Below, in pieces: positions 1 to 46,444 of a DNA stretch of 46,444 bases. Numbering within the stretch: the first letter of the stretch is position 1; each line of letters begins with the position of its first letter. The notes under the pieces were generated by a model. The model worked only from the letters and a program-made list of their open reading frames with translations. It was not told the DNA's origin and made no database searches. The position numbers and the translations under genes were made by a program. The stretch lies in assembly GCF_016653465.1 (NCBI RefSeq), contig NZ_NHSQ01000070.1, forward strand, positions 1-46,444, written 5' to 3'. This stretch comes from Thiocystis minor. Its GTDB lineage: Bacteria > Pseudomonadota > Gammaproteobacteria > Chromatiales > Chromatiaceae.

Positions 1-93
1 GCAGTCGAAAAAAGAATCGAGCAAATGCGGGTCAGGCATGAGCAAAGACGCAAGGATATCGAACGCCATTACAAGCTGACTGCAACAGGATAG
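1..93 (+). CDS. C-terminal end of an unknown protein (partial)
   Basis: An open frame runs from the window edge for 30 codons to a TAG at 91-93. The peptide is strongly charged (EKRIEQMRVRHEQRRKDIE) and probably helical. It stops one base before the stop codon of the oppositely oriented methyltransferase fragment. That arrangement would fit the tail of a mobile-element gene that truncated the neighbour, but I do not recognise the family and the rest lies outside the window. Confidence 0.4.
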   Translation, partial: AVEKRIEQMRVRHEQRRKDIERHYKLTATG

Positions 94-477
94 TCAATAT
101 GCCTGAATGCAAAGTGACAAAGTAGAACTAATCAACCCATTATTTTGAATGAAATCGTCAATTGCCAAACAGCCGTGCAACTGGGGTTCAAAACCAATGT
201 AATGGCGTTTTTCATCAATTTCCAAAAACTTAAGAAATGTCTGCCCAACGTTGGCTCCGACATCGATGAAGGTGCCTTTTCTTAAGCGCAGGATTGTTTT
301 AATCAGCAAATTCAGCTCGGGCTCATACTGACGAGACTTGCTGACGAACTTAACAAGAGAGTTTGCGTATGCGCCCTTGACAAGGTATTGCCGATGACCT
401 ACTGGAATAGATTTTTTTTGCGACAGGAATAAAAGACGAGCGAAGTCTTTGGCGTTTCTTAATAGGCTTTTAATCAT
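94..477 (-). pseudogene. FkbM-type methyltransferase, truncated N-terminal part
   Basis: The 127-residue frame contains the SAM-binding start of FkbM-family methyltransferases. Residues about 67-76 read KGTFIDVGAN (motif I), followed by YIGFEPQ, where the acidic residue normally contacts SAM, and a C-x-x-I-x-x-FI-x-x-N-x-L pattern. Family members are about 200-280 residues and continue with the rest of the Rossmann fold. Here the frame loses resemblance shortly after the NNGL stretch and stops. The FkbM family methylates hydroxyls of glycans or polyketides. The DNA is clearly more AT-rich than the rest of the window, suggesting transferred DNA. It meets an oppositely oriented gene end at 93/94, so truncation by insertion or deletion is the simplest reading. 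Confidence 0.65.
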
Positions 478-548
478 GATTCAAGTTATTCCTTCCAGAT
501 GGTTTAGATAATATTTGGTCGTCATCAAATACGCGACAAATTTCAGGG

Positions 549-1565
549 TTAGGTGACCGAATGCGCCACGACCAGTCGATCCTGAATGTCGAGACCCACC
601 GGAATCGGGGGCAACCAACGGACATGCGCGGCGCGCTCGCCGTCACGCGATCCCGTCCAGAACGTGTGCCAGTGCGCGCGGCGCCCATGCGACCATGGCC
701 GCGCGTGTTCACCCACCGCGCCCGCTTCTCCAGGATCGCCGAGGCGGACCAGACGCATGGCCGCGCCGAGACGTTCGCCCACCACCCAATCGCGCACCTG
801 AGCGGGCGCGACCAGCACCCGCCCCTGCGTGCGGGTCTTCACGAGACGCGGGCGCGGCGGGCGCTGGTAGTCGGTCTCGTCAGCGCAGAGGTAGAGCAGG
901 AGGGCCAGGATCGGCGCCAGATCGCGGGCGACCTGCGCGGCGCCGGCGTGCTCGCAGCCGGATGCCTTGTCGGAAAAGTCCGTCACGGCCCGATTCCAGG
1001 CGACGTCATGGGTCGCGTGCGCCGAGGCCAACAAGGAACCGTGCTCCAGGCGCAACGGCACCGGGAGCAAATGCAGGTCGCGGTGTTCGCTATCGAGGAG
1101 CAGGCGCAGTTCGGCATGACCGTCCCGCAGGTCATGCTCCAGGCTGGCGTAGACGCCGATGATCGGCATCCCCGAGAAGGACAGATCCGGTGTCTCCAGA
1201 TAGACACCCCAGGACGGGAGGCGAAACAGCAGGGCATCCGCCAGATCGCCCGCCAGCGGGGTCGCGATCAGCGCGGCGTAGAGGTCGGGATCGAAGCGGT
1301 ACACTCCCTGCGTCGTGCGCCAAGCGCCCAGCGTCGCGAGACGGGCGAGATCGACCACCCGCTCAAGGGTCGGCGTCGGTTCATCCCAGCGCTGGCGGGC
1401 AATGATCCACCAGCGCGCGAGCGGCAGATAACACCAGTCGGGCCAGACTCCCCGGTTGCGATCGGCGCGAATCCGGTCAGCCTGAATCCAGGCTTCGGGA
1501 TAGCGTTTTGAAATCCAGTTGACGTGCTTGCGTTGTCGAATGCCGTGGGCTTTGTTGCGTCCCAT
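549..1565 (-). CDS. AcrVA2-family anti-CRISPR-like protein
   Basis: This 338-residue protein matches, block by block and in the same order, my memory of Moraxella bovoculi AcrVA2 (about 320 residues). The blocks are GAWRTTQGVYRFD (80-92; AcrVA2 has GAWRNTLGIY), LPSWGVYLET (116-125; LPDWCVYVDI), a hydrophobic ALLLYLCADE block (221-230), VGERLGAAMR (262-271; IGERLGSEVR), RPWSHGRRAHWHTFWTG (289-305; RPHIRRGHWHGYWQG) and VRWLPPIPVG (315-324; VRWQPAVFV). AcrVA2 lowers Cas12a levels by acting on the nascent Cas12a N-terminus and its mRNA. Whether this homologue does so is unknown; homologues occur in many bacteria that lack Cas12a. No cas gene or CRISPR array is in the window. It is the second gene of a minus-strand pair, 65 bases after a 67-residue protein. 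The start ATG has only a weak ribosome site. Confidence 0.85.
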   Translation of the reverse strand: MGRNKAHGIRQRKHVNWISKRYPEAWIQADRIRADRNRGVWPDWCYLPLARWWIIARQRWDEPTPTLERVVDLARLATLGAWRTTQGVYRFDPDLYAALIATPLAGDLADALLFRLPSWGVYLETPDLSFSGMPIIGVYASLEHDLRDGHAELRLLLDSEHRDLHLLPVPLRLEHGSLLASAHATHDVAWNRAVTDFSDKASGCEHAGAAQVARDLAPILALLLYLCADETDYQRPPRPRLVKTRTQGRVLVAPAQVRDWVVGERLGAAMRLVRLGDPGEAGAVGEHARPWSHGRRAHWHTFWTGSRDGERAAHVRWLPPIPVGLDIQDRLVVAHSVT

Positions 1566-1630
1566 GGTGGGGCGCCTAATGCGATAACCAGGGTTCGAGA
1601 CAGGGGATCGCGGGTACCACGAGATGCGGA

Positions 1631-1834
1631 TCAGATCGTCTCGACTCGCGCGTCTTTCAGTTCGCGGTTTTGTTGCAGCAAATCCCTTGCCGCGAGGTCG
1701 GCCGCTTTAAAGCCACATATTTTTTCGATGGCGACGAAACGCTGATAGTTGGCGTCATAGCCAACGACACAGAACAGACCAAGAGTCATATCGGCGCGAT
1801 AGGTTCGGGAAAAACGGCCAGGTAGATTAGTCAT
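1631..1834 (-). CDS. Small protein of unknown function upstream of the AcrVA2 homologue
   Basis: This is a 67-residue protein beginning MTNLPGRFSRTYR. I prefer this start over one seven codons upstream because a good ribosome site, CCAGGAGC, lies eight bases before this ATG. It has no membrane segment or helix-turn-helix that I can see. The middle (LGLFCVVGYDANYQRFVAIE) looks like short beta strands, and the C-terminal half (KAADLAARDLLQQNRELKDAR) looks like one amphipathic helix. It sits immediately upstream of, and is probably co-transcribed with, the AcrVA2-like gene. Known anti-CRISPR operons often pair the inhibitor with a small Aca repressor, but this protein lacks a recognisable DNA-binding motif, so I do not call it Aca. 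Confidence 0.55.
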   Translation of the reverse strand: MTNLPGRFSRTYRADMTLGLFCVVGYDANYQRFVAIEKICGFKAADLAARDLLQQNRELKDARVETI

Positions 1835-2285
1835 GGCGGATGCTCCTGGAGCCATACCCCGTGACCGACGGGGCGACGGTATGGGCTAAAACTCAAGATC
1901 GCAATAAATTCTAATTAATCATGGGTAGGATTTTTATCCGTGGAACTACTCATATCGGATCATCGAGTAACACACATCGTCACTTCCCGATAAGTCATGG
2001 CAGCCTTGGCTGAAGATATCCGTTAGAGTGCCCCATCGCTTCTTCCCCAATCGCTTCCCGCGACTTGTCCTACGGCATGCCCACCCCGATTCAACTCCCT
2101 GGCATACTGGGCGCCGACCGCATCCGCCGGTGAAACAGTCGGTGGAGCCGATCGAAACGCTGGTTGAGAGAAGCCAACGCCAAACAGCTACGTCACGCCG
2201 ATCGGCAACAACGGTTTCGCCTGACTCTCCAGCACTACGTCCCAATGCCTGAGCTTCCGTCGCCAGCCACAGGCGTCACATGGAC
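1835..2285. other. 451-base stretch without a convincing gene
   Basis: The part next to the small gene (about 1885-1945) is AT-rich and should hold the minus-strand promoter of the acrVA2-like pair, but no clear -35/-10 pair could be chosen. The remaining 300 bases have short open frames on both strands without ribosome sites or recognisable domains. They may be decayed coding DNA. I see no RNA gene here. Confidence 0.4.
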
Positions 2286-2744
2286 TCATCCAGTCGGACC
2301 GATCACTCGCAGCTTGGCGGCGATGAAGGCGCCATGCGGCACATGAAGCAGGTTCGCGACCTTGCGCACCAGATACTCCTCGTACTTGCAGAGTTCCTCG
2401 TTGGCGTAAGCCACGCGCCAGAGTCGTTCGATCAGGATCGTTTTCTGTTCCGGACTGAAATGGGCGTTGATGAGCGAGGTGAACTGATGGTAATCGGTCG
2501 CCTGTTCGCGCTCTTCATCGGCGCACTCGATCAACTCCCTGGCCTGTTCCGGCGTCAGTCCGAAATGCTCCCGAACCGCCGTCAGGATCGCCGCCTGCTG
2601 CGACTCCGTCACTTGGTCGTCCATGTGCGCCATTTCCAGCAGCAGGGCCGCTGCGGCGCATCGGGCCGACTGGTCCGGATCCGGAGCGGACGGCGCGTCC
2701 GCCGACAGATAGGTATCGAAAAACGTGCGAATCTGGCTCAGCAT
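2286..2744 (-). CDS. TerB-like protein (tellurite-resistance/DjlA N-domain family)
   Basis: This is a 152-residue, all-helical, acidic protein. The TerB fold is indicated by the first helix pair with MDDQVTESQQAAIL (41-54), the central EQARELIECADEE (66-78) and the ANEELCKYEEYLVRKVANLL stretch (114-133); together these match the family's acidic metal-binding pattern. Length is typical of stand-alone TerB proteins (about 150). A ribosome site, GGAGAAG, precedes the ATG. No other ter genes (terA, C, D, E, Z) are nearby, so a role in tellurite resistance should not be assumed. Such solitary TerB proteins are common in proteobacteria and their role is uncertain. Confidence 0.8.
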   Translation of the reverse strand: MLSQIRTFFDTYLSADAPSAPDPDQSARCAAAALLLEMAHMDDQVTESQQAAILTAVREHFGLTPEQARELIECADEEREQATDYHQFTSLINAHFSPEQKTILIERLWRVAYANEELCKYEEYLVRKVANLLHVPHGAFIAAKLRVIGPTG

Positions 2745-2820
2745 GGCTTCTCCGATTGGTGTTTCATGGTGAAGGCGATAGTCGCCAAGAATATAGACCA
2801 GTCGGCGCTCCCAGGGAGTA

Positions 2821-4053
2821 TCAGAACGTGCGGAGAAAGAACGGAATCACCATCGCGTTCACCAGGTCGATGAAGAAGGCGGAGACCAGCGGAACGATGA
2901 TGAAGGCGCGGTGCGAGGGGCCGAAGCGCTGGGTGACGGCGGCCATGTTGGCCATGGCCGTGGGGGTCGAGCCGAGCGAGACCCCACCGAAGCCGGCCGC
3001 GACCACGGCGGCGTCATAGTTGCGGCCCATCAGGGGGAAGAGGATGAAGACGGTCACGCTCACGGCGAGGACGAACTGCCCCGCCAGGATGGCGAAGATG
3101 GGGCCGGCGAGATCGACCAGGGTCCAGAGCTGCATGCTCATCAGCGACATCGCCAGGAAGGCGCCGAGCGACACGTCGGCGATCAGGGCGATCGCCGGGG
3201 TGCGGGTGGGCCAGGACATCCCGGTCAGGACCATGAGACGCCGGGGCATCAGGTTGGTGATGAGGATCCCGGCGAACAGACAGGTGACGAAGAGCGGCAG
3301 CATCAGCCCGAGATCGGCGATGACTTCATTGAGCAGGAAGCCGACGATGATACAGATGTGGATGGCCAGGATGGCACTCAGAAAATCGAGATGATCGATA
3401 CCGGATTTTTTCTGCTTCTCCGACAGACCGATGTCCTGAACCTCCTCGACCGCCTGCGGGGCAGGCGTGAGCCGGTGGCGCGTGATCAGGAACTTGGCGA
3501 TCGGACCGCCCATGATGCTGGCCAGAATCAGGCCGAACGTGGCGCTGGCGATGCCGATCTCCATGGCGTTGGCGATGCCGAAATCCGCGGCGATGGACGG
3601 CGCCCAGGCGATGGTGGTGCCGTGTCCGCCGATCAGCGAGACGGTACCACCCGTGATCCCGACCGCCGCGGACAGGTCGAAGAGCGAGGCGATACCGATA
3701 CCGGTGAGGTTCTGCGCCAGCATGAAGACGATGGTGATGGTCAGCAGAATGAGGAGCGGCCGCCCGCCCGCGAGCAGGTCGCGAGCACTGGCATTGATGC
3801 CGATGGTGGTGAAGAAATAGACGAGCAGAATGTCGCGCGCCCGCAATTCGAACTCGACTGCGAAACCGGAGACCACATACAGTAGCGCGAAGAGGAGCGA
3901 AAACAGCAGACCGCCGGTCACTGGCTCCGGGATGCTGAACTCGCGCAGGAAGCCGACCCTTTCGTTCAGCCGCTTGCCAATGAACAGCACGATGATGCCG
4001 ATGGTCACGGCGAGAAAGGATTCGATGCGTAGAATGCCGTCTAGCAACTCCAT
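2821..4053 (-). CDS. gltS: Sodium/glutamate symporter GltS
   Basis: This 410-residue inner-membrane protein has about ten hydrophobic segments in two inverted halves, as in GltS (E. coli about 401). The first half carries the conserved glycine-rich re-entrant loop SLIGGHGTTIAW (139-150) and the second half its counterpart GFGGVSLGSTPTAM. The N-terminal region has the family block FSIPEPVTGGLLF (39-51). GltS imports L-glutamate with sodium ions. The start is supported by an AAGGAG ribosome site seven to eight bases upstream. It is transcribed away from the Anbu gene. A glutaminase lies 1.1 kb away, so the area has a glutamate/glutamine flavour, although the genes are not one operon. Confidence 0.93.
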   Translation of the reverse strand: MELLDGILRIESFLAVTIGIIVLFIGKRLNERVGFLREFSIPEPVTGGLLFSLLFALLYVVSGFAVEFELRARDILLVYFFTTIGINASARDLLAGGRPLLILLTITIVFMLAQNLTGIGIASLFDLSAAVGITGGTVSLIGGHGTTIAWAPSIAADFGIANAMEIGIASATFGLILASIMGGPIAKFLITRHRLTPAPQAVEEVQDIGLSEKQKKSGIDHLDFLSAILAIHICIIVGFLLNEVIADLGLMLPLFVTCLFAGILITNLMPRRLMVLTGMSWPTRTPAIALIADVSLGAFLAMSLMSMQLWTLVDLAGPIFAILAGQFVLAVSVTVFILFPLMGRNYDAAVVAAGFGGVSLGSTPTAMANMAAVTQRFGPSHRAFIIVPLVSAFFIDLVNAMVIPFFLRTF

Positions 4054-4246
4054 AGTGACTCCTTGCTGAAGACGTTACCCTGACGCGCGGGCGCCGCCGA
4101 GCGTCTATGATGAAGACCCGAAGCCTATCCTGTTTTCATGAAGGCTGGGAGTGGTTCGCGAGAACCCCCATCGATCGCTTGACCGATCCGTCGGCCCGAA
4201 ATGACGCCGGCGGACCCATTTCACTCCACGACAGGGGCATGAAGAG

Positions 4247-5038
4247 ATGACATATTGCGTGGGACTCCTGCTCGATCAGGGCCTGGTCATGGCCTCCGAC
4301 TCGCGTACTAACGCGGGTGTCGATTACATCTCCTCGTACAGCAAGCTGCATGTGTTCCAGCCGGCGCCGGACCGGCTCTTCGTCCTCATGGCCGCCGGCA
4401 GTCTGGCGACCACGCGGGAGGTTCTGGACCGGATCCACCGCGATCTGGATCAGGCAGTCCATCCCAAGCCCAGCGCCTATCAACAGGCCCCCGGCGTCAC
4501 CTTGCTGAATATCAACTATCTGTTCGAGGCGGCGACCTATATCGGACAGGTGAGTCTGGCGGTACAGAACGAACATGGTCCGGCGTTGCGTCAGGCTGGC
4601 GTCAGTGGAGAGGCGACGTTCATTCTGGGCGGGCAGATCGCCGGTCAGCCGCAGGGTCTGTTTCTGATCTATCCCCAGGGCAATGCGATCGCGGCCACCC
4701 CGGAGACGCCCTATCTGCAGATCGGGGAAAGCAAATACGGCAAGCCGGCACTGGACCACATTGCCAAGACCGGCCTGACGCTCGACGACGGCGCGCGGCT
4801 CTGCCTGGTGTCGCTGATCGGGACCACGCGCTCCAACCTGAGCGTGGGGCCGCCGTTCGAGGTGGCGGTCTGCGCCAAGGATCTGTTCGCACCCTCCTAC
4901 CGGCTGAAGCTAGACGCGGATTCGCCCGAACTGGAGACGCTCACCCAACAGTGGGGCGAGAACTTCCGCCAGGCATTCCGCGCGCTGCCGCGCTTCGGTT
5001 GGGAGATTGGAGAGACTCAGGCCGCGCCTCCGCTCTAA
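4247..5038 (+). CDS. Anbu-type proteasome-like peptidase
   Basis: This is a 263-residue Ntn-hydrolase of the Anbu (ancestral beta-subunit) group. The N-terminus MTYCVG is the family signature. Removal of Met would expose Thr as the nucleophile, with Asp18 (ASDSRTNAGVD) and Lys33 (SYSKLHVF) in the positions of the proteasome catalytic Asp17 and Lys33. ILGGQIAG and the family's length of about 240-260 also fit. In many genomes Anbu lies with an alpha-E protein, a transglutaminase-like protease and an ATP-grasp-type protein. None of those is adjacent here. Its TAA stop is supplied by the left arm of a palindromic repeat. Substrates of Anbu remain unclear. Confidence 0.9.
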   Translation: MTYCVGLLLDQGLVMASDSRTNAGVDYISSYSKLHVFQPAPDRLFVLMAAGSLATTREVLDRIHRDLDQAVHPKPSAYQQAPGVTLLNINYLFEAATYIGQVSLAVQNEHGPALRQAGVSGEATFILGGQIAGQPQGLFLIYPQGNAIAATPETPYLQIGESKYGKPALDHIAKTGLTLDDGARLCLVSLIGTTRSNLSVGPPFEVAVCAKDLFAPSYRLKLDADSPELETLTQQWGENFRQAFRALPRFGWEIGETQAAPPL

Positions 5039-5120
5039 ACCGCGCCCGGCTTGACGCGCGGCGTTTATGCAGTGGTCAGGTCTCCCCAGCCACTGTAAGC
5101 GCTGGCGCTGGCGCGGTTTA
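5036..5120. repeat. Stop-codon-associated palindromic element, copy A
   Basis: The two ends are perfect 11-base inverted repeats, TAAACCGCGCC (5036-5046) and GGCGCGGTTTA (5110-5120), about 85 bases in all. The interior also has an inverted pair, AGTGG/CCACT (from AGTGGTCAGG and CCAGCCACT). The first three bases of the left arm are the stop codon of the Anbu gene. Right-hand flank: AGTGATT. Copies B (35279-35365) and C (24180-24264) share the arms and sit at other gene ends. The RNA would fold into a long hairpin, so a terminator role is plausible. Confidence 0.8.
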
Positions 5121-5169
5121 AGTGATTGATTGCGGAAATAATCAGCTACGGACATCGGTCACAACCACC

Positions 5170-6165
5170 ATGCCAATCTCCCCCGACTGCATCTCCACCG
5201 GCCATCTGCCCGACCCGGATCAGGTGCGTGCGCTGGTCGATGAAGCCCATACCCGCTTCGGGCCGTGCGCCGAGGGACGGAATGCGGACTATATCCCGGC
5301 GCTCGCGTCGGTTCCGAGCCATCTGTTCGGTATCTGTCTCGCCGGCACTTCCGGTCAAGTGTACGAGGTGGGCGATACCGGCCATGCCTTTACCATTCAG
5401 AGCATCTCCAAGCCCTTCGTCTTCGCCCTGATTTGTCAGTCCATCGGCGAGGACGCGGCGCGGCGTAAGCTCGGCGTCAACAGCACAGGCCTGCCCTTCA
5501 ACTCGGTGATCGCCGTCGAGCGCTCGGCCGGCGGACTCACCAACCCGATGGTGAACGCGGGCGCCATCGCGACCTCCAGTCTGGCGCCCGGCGCGGGCGC
5601 CGAGGACAAATGGCGGTTCATTCGGGACGGACTCTCGCGGTTCGCCGGACGCGCGCTGGAGATCGACGCGGCGGTGTATGCATCGGAAACGGCGGCCAAT
5701 CAGCGCAACGCTGGCATCGCCAAGCTCCTGAGCGCCTACGATTCCATCTACTTCGACCCGCTGGAGGCCACCGACATCTATACCCGGCAGTGCTCGCTAC
5801 GTGTAACCGCGCGGGATCTGGCCGTCATGGCGGCGACCCTGGCCAATGGCGGAGTCAACCCGCTGACCCGGGAATCCGTCATCGATCCCATCCACTGTCA
5901 GCATGTTCTGGCGGTGATGGTGACCGCCGGTCTTTACGAGAATTCGGGCGACTGGCTGTATGACACCGGGTTGCCCGGCAAAAGCGGAGTGAGCGGCGGC
6001 ATGATCGTGGTCGCGCCCGGCAAGGGCGGTCTGGCGACCTTCGCCCCGCCGCTGGATGGGGCCGGAAACAGCGTCAAGGGGCAACTGACGGCACGATTTC
6101 TCTCCGAGCGTTTGGGCTTGAACCTCTTTGCCTCAAAGCCGTCTCCTCCTGAAAGACCTCGATGA
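5170..6165 (+). CDS. glsA: Glutaminase (GlsA family)
   Basis: This 331-residue serine-dependent glutaminase hydrolyses glutamine to glutamate and ammonia in the cytoplasm. The catalytic S-x-x-K is SISK (78-81, as in QSISKPF). Other family blocks are DYIPALA (40-46), LPFNS, TNPMVNAGAI (124-133), the late YENSGDWLY and the GLPGKSGVSGG loop near the C-terminus. I chose the ATG at 5170. An in-frame GTG at 5122 would start inside the repeat flank and add 16 residues not typical of the family; neither start has a strong ribosome site. The last 92 bases overlap the 3' end of the convergent cysB, which adds an atypical tail after FLSERLGLNLF. Confidence 0.92.
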   Translation: MPISPDCISTGHLPDPDQVRALVDEAHTRFGPCAEGRNADYIPALASVPSHLFGICLAGTSGQVYEVGDTGHAFTIQSISKPFVFALICQSIGEDAARRKLGVNSTGLPFNSVIAVERSAGGLTNPMVNAGAIATSSLAPGAGAEDKWRFIRDGLSRFAGRALEIDAAVYASETAANQRNAGIAKLLSAYDSIYFDPLEATDIYTRQCSLRVTARDLAVMAATLANGGVNPLTRESVIDPIHCQHVLAVMVTAGLYENSGDWLYDTGLPGKSGVSGGMIVVAPGKGGLATFAPPLDGAGNSVKGQLTARFLSERLGLNLFASKPSPPERPR

Positions 6166-7024
6166 ACCGCCGCTGGAAGCCACGCAGATAGCGGTCTTTC
6201 AGGTGGGCGATGCGCGTGATCTCCCAAGGGAACAGATGGCTCAGATCGCGCCGTTCCAGGTCCGCGTCGGCGTCTGGCTGATAGGCCATGTCCGCGATGA
6301 TGCCGATACCCAGCCCTTCGCGGACGTAGACCTTGATGACGTCCGTATCCGCCGCGCTCAGGACGACGCGCGGCTCAAGCCCGTGCCGCGCGAAGGTTCC
6401 GCTCAGATTTCCGCGCCCGGTGAAGCCGAAGACGTAGGTGATGATGGGGTGTTCGCACAGCCGCTCCAGCGTTAAGGGGCGTTGGGCGAGGATCGCATGT
6501 CCGGCCGGCGCGATGAGGCAGCGGTTCCAGCGATAGCAGGGCAAGGAGGTCAGATCCTGCTGTTGACCGAGACTCTCGGTGCAGACCGCGAGGTCGACGG
6601 CATCCCCCTGCAGCAGTTCGATCAACCGCCCCGGCGTCCCCTGATGGATTTCCAGCGCGACCTCCGGGTATTCCCGCACGAAGCGACGGATCACCGGCGG
6701 CAGCACGTAGCGCGCCTGGGTGTGGGTCGCCGCGATCCGCAGCACGCCATGACGCTCTTCGGTGTGATCTTTGCCGACCGCCTGAATGTTTCCCGCCGCG
6801 GTCAGCGCCTCACGCGCATGTTGGAAGACCTGCTCTCCGGCCGCTGTCAGGCCCACGAGCCGTTTGCCGTGTCGGCGCAGCAGGCGCACGCCGAGTTCGC
6901 CTTCGAGCTGCTTCAGGTGCTGGGAGACCGCGGGCTGAACAAGGTGCAGGCGCTCGGCCGCCTGGCTGACGCTGAAGCCGGTGTCGATCAGGGTGACGAG
7001 CGAGCGAAGTTGGCGCAGTTCCAT
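6074..7024 (-). CDS. cysB: CysB-type LysR-family regulator
   Basis: This 316-residue LysR-type regulator has a winged helix-turn-helix at about residues 3-60 (SVSQAAERLHLVQPAVSQHL) and a CysB-type effector domain. Matches to E. coli CysB include THTQARYVLPPVI, the CYRWNR block, ITYVFGFTGR and TDVIKVYVREGLGIGIIADMA. CysB senses N-acetylserine or sulfate/thiosulfate status and activates sulfur assimilation genes. It is divergent from cysJIH and shares with them an AT-rich spacer containing an inverted repeat, the usual arrangement for control of the neighbour and of itself. I start at the ATG at 7024 (MELRQL); seven extra codons upstream are open but lack a ribosome site. Its 3' end overlaps the convergent glutaminase by 92 bases. 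Confidence 0.9.
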   Translation of the reverse strand: MELRQLRSLVTLIDTGFSVSQAAERLHLVQPAVSQHLKQLEGELGVRLLRRHGKRLVGLTAAGEQVFQHAREALTAAGNIQAVGKDHTEERHGVLRIAATHTQARYVLPPVIRRFVREYPEVALEIHQGTPGRLIELLQGDAVDLAVCTESLGQQQDLTSLPCYRWNRCLIAPAGHAILAQRPLTLERLCEHPIITYVFGFTGRGNLSGTFARHGLEPRVVLSAADTDVIKVYVREGLGIGIIADMAYQPDADADLERRDLSHLFPWEITRIAHLKDRYLRGFQRRFIEVFQEETALRQRGSSPNARREIVPSVAP

Positions 7025-7051
7025 ATCATGAAAAATGATGAACATAAAAAT

Positions 7052-7072
7052 TAAATCATTTTACGTGATTTA
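7052..7072. promoter_or_regulatory. Inverted repeat in the cysB-cysJ spacer, probable CysB operator
   Basis: TAAATCA (7052-7058) and TGATTTA (7066-7072) form a perfect 7-base inverted repeat with a 7-base gap. It lies in the only AT-rich part of the 117-base divergent spacer. Position and symmetry fit a LysR-type binding site; CysB as the ligand is inference from the adjacent gene. Confidence 0.5.
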
Positions 7073-7141
7073 TAGGCCCGCCCATACTCGCTTGCAAGCT
7101 CAATCGACAGACGACCGCCAGACGCGGCGCCGGAGACGCCA

Positions 7142-8965
7142 ATGACATCCATCGCGCAGACCAGTCGCGCCCCTTCGCCGCCGGAAACCGTGGCGGCGCT
7201 TCCCGTGGGGGAAGACAGGCTGCGCGCGCTCCATCGGCTGATCGCCGGTCTAAGCCAGACCCAAATGGCGTGGATGAGCGGCTATCTCGCCGGGCTCGGC
7301 GGATTGACCGCGCCGTCCGCCGCCGAGCCGGCCCCGGCCGCCAGCATCACCGTCCTCTACGGCAGCCAGACCGGCAATGCGCGCAAGATCGCCGAGACGC
7401 TGGGCGCGCGGGCCAAGACGCAGGGTCAGGCCGTGCGCGTCCTCTCCATGGCCGATTACCGCGCCCGAGACCTGGAGCGCGAAGGGTTGCTGCTGATCGT
7501 GGTCAGCACCCACGGCGAGGGCGAACCGCCGGACGCCGCGCGCGAGCTGCACGGCTTTCTCTTCAGTCGCCGGGCGCCGCGTCTGGAGTCGGTCGAGTTC
7601 GCCGTCCTTGGGCTTGGCGATTCGAGCTATGAGCACTTCTGCAAGACTGCCCGGGACTTCGACGAGCGTCTGACGGAACTGGGCGCGCGACGGGCGATAT
7701 CCGCGCACTGGTGCGACGTGGATTTCCAGCCCGTCGCGGAACAGTGGTCCGCACAGGCGCTCAGGGAGATCGCCGAGCGCGCGGCCCCTACTCCGGCCGC
7801 GCACCGCACCGCCGAGATCCTGACACTGCCCGGCGTCACCCTGCCGCGGACGCCGTGCGTCGACCGCGAGCATCCTTATGCGGCCGCTCTGATCGAGCGC
7901 CGTCGTCTGACCACGGACAATGCCGTCGGCGACGTGCGGCACCTCGGATTCGCTATCGATTCGGCGGCTCTGGCCTTCACGCCCGGCGATGCCCTTGGCG
8001 TCTGGGTACGTAACGATCCGGCCCTGGTCCAGGACATTCTCGGGCTGACCGGTCTGTCCGCCGAGGCGCCGGTCCGGCTGGGCGACGACGACTTGAGCCT
8101 GCACGATGCCTTGGCCGAGCGTTTGGAGCTGACCCAGCTCCACCCAGGCGTCGTCCATGCCTGGTCCAGTCTCTCCGGCGATGCCGCGCTTGCCGCGCTC
8201 TGCGAGGACGCGGGGCGGCGCCGGGCCTACGCCGCCGAGCGTCAGCTCATCGACCTCATCGCGGCGCATCCGGCGCGACTCTCGGCGGACACGTTGGTCC
8301 AAGCGCTCAAGCCGCTTGCGCCAAGGCTCTATTCGATCGCCTCCAGTCAGGCCGAGCGCGACGACGAACTCGCGCTCACGCTCTCGGTCGTGCGCTACGC
8401 GGCCCAGGACCGCGATCGTCTGGGTGCGGCCTCCGGTTTCCTGGCCGACCGACTGCCGCTGGACGAAACCGCGCGGGTCTATGTCGTCGAGAACCCCGGC
8501 TTCCGGCTGCCCGAGGACGGCGACACGCCCATCATCATGATCGGCGCCGGAACCGGCATCGCGCCGTACCGCGCCTTCCTCCAGCAGCGCGCGGCCGATG
8601 GCGCGCGCGGGCGCAACTGGCTGGTCTTCGGCAACCGCCACTTCCATCGCGACTTCCTCTACCAGCTCGACTGGCTGGCCTGGCGCAAGGCGGGCTTGCT
8701 CCACCGCACCAGCCTGGCCTTCTCGCGTGACGGTGCCGAGCGACTCTACGTCCAGGATCGCCTGCGCGAGCAGGGCGCCGAGATCTACGACTGGTTGGAG
8801 CGCGGGGCGCATGTTTTTGTCTGCGGCGCCACGGCCATGGGTCGCGCGGTCCACCACGCACTGATCGACATCGTCGCCGGCATCGGGGGACAGGAGATCG
8901 AGGCGGCAAGCCAAACTATCGAGGCCCTGCTCAGTCAAGGGCGCTATCACAGGGATCTTTACTGA
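7142..8965 (+). CDS. cysJ: NADPH-sulfite reductase flavoprotein subunit CysJ
   Basis: This 607-residue diflavin reductase passes electrons from NADPH through FAD and FMN to CysI. The flavodoxin domain begins near residue 69 with VLYGSQTGNARKIAE, the FMN phosphate loop. The FAD domain has RLYSIASS near 394. The NADP domain has IGAGTGIAPYRAFLQQR near 467 and GNRHFHRDFLYQ after it. The C-terminus YHRDLY is typical. Length matches E. coli CysJ (599). A GGAG ribosome site precedes the ATG. It is the first gene of cysJIH; its TGA overlaps the cysI ATG by one base (TGATG), so translation is probably coupled. Confidence 0.96.
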   Translation: MTSIAQTSRAPSPPETVAALPVGEDRLRALHRLIAGLSQTQMAWMSGYLAGLGGLTAPSAAEPAPAASITVLYGSQTGNARKIAETLGARAKTQGQAVRVLSMADYRARDLEREGLLLIVVSTHGEGEPPDAARELHGFLFSRRAPRLESVEFAVLGLGDSSYEHFCKTARDFDERLTELGARRAISAHWCDVDFQPVAEQWSAQALREIAERAAPTPAAHRTAEILTLPGVTLPRTPCVDREHPYAAALIERRRLTTDNAVGDVRHLGFAIDSAALAFTPGDALGVWVRNDPALVQDILGLTGLSAEAPVRLGDDDLSLHDALAERLELTQLHPGVVHAWSSLSGDAALAALCEDAGRRRAYAAERQLIDLIAAHPARLSADTLVQALKPLAPRLYSIASSQAERDDELALTLSVVRYAAQDRDRLGAASGFLADRLPLDETARVYVVENPGFRLPEDGDTPIIMIGAGTGIAPYRAFLQQRAADGARGRNWLVFGNRHFHRDFLYQLDWLAWRKAGLLHRTSLAFSRDGAERLYVQDRLREQGAEIYDWLERGAHVFVCGATAMGRAVHHALIDIVAGIGGQEIEAASQTIEALLSQGRYHRDLY

Positions 8966-10647
8966 TGACGACGCAACTGCACCCCAACGAAGACATCAAG
9001 GCCCGTAGCCGCTTTTTGCGCGGCACCCTGGCCGAGAGCCTGGCCGACGACCTGACCGGCGCCTTCGCCCCGGCCGATGCGCAGATCAGCAAATTCCATG
9101 GCTTCTACGAGCAGGACGACCGCGACCAGCGCCAGGACCGCCTGGACCGCCGACTGGAGCCTTATTACAGCTTCATGCTGCGCGCCCGCCTGCCAGGCGG
9201 CGTCTGCACGCCCGCGCAATGGCTCGTCATCGACGAGATCGGCCGCACCCTGGCGAACGGCACCCTGCGACTGACCACGCGCCAGACGTTCCAGTACCAC
9301 GGCATCCTCAAGCGCGACCTCAAGGGCGTGATCCAGGGAATCAACCGGGCGCTCATCGATTCCATCGGCGGCTGCGGCGACGTCAACCGCAACGTGCTCT
9401 GCAATCCGAATCCGGTCGAATCGCGCCTGCACGCCGAGGCTCACGACTGGGCGCGGCGCATCAGCGAGCACCTGCTGCCCAAGACGCGCGCCTACCACGA
9501 GCTTTGGCTCGACGGCGAGCAGGTCGCGGGCGAGGAGTCCGAGCCGCTCTACGGCGCGACCTATCTGCCGCGCAAGTTCAAGACCGCGGTCGCCGTCCCG
9601 CCGATCAACGACGTCGACGTCTACGCCAATGACCTCGGTTTCATCGCCATCGCGGAAGCGGGCAGGCTGGTTGGGTTCAACGTCCTCGCCGGCGGCGGCA
9701 TGGGCACGACCCACCGCGACACCAGCACCTATCCGCGCCTGGCGGACAGCCTCGGCTTCCTCCCGCCCGAGCACACCCTGGCGGTGGCCGCCGCCGTCGT
9801 CTCGGTCCAGCGCGACTTCGGCAATCGTGTCGAACGCAAGCTGGCGCGGCTCAAGTACACCATCGAGACCCTGGGGCTCGACCGCTTTCGCGCGGAGGTC
9901 GAGGAGCGCGCCGGCGTCCGCTTCGAGCCGGCGCGGCCGATCCGCTTCAGCGAGCGCGGCGACCGCTACGGCTGGGTCGAGGGCCATGACGGGCGGCGGC
10001 ATCTGACGCTCTTCATCGAGAACGGGCGGGTTATCGACCGCCCCGGCGCGACCATGATGACCGGCCTGCGCGAGATTGCCCGGATCCACCAGGGCGACTT
10101 CCGCATCACCCCGAGTCAGAACCTCATCGTGGCCGGCGTCGCGCCCGAGCAGGCCGACTGCATCGAAACCCTCGCCCGCGAGCATGGGCTGATTCAGGAC
10201 CAGCGCTCGCGGGTCAGGCTCCAGGGCATCGCCTGCGTCGCCCTGCCGACCTGTCCTCAGGCCATGGCCGAGGCCGAACGCAGCTTCCCGGAGATCGTCG
10301 GTGCGGTGGAGGCGCTGATCGCGCGGCACGGGCTGGGCGATCTCGATCTGCACCTGCGCATGACCGGCTGCCCCAATGGCTGTGCACGTCCGTTCCTCGC
10401 CGAGGTCGGGCTCGTCGGCAAGGCGCCTGGCCGCTACAACCTCCTGCTCGGCGGCGACGACCGCGGCACCCGGCTCAACCGTCTCTATCAGGAGAACCTG
10501 AGCGAGGCCCAGATTCTCGATTCGCTCGACGGGCTGCTCGGCCGCTATGCCGTCGAGCGCGAGCCGGATGAGCGATTCGGCGACTTCGTGATCCGCGCCG
10601 GCATCGTCCGGCCCGTGATCGATCCAGCGAGAGACTTCCATGAGTAA
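8965..10647 (+). CDS. cysI: Sulfite reductase hemoprotein subunit CysI
   Basis: This 560-residue siroheme/4Fe-4S protein reduces sulfite to sulfide with six electrons. The cluster cysteines are C424 and C430 (ACVALPTC) and C469 and C473 ([11 protein letters not shown]), the C-x5-C and C-x3-C pattern of the family. N-terminal siroheme and substrate residues include [13 protein letters not shown] and the [10 protein letters not shown] block. Length is close to E. coli CysI (570). It starts one base inside the cysJ stop and its last eight bases overlap the cysH start, so the three genes form one tight operon under probable CysB control. Confidence 0.96.
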
Positions 10648-11371
10648 GCCATTGCAGAACGTTTGGACAGACCTCGGGGCCGAGCGCCAAGCGGACTTCA
10701 TCGCGTCCGCCAACGGACATCTGAGCGGACTGAGCGCGCAGGAGCGGGTTGCCTGGGCGATGGACCAGCTCCCCGGCAACCACATGCTCTCCTCCAGCTT
10801 CGGCGTCCAGGCCGCGGTTATGCTGCACCTGGTCACCTCGGTCGCGCCGCGTATCCCCGTCGTCTTCGTCGACACCGGCTATCTCTTCCCCGAGACCTAC
10901 CGCTTCGTCGACGAACTGACCGAGCGGCTGGATCTCAACCTGCACGTCTACCGCTCGCCCCTGTCCTCCGCATGGCTGGAGGCGCGGCATGGAAGGCTCT
11001 GGGAGAGCGGCCTGGACGGCATCGAGCACTACAACCGCCTCAACAAGGTCGAACCCATGCGCCAGGCGCTGAAAGAGCTGGAGGTCGGGAGCTGGTTCGC
11101 CGGACTGCGCCGGGACCAGTCCAACAGCCGCAAGGCGGTTCCGGTGCTCGCGAGTAAGGACGGTCGCTTCAAGCTCCATCCCATCGTCGACTGGCGCGAC
11201 CGGGACGTTTATCGGTACCTCAAGCGACACGATTTGCCCTACCACCCGCTGTGGGAGCAGGGCTATGTCTCCGTCGGGGATGTGCACACGACTCGGCGGC
11301 TGGAGCCGGGAATGCTGGCGGAAGAGACCCGGTTCTTTGGGCTCAAGCGGGAGTGCGGGTTGCATGAGTAA
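10640..11371 (+). CDS. cysH: Phosphoadenylyl-sulfate (PAPS) reductase CysH
   Basis: This 243-residue cytosolic enzyme reduces PAPS to sulfite and PAP using thioredoxin. The P-loop-like [14 protein letters not shown], the [15 protein letters not shown] block and the catalytic C-terminal ECGLH (Cys239) are all present. The pairs of cysteines that bind the 4Fe-4S cluster of APS reductases are missing, and [13 protein letters not shown] is the PAPS-type sequence, so I call it PAPS- rather than APS-specific. Last gene of cysJIH. The cysteine supply role implies that cysD/N/C for PAPS synthesis are elsewhere in the genome. Confidence 0.94.
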
Positions 11372-11482
11372 CAGCCTCGCCGCTCTGAAGGACGGCGATT
11401 CCTAAGCCGCTACGCGCAAGCACGCTCGCCGGGCGGCGCGGAAACCCCGGCGGCGCTTCGGTGTGGCACCGGAAAGCGTGCT

Positions 11483-11517
11483 GCGGTCGCCAACGCCGTG
11501 AAGACACGGGCGACCGC
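11483..11517. terminator. Stem-loop between convergent cysH and the TTC38-like gene
   Basis: GCGGTCGCC (11483-11491) and GGCGACCGC (11509-11517) form a perfect 9-base stem with a 17-base loop, six bases beyond the stop codon of the minus-strand gene. A second inverted pair (AGCACGCT/AGCGTGCT) lies just before it. There is no T-run, so a rho-independent role is uncertain, although the convergent position suits a bidirectional terminator. Confidence 0.4.
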
Positions 11518-11523
11518 AACGGC

Positions 11524-12858
11524 TCAAGCGACCTGACGCCAGGGCACCTCGCCGGCTCTCGCGGCAAGGGCACGGGCACTCGCGCTGTTCGGCTTGAGAT
11601 CGGTCCGCTCGGCAATCAGCGCCCGTGCCAAGGCGAGTTGCCCATCCCGCAGCGCGGCCTCGATCAAGGTCAGATCGATCAGATCCCGTTGGGCATGGCT
11701 GCCGCCGAACCGATTGGCCCGATCCCGGACGGGGCGCAGCAGACGGACCGTCTTGGCATAGTCGCCTGCGCCGAAGGCATGGATCGCGCGGGTGACCGGG
11801 GATCCGACCTCGCCCACGAAGAGGCGGTTGTCGCCCGCGTCCTGCACGGCGCGTTCCTGTGCCGCGAAGACCCGTTGGGCGGCCTCGCGCCGCTGCGCGC
11901 CCGTAAAGGCCATCATGGCGTGGGCGTCGTTGAAGGCGTAGTTGCCCGCGTCCGCAATCGGCTCCCAGCCGTCCGCCACGGCCTGCCAACGCGCGCCGAG
12001 CGGGATGTCCCGAAGCGTCAGGCGCCACAGGAGCGCCGAAGCGTCGACCATGTCGAGCACAACCCGGGAGCGCGGTCCGTAGATGGGGCCGTCGAACAGC
12101 CGCAGCACCTCGTTCACCTCGTCCCGCTCCAGGTGATAGAGCGCCAAGTGCCACCAGAGGTGCACCGCGAAGAAGTTGTCGACGGACCAGGCGTCCGAAT
12201 CGCTTCGCAGCCAGTCGATGCCCTCGCTCGGGCGGCCCTGCATCTCCAGGACATGGGCCACGGCGTGCCAGGCCCAGGCGTCCTGTCGCTCCAGCTCGAC
12301 CGCGCGCCGCCCCGCGGCCTCGGCACGCGCGTAGAGCCCGGTCTCCTCCAGTCCGAAGGCGTGCATCCCGGCGATGACGTGATAGCCGGGCATCTCGGCG
12401 GACCAGGCAGGGAGCGCGCGCGCGATGCGGTCGCGGAGCAAACGGGTCGAGCCCGTGTAGAAGTCCACCAGATGACCGATCTGCAGCGCGAGGATGTCGC
12501 GCGGGTGGTCGATGGCGATGTCCTCCAGGATCCGCGAGGCGGCCTGCCACTCGCTGCCCAAGAGGTGCTGCACGACGGTCAGATGGACACGCTCGCGCGC
12601 CGTGCTCGGTAGGGTTTTGGCCGTCTCCAGATCCGCGCGGGCCACGGCGAACCCGTCCGGCTCGGTCCCCAGCAGATGCAGATAGGCATGAAGGACGTGG
12701 GCCATGACGAATTCCGGACTCCGCCGAACCGTCTGCTCCGTGGTCGCCACCGGGTCGCCCCGATAGCATTGAAACTCCTGGAGCGCCTGCCGATAGAGAT
12801 CGGCCGCGGTCGCACCAGCGCCGCTCATGGGAAGGCCGAGGGCATCGTTTCGGGTCAT
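11524..12858 (-). CDS. Tetratricopeptide repeat protein 38 (TTC38)-like protein
   Basis: This is a 444-residue helical-repeat protein. Family-type stretches include a GYHVIAGMHAFGLEE block (157-171), WAWHAVAHVLEMQG, DNFFAVHLWWHLALYHLE and YAFNDAHAMMAFTGA. The HVLEMQ and HLWWHLALYHLE helices carry regularly spaced histidines conserved in this family. TTC38-like proteins occur from bacteria to humans, and their biochemical role is not established. The start is well supported by an AGGAGGAA ribosome site. It is monocistronic as seen here, convergent with cysJIH and divergent from the flavin oxidoreductase. Confidence 0.85.
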   Translation of the reverse strand: MTRNDALGLPMSGAGATAADLYRQALQEFQCYRGDPVATTEQTVRRSPEFVMAHVLHAYLHLLGTEPDGFAVARADLETAKTLPSTARERVHLTVVQHLLGSEWQAASRILEDIAIDHPRDILALQIGHLVDFYTGSTRLLRDRIARALPAWSAEMPGYHVIAGMHAFGLEETGLYARAEAAGRRAVELERQDAWAWHAVAHVLEMQGRPSEGIDWLRSDSDAWSVDNFFAVHLWWHLALYHLERDEVNEVLRLFDGPIYGPRSRVVLDMVDASALLWRLTLRDIPLGARWQAVADGWEPIADAGNYAFNDAHAMMAFTGAQRREAAQRVFAAQERAVQDAGDNRLFVGEVGSPVTRAIHAFGAGDYAKTVRLLRPVRDRANRFGGSHAQRDLIDLTLIEAALRDGQLALARALIAERTDLKPNSASARALAARAGEVPWRQVA

Positions 12859-13235
12859 CGCGATTCCTCCTCACTCGGGTTGGTCTATTCGGTTGATCCA
12901 CCGGGATGCTCCCATGTTGAAGATAGCCTACGACCTGCCCGTCATGGGGCCGTGAAACCTGCGTGAAAATTGGGGAAAAAATGCCATTCAGATCATTCGC
13001 CCGACCCCAGCGGACACGCCGTTGGCGAACGAATCCCGGAACACGAATGCGGGCGAATCGATCATTTCGCGCGGAAGATCGATGATAGATTAGGCGTTTA
13101 GGTAGTTGTACCTAGATCTCGACCGTTCCGCGCGAGGGTTCGAGTGTCTACACTTCTGAGGTCATGAGCACAGACGTACCCGATGGATTGCGCGCCCGCT
13201 CAGGGTCTGTCCCCAATGCCAACAGGTATACGAGC
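12859..13235. promoter_or_regulatory. Divergent spacer between the TTC38-like gene and the flavin oxidoreductase
   Basis: This 377-base spacer has no gene I can support, although a frame open from an ATG at 13164 could extend the oxidoreductase. It contains a near-perfect inverted pair, GATCATTCGCCCG and CGGGCGAATCGATC, either side of a 60-base interval, and a symmetric operator-like site at 13099-13114. Both flanking genes must be driven from here. Confidence 0.45.
13099..13114. promoter_or_regulatory. Symmetric operator-like site upstream of the flavin oxidoreductase
   Basis: TAGGTA, a four-base gap (GTTG) and TACCTA form a perfect dyad about 50 bases upstream of the first possible start of the oxidoreductase frame. 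The size and spacing are those of a dimeric activator or repressor site. I cannot name the regulator and none is encoded next to it. Confidence 0.4.
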
Positions 13236-14642
13236 ATGATCAAATCGCACACGCAAAACCTTCAGACGTTCGGCTCCAAACTGTCCGGTCGTGTCCTGCT
13301 TCCCGCCGATCCGGACTATGAGCAGGCCCGCCAGATCTGGAATGCAATGATCGACCGCCGCCCCGCCGTGATCGTCCAATGCGCCGATCCCGACGACGCA
13401 CGCCTTGCGCTGCACTTCGCGCGGGAGCACGACCTCGAGATCGCCATTCGCGGCGGCGGGCACAACATCGCCGGCAATGGCATCTGCGACGGCGGTTTGT
13501 TGATCGATTTTTCCGGCCTGCGCGCCGTCGAGGTCGATCCCGATGCCCGCATTGCCCGGGTACAGCCCGGCGCAACGCTGGCGGACCTGGACGAGGCCAC
13601 CCAACGCCATGGCCTGGCCACGCCGGTCGGCGTCAACTCGACGACCGGGGTCGCGGGACTGACCCTCGGCGGCGGTTTCGGCTGGCTCACGCGCCGGCAT
13701 GGCTTGACGGTGGACAACCTGCTGTCGGCCGATGTCGTCACCGCCGACGGCCGCCTGCTGCACGCCAGCGCCGACGAGAACGCCGACCTCTTCTGGGGTC
13801 TGCGCGGTGGCGGCGGAAATTTCGGCATCGTCACCGGGTTCGAGTTTCGGCTGCACCCGGTCGGCCCGGACATCCTCGCCGGCCTGGTCGTCTATCCGCT
13901 GGAGCAGGGTGAGCGGGTCTTGCGCAGCTACCGCGAATACGTTCACACCGCGCCGGAATCGGTGAGCGCCTGGATCGTGATTCGACAGGCGCCGCCGCTG
14001 CCCTTCCTGCCGGCCGAGGCGCATGGTCGAAAGGTCGTCGTGCTGGCGATCGCCAGCACCGCTCCGCCCGCGGAAGCGGAGACCCTGGTCGCTCCGCTGC
14101 AGCACATGGGCGATCCACTCGGCGTTCACCTCGGGATGCAGCCCTTTGCGCAGTGGCAGAAGGCCTTCGACCCGCTGCTGACACCGGGCGCCCGCAACTA
14201 TTGGAAGTCTCACAACTTCAGCGAGCTGGACGACGGGCTGTTGGATGCCATGGTCGCCGGCGGACACCGTTTGCCTACCCCCGACTGCGAGATCTTCGTC
14301 GCCCATCTCGGGGGCGCCCCCAATCGGGTGTTGCCGCAGGACACCGCCTACGCGCAGCGCGACGCTCATTTCGTGATGAACATCCACGGGCGCTGGCATC
14401 AGGCGAGCGACGATGCCGCGGGGATCGCCTGGGCGCGCGAGGTCTTCACTGCCTGCGCGCCCTTCGCGTCCTCGGGGGCCTATACCAACTTCATGACCTC
14501 CGACGAAGCCGGGCGACTCGAGACGGCTTATGGCGCCAATTTAGGTCGACTGCAGCAAGTCAAGCAGCGCTATGACCCCGACAACGTCTTTCATCTCAAT
14601 CCGAACATCCGCCCCCAAGGGGCCGCGCCGGCCGCCGGATAA
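13236..14642 (+). CDS. FAD-binding oxidoreductase of the berberine-bridge/6-hydroxynicotine oxidase type
   Basis: This is a 468-residue flavoprotein with the PCMH-type FAD-binding domain (about 40-215) and the BBE C-terminal segment. IRGGGHNIAGN carries His76, the usual 8-alpha-histidyl FAD attachment. The second attachment cysteine of true berberine-bridge enzymes is absent from the VNSTTGVAGLTLGGGFGW stretch, so single covalent linkage is predicted. WGLRGGGGNFGIVTGFEF and the C-terminal YDPDNVFHLNPNI are classic. Substrate unknown. The frame stays open 24 codons upstream to an ATG at 13164; I prefer MIKSHTQN at 13236 because the extra residues are not family-like, but neither start has a strong ribosome site. 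Confidence 0.88.
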   Translation: MIKSHTQNLQTFGSKLSGRVLLPADPDYEQARQIWNAMIDRRPAVIVQCADPDDARLALHFAREHDLEIAIRGGGHNIAGNGICDGGLLIDFSGLRAVEVDPDARIARVQPGATLADLDEATQRHGLATPVGVNSTTGVAGLTLGGGFGWLTRRHGLTVDNLLSADVVTADGRLLHASADENADLFWGLRGGGGNFGIVTGFEFRLHPVGPDILAGLVVYPLEQGERVLRSYREYVHTAPESVSAWIVIRQAPPLPFLPAEAHGRKVVVLAIASTAPPAEAETLVAPLQHMGDPLGVHLGMQPFAQWQKAFDPLLTPGARNYWKSHNFSELDDGLLDAMVAGGHRLPTPDCEIFVAHLGGAPNRVLPQDTAYAQRDAHFVMNIHGRWHQASDDAAGIAWAREVFTACAPFASSGAYTNFMTSDEAGRLETAYGANLGRLQQVKQRYDPDNVFHLNPNIRPQGAAPAAG

Positions 14643-14666
14643 CCGATGACCTCGGGAAAAGCCGTC

Positions 14667-14775
14667 GAACCGCAAAGGCGCAAAGGACACCAGGATTTCT
14701 CAATGGATTGAAGCGAGCAGCGCGATCGTCCGGCGATGCTCGCAACACCCCGTCTCCCGCGCGTCTTTGCGGTTC
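14667..14775. repeat. Long inverted repeat, GAACCGCAAAGGCGC type
   Basis: GAACCGCAAAGGCGC (14667-14681) pairs with GCGTCTTTGCGGTTC (14761-14775) with one mismatch in 15. The unit lies 25 bases after the oxidoreductase stop. A CGCAAAG-rich palindrome of this kind looks like a dispersed intergenic repeat; no second copy was seen in this window. Confidence 0.55.
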
Positions 14776-14906
14776 CGTTTCCACATACCCCCCGGTGTCA
14801 GGATAGAAGTCGCCTCCCTCTGGGAGGAAGTGTGTGAGGATGGGGCATCACCGTCCTGGGGCGCGGCGCGAGCGCGCCGGCACCGGGACGCACGCAGAGG
14901 CGACGG

Positions 14907-15810
14907 ATTTTGAAGACCGACTCGGACGAACTGCAAGCCGGCATCCCGACCAAGATGCCCCCCAATCCCGTCAGCGTGCCCGTTGTTGGCGCGCGAGGTC
15001 GGGATTCCCCGTGACACCCTCGACGGCTGGCGCCGTCAAGCCGGTGACCCGGCAGGGCGGACGACTACGCCAACACGCCCCAACGCAGCCGCGCCGAGCG
15101 CACCGAGCGCGCGCCGATCAAGCCGTTGTCCAAGGCGTTGCCGCGCCAGGACCAGGCGCTGGCGGAGGCGGCGACCTTGTGGTTGCTCCAAAAAACCGTC
15201 CGGGCGATCTGGGAGGAGCCCGCGGGCGTGCCCTCGCCCACGCCCGGCGTGTGCAGGCGAGCGGGTGGATCGGCGAGGCGGTCAGCGCGCGCCCCCTGCA
15301 ACGCTGGCGCCAGGCGGGCGCCATCCCGGGCGATCGGCGGCGACGCGAGCACCGCTCGGGCGAGCCGGGCGCACCCCGGCCAACCGCCTCACGTCCGCCG
15401 AGCGGAGCGCCATCCTGACGGTGGCCAACCCGGCGGAAGTCGCCCATCGGTCCCCGCACCCGAGCGTCCCGGCGCTCGCCGATCAGGGCCGCGACCTGGC
15501 CGCGGAAGCGACCTTCGGCCGGGTGCTGCGGGCCGCCGACCAGCTCGCCCGCCGCGTCCGGCCCCCATCAGGTCTGGAGTTGGGACATCACCGATTTGGC
15601 CACCAGGGTGCGGGGAACCTTTTTCTCTCTGTCCCCGATCATGGATGTCTTCAGCCGCAAGAGCGTCGGCCGGGAGGTCGACCCGAACGAATCCGCCGAG
15701 CCGGCGGCCAGTGTCTTCCGTCAGGCCCATCGGCGCGAGGAGGTGCGCGCTGACGCCTGGGTGCGGCAGTCGGATAACGGGGCGCCCATGAAAGGCGCCA
15801 CCAGGGGTTT
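14907..15810 (+). pseudogene. Decayed IS3-type transposase
   Basis: Pieces of one transposase appear in successive different frames. Near 14983 the reading is LAREVGIPRDTLDGWRRQAG, a helix-turn-helix like that of IS3-type OrfA. Near 15395-15540 it is LTSAERSAILTVANPAEV and later EATFGRVLRAADQLA, which is OrfB. Near 15580-15800 it is VWSWDITDLATRVRG, IMDVFSRKSVGREVDP and SDNGAPMKGAT, the DDE core around two catalytic aspartates. Several frameshifts separate them and the last part of the catalytic domain is missing. Terminal repeats were not found. It separates the oxidoreductase from the pirin gene and is an inert relic. Confidence 0.75.
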
Positions 15811-15965
15811 CATGGATGGGATCTCGAGAACGTCTTCGAGAAACTCAAGCCATTTGGAATTTATCTTTGCCGAAGGACTCCATCTGGGTGAGGCCGAGCG
15901 CCAGGAGAGCCGGGCCGCGGCCACCCATACCCTTTGGCAACTTGCCGTTTGAGAGAGGAGCAACC

Positions 15966-16814
15966 ATGCAGACCATGACCCTCGAACGTATCCTGACCGC
16001 CATGCCCGCCTCCGATGGGGGCGGCGTCAAACTTTACCGGATCGTCGGCCCCGACGGGATGCGCGGCCTGGATCCCTTCCTGCTGCTCGACGAGTTCGGC
16101 TCGGACGCGGCGGACGACTACATTGCCGGCTTTCCGCCTCATCCGCACCGGGGCTTCGAGACCGTGACCTATATGTTGGAGGGGCGGATGCTCCATGAGG
16201 ATCATCTTGGCCACCAAGGCCTGCTGTCCTCGGGCGGGGTGCAATGGATGACCGCCGGACGCGGGGTCATCCACTCCGAGATGCCGCAGCAGGAGTCCGG
16301 ACGCATGCATGGACTTCAACTCTGGATCAATCTGCCTGCCAAAAACAAGCTCGTCGCTCCGGCGTATCGGCATCTCCCGGCGGAAGCCATCCCGGTAGCA
16401 ACCCTGGCGAATGGGATCCAGGTCAAGGTGATCGCCGGGGGCTTCGCGGAGGGCGACACCCACCTCGTCGGCGCGGCGCGGGGCATCGCCACGGATCCGC
16501 TCTATTTGGATGTGCGGTTACCGGTTCAGACTGAGCTGGCGGTTCCGATCCCGGCGGGGCACCGCGCGCTGGTGTATCTGATCGCGGGTCGACTCCAGAT
16601 CGCCGGCCAGGAGCTGGTGCCTCGGCAGATGGCGGTGCTGGGCGCGGGAGATGGCATTGGACTCAAGGCGGGAAAGACGGAAGTCCACGCCCTGGTCCTA
16701 GCTGCCCGTCCGTTGGGCGAACCGATCGCCCATCATGGACCCTTCGTCATGAATACTCAGGAAGAAATCGCGCAGGCGATCAAGGATTATGAGCAGGGCC
16801 GACTGGTGGCCTAA
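15966..16814 (+). CDS. Pirin family protein
   Basis: This 282-residue bicupin begins MQTMTLERIL. The N-terminal cupin holds the pirin metal site: His59 and His61 (PPHPHRGFETVTY), His103 and Glu105 (AGRGVIHSEMP). The HGLQLWINLPAKNK block is also typical. Pirins bind iron; bacterial members have been linked to quercetinase-like dioxygenation or to redox sensing, and the role here is unknown. A strong ribosome site, GAGAGGAG, at 15952-15959 fixes the start. It stands alone directly behind the transposase relic and converges on the hydrolase gene. Confidence 0.92.
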   Translation: MQTMTLERILTAMPASDGGGVKLYRIVGPDGMRGLDPFLLLDEFGSDAADDYIAGFPPHPHRGFETVTYMLEGRMLHEDHLGHQGLLSSGGVQWMTAGRGVIHSEMPQQESGRMHGLQLWINLPAKNKLVAPAYRHLPAEAIPVATLANGIQVKVIAGGFAEGDTHLVGAARGIATDPLYLDVRLPVQTELAVPIPAGHRALVYLIAGRLQIAGQELVPRQMAVLGAGDGIGLKAGKTEVHALVLAARPLGEPIAHHGPFVMNTQEEIAQAIKDYEQGRLVA

Positions 16815-16942
16815 GCGGCATCGGCAATCCGGCATTGAAGAGTGCCGGGACGCCATCGCGACCGCTGGGATTCGGTGAACTTGTACCCCAGCGCGATGAG
16901 GCGAGCAGCAGGGCCATCCAGTCGAGTCAGGCAACCCTGGCG

Positions 16943-17770
16943 TCATCTGAATTCGGCGAGAAGCGACGGCCAGCGTTCGAGCCAGCAGCAGCGGTGGTCG
17001 AAGTCTGGCAAGACCTTGAACGCCGCCCGAGGATTCCGGGCACGGAAGCGGCGGATCGTGTCCAGCGGAACGCGGTCATCCCGAGCCCCGATCAGATGAA
17101 GCTGGCGGATGCTCGCCTCCAGCGGCCTTCGCTCGACTGGATTCAGGGATCCGGCTAGTCGGCTGTAGCCATGACGATCGGCCCAGGCGTCGATATCCAG
17201 ATTGGCGGCGATGGTCACCAGGCGATCCACGCCGGCCAGACGCTCGGCCATCAGCATGGCCAGCACGCCACCCCCGCTGTAACCGATCAGGGTGATGCGC
17301 CGACGCTCGTCATACGGCAGGCCGTGGGTGATCGCCGCCACCATGCTCTCGACCACCTCCTGGCTGTAGCGGCCATGGGTCCACAGCCAGGGCCTGCAGC
17401 CACGGGATTGGGACGGTTGGTGGTAACAGGGCCGACCGAGATACAGCGCGGCCATTGGATCGCGCGCCATCAGCCGAAGCGCCAGCGGATCGCGGGGCGT
17501 GGGATCGGAGGCGATGCGGTGTCTGCTGTCCCAGGGCCGGCCGTCTCCTTCCAGATAGAGATGGATCCGCGGCGCGGCAGTAAGGTCTCCCTGGCGATAG
17601 AGGACATGCTGAAAGCGCGTGCCGGGAATCAGAACGCCCCGCATGCCGTGGGTCGCGGCCAGTGCCTCGATCGATGGTTGAGCGCCCGTGTGACTGGCGC
17701 AGCCGGGCAGCGCACAGATCCAGGCGGCGGCAAGCAGCGCCCCAGCGAACGCCCTGATGAGCGGTGGCAT
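16943..17770 (-). CDS. Alpha/beta-hydrolase lipoprotein
   Basis: The 275-residue protein has an N-terminal signal with a lipobox, LPGC at about residues 21-24, so it should be a lipoprotein. The hydrolase nucleophile elbow is GYSGGG (Ser in ITLIGYSGGGVLAML). The probable acid and base are in GARDDRVPLD and the terminal DFDHRCCW. Short cysteine-containing pieces (RPCYHQPSQSRGC) suggest disulfides outside the cytoplasm. It follows the TIGR02270 gene by 36 bases on the same strand and is probably the last gene of the VgrG cassette transcript. Substrate unknown. It is not a TssJ: the size and fold differ. Confidence 0.75.
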   Translation of the reverse strand: MPPLIRAFAGALLAAAWICALPGCASHTGAQPSIEALAATHGMRGVLIPGTRFQHVLYRQGDLTAAPRIHLYLEGDGRPWDSRHRIASDPTPRDPLALRLMARDPMAALYLGRPCYHQPSQSRGCRPWLWTHGRYSQEVVESMVAAITHGLPYDERRRITLIGYSGGGVLAMLMAERLAGVDRLVTIAANLDIDAWADRHGYSRLAGSLNPVERRPLEASIRQLHLIGARDDRVPLDTIRRFRARNPRAAFKVLPDFDHRCCWLERWPSLLAEFR

Positions 17771-17806
17771 GTCGACGTCAGTCGGCTGAACGTTCGGCGC
17801 GCCGAT

Positions 17807-19078
17807 TCAGCGCCATTCGCCCGCTCCAAGCAGGCGCGCCTGCCGCCAGGCGGGCTGGCTCGTCGGAAACAGGGGCGTGCCGGGTTGCAGGAGCGAAAGG
17901 TCGATCGCGGCGGCGCTCCGCTGGCGTTGAAAACCCTCGCGCAGCACCCGCCGGCAGTGTCCGACCGAGACCGACTCGCCCAGGAAGACGCGCCTGCCAG
18001 GCGGGAAACGGGTTTGATTGGCGTCCCACCAGTCCCGCAACTTGCGCGCATCCGGCCAGGGCAGGCTGTCGTCCTCGTCCATGGCGGTGTCAGGATCCTC
18101 CGGATCGTCGTTGGGACCGGGTTCAAAACCGTCCGGCGGGGGGCGTTCGAGGTCGAGAGCGGCCAGATCGAGACCCGTAACGAACGAGAATGACTCGCCC
18201 GCGAGACGGGCAAGCCGGTCGTCGGCCATCTGCCCGATCAGCCAGGGGAGGTAGTGTGCATCGCCGGCGCTTCCGGCGCCCTGAATCAGCAGACGTCGAT
18301 TGGCGGGATCCTGGGCGATGGTCTTGAGAAGGCGATGTGCGCTCGGCGCATCGACCGCCTTCAGCCACAGCCGCAGTGCTGGCGCGCGGCAGGCGTTCGG
18401 GGTCGTGGCGAAACCTTCCAGCACTGCGAGCGAGCGGTCGCGATCCCCGAGCAGCAACGCCGAGGAGGCCGCCTGGAAGCGAGCCAGGTCGTCTTCATCC
18501 TTTAGCCCCTGGGTGCAGGCGGAACGCAGATCGCGCCGACCGATCTCTCCCGCCGCGCGGAAGGCACGGGCGCGCAGACTTGGATCAGGATCGTTGCAAG
18601 CCTCCGCAAGCATCGCACCTGGATCGAGACGATGCATGGCGCAGGCGGCAATGCCGGCCTCGCGTCGAATGGGCGGTCTGGACGCCAGCAGTTCCGCCAC
18701 AATGCCTTTGAGGTCATGGGCCGAGACCCAGCCAAAGGCGGAGGTCAGGCCGCGTTGCGCTTGCGGCAGCGCGGCGGCGAGCGCGAAGAGATGATCGAGC
18801 CGGGTTGAATCCTTGTGCTCGATCGCCAGCACCGCCGCCGCGAACACCTCGCCGACGCCGGGTGTCTCCAGCGCGCCCATGCACAGACGCGATCCCGCGT
18901 CGCCCGCGACCGCGAGGCCGTCGAGATGCGCGGCCAGACGCTCGTCGAGTCGGCGCAGATGATGGAGTTTGACATGGGGGGCACGCACCAGGCTGGACCG
19001 CACATGGCGCAGGATGGCCGATTCTTCGGCGTGCTGCTGGATGACGGCTGGAATGGGTTGGCGGGAATGGGCGAGCAT
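17807..19078 (-). CDS. TIGR02270-family, type VI secretion-associated HEAT-like protein
   Basis: This 423-residue protein starts MLAHSRQPIPAVIQQHAEES. That opening (PIPAVI-x-QHAEE) and the LRRLDERLAAHLDGL stretch are the TIGR02270 signature. The middle is made of HEAT-like helical pairs (for example DPDPSLRARAFRAAGEIG). Its C-terminal third is acidic (FEPGPNDDPEDPD). I chose 19078 because GGGGAAGATGAACTC precedes it; an ATG at 19135 would add 19 residues. The family is found with VgrG effector cassettes and may be an adaptor or accessory factor. Its molecular role is unknown. It lies between the propeller-like gene and the hydrolase lipoprotein. Confidence 0.82.
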   Translation of the reverse strand: MLAHSRQPIPAVIQQHAEESAILRHVRSSLVRAPHVKLHHLRRLDERLAAHLDGLAVAGDAGSRLCMGALETPGVGEVFAAAVLAIEHKDSTRLDHLFALAAALPQAQRGLTSAFGWVSAHDLKGIVAELLASRPPIRREAGIAACAMHRLDPGAMLAEACNDPDPSLRARAFRAAGEIGRRDLRSACTQGLKDEDDLARFQAASSALLLGDRDRSLAVLEGFATTPNACRAPALRLWLKAVDAPSAHRLLKTIAQDPANRRLLIQGAGSAGDAHYLPWLIGQMADDRLARLAGESFSFVTGLDLAALDLERPPPDGFEPGPNDDPEDPDTAMDEDDSLPWPDARKLRDWWDANQTRFPPGRRVFLGESVSVGHCRRVLREGFQRQRSAAAIDLSLLQPGTPLFPTSQPAWRQARLLGAGEWR

Positions 19079-19146
19079 GAGTTCATCTTCCCCATCGGTC
19101 ACGCATCGATACAGGCGAATTCCGGAAGCCGTCATGTTCCATGAGA

Positions 19147-20046
19147 TTAAGCGATGCGATGCCAGACCTGGCCATCGAAGGCCATGACATCCTGTCGGCC
19201 GATCGACCACAGCACATTGCCCGCCTGACACAGATGATACGTGGAAGGTCTCTCGCGAGACGTCATGCGCACCTCTTCCACCGTACCGTCCGCGAGCCTG
19301 AACACGCCGCGCATCGTTGCGAGATACAGGTGAGGCTCCAGCCAGGCGAGCGACCAGATGTCATGCGGGAAGGCAGCGTGCTCGATCACGCCGAGTTGAT
19401 CACCTCTCCCCGCGATCAGGATTCCCGCTTGCCCCCCAAAATAGACATTTCCATCCGTCGCACAGCAAATGCTGGTCAACGTCAGGTTGGTGGGGCTCAG
19501 GATGGCATTCCAACGCTCCCCATCGAATCGAAAGATCTCTCCATTCCAACCGGCTGCATAGATTTCCGACAGCGAAAAGCCGTCGATCGCCTCGAAACCC
19601 GTAACCGCGGTCTCGTCCGACGGCAGACCGTCACCGAGCGACATCCAGAGGCCGCTGTCGAGCCGTCGGTAGACCTGTCTGCCCATGCCGACCGCAAGCG
19701 CGTTCCCCGCCACCGAACCCACGGCTCGCAGTGCGCCTGGCGATCCAGTCGCGCCGGCGCTCTGCAATACGTTTTCCGCATGCACGTCACCACTGCCGAG
19801 GAGTACCGCCTCGCCTTTCGGGCCTAGCGCAATAAGCTGTTCATTCGGCGACTTGCAGATGGACGCCCCGACGACCGGGAACGACACCTGGGCGTCGTCA
19901 GACCACTCCTCGCCGTCGTACTCGAAGATCGTCGACTTAGGGTGATCCGGGGTCGCGCCGGACGTCTTGGTCGCGATCAGATATCCGATATCGGGGCCGC
20001 GCACGGCCCCGGTGACATAGTCGTAGCCTTCGAGGATGGCGTGCAT
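19147..20046 (-). CDS. Beta-propeller-like protein, candidate immunity protein
   Basis: This 299-residue protein is built of repeating beta units, each ending in an aromatic pattern: FEYDGEEWSD, YRRLDSGLWMSLGDGL, FRFDGERWNAIL, FRLADGTVEEVRM and MAFDGQVWHRIA. This is typical of a six- to seven-bladed propeller of the kelch/YCF48-like class. There is no signal peptide or membrane segment. It starts 18 bases after the stop of the DUF4150 nuclease toxin, the place where an immunity gene is normally found. That role is an inference from position; no immunity family is recognised. It could instead be an accessory protein of the cassette. Confidence 0.6.
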   Translation of the reverse strand: MHAILEGYDYVTGAVRGPDIGYLIATKTSGATPDHPKSTIFEYDGEEWSDDAQVSFPVVGASICKSPNEQLIALGPKGEAVLLGSGDVHAENVLQSAGATGSPGALRAVGSVAGNALAVGMGRQVYRRLDSGLWMSLGDGLPSDETAVTGFEAIDGFSLSEIYAAGWNGEIFRFDGERWNAILSPTNLTLTSICCATDGNVYFGGQAGILIAGRGDQLGVIEHAAFPHDIWSLAWLEPHLYLATMRGVFRLADGTVEEVRMTSRERPSTYHLCQAGNVLWSIGRQDVMAFDGQVWHRIA

Positions 20047-20064
20047 TTCCGAATCTCTCCAGAC

Positions 20065-21231
20065 CTATCTCAGCCGCCGCGAGCGGTTGGCGACGACCAT
20101 GTCAGCCGCTTCCACCGCATCGGATCCCGCATACCCTTCCTGGACGCTCTTGATGGGCGTTCGATCCTTGATTCCGCAATCCCGGTGATAGGCGTTGATC
20201 TGCGACTCCAGACACTTCTCGTTGCAGCCGGACTGCGGAAAGGTTTTGTTGGCCGCTTCAATGGATTGTTGGCGTGCCGTTCCGAAATCGGTGATCTCCG
20301 TCGTCAGCGTTGACCCGTTACCGAGTGCCACGGTGCCGGATCGGGCGGATTGCGCCGCTGCCGTGCTCTGGTACGCATGCATCAGCCCATGGGTACCATG
20401 ATACTGGTTGGTGCCCTCCACGCAGATACAGGGTGCCTTCTCCGCATCGTAGCCTTCGGTGCCGCGAAGCGGAACCGAACCGTCGGCCGGCCCCCGCCCG
20501 CTATCGAAAAACGAACTGGCTTCGATCATGTGATGCGGCGTTTGACCGGGGCAGCATCCGGGTTGACGCTTGGCGCCACGTCCTTTCGGCGCATAAGGCA
20601 CCAATTGGCAGCGGCGCGCGGCGAGGCAGTTATCGCCCGCCGTTTTCGTGGCGTACTGCTCCACCTTCTGCTCGTCGTAGAGCGGTTTGTCTGGAGGGCA
20701 AGGACTGGGGCCGCCTTTTTTGTGCGGCTTGAAGTCTTTACATGCCTCGGCTTCTTTGTCCATATCCTCTTTGCAGGGATGATCGGGGGAGATGCTCATC
20801 GAGTCCAAGTACGGCCAAGTCGGCGTCTGTCCGGGTCGCGATGCATGATTATGGGTTGTCAAATCGAGGTGCCGAACGGCGTTTTCGCCTTCGACCATGA
20901 CGTCCATCGACCACGAATTGAAGTAAATCTTGCCGCGATGAACGCTCGTGATCACCCCCTTTTTTGCCGCGCACCCGGCCTCGTCGCCGACGCTCTTCTT
21001 GAAGTAAGACTTATCCTTCAGCATGATCTCCTTGCCGCCGATCTTGACCGTTGCGCTTCCATCCGAGGTGTCGCTCGCCATGCCTGTGTTGGGATAGGGA
21101 ATGGGAACGCCCGGCGGGGTCGCGGGATTCTCCGGAGGTGTCATGCAAACGTCCGGAAACGCGCAGACGGCTTTACCGTCCGCCGCCTTGCAGGAGATTT
21201 CGCGCCCATTCGCAAAGACGTCGTTAGCCAT
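20065..21231 (-). CDS. DUF4150 PAAR-like protein with C-terminal HNH/Endo VII nuclease toxin domain
   Basis: This 388-residue type VI effector candidate has residues 1-130 as a DUF4150 PAAR-like spike tip (MANDVFANGREISCK, IPYPNTGMASD, KIGGKEIMLKDKSYF). A cysteine-rich linker follows. The C-terminal part from about 220 resembles Tox-GHH2/HHH nucleases of the HNH/Endo VII group: CCPGQTPHHMIEASSF (His233, His234), APCICVEGTNQYHGTHG (267-282) and the following LMH, with histidines available for metal and catalysis. It would cap VgrG and be injected to cut nucleic acid. Its neighbours (KS-like, DUF2169, DUF6484, VgrG) are the known companions of such effectors. Target cell type is unknown. Confidence 0.83.
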   Translation of the reverse strand: MANDVFANGREISCKAADGKAVCAFPDVCMTPPENPATPPGVPIPYPNTGMASDTSDGSATVKIGGKEIMLKDKSYFKKSVGDEAGCAAKKGVITSVHRGKIYFNSWSMDVMVEGENAVRHLDLTTHNHASRPGQTPTWPYLDSMSISPDHPCKEDMDKEAEACKDFKPHKKGGPSPCPPDKPLYDEQKVEQYATKTAGDNCLAARRCQLVPYAPKGRGAKRQPGCCPGQTPHHMIEASSFFDSGRGPADGSVPLRGTEGYDAEKAPCICVEGTNQYHGTHGLMHAYQSTAAAQSARSGTVALGNGSTLTTEITDFGTARQQSIEAANKTFPQSGCNEKCLESQINAYHRDCGIKDRTPIKSVQEGYAGSDAVEAADMVVANRSRRLR

Positions 21232-21273
21232 TGGTCAACCCATTTTGTTGGGCGCGTTCGGGCAGATTTGCCA

Positions 21274-22299
21274 TCACGCACCCTTGAAACGCAAGATCGC
21301 CGCCGCTCGTCTGCCGGCATCGTTCGCGCAATGAAACAGGAGATTGGGGCCTGCCGAATACGCCTTGCGACAGGCCGCATCGGCGACCGCCAGCATCGCG
21401 ATGCCCGCCGCGGCGCCTGATTCGCCGATGCACTCCGCGGGATGCCAGAGATCGAACGCCGCTTTGCGTTGCCGCAGGATGCGCGATAGCGCCAGGGCCG
21501 CTTCCTTGAAGGAATACTGCTCTCCGGAAAGATCGGCGATGCGGGCGTCGAGGTCATGCAACTCGCAGCGCGCCTCGCTCAACGCAGCGCGAATGGCCGT
21601 GGCTAGGCCGTCCGCCCGCAAGGGTTCATCCGAGTCGATCGGTGCCGGCTCGGTTCCGAATCCGATCCCGATGCATTGCAATTCGCCGGGGCCGCTGGGG
21701 CGACCGATCAAAAGGGCACCAGCTGCCTCGCCGGGGATGAAACCGTTGGAGTTGCCCGACGACAGCAGACGCTCGGCTCGCTCGTAACTGCTCAAGGTGG
21801 GCCAGGTCAAGAGGCTGTCGGTCGCGGCGATCAGCACCAGTGGCGCCTTGTCTCCGTAAACGAGTTTGTGCGCCTCGGCGAGGGCAATGGCCGCGCCGAC
21901 CCGCCCCTGGGGGATGATGGCAGAGCCAATCGCAAACTGTAGACCAAGCTCCTGCTCGATCCCGGCCAGCAGCCGATCGTCCAGACCATCGAGCCGGCCT
22001 GGACGCTCGCGCTCTGCAACGCAGAGAAGCAAGGGAATACCGGACCAGCTCTCGTGCGGAATCTGATCCAGACACTCGGCAATCGCCATCGCCGCCATTT
22101 TGACGAGCTTGGTCAGACCGCGCCACGGCTGCTCCAGCGGCACCTGATGCGCCATGATCCATTCGCCGTCGTTTCCCATGAAGCGGGTCTCGGTCGGGTT
22201 GCCGATCTTGGCGCGGATCGCGGCGCAGGCCGCCGGCGCGGACAGGCCGACGCTGGTGACCAGCCCGGTCCGCTTGATGGCGATGGGTTGGACGGTCAT
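21274..22299 (-). CDS. Type VI cassette beta-ketoacyl-synthase-like protein (degenerate)
   Basis: This 341-residue thiolase-fold protein opens IKRTGLVTSVGLSAPA like FabB/FabF. The region that should carry the nucleophilic cysteine reads LVLIAATDSLL, with no Cys. The later HPAECIGESGAAAGIAML corresponds to the ketosynthase histidine motif region. It is therefore likely non-catalytic in condensation, and probably acts as a folding or loading helper. Such genes are regular members of DUF4150/PAAR effector cassettes. It begins seven bases after the DUF2169 gene, with AGGACAG as ribosome site, and is followed by the toxin gene. Confidence 0.8.
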   Translation of the reverse strand: MTVQPIAIKRTGLVTSVGLSAPAACAAIRAKIGNPTETRFMGNDGEWIMAHQVPLEQPWRGLTKLVKMAAMAIAECLDQIPHESWSGIPLLLCVAERERPGRLDGLDDRLLAGIEQELGLQFAIGSAIIPQGRVGAAIALAEAHKLVYGDKAPLVLIAATDSLLTWPTLSSYERAERLLSSGNSNGFIPGEAAGALLIGRPSGPGELQCIGIGFGTEPAPIDSDEPLRADGLATAIRAALSEARCELHDLDARIADLSGEQYSFKEAALALSRILRQRKAAFDLWHPAECIGESGAAAGIAMLAVADAACRKAYSAGPNLLFHCANDAGRRAAAILRFKGA

Positions 22300-22306
22300 G
22301 TCTGTC

Positions 22307-23422
22307 CTAACCCGCCGGGGTCGGCTCGGGTGCGGGATTCGTGGTGGCGGTCGGCTCGACGGAGAGCGGGAAGGCCACCTCCTCGCGCGCCTGCCACCAG
22401 TCCTGCCCCTTCTTTCCCACCAGGATCTGGGCGATCTCGAACATGTTTTTCTTCAGTGGGCGGGCCACCCGCCAGGTCAGCATCATGCGCTCCAGATCCG
22501 GTTCCAGCACCAAGGTGTCCAGAGTCGCCTGGAGATCCTCGCGTTCGCCTTTCTTCGGGAAGAGATGCACCGGAGCCTCGAAGGCCGGAAGTCTGAAGCT
22601 CCGGCGTCCATCCGGGGTCAGATTGACGAGCCCGACTTCCTGGCCGCCGAGCGGCCCCGCGATCTGCTGATCCAGGGGCGCGGCCTGATAGTAGCGTTCG
22701 TCGAAATCCGGCGGCAAAAAGGGGAAGTGCTCATCGAGCCAGTGCTGATCATAGGTTCCGGCATAGCGGTAACGCGGCTCCCAGTTGCGCCCGATCGGGC
22801 CGAAGGCCATCGGGGCATAGTCGCCGTCGGGGCGCGTGACCGGCCGATTCAGCTCCTCGGTGTTGGGCAGCAGCGCGCCGTCGAGCCAGTCCGAGCGCAG
22901 ATGCCTGTGGAACCCCGTGCCGACGGGATTACGGAGGAAGGCGGCGTGCTGGGCGAAATCCTCATGTCGGTTGTCGACCCCGCCGAAGGCGCGGTCGTAA
23001 GAGATCGGCATCCGGGTAAAGGGGATGGGTTCGCTCACACTGACGCCGGTCGATGCAACCTGCCAGCAGCGCATCCCGACCACGGCGAAGTGCTTGGTTA
23101 TGCCATTGACCTTCAACCCGACCGGCACCCGCGGCGCCGGACGCCCTTCCGGCGCGTAGGCGCTTCCGCTTATCAGGATATCGGCGCGTGGCTTCCTGGG
23201 CGCGAAATCGACCTCATGGATCGGCGCCGAGCGACCAGGCTCGCCGGAAAAGGTATCGGCCATCACTAACGGCATCTGTTCTTGCGCCAAGTGCAGACGA
23301 TCGGAACCGTTGCGAGGGAGCGCAAAGGTTCCCTTGATGACGATGACCAGAAGCTCCCGGCCGCTGGGCTCCATGCCCATGGTATAGCCGGCGACCATGC
23401 GGGTTGCATTGATGAGTTCCAT
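22307..23422 (-). CDS. DUF2169 effector-chaperone-type protein
   Basis: This 371-residue protein starts MELINATRMVAGYTMG. DUF2169 features include LLVIVIKGTFALP, KPRADILISGSAYAPEG, PISYDRAFGGVDN, YAPMAFGPIGRNWEPR and YQAAPLDQQI. DUF2169 proteins are needed to load PAAR or DUF4150 effectors onto VgrG in several type VI systems (established for the family); here it sits exactly between the DUF6484 and KS-like genes. The frame is open for another 84 codons upstream, but the conserved start is at 23422. Cytoplasmic, no membrane segment. Confidence 0.87.
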   Translation of the reverse strand: MELINATRMVAGYTMGMEPSGRELLVIVIKGTFALPRNGSDRLHLAQEQMPLVMADTFSGEPGRSAPIHEVDFAPRKPRADILISGSAYAPEGRPAPRVPVGLKVNGITKHFAVVGMRCWQVASTGVSVSEPIPFTRMPISYDRAFGGVDNRHEDFAQHAAFLRNPVGTGFHRHLRSDWLDGALLPNTEELNRPVTRPDGDYAPMAFGPIGRNWEPRYRYAGTYDQHWLDEHFPFLPPDFDERYYQAAPLDQQIAGPLGGQEVGLVNLTPDGRRSFRLPAFEAPVHLFPKKGEREDLQATLDTLVLEPDLERMMLTWRVARPLKKNMFEIAQILVGKKGQDWWQAREEVAFPLSVEPTATTNPAPEPTPAG

Positions 23423-23463
23423 GATCCCCCTAACACTCGGTCCACGACGATGAAGGAACCTGT

Positions 23464-24009
23464 TTAGTTCAACTGCACCGAGCCGCCCTTGATGCGATTG
23501 ACGCCCGCGGAGCGGCTCAGCACATAATCCCCCTGGATCAGCACCTTCCCGGCCTTGGTCAGGGTGATGCTGGCCTTGCCGCAGCGCAGGACGAGTTGTT
23601 CCTTCGCATTCACCAGCAGCCGCTCCCCGTCGGCGTCGATCTCCACCTGGCCTGGTCGCTCGGGAAGTGGCCAACCAGCGCGCTCACGCAGCACGCCCAT
23701 GACAATGGGTTTGACCGGATCGCCGCCTTCGAACATCAAGGTCACCCGATGGCCGAGATGCGCCCCGTGCAGATCGACGACGGTCCGCGCCGGCAGCGCC
23801 GCCGTGCCGGGCTGTCCGGGATAAAGGACGAGCGGTGTGCGGCCCTCCTGCGTGATCGCGATGACCTCGCCGATGACGACGCTCGGCGCCGCCGGAATCT
23901 CGACCGCCTTGATCGACGGCGCCTCGATCAAGGGTCGCAGCAGATCGACTCCGGAGACGTCCTCGGCCGACGATTCGATGAAATGTTCGGCGACCAATCC
24001 GCGACTCAT
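23464..24009 (-). CDS. DUF6484-domain protein of the VgrG cassette
   Basis: This 181-residue protein has an N-terminal unit (VVIGEVIAITQEGRTPLVLYPG, HRVTLMFEGGDPVKPIVMGVL) resembling the OB-like beta barrel of VgrG, as DUF6484 does. Its C-terminal GERLLVNAKEQLVLRCGKASITLTK portion resembles the beta-helical tail of VgrG. A GGAGGGT ribosome site supports the ATG at 24009. It probably helps to connect VgrG and the PAAR-like effector. It lies downstream of vgrG, separated by a 251-base spacer that includes palindromic element C, and is followed 41 bases later by DUF2169. Confidence 0.78.
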   Translation of the reverse strand: MSRGLVAEHFIESSAEDVSGVDLLRPLIEAPSIKAVEIPAAPSVVIGEVIAITQEGRTPLVLYPGQPGTAALPARTVVDLHGAHLGHRVTLMFEGGDPVKPIVMGVLRERAGWPLPERPGQVEIDADGERLLVNAKEQLVLRCGKASITLTKAGKVLIQGDYVLSRSAGVNRIKGGSVQLN

Positions 24010-24179
24010 AACGACCCTCCGATTTAAAACCGCAACCGTCAAGCGCCGCGACGAAAATCACCCGTGCCACGGCGAAAACGCACACCTACAGCCGCCAGTC
24101 ATGATCAGGCGAGCAGACACAAATACCGAGCCAACCAAGATCGGGACTGACACGGGATAAAATTGAATGTTTCTATCAC

Positions 24180-24264
24180 TTAAATCGCGTCGACTCTATC
24201 GCCGCTGATGGCTGCCAAGCTGGCCGACGACTCAAAAACGCATACCGTCACGGACGCGGTTTAA
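24180..24264. repeat. Stop-codon-associated palindromic element, copy C
   Basis: TTAAATCGCGTC (24180-24191) pairs with GACGCGGTTTAA (24253-24264) with one mismatch in 12. The outer flank TATCACTTAAA matches, in reverse complement, the right flank of copy A (TTTAAGTGATT). The right arm contains the vgrG stop codon (TTA at 24261-24263, read as TAA on the minus strand). The arms have diverged from copies A and B by C-to-T changes. It lies between vgrG and the rest of its cassette and could attenuate transcription there. Confidence 0.7.
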
Positions 24265-26513
24265 TTCTGAAGAATCTTCGCTCCCTTCATGGTGATGTTG
24301 CTTGATGCCTTCACGTTGATCTTGCCCGATCCCTCGACGGTGATGTCCTTGCCCTTGATCACGATGGTGCCGTCCTTTTTCATGCTGATGCTGGCGCTGC
24401 CGGTGGTGATGGTGATCGAATCGCCGGCATTGATACTGAGGTTCTTCGCCACCGAGAGACTGTCGTCCTTGCCGATCGAGACCGTCCGGTCATCGCCCAC
24501 ACTGACGCTTTCGGTTTTGCTGACCTGTTCGGTGCGACCGCCGCCGATGGTGATGCGCTCATCTTTGGAAACGTTCTCGGTGCGGCCCCCGCCGATGGTG
24601 ATGCTTTCGTCCTTGGCGACCTGCTCGGTGCGACCGCCGCCGATGGTGATGCCCTCATCCTTGGCGACGCTCTCGGTTCGCCCGCCACCGATGGTGATCT
24701 TCTCGTTCTGATCGACGGTTTCGGTACGATTTCGATGAATCGTGATCGTCTCGTTTTGGTCGACCGTTTCGGTGCGATTCCGATGAATCGTAATCGTCTC
24801 ATCCTTGTCGACCGTTTCGGTGCGCTGACCGTGAATGACGATCGTCTCGTTGTTGTCGACGGTCTCGGTGCGATCATGCTTGATGTGGCTCGTCTCGTCG
24901 TGATCGATGGTCTTGGTCCGGTCATGCCCGACCCAATGCGTTTCATCGTTCTCGACTTCGATGTCCTGATTTTTCTCGGCATGAATCCAAAGCTGCTCGG
25001 AACCCTTCTTGTCCTCCATGCGGATGGCGTTGGCATTGGCCGCGCTGCCGCCCTTTGACGAACGGCTCAAGACGCCGCTCTGGGTCATATTGGCCGGCAG
25101 CTCCCAGGGCGGCATCTGCTCGGCGTTATAGACCCGACCGGTGATGATGGGTTGGTCCGGGTCGCCTTCCAGAAAATCGACGATGACCTCCTGGCCGATG
25201 CGCGGGGTGGCGATCGCGCCCCAGTTCTGTCCCGCCCAGGGGTGGGACACGCGGATCCAGCAGGAACTCTTCTCGTTGCTCTTGCCGTAACGATCCCAAT
25301 GAAACTGCACCATCACCCGGCCGTATTGGTCGGTCCAGATCTCCTCGCCGGACGGCCCGACCACGATGGCCGTCTGCGGACCCCGCACGATGGACTTGGG
25401 CGTCATGCGCGCAGGTCGGAAAGCGGCGCGAGAATCCATCGCGCTGAAACTGGATTGACAGATGACGGTGCCGTCCGGCGAGCGGGTGGTTTCAAATTCA
25501 TCCGTCTGCAATTGATGCTCGGCGGAGATCACCAGATATTCGCGATTCTGATCGGCGCGCGGATAATCGGTCAGCGTAAAGAGATGGCCGGCGGCCAATC
25601 CGCGTGCATAGGTTTCGCCCTGGACGATTTCACGGTCGGCCTGGAGTTCCTCGATGCGCACGCCGGCGTAACGCTCGCCCTCGCTGCCTTCCACATACTC
25701 GCCCGGATAATCGTAGATCTCATAGTTCGCATGCGCATGCTGACTTGAGGTCGCCGGGGCGGGACGCGAACACAGCAGATCCACGCTAGGCTTTTTGAAA
25801 TCGAAATCCTCGTGGGCGAAGGCGCCGGGGCGGATCGCCGAGGTTAGCGACCAAGCGAAGATGGCGTCCCGATCCCGCATCGCGGCCAGATCCGTCGCGT
25901 GATAGGGAATCTTCGCGAAGCCCGGATACGGCTGATGCGCGCTGTCATCGTCCGCGATGACGAGGGTATGCTTGCCATCCTCGTGGGTGAAATACCAATA
26001 GATTCCCTCGTTCTCCAGGAGACGGCTGACGAAGTTGAAGTGCGTCTCGCGGTACTGGACGCAGTATTCCCAGGTCCGATATTGCGCCGTCAGCCGATCG
26101 TCGAAATCGGCGAATCCCGCGTCGCGAAAAACCTGTTTGACGATGTCCGGAACAGTCATCTCCTGAAAGATGCGGCAGTCGGAGGTACGAGTCAGAAACC
26201 ACAGCCAGGGCGACAGGGTGGCCTGATAGCGGGCGAATCGGCCCTCATAGCCGACATAGGCGAAGTGGCTGACAAAACCGTTGAAAAACCGTTGCTTCTG
26301 ATCCCGTAGCGCGAGACGAACTGTCACGGGTTGGCCCAGCAGGCGGGATGCCGCAATCTCATAATCCTCGCTCAGGAGATCGAGTTCGATTTCAAACAGC
26401 GTGCTGAGGCGTTCATGGACGGTCGCGCGTCGGAGTAGTAACACGTCCTCTCCGAGCGGCGTCGACACCGCAATCGGCCTATCGCTTTGACGGTAATTCG
26501 ATCCGGCTGCCAT
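24261..26513 (-). CDS. vgrG: Type VI secretion spike protein VgrG (TssI)
   Basis: This is a 750-residue spike trimer subunit. The gp27-like part contains YCVQYRETHFNFVSRLLENE and YWYFTHEDGKHTLV. The gp5-like OB domain contains GRVMVQFHWDRYGKSNE, WIRVSHPWAGQNWGAI and DFLEGDPDQPIITGRVYN. The beta-helical tail is unusually regular: ten 16-residue repeats (521-680), then a DUF2345-like end. It has no toxic C-terminal domain, so activity should come from the DUF4150 effector encoded downstream. It is divergent from tssA. The stop codon lies in repeat element C. Length is normal for VgrG with a repeat-rich stalk. Confidence 0.95.
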   Translation of the reverse strand: MAAGSNYRQSDRPIAVSTPLGEDVLLLRRATVHERLSTLFEIELDLLSEDYEIAASRLLGQPVTVRLALRDQKQRFFNGFVSHFAYVGYEGRFARYQATLSPWLWFLTRTSDCRIFQEMTVPDIVKQVFRDAGFADFDDRLTAQYRTWEYCVQYRETHFNFVSRLLENEGIYWYFTHEDGKHTLVIADDDSAHQPYPGFAKIPYHATDLAAMRDRDAIFAWSLTSAIRPGAFAHEDFDFKKPSVDLLCSRPAPATSSQHAHANYEIYDYPGEYVEGSEGERYAGVRIEELQADREIVQGETYARGLAAGHLFTLTDYPRADQNREYLVISAEHQLQTDEFETTRSPDGTVICQSSFSAMDSRAAFRPARMTPKSIVRGPQTAIVVGPSGEEIWTDQYGRVMVQFHWDRYGKSNEKSSCWIRVSHPWAGQNWGAIATPRIGQEVIVDFLEGDPDQPIITGRVYNAEQMPPWELPANMTQSGVLSRSSKGGSAANANAIRMEDKKGSEQLWIHAEKNQDIEVENDETHWVGHDRTKTIDHDETSHIKHDRTETVDNNETIVIHGQRTETVDKDETITIHRNRTETVDQNETITIHRNRTETVDQNEKITIGGGRTESVAKDEGITIGGGRTEQVAKDESITIGGGRTENVSKDERITIGGGRTEQVSKTESVSVGDDRTVSIGKDDSLSVAKNLSINAGDSITITTGSASISMKKDGTIVIKGKDITVEGSGKINVKASSNITMKGAKILQN
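24474..24953 (-). repeat. Ten tandem 48-base units encoding the VgrG stalk
   Basis: Residues 521-680 of VgrG are ten 16-residue units of the form D-x-x-E-T-x-x-I-x-x-x-R-T-E-x-V, for example DKDETITIHRNRTETV and SKDERITIGGGRTEQV. The central units are most alike (ITIGGGRTE), while outer units drift. Each unit should add one set of strands to the trimeric beta-helix of the spike. The DNA repeats are close enough for slippage or recombination to change the number. Confidence 0.85.
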
Positions 26514-27032
26514 ATCGGTTCGGCCTCTGTCTTAAACGACGATCGCTCTCTTGCATCCGATCTGGCCCAACGCATCATCCTTGCCATTCCGGAATGGTCT
26601 TCATGAATGATAAATTATCATGAAACAAGCCTCGGCATCGCAGGATACGTGGCGGCATTGAACGGTTCACGCCGAACCGCTCGGTTCATTGTGACCCAAG
26701 CCCGAAGGGGCGTCACAGAGGTCGATGCATCCCGTCCAGTTGATCCATCCAATAACGGTTGACATCCTCCTCAAGATAGACGATTTTTCCAAGCGTCATG
26801 GGAGGAAATACGGCGGACTCTCCCGCGACGCGATGACCGGCGATGGGCGGAACGACACCGCTGCATCGCGGTACAAAACCCAGAAAAATTTATTCGAGTA
26901 TTCAATCGGTCTGCGGATCCAGTCGCCGATAGCCATTGGTTGCAAACATTCCGGGCAAGCGCCGCTTTTAGGTCTTTTGCGAGCAGGAACTAAACACTTT
27001 CCAGTCCAAAACTTGCTGTTGGAGACGAAAGG
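26514..27032. promoter_or_regulatory. Divergent control region between vgrG and tssA
   Basis: This 519-base spacer between the two halves of the type VI locus has no gene I can support. It holds a cluster of dyads at 26584-26679 and an AT-rich stretch at 26881-26905 about 130 bases before tssA. TTGACA at 26759-26764 is a possible -35 element, but the -10 (GATTTT, 17 bases on) is poor. No -24/-12 element like that of hcp was found. Confidence 0.5.
26584..26679. promoter_or_regulatory. Three palindromes clustered upstream of vgrG
   Basis: CCATTCCGGAATGG (26584-26597) is a perfect 14-base palindrome. ATGATAAATTATCAT (26607-26621) is a perfect 7-1-7 dyad. CGGTTC (26663-26668) and GAACCG (26674-26679) form a 6-base stem with a 5-base gap. 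They are 71-166 bases upstream of the vgrG ATG. Some are probably regulator sites for the divergent promoters; the regulator is unknown. Confidence 0.45.
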
Positions 27033-28088
27033 ATGGCTTTGGTCGACATCGAAGATTTGCTCCAGCCGCTCTCGCCCGCGTCCCCCTGCGGCGAGGATCT
27101 GGAATACGACCCCGCCTATGGCGCGCTGGAACGCGCGACCCTGGGCAAACCGGAACAACAGTTCGGGAATACCGTCGTTGAGGCCGAACCGCCGAACTGG
27201 CTCGATGTCCGGCGCCAGGCGCTGGAGCTGCTGAGAAAGTCCAAAGACCTCCGGGTTGCCTCGATTTTGACGCGGGCGCTCGTCCGTACCGAGGGCTGGA
27301 GCGGGTTACGCGATGGCCTGTCTCTGATCGACGGTCTGCTGGAGCGCTATTGGGAGAGCGTTCATCCGCACCTGGATCCGGAGGATGACAACGATCCAAC
27401 CTTGCGCATCAATACCATCTTCTCGCTCTGCGATCCGGCGGTCATGCTCGAAGGATTGCGCGCGGCTCCGCTTGTCGACTCCCGCGCGCTGGGACGTTTC
27501 GGTCTGCGCGACCTGCAGATCGCGGCCAAGGAAATCCCCCCGCCGACCGACGGCAAAACACCGGTTCCGGAGCCCATGGCGATCGAGGCGGCCTTTCAGG
27601 AGGTCGAACTGGAGGCCTTGCAGGCCACGGCGAACGCCATCGGTCAGTCGCGCGAACGGCTTGCCCGCATCGAGTCGCGGCTCCTGGAACAGGTCGGCGT
27701 CGGCGCGGCGCCCGATATGACCGAACTCGCTCAGGTTATCCAGTCGGCGCAAAAAGCGATCGCCGCGCCGCTCGCGCAGCGCACCGGGCAGCCCGCGGCA
27801 TCCGAAGACGCGCTCGCTGGACCAGCGTCCGAGCAGATGGCGGGGACGGCCAAAGCGACAGACTTGCCGGCAACGCTCAACGCCATCAATCACCGCGCCG
27901 ATGTGATCCGCGCGCTCGATCTCCTGTGCGACTACTATCGGCGTCAGGAGCCGTCCAGCCCCATTCCGCTCCTCCTCAATCGCGCCAAACGACTCGTCTC
28001 CAAGGATTTTCTGGAGATTTTGCAGGACTTGGCGCCGGACGGACTCGCGCAGGCGCGGGCAATGCGCGGTTCCGATCCGGACGCATAG
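27033..28088 (+). CDS. tssA: Type VI secretion protein TssA (ImpA family)
   Basis: This 351-residue protein has the ImpA_N domain at about 1-130. Its opening, LLQPLSPASPCGEDLEYDPAY, has the conserved P-x-x-P-C-GEDLEYDP block; EPPNWLDVRRQALELL and LTRALVRTEGWSGLRDGL follow. TssA caps the growing sheath and organises the baseplate. The C-terminal part (RADVIRALDLLCDYYRRQEPSSP, LLLNRAKRLV) is of the short type. A GGAGACGAAAGG stretch precedes the ATG. It is first of the plus-strand structural operon, divergent from vgrG. Confidence 0.92.
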   Translation: MALVDIEDLLQPLSPASPCGEDLEYDPAYGALERATLGKPEQQFGNTVVEAEPPNWLDVRRQALELLRKSKDLRVASILTRALVRTEGWSGLRDGLSLIDGLLERYWESVHPHLDPEDDNDPTLRINTIFSLCDPAVMLEGLRAAPLVDSRALGRFGLRDLQIAAKEIPPPTDGKTPVPEPMAIEAAFQEVELEALQATANAIGQSRERLARIESRLLEQVGVGAAPDMTELAQVIQSAQKAIAAPLAQRTGQPAASEDALAGPASEQMAGTAKATDLPATLNAINHRADVIRALDLLCDYYRRQEPSSPIPLLLNRAKRLVSKDFLEILQDLAPDGLAQARAMRGSDPDA

Positions 28089-28121
28089 GCTCTCTCCGTT
28101 CAGCTACCCAGGAGATATTCC

Positions 28122-28652
28122 GTGGCAGAAAGCAGTCAGAAATTCATCGCTCGAAATCGCGCGCCAAGGGTCCAGATCGAGTATGACGTGGAACTCTACG
28201 GGGCTGAAAAAAAGATCCAGCTTCCCTTCGTGATGGGTGTCATGGCGGATCTGTCCGGCAAACCGGCGGAAGCCTTGCCGGCGGTCGCTGACCGGAAGTT
28301 CTTGGAGATCGATGTCGATAACTTCGACGATCGTCTCAAGGCGATGAAGCCGCGGGTCGCCTTCCAGGTGCCCAATACGCTGACCGGCGAGGGGAACCTG
28401 AGCGTCGATATCACCTTCGACAGCATGGACGACTTCTCGCCCGCGGCGGTCGCCCGCAAGGTCGGCGCCCTGAGCAAGCTGCTGGAGGCGCGCGAGCAAC
28501 TCTCCAATCTGTTGAGTTACATGGATGGCAAGACGGGCGCCGAGGATTTGATCGCCAAGGCGCTTCAGGATCCGGCGCTGCTCCAGGCATTGGCCTCGGC
28601 GCCCAAGCCGCCGGGCGATGCGGCCGACGAATCGACACGGACGGAGGGTTGA
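28122..28652 (+). CDS. tssB: Type VI sheath small subunit TssB (VipA)
   Basis: This 176-residue protein starts with GTG, 8 bases after a GGAG ribosome site. Family blocks are SSQKFIARNRAPRVQIEYDV near the N-terminus, LPFVMGVMADLSGK, FLEIDVDNFDDRLKAMKPR and FDSMDDFSPAAVARKV. With TssC it forms the contractile sheath. Typical length (160-180). It lies 33 bases after tssA and 3 bases before tssC, the usual order. Confidence 0.96.
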   Translation: MAESSQKFIARNRAPRVQIEYDVELYGAEKKIQLPFVMGVMADLSGKPAEALPAVADRKFLEIDVDNFDDRLKAMKPRVAFQVPNTLTGEGNLSVDITFDSMDDFSPAAVARKVGALSKLLEAREQLSNLLSYMDGKTGAEDLIAKALQDPALLQALASAPKPPGDAADESTRTEG

Positions 28653-28655
28653 ACC

Positions 28656-30155
28656 ATGGCTGAAGCAGACACCCAGGCCCAACCGTCCCAGGCGGCGGAA
28701 ACCGCTCTCGAAGCCGGCGATTTCAGCGCGTTGCTCGAAAAAGAGTTTCGCCCGAAATCCGACCGCGCCAAGGAGGCGGTCAGCGAGGCGGTCAAAACGC
28801 TCGCCGAGCAGGCGCTCGCCAGTTCGGTCGTGGTCTCCGCGGATGTGGTCCGCACCATCGAATCCATCATTGCCGAACTCGACCGCAAGCTCAGCGAGCA
28901 GGTCAACCTCATCCTGCATCACGCCGAGTTCCAGAAACTGGAAGGCGCCTGGCGAGGCTTGCATTACCTGGTCAACAATACCGAAACCGACGAGATGCTC
29001 AAGATCCGGGTGATGAACATCTCCAAGAAGGAAGTCCACAAGACCCTCAAGAAATTCAAGGGCACGGCCTGGGATCAGAGTCCGCTGTTCAAAAAGATGT
29101 ACGAGGAGGAATACGGACAGTTCGGCGGAGAGCCCTTTGGCTGTCTGGTCGGCGACTATCACTTCGATCACAGCCCGCCCGATGTCGAATTCCTGGGCGA
29201 GATCTCCAAGGTCTGCGCCGCCATGCACGCGCCCTTCATTGCCGGCGTGGATCCGTCGGTCATGCAGATGGACTCCTGGCGCGAGCTGTCCAACCCGCGC
29301 GATCTGACCAAAATCTTTCAGACCCCCGAATACGCGGCCTGGCGTTCGCTGCGCGAATCCGACGACGCTCGCTATCTCGGGCTGGCCATGCCGCGCTTTC
29401 TCGCGCGTCTGCCCTATGGCGCCAAGACCGATCCGGTCGACGAATTCGATTTCGAGGAGGACACCGAAGGCGCCGACCATAACAAATACACCTGGGCCAA
29501 TTCGGCCTATGCGATGGCGACCAACATCACTCGTTCTTTCAAGCTGTACGGCTGGTGCTCGCGTATCCGCGGCGTGGAGTCGGGCGGCGCGGTGGAGGGA
29601 CTGCCGACCCACACCTTCCCGACCGACGATGGCGGTGTCGACATGAAGTGCCCGACCGAGATCGCGATCAGCGACCGGCGCGAGGCGGAACTCGCCAAGA
29701 ATGGCTTCATGCCGCTCATCCATAAAAAGAACTCGGATTTCGCCGCCTTCATCGGCGCGCAATCGTTGCAAAAGCCGTTTGAGTATGACGATCCGGATGC
29801 GACCGCGAACGCCAATTTGGCCGCGCGGCTGCCTTATCTGTTCGCCACCTGCCGCTTCGCGCATTACCTCAAATGCATCGTGCGCGACAAGATCGGCTCG
29901 TTCAAGGAGCGGGAGGAGATGGAGCGCTGGCTCAACAAGTGGATCCGTCAATACGTCGATGGCGACCCCGCCCGCTCCTCCGAGGAAAGCAAGGCCCGCA
30001 AGCCGCTGGCGGCCGCCGAGGTGCGGGTGCAGGAAGTCGAAGGGAACCCCGGTTATTACGCCTCGCAGTTTTTCCTGCGCCCGCATTACCAATTGGAAGG
30101 GTTGACCGTGTCGCTTCGGCTGGTCTCCAAACTGCCGACGGAGAAAGGAATCTGA
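28656..30155 (+). CDS. tssC: Type VI sheath large subunit TssC (VipB)
   Basis: This 499-residue protein has the central EGAWRGLHYLVNNTET block, the LVGDYHFDHSPPDVEFL segment, and the C-terminal NPGYYASQFFLRPHYQLEG and VSLRLVSKLP strands that interlock sheath subunits. Length is standard (about 490-500). A GGAGGGTTGAACC sequence precedes the ATG. TssB and TssC co-assemble around the Hcp tube and are recycled by ClpV, encoded downstream. Confidence 0.97.
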   Translation: MAEADTQAQPSQAAETALEAGDFSALLEKEFRPKSDRAKEAVSEAVKTLAEQALASSVVVSADVVRTIESIIAELDRKLSEQVNLILHHAEFQKLEGAWRGLHYLVNNTETDEMLKIRVMNISKKEVHKTLKKFKGTAWDQSPLFKKMYEEEYGQFGGEPFGCLVGDYHFDHSPPDVEFLGEISKVCAAMHAPFIAGVDPSVMQMDSWRELSNPRDLTKIFQTPEYAAWRSLRESDDARYLGLAMPRFLARLPYGAKTDPVDEFDFEEDTEGADHNKYTWANSAYAMATNITRSFKLYGWCSRIRGVESGGAVEGLPTHTFPTDDGGVDMKCPTEIAISDRREAELAKNGFMPLIHKKNSDFAAFIGAQSLQKPFEYDDPDATANANLAARLPYLFATCRFAHYLKCIVRDKIGSFKEREEMERWLNKWIRQYVDGDPARSSEESKARKPLAAAEVRVQEVEGNPGYYASQFFLRPHYQLEGLTVSLRLVSKLPTEKGI

Positions 30156-30270
30156 GCGGTTCAGAATGGTCTTCCAGCCGACGACCAAGCCGCTCGATAT
30201 CTCCGACTATTGAGCATGACCGATGTCTGAAAATAATTATTTAACAATGACTTAAAAGGTTAGATATTAT

Positions 30271-30286
30271 TGGCACAAGGAGTGCT
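30271..30286 (+). promoter_or_regulatory. Sigma-54-type (-24/-12) promoter of hcp
   Basis: TGGCACAAGGAGTGCT has the invariant GG and GC with exactly ten bases between them, as in the sigma-54 consensus TGGCAC-N5-TTGC, with G replacing the first T of TTGC. It lies 85 bases before the hcp ATG in an AT-rich spacer. hcp genes of several type VI systems depend on sigma-54. The enhancer-binding protein is not encoded in the window. Confidence 0.7.
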
Positions 30287-30371
30287 TTAACAAAAGTCAG
30301 ATCATGTCTGACATGGTCCGGGCCGAAACCGCGACAATTTTCAATCATGACGAGTGATCGAGGAGAACGAC

Positions 30372-30872
30372 ATGGCTTTTGACATGCTGCTTGACATCGA
30401 CGGGATCCCTGGCGAAAGCAAAATTGCCGGGTTCGAAGACAAAATCGACGTCCTGGCCTGGAGCTGGGGCGAGAGTAATGCCGGCACCTTCCATACCGGC
30501 GGCGGTGGCGGCGCCGGCAAGGTCAACGTCCAGGATCTGTCATTCACCAAATACGTCGATATCGCTACTCCAGTGCTCATGTTGTCCTGCGCGACCGGGG
30601 AGCACATCGAAAAAGCCGTTCTGACCGTCCGCAAGGCCGGCGGCAAGGCCGGCGAGGACGCCCTGCAGTATCTGGTCATCACCCTGGAAAAACTGATGGT
30701 GACGTCAGTCAGCACGGGCGGGAGCGGCGGCGAGGATCGGCTGGTCGAGAATGTCAGCTTGAACTTTGCCAAGTGCTCGATCGCTTACGCGCAGCAGGAT
30801 GACAAGGGTGCGGAGAAAGCCAAAAAGACCTTTAGCTGGGATGTCGAATCGAATAAGGGCGACGTGAGCTGA
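30372..30872 (+). CDS. hcp: Type VI tube protein Hcp (TssD)
   Basis: This 166-residue protein starts MAFDMLLDIDGIPGES, a classic Hcp opening. The GFEDKIDVLAWSWGESN segment, the loop THTGGGGGAG-like glycine stretch (about 40-50), FTKYVDIATPVLMLSCATG and the final TFSWDVESNKG are all family features. Hexameric rings stack into the expelled tube. The start at 30372 is supported by GAGGAGAACGAC. It has its own sigma-54-type promoter and is followed by a strong hairpin terminator, so it is probably made in excess over the flanking structural genes. Confidence 0.96.
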   Translation: MAFDMLLDIDGIPGESKIAGFEDKIDVLAWSWGESNAGTFHTGGGGGAGKVNVQDLSFTKYVDIATPVLMLSCATGEHIEKAVLTVRKAGGKAGEDALQYLVITLEKLMVTSVSTGGSGGEDRLVENVSLNFAKCSIAYAQQDDKGAEKAKKTFSWDVESNKGDVS

Positions 30873-30880
30873 CCCACCGT

Positions 30881-30925
30881 CACCGCTCGCCCGTCGACGT
30901 TCAGATTGGCGGGCGAGCGGTGTTT
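30881..30925 (+). terminator. Strong hairpin terminator after hcp
   Basis: CACCGCTCGCCCG (30881-30893) and CGGGCGAGCGGTG (30910-30922) form a perfect 13-base GC-rich stem with a 16-base loop, followed by TTT. It starts eight bases after the hcp stop and ends about 40 bases before tagJ. It probably limits read-through into tagJ and the tss genes. Confidence 0.75.
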
Positions 30926-30963
30926 CAGTGCATCTCGCCTGACAACACCGGAGAGTCGCGCCG

Positions 30964-31833
30964 ATGAATGCCGAACAGTACCTGCGGGACGGCGATCTCC
31001 AGGAGACCATGACCCAACTCCAGCAGCAGATTCGCCAGGAGCCTGCCAATCCCCGGTTGCGGGTGTTTCTCTTCCAGTTACTGGCGGTCACCGGCGCGTG
31101 GGAGCGGGCGCTGAATCAACTTGGCGTGGCGGGCGAACTGGATGCCTCGACCCTGCCCATGGTCCAGACCTACCGCGAGGCGCTGCGCTGCGAGGTTCTG
31201 CGGGCGAAGGTGTTCGCGGGCCACCGTTCGCCGCTGGTGTTCGGCGATCCCGAACCCTGGCTGGCGCTGATGTTTCAGGCGCTGACGGTCACGGCGGCCG
31301 GCGAACACGCCCAGGCGTCGGAACTGCGCGGGCGTGCCCTGGACGCCGCGCCTGCGACCGGCGGCCGTCTCGATGGTCAGCCCTTCCAGTGGCTGATGGA
31401 CGCGGATTCCCGCTTGGGGCCGATTTTGGAAGTCATCGTCAACGGGCGCTATTACTGGATACCCTTCCAGCGGATTCGCTCCATTCAGGTGGAAAAGCCC
31501 GAGGATTTGCGCGATCTGGTGTGGATGCCGGCCGCGTTCACCTGGGCCAACGGCGGCGAAACCGTGGGGCTGATTCCGACACGCTATCCGGGTTCGGAGT
31601 CGCACCCGGATCCGCTGATTCAACTGGCCCGCAAGACCGACTGGCTGGAGCCCGCGCCCGGCGTCTATCTCGGTCAAGGTCAGCGGATGCTGACCACGGA
31701 CGCGGACGACCACGCGCTGATGGACGTGCGTCGGATCGAGCTGGAAACGCACGGCGATCCGGCGACGGATGCGGTCGCGGAGCCGGCGGCGGGCGGCGGG
31801 CGGCGAGACAGCAGCACCCCATGGCTGAGCTGA
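30964..31833 (+). CDS. tagJ: Type VI accessory protein TagJ (ImpE/SciE family)
   Basis: This 289-residue cytoplasmic protein has an N-terminal TPR-like part (EQYLRDGDLQETMTQLQQQI, NPRLRVFLFQLL) and the ImpE C-terminal domain (DADSRLGPILEVIVNGRYYW, IPFQRIRSI, LRDLVWMPAAFTW). TagJ binds the TssB N-terminus and modulates ClpV-driven sheath disassembly in some systems. It marks the subgroup of type VI loci that use TagJ. Its last 13 bases overlap the tssE start in another frame. Confidence 0.9.
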   Translation: MNAEQYLRDGDLQETMTQLQQQIRQEPANPRLRVFLFQLLAVTGAWERALNQLGVAGELDASTLPMVQTYREALRCEVLRAKVFAGHRSPLVFGDPEPWLALMFQALTVTAAGEHAQASELRGRALDAAPATGGRLDGQPFQWLMDADSRLGPILEVIVNGRYYWIPFQRIRSIQVEKPEDLRDLVWMPAAFTWANGGETVGLIPTRYPGSESHPDPLIQLARKTDWLEPAPGVYLGQGQRMLTTDADDHALMDVRRIELETHGDPATDAVAEPAAGGGRRDSSTPWLS

Positions 31834-32333
31834 CCCAAAAAGAACGCCTGCAACCCGCCCTCCTGGATCGCCTGACCGACGAAGAGCCGGACCGGCAACA
31901 GGAGTCGCGCGAGAAGCGCGTGCTCTCGATGCGCCAACTGCGCGAAAGCGTCTTGCGCGATCTGGCCTGGCTGCTCAATGCCGGGCGGCTCGACAGCGTG
32001 CAGGATCTCGCCGCCTATCCCTTCGTCAGCCATTCGGTGCTGAATTATGGCATTCCGGATCTCGCCGGACTCACCGCCTCCGGGGCGGAGATCACCCAGA
32101 TCGAACGCACGATCCGACAGGCGATCTGGGACTTCGAGCCCCGCATCCTGCGCCAGACGGTCCGCGTCTCCGCCCGTGTGGATCCGCAGCGCATGAGTCA
32201 CAATACGCTCACCTTCGAGATCGAGGGAGACCTCTGGGCGCAGCCGGTTCCCCTGCGGATTTTTCTTAAGACCGAACTCGATCTCGAACTAGGCGAGGTC
32301 AGGGTCACCGAGCAGTCCGGCCCAGGGATCTGA
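31821..32333 (+). CDS. tssE: Type VI baseplate protein TssE (gp25-like)
   Basis: This 170-residue gp25-like baseplate protein starts MAELTQKERLQPALLDRLTD. RESVLRDLAWLLNAG and SVLNYGIPDLAG are the conserved core, followed by I-x-x-FEPRIL and the VRVS beta strands. The frame is open far upstream, but this ATG gives the family length (about 140-170) and overlaps the end of tagJ, implying coupled translation. Its TGA is one base before the tssF ATG. Confidence 0.93.
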   Translation: MAELTQKERLQPALLDRLTDEEPDRQQESREKRVLSMRQLRESVLRDLAWLLNAGRLDSVQDLAAYPFVSHSVLNYGIPDLAGLTASGAEITQIERTIRQAIWDFEPRILRQTVRVSARVDPQRMSHNTLTFEIEGDLWAQPVPLRIFLKTELDLELGEVRVTEQSGPGI

Positions 32334-32334
32334 C

Positions 32335-34209
32335 ATGGATCCCGATTTTCTCCGCTACTACAACCGCGAACTCCAGTTCATCCGCGAGATGGGCGCCGAA
32401 TTCGCCCGCGACTATCCCAAGATCGCCGGGCGTCTCGGCCTGGAAGGCTTCGAGTGCGCCGACCCCTATGTCGAGCGCCTGCTGGAGGGCTTCGCCTTTC
32501 TCACCGCGCGGGTCCAGCTCAAGCTTGACGCGGAGTTTCCCAACTTCACCCAGCATCTGCTGGAGATGGTCTATCCGCACTATCTGGCCCCGGTCCCCTC
32601 GATGGCGGTGGTGCAATTCCAGCCCGATCCGGCCAAGGGGGATCTCGCCAGCGGCTTCACGATTCCGCGCGGCAGTAGCCTGCGCAGCATCCTCGGCAAG
32701 GGCGAACGCACGGCCTGCGAGTACCACACCGCCGCGGATGTCACGCTCTGGCCGATCGAGCTGATCGAGGCCAGACCGCTGGCCGTCACCTCCGCCCTGG
32801 CCGTCGGAGCGGAGGGCGTCAAGGGAATCAAGGCCGGCGTGCGTTTCCGCTTGCGGGTCGCGCCCGGATTGACTTTCGACCAGCTTCCCCTCGACCGCCT
32901 CCGTTTCTTTCTGCGCGGCGGCGGCGCACTGCGCATGCGTCTCTACGAACAATTGCTTGGCCACGCGCTTGCCGTGGTGGTCAGGCCGGCCACGCAACCG
33001 ACACCCTGGCAGATCCGGCTGGACCCCGGCCATCTGCGGCCAGTCGGTTTCGACGATGCCGAGGCGCTGCTCCCGCACGGACCGCGATCCTTTCAGGGCT
33101 ACCGGCTGCTCCAGGAATATTTCGCCTTCCCCGACCGGTATCTTTTCGTCGAGTTCACCGGATTGCAGGACGCCGTGCGCCGTTGCGCCGGGACTGAATT
33201 GGATCTCATCGTCCTGCTCGACCAGGGCGGCATCCTTGATGAGGATGCCTTCGACGCTTCCTATTTTTCGCTCTACTGCTGCCCCGCGATCAATCTTTTT
33301 CCCAAGCGCGCCGATCGGATCCATCTGAGCGACCAGACCGACGAGCATCATGTGATCCCGGACCGCACCCGACCGCTGGACTTCGAGATCTTCGGCATCC
33401 AGGAGGTGGTCGGCATCGGTGCCCATGCCGATCCCGAGCAGGAGTTTCTGCCGTTCTATGCCTCGCGCGACCTGATCGGCGCACGAGAGCGCCCCGCCTA
33501 CTACACGGTCCATCGCCTGCCGCGCCTGCCATCCGCCCAGCAGCGACTGCGCGGCCCGCGCTCCAGTTATCTCGGCGGCGAGGTCTTTCTCGCCCTCGTG
33601 GACGCGGACGACGCCCCCTATCGCCACCATCTGCGACAACTGGCGGTCGGCGCACTCTGTACCAATCGTGACCTGCCGCTCCAGCTTCCGCTCGGCAAGG
33701 GCAACACCGACTTCAGCCTGGAGATCAGCGCCCCGGTCCAGTCCATCCGCTGCATTGCCGGTCCGACCAGGCCCCGCCCCTCGTTCCCGAAGGGCGACAG
33801 CGCCTGGCGCCTGATCAGCCACCTCTCGCTCAACTATCTGTCGCTGAGCAATCAGGATGCCGAGCAGGGCGCGAGCGCCCTGCGCGAACTCCTGGCGCTC
33901 TATGGCGATCTGAACGACGCCGCCACCCATCGGCAAGTCGAGGGCGTGCGCGCGGTGCGCACCACGCCGATCACCCGGCGTCTGCCTGGGCCGGGCCGCG
34001 TCACCTTCGCCCGCGGGCTTCAGATCACCCTGACCCTCGATCCCGCTGCCTTCGAGGGCAGCGGCGTCTTTCTGCTGGGGGCCGTGCTGGAGCAGTTTTT
34101 CGCGAAATATGTCTCGATCAATTCCTTTACCGAAACGATCGTCACGACCCCCGATCACGGAGAGGTTATGCGCTGGCCGGCGAGAATTGGACGGCGTCAC
34201 ACCAGTTAA
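32335..34209 (+). CDS. tssF: Type VI baseplate protein TssF
   Basis: This is a 624-residue protein. The N-terminus DPDFLRYYNRELQFIREMG and the GLEGFECADPYVERLLEGFA block are diagnostic, with FPNFTQHLLEMVYPHYLAP following. DLFDQGG-like and FFAKYVSINSFTET segments near the C-terminus also match. TssF and TssG form the wedge of the baseplate with TssE and TssK. It starts one base after tssE and ends 39 bases before tssG. Confidence 0.95.
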   Translation: MDPDFLRYYNRELQFIREMGAEFARDYPKIAGRLGLEGFECADPYVERLLEGFAFLTARVQLKLDAEFPNFTQHLLEMVYPHYLAPVPSMAVVQFQPDPAKGDLASGFTIPRGSSLRSILGKGERTACEYHTAADVTLWPIELIEARPLAVTSALAVGAEGVKGIKAGVRFRLRVAPGLTFDQLPLDRLRFFLRGGGALRMRLYEQLLGHALAVVVRPATQPTPWQIRLDPGHLRPVGFDDAEALLPHGPRSFQGYRLLQEYFAFPDRYLFVEFTGLQDAVRRCAGTELDLIVLLDQGGILDEDAFDASYFSLYCCPAINLFPKRADRIHLSDQTDEHHVIPDRTRPLDFEIFGIQEVVGIGAHADPEQEFLPFYASRDLIGARERPAYYTVHRLPRLPSAQQRLRGPRSSYLGGEVFLALVDADDAPYRHHLRQLAVGALCTNRDLPLQLPLGKGNTDFSLEISAPVQSIRCIAGPTRPRPSFPKGDSAWRLISHLSLNYLSLSNQDAEQGASALRELLALYGDLNDAATHRQVEGVRAVRTTPITRRLPGPGRVTFARGLQITLTLDPAAFEGSGVFLLGAVLEQFFAKYVSINSFTETIVTTPDHGEVMRWPARIGRRHTS

Positions 34210-34248
34210 ACCGCCTCCGGCATGACTCTGACCAAGTGATGGTGTCCG

Positions 34249-35277
34249 ATGACAAAGACCGCTTTCCACGATGGACGCCGTTCGGCATTGCTGCTTGCGC
34301 TGCAAGCGGCGCCTCACCGCTTCGGCTTCTTCCAGGCGCTGCGTCTGCTGGAATGCGCCGATCCCGAGCGTCCACGGCTCGGCCAGACCGCGCGTCCAAC
34401 CGAGGAACCGCTGCGGCTCGGTCAGGATCCATCGCTCAGCTTCGCCCCCTCCGCGCTGGCCGGTTTCGCGCCGGGAGCGCCTGGTCGTCCGCCCCGGATG
34501 TCGGTGTTCTTTCTCGGGCTCTTCGGCCCCAATGGACCGCTGCCGCTGCACTTGAGCGAATACGCCCGCGACCGTGAGCGCAACGCCGGCGATCCGACCT
34601 TTGCGCGCTTCGCGGACATCTTCCACCACCGCATCCTGGTGCTCTTCTATCGCGCCTGGGCCAACGCGCGCCCCACGGTGAGCTTCGACCGTCCCGAGAC
34701 CGACCGCTTCGGCATCTATCTGGGCGCGCTGTTCGGACAGGGCATGCCGGCGTTGCTCGCACGCGACGCCATGCCGGATCTGGCCAAGCGCCACTATGCC
34801 GGCCACCTGGCGACGCAAACCCGGCATCCGGAGGGGCTGGCCGCGATCCTGGCCGATTTCTTTCGGGTCTCCGCCCGGATCGAGGAGTTTGTCGGACACT
34901 GGCTCGATCTTCCCCGCGAATCCCAATGGCGGCTCGGCGCCTCGCCGGAAACGGGCAGTCTGGGACTGACGACCGTGGTCGGCGCGCGCGTCTGGGATCG
35001 ACAGTACAAATTCCGCATCCTGCTCGGCCCGCTCGGATTGAGCGACTATCGCCGCCTGCTTCCTGGAGGCGAAAGTCTGCCGAAGCTGGTCGCCATCGTG
35101 CGTAACTATCTGGGCGACGAACTCGACTGGGATCTCAACCTCATCCTGCGCAAAGAGGAAACGCCGCCGATCCGACTCGGCGCGCAGGGACAATTAGGCT
35201 GGACGACCTGGCTGACCCATCGCGCGCCGGACAGGGATCCGGCGGATCTGAAGTTACAACCGCTGCGATTTAATTAA
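34249..35277 (+). CDS. tssG: Type VI baseplate protein TssG
   Basis: This 342-residue protein opens with APHRFGFFQALRLLE-type sequence (hydrophobic FFQALRLLE core) and continues with LGQDPSLSFAPSALAGF, the MSVFFLGLFGPNGPLPLHL block and a DIFHHRILVLFYRAWA helix. The C-terminus has GWTTWLTHR. Length is typical (about 330-350). It is the last baseplate gene before clpV. Its TAA lies one base before palindromic element copy B. Confidence 0.95.
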   Translation: MTKTAFHDGRRSALLLALQAAPHRFGFFQALRLLECADPERPRLGQTARPTEEPLRLGQDPSLSFAPSALAGFAPGAPGRPPRMSVFFLGLFGPNGPLPLHLSEYARDRERNAGDPTFARFADIFHHRILVLFYRAWANARPTVSFDRPETDRFGIYLGALFGQGMPALLARDAMPDLAKRHYAGHLATQTRHPEGLAAILADFFRVSARIEEFVGHWLDLPRESQWRLGASPETGSLGLTTVVGARVWDRQYKFRILLGPLGLSDYRRLLPGGESLPKLVAIVRNYLGDELDWDLNLILRKEETPPIRLGAQGQLGWTTWLTHRAPDRDPADLKLQPLRFN

Positions 35278-35278
35278 A

Positions 35279-35365
35279 TTAAACCGCGCCCAGCGCGGCA
35301 GGTGAGGTATTCAGATTGGAACAACCTCGGCAGCCTCTGTGACTGTCGGAGTGGGCGCGGTTTAA
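35279..35365. repeat. Stop-codon-associated palindromic element, copy B
   Basis: TTAAACCGCGCC (35279-35290) and GGCGCGGTTTAA (35354-35365) form a perfect 12-base inverted repeat around an 87-base unit that starts one base after the tssG stop codon (TAATTAAATTAAACC). The right flank GCGATT matches GTGATT beside copy A. The interior differs from copy A, so mostly the arms are conserved. Confidence 0.8.
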
Positions 35366-35383
35366 GCGATTAAAAATAAACGA

Positions 35384-35446
35384 CAACTGACAACTGACAA
35401 CTGACAACTGACAACTGACAACTGACAACTGACAACTGACAACTGA
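35384..35446. repeat. Nine perfect tandem copies of a 7-base unit upstream of clpV
   Basis: CAACTGA occurs nine times without a mismatch (63 bases). It begins 18 bases after palindromic element B and ends 27 bases before the clpV ATG, next to its GAGGAGAA ribosome site. It is non-coding as far as I can judge. Heptanucleotide tandem repeats of similar sequence are known from filamentous cyanobacteria. Perfect short repeats slip readily, so copy number may vary between strains. Confidence 0.9.
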
Positions 35447-35473
35447 AGACGATCCGACGAGGAGAACCCCAAC

Positions 35474-38224
35474 ATGCCTGACATCAGTCGCGTCGCCCTT
35501 TTCGGCAAGCTTAACCGGCTCGGTTACAAGGCCATCGAAAGCGCCACCGTCTTCTGCAAGCTGCGCGGAAATCCCTATGTGGAACTGGTGCACTGGATCC
35601 ACCAGATTCTGCAACTGCCGGATTCCGACCTGCACCGTATCGTCAAGCAATTCAACCTCGAACCCGCGCGGCTTGCCCGCGACATCACCGAATCGCTCGA
35701 CCGCCTCCCCGCCGGCTCGACCTCGATCTCCGACCTCTCCGCCCATGTCGAGGAAGCCGTCGAGCGCGGCTGGGTCTATGGCACCCTGATGTTCAAGGAA
35801 TCCAAGGTCCGCACCGGTCATCTGATCGTCGGCATCCTCAAGACTCCGGGGCTGCGCAACGCATTGCCGGGCATCTCGAAGGAATTCGACAAGGTCAAGG
35901 TCGAGACGCTCTGCGAGCGCTTCGGCGAGATCGTCGGCGGCTCGCCTGAGGAATCCATGGGCGCCCAGGATGGTTCTCAGGTTGGCGCCGCCGCGCCCGG
36001 CGAGGCGAGCGACGCAATCGCTCCAGCCTCAATGGGCAAGCAGGAGGCGCTCCAGCGCTTCACCGTGGATCTGACCGAACAGGCGCGCACCGGCAAGCTC
36101 GATCCCATCGTCGGACGCGACGCCGAGATTCGTCAGATCGTCGACATCCTCATGCGCCGACGTCAGAACAACCCGCTGCTGACCGGCGAGGCCGGCGTGG
36201 GCAAGACCGCCGTGGTCGAAGGCTTCGCGCTCAAGATCGTGGCCGGCGATGTCCCGCCGCCGCTCAAGGATGTCACCCTGCGCACGCTCGACGTGGGACT
36301 GCTCCAGGCCGGCGCCAGCATGAAGGGCGAATTCGAGCAACGGCTGCGCTCGGTCATCGAAGAGGTGCAAGCCTCGCAGAAACCCATCATCCTCTTCATC
36401 GACGAGGCCCATACCCTGGTCGGCGCGGGTGGGGCGGCCGGCACCGGCGACGCGGCCAACCTGCTCAAGCCGGCGCTCGCGCGCGGCACCCTGCGCACGG
36501 TCGCCGCCACCACCTGGGCCGAATACAAGAAGCACATCGAGAAAGACCCGGCGCTGACCCGCCGTTTCCAGGTCGTGCAGATCGGCGAACCGAGCGAGGA
36601 CAAGGCCATCCTCATGATGCGCGGCGTCGCCTCCACTATGGAACAGCACCACAAGGTCCAAGTGCTCGACGAGGCCCTGGAGGCGTCCGTGAGGCTGTCG
36701 CACCGCTACATCCCGGCGCGCCAGCTCCCCGACAAATCGATCAGCCTGCTCGACACCGCCTGCGCGCGCGTCGCCATCAGCCAGCACGCCGTCCCGCCCG
36801 AGGTCGACGATTGCCGCAAGCGCATCGCCGCGCTGGAGAACGAACTGGCCATCATCCGGCGCGAGACCGCGGTCGGCATCGAAACCGCCGAGCGCGAGTC
36901 GGCGGCGGCGGAAAAACTGGCCGGAGAGCAGGCGCGTCTGGCCGAGGTCGAGGCGCGCTGGGAGCAGGAAAAGGCGCTGGTGGAGAAGATCCTCGCCCTA
37001 CGCGCTCAACTGCGCGGAACCAGCAGTACGGTCGAGGCGGCTCCCGATGCCCCCCCTGGGAGCGCGGGCGTCCCGCCCGCCAAGGACGCCGAACCAACGC
37101 CTGCCGTCGCGGCGAACGTCCCCAGCGACCCCGAGCGCGGCGCGCTCCTCGCCGAACTCAAGGATCTGCAAAGCCAACTCCACGCCATGCAGGGCGACCG
37201 CCCGCTCATCCTGCCCACCGTCGACCATCAGGCGGTCGCCGCCGTGGTCGAGGGCTGGACCGGCATCCCGGTCGGGCGCATGGTCAAGAACGAACTGGAG
37301 TCCATCCTCAAACTCGCCGACACCCTGGAGCAGCGCATCATCGGCCAGCGTCACGCGCTCGACATGATCGCCCGGCGCATCCAGACCTCGCGCGCCAAAC
37401 TCGACAACCCCAACAAACCGATCGGCGTCTTCCTGCTCGCCGGCACCTCCGGCGTCGGCAAGACCGAAACCGCGCTCGCGCTCGCCGAGGTGCTTTATGG
37501 CGGCGAGCAGAACGTCATCACCATCAACATGAGCGAGTACCAGGAGGCGCACACCGTCTCCACCCTCAAGGGCGCGCCGCCCGGCTATGTCGGCTATGGC
37601 GAGGGCGGCGTACTCACCGAAGCGGTGCGCCGCCGGCCCTATTCGGTGGTGCTCTTGGACGAGGTCGAAAAGGCGCACCCCGACGTGCATGAAATCTTTT
37701 TCCAGGTCTTCGACAAAGGCTGGATGGAGGATGGCGAGGGGAGGGTGATCGATTTCAAGAATACGTTGATTCTGCTGACGACCAATGCGGGGACCGAATT
37801 GATTACCCGGCTGTGCGCGGATCCCGATCTGATGCCCGAGCCGGAGGGGATCGCCAAGGCGCTGCGCGAGCCGTTATTGAAGGTGTTTCCGCCGGCTCTG
37901 CTGGGTCGGCTAGTGACCATTCCCTATTATCCGCTCAATGACGAGATGATCGGCGCCATTGCCCGATTGCAATTGGGGCGGATTGCCCGGCGGGTGTGGG
38001 AAAATCATAAGATTCCCTTCTCCTACGACGACGAGGTCGTGAAACTCATTGCCTCGCGTTGTACGGAATTGGAGAGTGGAGGGCGGATGATCGATGCGAT
38101 TCTCACGAATACCGTCCTGCCACGCATCAGCGAGGAATTCCTGACCCGGATGATGGAAGGGAAGCCGATTGAGCGGGTGCAGGTAAGTGTTCGGGATGGG
38201 GAGTTCGGGTATGGTTTCGAGTGA
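35474..38224 (+). CDS. clpV: Type VI AAA+ unfoldase ClpV (TssH)
   Basis: This is a 916-residue ATPase. The N-domain (about 1-160) starts DISRVALFGKLNRLGYKAIE, the ClpV type. The first AAA+ domain has Walker A GEAGVGKT (238-245) and Walker B ILFIDEAHTLVG. The second has GTSGVGKT (657-664) and VVLLDEVEKAHPDV. IPVGRMVKNE is the linker before the second domain. Residues about 517-556 are a proline/alanine-rich stretch (EAAPDAPPGSAGVPPAKDAE) in the helical middle region, partly encoded by a palindromic repeat. ClpV disassembles contracted TssBC sheath. The ribosome site GAGGAGAA supports the ATG. Confidence 0.97.
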   Translation: MPDISRVALFGKLNRLGYKAIESATVFCKLRGNPYVELVHWIHQILQLPDSDLHRIVKQFNLEPARLARDITESLDRLPAGSTSISDLSAHVEEAVERGWVYGTLMFKESKVRTGHLIVGILKTPGLRNALPGISKEFDKVKVETLCERFGEIVGGSPEESMGAQDGSQVGAAAPGEASDAIAPASMGKQEALQRFTVDLTEQARTGKLDPIVGRDAEIRQIVDILMRRRQNNPLLTGEAGVGKTAVVEGFALKIVAGDVPPPLKDVTLRTLDVGLLQAGASMKGEFEQRLRSVIEEVQASQKPIILFIDEAHTLVGAGGAAGTGDAANLLKPALARGTLRTVAATTWAEYKKHIEKDPALTRRFQVVQIGEPSEDKAILMMRGVASTMEQHHKVQVLDEALEASVRLSHRYIPARQLPDKSISLLDTACARVAISQHAVPPEVDDCRKRIAALENELAIIRRETAVGIETAERESAAAEKLAGEQARLAEVEARWEQEKALVEKILALRAQLRGTSSTVEAAPDAPPGSAGVPPAKDAEPTPAVAANVPSDPERGALLAELKDLQSQLHAMQGDRPLILPTVDHQAVAAVVEGWTGIPVGRMVKNELESILKLADTLEQRIIGQRHALDMIARRIQTSRAKLDNPNKPIGVFLLAGTSGVGKTETALALAEVLYGGEQNVITINMSEYQEAHTVSTLKGAPPGYVGYGEGGVLTEAVRRRPYSVVLLDEVEKAHPDVHEIFFQVFDKGWMEDGEGRVIDFKNTLILLTTNAGTELITRLCADPDLMPEPEGIAKALREPLLKVFPPALLGRLVTIPYYPLNDEMIGAIARLQLGRIARRVWENHKIPFSYDDEVVKLIASRCTELESGGRMIDAILTNTVLPRISEEFLTRMMEGKPIERVQVSVRDGEFGYGFE
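37057..37082. repeat. REP-like palindrome inside the clpV linker
   Basis: GCGGGC (37064-37069), a GTCCC loop and GCCCGC (37075-37080) follow TGGGA. The unit TGGGAGCGCGGGCGTCCCGC is familiar to me as a very common dispersed GC-rich palindrome in several proteobacterial genomes. Here it is translated in frame as GSAGVPPA within a region that is otherwise a flexible linker. Confidence 0.55.
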
Positions 38225-38275
38225 TTCGAACAGTCTGCATTCTATTTTTTATCACTGACCCGAGGATGTTACGTC

Positions 38276-38740
38276 ATGGCGCGAGTCTATTTAGCTCCGA
38301 CAATCCAGGCGCTACCGCTTGTCTATTCAGTGGATAGTCCGGTCGGCCCAAATTGCATCAATAAACGCGACGATGTGCTCTTGGTCCAGTTTTTTCTGAA
38401 AGTCATTAGCGAGCATGATCGACTCTATCTGCCGCCAGGCCAGAGTCCGATGCAGATCGACGGTATTCAGGGGCCTCAGACCGCGGCGTTTATTCGTCAG
38501 TATCAGCTCGAAAATAGCAGAAGAAATCCGGGCGCCACGGCTGGCGGAGGACTCAAGCAGGACGGCGTCGTTCACCCTGTCCAGGCTGGCAGCATCTTTG
38601 GCTCGGTTGGCCATACGCTTTATACGATCGTGGCCATGAACCATTCCTATAGTCTAGCTCGTGGCCTCGAAATGCTGCGTGATATTACCAAGGATCCGCT
38701 GTTCCCCGGCGCGTTACGGCCATCGCTTGCGGTCGGATGA
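38276..38740 (+). CDS. Peptidoglycan-binding-like protein downstream of clpV
   Basis: This is a 154-residue protein without a signal peptide. Residues about 28-78 resemble a PG-binding-1 repeat: CINKRDDVLLVQFFLKVI, a MQIDGIQGPQT turn and AAFIRQYQ. The C-terminal half (GHTLYTIVAMNHSYSLARGLE) is unassigned. A GAGGATGTT ribosome site precedes the ATG, 51 bases after clpV, so it is probably the last gene of the type VI operon. With no export signal, it may be a cargo or accessory factor handled by the secretion system; this is inference. Its last 27 bases overlap the convergent kinase gene. Confidence 0.65.
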   Translation: MARVYLAPTIQALPLVYSVDSPVGPNCINKRDDVLLVQFFLKVISEHDRLYLPPGQSPMQIDGIQGPQTAAFIRQYQLENSRRNPGATAGGGLKQDGVVHPVQAGSIFGSVGHTLYTIVAMNHSYSLARGLEMLRDITKDPLFPGALRPSLAVG

Positions 38741-40855
38741 TTTGGTGGAAGATCGCTGCGACGGAGGCTCGCTCGGAATGACGGCGCCGATCACCGGCAA
38801 TTCGATCCGGAATTCGGAGCCGGGTTCGCGGTTGACAACCTCGACCCGGCCGCCCATGGCGAGGGTCAGCCGCTGGACCAGAGCGAGTCCGATACCGGTG
38901 CCGGCAATGGCGCGGGTCGTGGCTTCGGTGCCACGATAGAAGAGCTGGAAGATCCGCGCGCGTTGCCCGCGGGGGATACCGGGGCCGAAATCGCGCACGC
39001 TCACCCGCAACCAATCCGTTTCCGCTTCCTCGCAGCCGATCACGATTCGACGGGGTTGCGCGCCGGCGGCGAATTTGAGCGCGTTGTCCACCAGATTGAT
39101 GAGGATCTGAACGAAGGCATCCGGATCCGCCTGGACGAAGACATCGCGGTCGCAGTGCATGTCCAGTTGAAAGCCGGCGCGTGCGATCGGCGAGACGATG
39201 CGTTCGCGCGCCATGGTCATGAGTTCCAGGATCGCCACCGGCCTTGGCTCAAGCACCAGTGCGTCACGCCCGATGCGCGCGAGTTGCAGCACATTGGCGA
39301 TCAGGTGCGAGAGGCGTTCGCTCTCCTCCTGGATGAAGCGGTAATAGGTCGCCTTGCGCTCCTCGGTGGCGAACCCTGCACGCAGCATTTCGGCGTACAT
39401 CCGAATCGAGGTCAGCGGGGTCTTGAGTTCATGACTGACGGCCGAGACGAAGTCCTGCTGCTGGCGCACCAGCGTGATCTGACTCACGCCCAGCCGATAC
39501 ATCAGTCCGGCGCCCGCCAGCACCACCAGCCCCAGGGCCGCGGCCATCCAGCCGATCACGGTCGCTCCGGGCGGGCTGGGCAGACGGCTGACGCTGAAGA
39601 GGAGTTCCAGTCCGCCGAAGGGTTCGCGCAAACGGGTGCGGTAGAGCAGCGCGCCGCTCAGGGGCGGCTCGCTCATCCGATAGTCGCGCGCGGTCATGGC
39701 CCGGAAGGCCGCGAGCACCTCGCCGCGATAAGCCACGATTAGGTCGCTGGTTCGGGCCAGCGCGGTGGCCGCGAAGGGACTGCCGACGAGTCGGTCCAGG
39801 AAGGCTGTCTGTTCGATCAGCGCGCCCTGGATGATGCGTTCGCCGTCGCGCCAGACGCCGCGGAACAGCAGCAGATGCCCGCTGTCCAGTCGGCCCAGTT
39901 CGTAAGGCTCGATGGCGGTTTCAAACAATTGCACGGACTTCGAAGGAGGCGCCGCATTGGTTTGAAGGCGAGCCTTGCGGTCGGGGCTCCGGGAGATGGC
40001 GGGCGCGGGCGCATCCTCCCGTTTGCGCTGACCGCGCTCCGCCAGTCCCGTATCCAGATCCAGTTCTTCGACGCGGCCAAGGGTCTTGCGTTTCTCCAGC
40101 GCCGGCCCCGGCATGACCTTGTCGGAGGCGAGTCGCTCGAACGCGGCCTGGGACAATCGATTGGAGGTTTCGGATTGGCGTCGAGCCGATACGCCGGTTG
40201 ACGCGAGGCTTGCCGCCTGGGTGTCGGCGGCTTGCGCGTTGGGGGCCGCACGAGTGGACTCCTCGCGCAACTCCCCCTGTCGCTCAGTGTCCATGCTGTC
40301 CGCGCCCACGCTCACGCCCGCGCCCGCGGCGGCGATGGCGTCTTGATTCCGCTCGCGAGCATTCCGTTCGACGAGACGATTCCCGATCAGAATCCCCTCG
40401 ATCCGCCGGGCCTGTGTCTGACGCAGGGCCAGCTCGGCCGGACCGATGCCGAACTCGGCGGGCGAGGCGCCCGGCTCCGGCAACAACGGCGTGCTGAAAC
40501 GTCCGTCGGCGGCAACCTGGAACCAACCCAGCAGACCCGCAATGGCCGTGTTCTCCGGCAGTTCCGCCAGGGGCGAGCGACGGGGATAGGGGTTGACCGG
40601 GTCGTCCGCGCCGATCAGAAAGCGGTATTCCTCGATGTCGCGGGCGTCCTCGGTCTGCACGAGCGTGGCGAGTGCATCGTCGACCCGGCTGGCAAGCTCC
40701 TCGGCGGCGACCTGCTGCTGCCGGAAGGCTTCCCATTTGATCTGGTCGAAGGCTTTAAGGACGAGCAGCAGACTGGGAACCGACAGGGCGAGCACGAAGA
40801 GGCCGATGCCAAGTCGCAGCCGAAACAAGGCACGGCCGGTCGTCGAGCCGGTCAT
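38714..40855 (-). CDS. Sensor histidine kinase with large periplasmic domain
   Basis: This is a 713-residue inner-membrane kinase. The first membrane helix is at about 13-35 and the second at 432-454; between them lie nearly 400 periplasmic residues. The H-box SAVSHELKTPLTSIRMYAE has phosphorylatable His475. The N box is VDNALKFA, followed by RDFGPGIP and GTGIGLALVQRL. The sensor part contains a long low-complexity insert (about 162-305, rich in A, Q, R, S) flanked by two more ordered parts. The signal sensed is unknown. Its ATG overlaps the stop of the upstream regulator gene (ATGA), and the pair is divergent from the PspA-like operon. Confidence 0.92.
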   Translation of the reverse strand: MTGSTTGRALFRLRLGIGLFVLALSVPSLLLVLKAFDQIKWEAFRQQQVAAEELASRVDDALATLVQTEDARDIEEYRFLIGADDPVNPYPRRSPLAELPENTAIAGLLGWFQVAADGRFSTPLLPEPGASPAEFGIGPAELALRQTQARRIEGILIGNRLVERNARERNQDAIAAAGAGVSVGADSMDTERQGELREESTRAAPNAQAADTQAASLASTGVSARRQSETSNRLSQAAFERLASDKVMPGPALEKRKTLGRVEELDLDTGLAERGQRKREDAPAPAISRSPDRKARLQTNAAPPSKSVQLFETAIEPYELGRLDSGHLLLFRGVWRDGERIIQGALIEQTAFLDRLVGSPFAATALARTSDLIVAYRGEVLAAFRAMTARDYRMSEPPLSGALLYRTRLREPFGGLELLFSVSRLPSPPGATVIGWMAAALGLVVLAGAGLMYRLGVSQITLVRQQQDFVSAVSHELKTPLTSIRMYAEMLRAGFATEERKATYYRFIQEESERLSHLIANVLQLARIGRDALVLEPRPVAILELMTMARERIVSPIARAGFQLDMHCDRDVFVQADPDAFVQILINLVDNALKFAAGAQPRRIVIGCEEAETDWLRVSVRDFGPGIPRGQRARIFQLFYRGTEATTRAIAGTGIGLALVQRLTLAMGGRVEVVNREPGSEFRIELPVIGAVIPSEPPSQRSSTKSSDRKRWP

Positions 40856-41556
40856 GTCTCCCCGGCCAGGAGTCGGTAACCAACCCCGCGTACCGTGATC
40901 AGCAGGCGCGGAGCGGCGGGATCGGACTCGATCTTACGGCGCAATTTGGCGATATGAATGTCGACGGTCCGGGTCTCCAGTCCGCAATCCCGCGCGTAAC
41001 CCCAAACCTTGTTCAACAGCTCCTCGCGCGATACCGCCCGCTCGCCGTGGGTGGCCAGATAGTCGAGGATCGCCACCTCGCGGCGGGTGAAGGGGATTTC
41101 CTCGGTGCCGCGCCGCCCGGTCAGGCTTCGGCGATCCAACTCCAGGTCGCCCAGTCGAAGCTGCGCGACATCCGCGTCCGGTCCGCCACTGCGACGCAGC
41201 ACCGCCCGCACCCGCAGCACCAGCTCGGTGATCGAGAAGGGCTTGGCGATATAGTCATCTGCCCCCAGCCGCAGCCCCTGGATAATGTCGGCATCGGCGG
41301 TGCGGGCCGTGAGCATGATGATCGGCTGGCAGCGATCGACCGCGCGCACCCGGTCGCAGATGGCGAAGCCGTCCAGGCCGGGGAGCATGAGATCGAGCAG
41401 GATCAGATCAAAGGTGCCCGAGAGCGCCTTGGTCAACCCGTTCGGGCCATCCTCGGCCGTTTCCACGTCATAGCCGTGGTAGATGAAGAGGTCCGTCAAG
41501 CCGACCCGGATCGGCTCTTCGTCTTCCACGATCAGAAGTCGCGATCGATGGGGCAT
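40852..41556 (-). CDS. OmpR-family response regulator
   Basis: This 234-residue regulator has a receiver domain with acidic pocket Glu11/Asp12, phospho-acceptor Asp55 (LILLDLMLPG), Thr83 and Lys105 (AKPF). The C-terminal winged helix runs from about 135 and ends with LLNKVWGYARDCGLETRTVDIH and VRGVGYRLLAGE. It is first in the two-gene operon with the kinase, coupled through an ATGA overlap. It may act on the direct repeats at 41643-41658 between itself and the PspA-like operon. Confidence 0.95.
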   Translation of the reverse strand: MPHRSRLLIVEDEEPIRVGLTDLFIYHGYDVETAEDGPNGLTKALSGTFDLILLDLMLPGLDGFAICDRVRAVDRCQPIIMLTARTADADIIQGLRLGADDYIAKPFSITELVLRVRAVLRRSGGPDADVAQLRLGDLELDRRSLTGRRGTEEIPFTRREVAILDYLATHGERAVSREELLNKVWGYARDCGLETRTVDIHIAKLRRKIESDPAAPRLLITVRGVGYRLLAGET

Positions 41557-41642
41557 GGCGATGAATGGCCTCGTTGGCCAGGGTGATTCACAACAACGCC
41601 GATCACTCTAAACGCGGTTGACATCGCTCGCCAGTGCATCTC

Positions 41643-41658
41643 GTAAATCTTCTGTAAA
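41643..41658. promoter_or_regulatory. Tandem GTAAA boxes, candidate response-regulator site
   Basis: GTAAA at 41643-41647 and again at 41654-41658 are 11 bases apart, one helical turn, as in OmpR/CpxR-type sites (GTAAA-N4-8-GTAAA). An inverted TTTTAC follows at 41673-41678. That the neighbouring regulator binds here is inference. Confidence 0.45.
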
Positions 41659-41768
41659 ACATCCGGCTGTCATTTTACGCAAACCTGTCTGTGCACCCGC
41701 CCGGGGTCTCACTAAAGTGCTCTTGGACGCCAATAGCTTGCAGATCAGTCAAGTTCGTCGTTGTCGCG

Positions 41769-41829
<61 letters not shown>

Positions 41830-41939
41830 ATAGGACGGCTGTTCAGCTTACGACAGCGATAGCCATGATTGGTCGATCCGAGGCTTGATCTCCCCAAACC
41901 TCTATCGCAGGCTCCCCCAAACACTCAGGAGGTAAAACG

Positions 41940-42485
41940 ATGGCATTCATGGCTCGTTTGACGCGGCTGTTTCGCGCCGATCTGCACGCCCTGCTTGATC
42001 GACTGGAGTCGCCGGATCTAGTGCTCGCCCAGGCGGTGCGCGAGATGGAACAGGCGCTCGCTCAGGAACAGCGGACACTGATTCGGTTGGAGCGCGACAT
42101 CGATCGGCTCGCGAGTCAGGATGCCGAGCTGCAACGCCGTCTGACGCAGACTGGCGAGGCCGTCGACGACTGTCTGGTCGCTGGGCGGGATGATCTCGCC
42201 CGGCCCGTCATCCGGCGCCGCCTGGAGACCGAGCGCCAATCCGCGGCGCTCCACCGCCGCCGGCTCGCGCTGGAGACCGAGCGCGAGCAGCGCGTCAACC
42301 GCCTCGCCGAACAGACCGCAAGGCTTGCCGACTTGCGCGCCCAGGCGGCGCTCTATGAGGAGGAGGAAGAAACGGAGCTGGGAGGCGCGACCGAATCCTG
42401 GTCCCATGCCGAGCCTGGGGTGCGTGAGGCGGATGTCGAGGTCGCCCTGTTGCAGGCCAAGCGGCAGCGGGGAATGACGTCATGA
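41940..42485 (+). CDS. PspA/IM30-like coiled-coil protein
   Basis: This 181-residue, almost wholly helical protein has long heptad stretches (AQAVREMEQALAQEQRTLIRLERDIDRL and following). It begins like PspA (RLTRLFRADLHALLDRLESPDLVLAQAVREM) but is shorter than PspA (about 220) and lacks the last helix. PspA-family proteins coat stressed inner membranes. The ribosome site AGGAGGT is excellent. Its stop overlaps the ATG of the next gene (ATGA), so it is the first of a three-gene operon with a membrane protein and a VWA protein. Confidence 0.78.
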   Translation: MAFMARLTRLFRADLHALLDRLESPDLVLAQAVREMEQALAQEQRTLIRLERDIDRLASQDAELQRRLTQTGEAVDDCLVAGRDDLARPVIRRRLETERQSAALHRRRLALETEREQRVNRLAEQTARLADLRAQAALYEEEEETELGGATESWSHAEPGVREADVEVALLQAKRQRGMTS

Positions 42486-43036
42486 GTCGGCCAAGCTTTG
42501 GAGAAGGCGTGCTGATCGCGCTGGCCGCTGCGCTGCTCGCGACGCTTTTCCATACCGGATCGAGCCTGATTCTCCCGCGCGGCGCGGCCCTGAGCCTGTT
42601 CGTCATCGGACTCGGTTTCGGCTATTTGCTTTATCTGTTGGGACGCAGCCGCGAGCGTGCCGGGCGGTTGGTCACGGTCGCCGCCTGGATGCTAGCCACG
42701 GCCCTCGTCTGGTCGCTCTTGCCCGATGTCTGGCCCCAGATGCTCGCTCAGGTCGGCCTGCTGTGGTTGGTGCGATCGCTCTATTTTCATGCGACGCCCG
42801 TGGCGGCCCTACTAGATCTGGCGCTCGCGTCCATCGGGCTGCTCGCCGCGATCTGGGTCGCCCAGCGGACCGGCAGTCTCTTCCTGGCGGTTTGGACACT
42901 GTTGCTGATCCAGGCGCTGTTTGCCGCGATTCCCGCCGATCCCGCTCGCGGTGGCCGCGAACCGGAAACCGATCCCTTCGACGCTGCCGAGCGCGCCGCC
43001 AGGCGAGCGCTGCGGCGTCTGTCACTGTCCGACTAA
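42482..43036 (+). CDS. Six-helix inner-membrane protein, unknown function
   Basis: This 184-residue protein has about six predicted membrane helices (for example GVLIALAAALLATLFHTG, LSLFVIGLGFGYLLYLLG, TLLLIQALFAAIP) and a short charged C-terminal tail (DPFDAAERAARRALRRL), probably cytoplasmic. I do not recognise the family. Start and stop are set by an ATGA overlap with the PspA-like gene and a 16-base gap to the VWA gene. It could be the membrane anchor or client of the PspA-like protein. Confidence 0.75.
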   Translation: MSRPSFGEGVLIALAAALLATLFHTGSSLILPRGAALSLFVIGLGFGYLLYLLGRSRERAGRLVTVAAWMLATALVWSLLPDVWPQMLAQVGLLWLVRSLYFHATPVAALLDLALASIGLLAAIWVAQRTGSLFLAVWTLLLIQALFAAIPADPARGGREPETDPFDAAERAARRALRRLSLSD

Positions 43037-43052
43037 ACCCAAGAAGATTTCC

Positions 43053-44276
43053 ATGAGAACCCATTTGAAAACCAAGCTGATCGCGCTGAGTCTGTTCGGG
43101 CTGACGACTGCTGCGGTGTTTTATTATCCGGCCCTGAATTCGGCGGTAACCGTGGCGCCAGCGATCCCGCCCGCGCCGGACCAGATCTCGCTACCCGATG
43201 CCGCCCAGCATCCGGTGATCGAGGCCGTCTTCGTGCTGGACACCACGGGCAGCATGGGCGGCCTGATCCAGGCCGCCAAGGATAAAATCTGGTCGATCGC
43301 CTCCACCATGGCCGCCGCCCAGCCCGCGCCCGAGATTCGGATGGGGCTGGTCGCCTATCGCGATCGGGGAGACGACTATGTGACCAGGGTGGTGGGTCTC
43401 TCAAGCGATCTGGACGCCGTGCAGGCCGAATTGATGCAGTTTCAGGCCCAGGGCGGAGGCGATGGACCCGAGAGCGTGAACCAGGCGTTGGACGAGGCTC
43501 TGCACCGGATTGCCTGGAGTCAGGATGCGCGGACCTATCGGGTGATCTTTCTGGTGGGCGACGCCCCGGCCCACCTGGATTACCCGAACGACGTGCCCTA
43601 TCCGCAAACCCTGGCCAAGGCGAAGGCGCGCGGCATCCGGGTCAATGCCATTCAGTGCGGCAACCTGTCCGACACGTCCACCGAATGGCGGCAAATCGCT
43701 CAGCTTGGCGATGGCGGTTTCTTCCAGGTGGATCAGGCCGGGAGCGCGGTGGCCATCGCAACGCCCTACGATGACACGCTGGCGAAGCTGGCTGCCGACC
43801 TCGATGACACGCGCCTCTATTACGGCAAGCCGGTTGAGCGCGCCGAAAAGCGCGAAAAACTCGCCGCGGCAAAGGAGAGTCAGGCCGCCGCCTCGCCCGC
43901 GGCACTGGCGCGCCGCGCCGGTTTCGTCACCTCCAAGAGCGGTGGCGCGAGTCTGCTGGGCGAAAAGGAGCTGGTCGAGGAGGTGGCGAGCGGACGAGTC
44001 GATCTGGCGACACTGCCGGCGGACGAATTGCCCGAATCCCTGGCGGATCTGGATCTTGAGACGCAGCGGGACAGGGTTTCCAAGTCCGCCGCCAAACGCG
44101 AGGAACTGCGTCACCGGATTCAGGATCTGTCGGCCCAGCGCGCGGACTATCTGAAGAAAACGCTGGAGGCCGAGGGCGGCGCGGAGGATTCGCTGGATCA
44201 CAAAATCTTCAATGCCGTCCGGCAGCAGGCCGCAGGAGTTGGGCTCAGCTATGACAAGGCCGCGCCGGCCTATTGA
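43053..44276 (+). CDS. Von Willebrand factor A domain protein, exported or membrane-anchored
   Basis: This 407-residue protein has an N-terminal hydrophobic segment (LIALSLFGLTTAAVFYY, 9-25) as signal or anchor. The VWA domain (about 55-270) carries the MIDAS motif D63-T-T65-G-S67 (VFVLDTTGSMGG), a later GPESVNQALDEA with the metal-ligand region and FLVGDAPAHLDYPND. The C-terminal third is charged and coiled (EKREKLAAAKE, REELRHRIQDLSAQ). It probably binds a partner protein through a metal ion at the periplasmic face. It is third in the operon with the PspA-like and membrane proteins. The frame is open further upstream, but the ATG at 43053 gives a proper signal sequence. Confidence 0.85.
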   Translation: MRTHLKTKLIALSLFGLTTAAVFYYPALNSAVTVAPAIPPAPDQISLPDAAQHPVIEAVFVLDTTGSMGGLIQAAKDKIWSIASTMAAAQPAPEIRMGLVAYRDRGDDYVTRVVGLSSDLDAVQAELMQFQAQGGGDGPESVNQALDEALHRIAWSQDARTYRVIFLVGDAPAHLDYPNDVPYPQTLAKAKARGIRVNAIQCGNLSDTSTEWRQIAQLGDGGFFQVDQAGSAVAIATPYDDTLAKLAADLDDTRLYYGKPVERAEKREKLAAAKESQAAASPAALARRAGFVTSKSGGASLLGEKELVEEVASGRVDLATLPADELPESLADLDLETQRDRVSKSAAKREELRHRIQDLSAQRADYLKKTLEAEGGAEDSLDHKIFNAVRQQAAGVGLSYDKAAPAY

Positions 44277-44289
44277 TCATCGCGTCCAG

Positions 44290-44679
44290 TCAATGCGCCG
44301 CGGCCTTGATGGCCTCCTCGCGGGTATAGAAGACGCCGTCGCGAATGAAACCGGAGACGATCTCGGGGCTGGCCTCGATCGCCCGGCCATCGGCGTCCCG
44401 GCGGATGACCCAGGAGGAGGGCAGACCGTCGAGGACATGAATGGGCGCGGGACTGCCGTCGCCGAACCGCGAAAGCGCGGTCTGACCGCTGGCGCGATGC
44501 AGATAGCCGGGGCGGAATCCGCCCGAGCGGTTGTGTTGGCTGATGCCGCGGGTGTGGGCGTACAGGATGTTTTCGGCGCGTAGCGACAACTGGGTGAGGG
44601 CGCCGCGCAGTCGTTTGGCACGCACCCGTTCTTGCGGATTCTGGCCCTGGATTTGTGCATGAAGTTGTTCGGTGTACAT
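44290..44679 (-). CDS. Protein of unknown function (129 residues)
   Basis: This is a soluble, charged 129-residue protein. An AGGAGCG ribosome site supports the ATG. The N-terminal half is helical (RVRAKRLRGALTQLSLRAENIL). The C-terminal half looks like a small alpha/beta unit (HVLDGLPSSWVIRRDADG, IVSGFIRDGVFYTREEAI). There is no signal, membrane segment or motif that I recognise. It converges on the VWA gene with a 13-base gap and is probably monocistronic. Confidence 0.6.
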   Translation of the reverse strand: MYTEQLHAQIQGQNPQERVRAKRLRGALTQLSLRAENILYAHTRGISQHNRSGGFRPGYLHRASGQTALSRFGDGSPAPIHVLDGLPSSWVIRRDADGRAIEASPEIVSGFIRDGVFYTREEAIKAAAH

Positions 44680-44780
44680 CGTATCGCTCCTGATCTTCGG
44701 TTGGCGAATGACGGGTTTACCTGGAAATCAGCAATTTTCCTGCCATCGATTCGCCGGTCAGCGTCTTGCGGGTCGGTTCG

Positions 44781-45266
44781 CTATGGCCTCGTCGCGCTCA
44801 ATGAACTTAACGGCAGCGTTGTCCGTTCCAGTACCCGCCGCAGCACGAAACTGGAATGCACGCCCGCAACGCCCTCGATGCGCGTGATCCGGTTGAGCAG
44901 TAAATCCTGATAGGCATCCATGTCCCGCGCGACGACCTTGAGTTGATAGTCGGCGTCGCGACCGGTGATCAGCAGGCATTCCAGCACCTCGGGAATGGCC
45001 TCGACGGCGGACTCGAAACGCTCGAAGCGCTCCGGGGTGTGGCGGTCCATGGAGATGCTCAGGATGACCAGGAGATCCAGCCCGAGCTTGCGTGCATCGA
45101 GCCAGGCGCGATAGCCAAGGATGATCCCGGCCTCCTCCAGTGCGCGCACCCGGCGCAGACAGGGCGAGGGCGACAGGCCGATGCGCTCGGCGAGATCCTG
45201 GTTGCTGATGCGTCCGTCCGCCTGAAGTTCGGCGAGGATGCGCTGATCGTAACGGTCGAGTTTCAT
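44781..45266 (-). CDS. Lrp/AsnC-family transcriptional regulator
   Basis: This 161-residue protein opens with MKLDRYDQRILAELQADGRISNQDL, continues with the helix-turn-helix AERIGLSPSPCLRRVRALEE and has the RAM effector domain (ILSISMDRHTPERFERFESAV, LLITGRDADYQLKVVARD). An in-frame TTG at 45281 is possible; I prefer the ATG. It is divergent from leuA, so leucine or branched-chain amino acid sensing is plausible but not shown. Length is standard. Confidence 0.93.
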   Translation of the reverse strand: MKLDRYDQRILAELQADGRISNQDLAERIGLSPSPCLRRVRALEEAGIILGYRAWLDARKLGLDLLVILSISMDRHTPERFERFESAVEAIPEVLECLLITGRDADYQLKVVARDMDAYQDLLLNRITRIEGVAGVHSSFVLRRVLERTTLPLSSLSATRP

Positions 45267-45370
45267 GTTCGCTCGCGTCAAAAATTAGCAGATTCTTGCG
45301 CATTACATCCTGAAGCCGGCGAGTTTCGCAATCCTCTGCGCCGTCGTATTCCCTATCCTGTGTCCATTGA

Positions 45371-46444
<1,074 letters not shown>

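Follow-up and report, generated by a model that had tools for sequence, protein, structure and literature searches.

The gene at positions 549-1565 of the window, the 46 444-base stretch of Thiocystis minor DNA analysed here, is, as judged from its sequence, a full-length member of the AcrVA2 family (PHROG_6160). By sequence comparison FinQ of IncI plasmids is a full-length member as well. The window gene is therefore described here as a new member of a known family, AcrVA2/FinQ, that is intact and lies in a mobile patch. We propose, as a reading with about an even chance of being correct, that it encodes a mobile-element silencing factor that would work like AcrVA2 on a target other than Cas12a. 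Family membership, the membership of FinQ, the IS-bounded patch, the lack of a detected Cas12a and the sequence constraint are observations; nascent-chain recognition, mRNA loss, a two-part division of labour and activity in the host are what we infer beyond them.

The window is the first part of a 168 294-base contig in a draft genome of 5.3 Mb, and its left end carries the following features:

1..93, plus strand: C-terminal end of a DDE-type (by eye) transposase of a multi-copy IS, at the contig edge; the repeat match runs to ∼131
94..477, minus strand: FkbM-family methyltransferase fragment of low GC content, part of the mosaic patch (TIGR01444, E = 5.6e-5, 23.6 bits, under the curated cut-off of 37.7 and reaching only profile position 45 of 143)
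549..1565, minus strand: AcrVA2/FinQ-family gene, with the C-terminal block VGERLG...HGRRAHWHTFWTG...VRWLPP at residues 262-321
1631..1855, minus strand: small ORF upstream of the family gene, which may not be a gene; its start is probably at 1834
1976..2168, no strand assigned: repeat with copies in congener G512 (repeat match), forming the right border of the patch
2286..2744, minus strand: TerB-family gene, at the 3' end of which (2298-2305) synteny with congeners G132, G512 and G057 begins

The patch (positions 1-2297) is bounded by IS sequence and is absent from the same site in three congeners. From 2298-2305 onward, the window DNA is syntenic with G132 and G512 at ∼88% and with G057 at ∼76%, and the patch itself has no match in the fetched flanks of these three genomes. 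The comparison of the site is made with these three congeners, which keep the neighbouring genes; the TerB-gltS flank found no match in G091, G114 or G511, which are therefore uninformative on the site. The contig starts inside the IS, whose repeat copies are found on other contigs of the same genome and in G132 and G512, and in one G132 copy the frame runs on into a long transposase-like frame. The GC content is 0.42 in positions 1-500, 0.67-0.69 across the family gene, 0.52 just past it and 0.59-0.66 in the core. The genes that adjoin the patch, up to 11.4 kb, have housekeeping or transport functions. Among promoter-like sites in 94-2300, none lies just upstream of the family gene, and two were found at 114-168 (shuffle mean, 1.0). 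The small ORF at 1631-1855 was considered as a partner of the family gene and rejected, as it has no plasmid relatives and matches only itself among 146 genomes of the taxonomic family. The original prediction had placed the gene in a chromosomal accessory patch with no cas gene near. The transposase end at 1-93 and the start of congener synteny bear out the first statement, and the second agrees with the ORFs annotated up to 11371, none of which is a cas gene.

The reading frame of the window gene is intact from an ATG at 1565 and encodes 338 amino acids, the start codon being backed by a relative in a congener, G091_C10 (MERNRNRAHGIRQRKHV against MGRNKAHGIRQRKHV). Among PDB chains, phmmer matched the protein to AcrVA2 (7ci1/7ci2) with E = 2.7e-13 over residues 73-323, and a 15-row profile from which the AcrVA2-clade and FinQ rows had been left out reached 7ci1 with E = 4.2e-40 (profile positions 13-323, 7CI1 chain 10-319). 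PHROG_6160 matched the window protein with E = 5.6e-37 over residues 21-327, and the proteins of Moraxella phage Mcat5 and Shewanella phage Y11 with E = 1.7e-106 and 1.1e-58, respectively. Against three relatives the window protein scored 44-71 bits, and the best of 500 shuffled copies scored 8.0 bits. Pfam, NCBIfam and PADLOC gave no family for it. The profile and phmmer matches to AcrVA2 thus confirm the homology first proposed from the letters of the DNA, and the conserved blocks do follow the claimed order, with GERLG at residues 263-267, then RRAHWHTFWTG and VRW downstream. The likeness to AcrVA2 (Moraxella; PDB 7CI1, 7CI2; PHROG_6160) extends over the full length, including W82, P117 and G137, and the window protein has the C-terminal HxRRxHWH...G...W..P..V block too. 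However, the window gene belongs to a separate clade, its genome has no detected Cas12a, its host is by kinship a phototrophic-type member of the Chromatiaceae, and no acr gene neighbours it within the annotated stretch.

The plasmid record that holds finQ (L032:4728-5816, plus strand) annotates the gene 104 codons short, and the open frame from the upstream ATG encodes 363 amino acids. This protein aligns end to end with AcrVA2 and the window protein, scoring 70.9 bits to the latter and 62.4-67.9 bits to the Mcat5 and Shewanella proteins; the shuffle control given beside these scores (maximum, 8.0 bits) consists of shuffles of the window protein. As annotated, the short FinQ still finds 7CI1 with E = 5.6e-12. 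The window protein is homologous to FinQ over its whole length and has the same C-terminal block, but the settings differ: FinQ adjoins trbA-trbC on a conjugative IncI plasmid, whereas the window gene is chromosomal, on a 168-kb contig with housekeeping genes beside the patch, and the annotated stretch contains no transfer gene. According to a passage of PMC8744291, FinQ halts F tra operon transcription at multiple sites in a Rho-independent manner; it has been on record since 1989 as a transcription inhibitor with no partner described. AcrVA2 is reported to recognize the nascent LSKT peptide at the Cas12a N-terminus, which leads to loss of the Cas12a mRNA (excerpt of PMC13131331; meeting notes, PMC12908700), and the excerpt describes the machinery of this loss as unknown. 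Both proteins remove the message of one target, which suggests that the family including AcrVA2 and FinQ has one common way of silencing chosen genes. The FinQ mechanism may nevertheless differ, since it is reported as a Rho-independent effect on transcription and not as mRNA decay. Our search, which left preprints and most subscription papers beyond its reach, found no paper naming both AcrVA2 and FinQ, or FinQ with anti-CRISPR, and the link may already be in print elsewhere.

Relatives of the window gene are carried by plasmids, phages, viral contigs and bacterial genomes. A first scan of genome contigs with the single window protein gave one relative. A tblastn search found 548 plasmid records (514 typed as conjugative), a count dominated by enterobacterial records (mostly Escherichia, 310, and Salmonella, 147), and among the 40 matches listed the annotated plasmid rows are mainly finQ. 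Phage relatives amounted to 57 records at E ≤ 0.1, and 106 viral-contig loci were collected by motif and tblastn, of which 80 were kept. In genomes the distribution is patchy: 10 of the 146 genomes of the taxonomic family and, with up to five candidates scored per genome, 3 of the 369 genomes of the class, including the own genome. Eight near-identical and six odd-frame rows were dropped from the 80 viral loci before alignment and construction of a 91-row tree. In this tree, whose bootstrap was still unsettled and in which several long branches are unsure, that of FinQ included, the AcrVA2 proteins of Moraxella and Shewanella group together as a four-member clade (100/99) that excludes the window gene. 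The latter pairs with viral contig L047 (97/93) amid plasmid and viral genes, and the genes closest to it come from plasmids, phages and viral contigs of Proteobacteria and Deinococcota.

Among the plasmid relatives, two examples cover at least 95% of the query. The gene on pTHIMO01 of Thioflavicoccus mobilis is 37.8% identical and, unlike the window gene, lies on a plasmid after a BREX pglZ-brxL pair; that on pDEIPR02 of Deinococcus proteolyticus is 40.2% identical and follows a replication initiator gene, again on a plasmid. On pTHIMO01 (L005:2976-9029) the order is pglZ, brxL, a small gene and then the family gene, which forms the end of the BREX-type cluster. In Moraxella phage Mcat5 (L033:3293-4261 and 4592-4966), the AcrVA2-like gene stands two genes before AKI27193.1, a protein listed as AcrIF14 (PMC7556299). 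PAPS reductase-like and ParB-like genes (by eye) adjoin the family gene in viral contigs L046, L056 and L059. A conserved neighbour was sought as a guide to the target and the approach was abandoned, because within 4 kb of the family gene no neighbour cluster recurred in more than 5 of the 72 dereplicated viral loci, a pattern that a stand-alone effector would be expected to give.

The viral rows had been picked by the motif HxRR[AG]HWH, so the analysis of conservation rests on 23 rows found without it, the window protein being one of them. Ten columns are unvarying in all 23 rows: W82, P117, G137, L224, G267, H293, R295, H298, G305 and W317. In the window protein, the C-terminal block comprises H293, R295, R296, H298, W299, H300, G305 and W317, and five of the ten unvarying columns (G267, H293, R295, H298 and G305) fall in the block, or six with W317. 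The two histidines and one arginine that never vary look like an active or RNA-binding site, to go by the alignment. Their counterparts in the Shewanella protein, 325, 327 and 330, fall inside the region 314-358, which the authors of the phage study call a loosely packed C-terminal domain (passage of PMC10846135). In bins of 20 residues, positions 81-120 score 2.6-2.7 bits and positions 281-320 score 2.5-2.6 bits. Conservation in the middle part thus equals that in the C-terminal block. This pattern is not that of a simple variable reader, and it bears out only in part a division into variable reader and constant effector. As a test of target change, the peptide pocket docked in the Shewanella phage paper was discarded: the window protein keeps 1 of its 10 residues, and so does Mcat5 of the AcrVA2 clade, which makes the comparison uninformative.

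Two congeneric genomes, G091 and G114, contain three intact short ORFs related to the window gene:

L147:6490-7167, plus strand: short form on G091 contig C10, intact ORF of 225 aa
L148:5942-6532, minus strand: short form on G091 contig C7, intact ORF of 196 aa
L151:3492-4058, plus strand: short form on G114 contig C57, intact ORF of 188 aa

They align to about window residue 259 and end before VGERLG and the HxRRxHWH block that the window protein has, matching the full-length family over profile columns 7-261 (E = 1.8e-31). In a quick tree, from which 8 long-branch viral rows and 2 distant own-genome rows had been dropped, they form one lineage (SH-aLRT 97) that is sister to the window gene (92) and lies within full-length relatives (97 with L047), a nesting which suggests that the C-terminal part was lost once. 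Over 186 codons, two of them differ by dN 0.121 and dS 0.687 (dN/dS ∼0.18), the third being too distant for dS, and by this measure the short forms appear to be constrained. None of the three loci contains an HxRRxH motif, whichever frame is read. A tblastn search with C-terminal pieces of the family for a remnant of the block near them gave weak matches only and nothing convincing, the best being one of E = 0.007 at ∼5 kb distance and one of E = 0.013 that overlaps the end of a short ORF but runs on its opposite strand. Short forms occur in 2 of 194 genomes of the taxonomic family and none was found in plasmids, where six matching records cover <80% of the query and those recognized are full-length relatives. 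Two of the short-form loci have several neighbours in common, among them a downstream gene whose product starts M(S/N)FPCV, and on G091 contig C7 (L018, L148) a 110-aa transposase-like ORF (by eye) lies on the opposite strand, head to head with the short form. Since these proteins persist as a lineage of their own without the C-terminal block, the N-terminal and middle part and the C-terminal part seem separable.

The original prediction had offered two options, protection of a mobile element against type V-A CRISPR or the same nascent-chain recognition directed at another target. A role of the window gene as a Cas12a inhibitor is not supported. The profile TIGR04330, whose power is shown by the one Cas12a that it found among the 369 genomes of the class, detected none in the own genome or the 11 others with a family match; the family match consists of short forms alone in two of these 12 (G091 and G114) and of fragment matches alone in two more (G098 and G127). 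Nor did PF18516, for which no control scored above the cut-off, detect Cas12a in the own genome. Moreover, the gene lies outside the AcrVA2 clade (100/99), its closest relatives in Proteobacteria and Deinococcota have no common acr neighbour, and neither acr nor cas genes adjoin it in the annotated stretch. Homology to AcrVA2 and the chance that a mobile element meets Cas12a in other hosts speak for a working type V-A anti-CRISPR, which we nonetheless hold to be highly improbable. Of the earlier interpretation, the homology and the accessory patch therefore stand and the type V-A protection does not; the second option is the better of the two, backed by FinQ as a full-length homologue with a reported target in the F tra operon. 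Silencing of another CRISPR-Cas effector, for example the type I-C Cas proteins of the host, is a further possibility, albeit a quite unlikely one. On contig C155 (L158) the own genome has a type I-C locus whose array, in which a 31-base unit occurs at least 26 times, runs to the contig end, and a Cas1 match was found in all 12 genomes with a family match. However, Cas1 was searched in match-bearing genomes alone, which gives the figure no base rate, and several of these weakly supported Cas1 hits may have no link to CRISPR; FinQ of the same family is, in the passage of PMC8744291, reported to act on transfer genes and not on Cas. Beyond the own array, the CRISPR spacers of the genome gave only 15-base matches to the collected loci, among the first ten matches listed.

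The gene could also be a relic of mobile DNA without function in the host. An IS end and a repeat flank it, with a methyltransferase fragment alongside, and a sister copy on contig C25, next to a KfrA_N gene and a tyrosine recombinase, has lost its first 109 residues and carries a one-base frameshift, so that the whole set in this genome may be decaying. Yet the window frame is intact, it keeps all ten columns that are unvarying in the 23 rows (itself one row), and over 190 shared codons it differs from the C25 copy by dN 0.117 and dS 0.428, with changes mainly at third positions (27, 18 and 49), which makes a relic, in our judgement, very unlikely. Two more proteins of this genome, on contigs C46 (L123:859-1995, plus strand) and C45 (L124:1462-2631, minus strand), are distant members of the same superfamily. 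They match the family profile weakly (E = 4.1e-8 for C45 and 6.7e-10 for C46), and a profile built from five rows of their group gives 97.5% probability against it (E = 6.4e-12, 227 columns). The two proteins end in PHWRRGH(F/L)RR, so the C-terminal block is common to them and the family. The plasmid relative in Allochromatium vinosum sits after an HNH endonuclease gene, and the ORF preceding the C46 gene is HNH-like by eye. A different objection concerns the mechanism: the family might dispense with reading nascent chains and act on transcription or on the completed protein, the translation dependence of AcrVA2 being a special case. The excerpt of PMC13131331 provides arguments both ways, as AcrVA2 also binds Cas12a peptide 618-634, away from the N-terminus, but its activity follows the amino acids of the nascent N-terminus and not codons or promoter. 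AcrVA2 and FinQ, furthermore, have the C-terminal block in common, and we regard this explanation as unlikely.

Under the preferred reading, that of a silencing factor working like AcrVA2 on another target, mobile DNA would have left the window gene in the chromosome. The N-terminal and middle part would recognize the target protein, probably while it is still a nascent chain; the C-terminal block HxRRxHWH...G...W..P..V would carry out or recruit the removal of the target mRNA. The target would probably be a protein belonging to a rival element or to a host defence that is not Cas12a. A bolder and distinctly tentative proposal is that AcrVA2 and FinQ are two members of a large family of nascent-chain-guided silencers used by mobile elements against each other and their hosts. 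In such a family, the N-terminal and middle part would read a peptide on the ribosome and H-x-R-R-x-H-W-H would destroy the message or stop its synthesis, whereas the short forms would be readers without effector, possibly antidotes that shield a target from the full-length silencer.

If AcrVA2 and FinQ do belong to one family, each would explain the other: E. coli K-12 carrying the F plasmid together with FinQ would be a simple model for the mechanism of AcrVA2, and AcrVA2 would suggest a nascent Tra protein as the target of FinQ. The short forms provide a natural experiment on where the reader part may end and the effector part begin. It is the link to FinQ, together with these short forms, that makes the window gene worth following.
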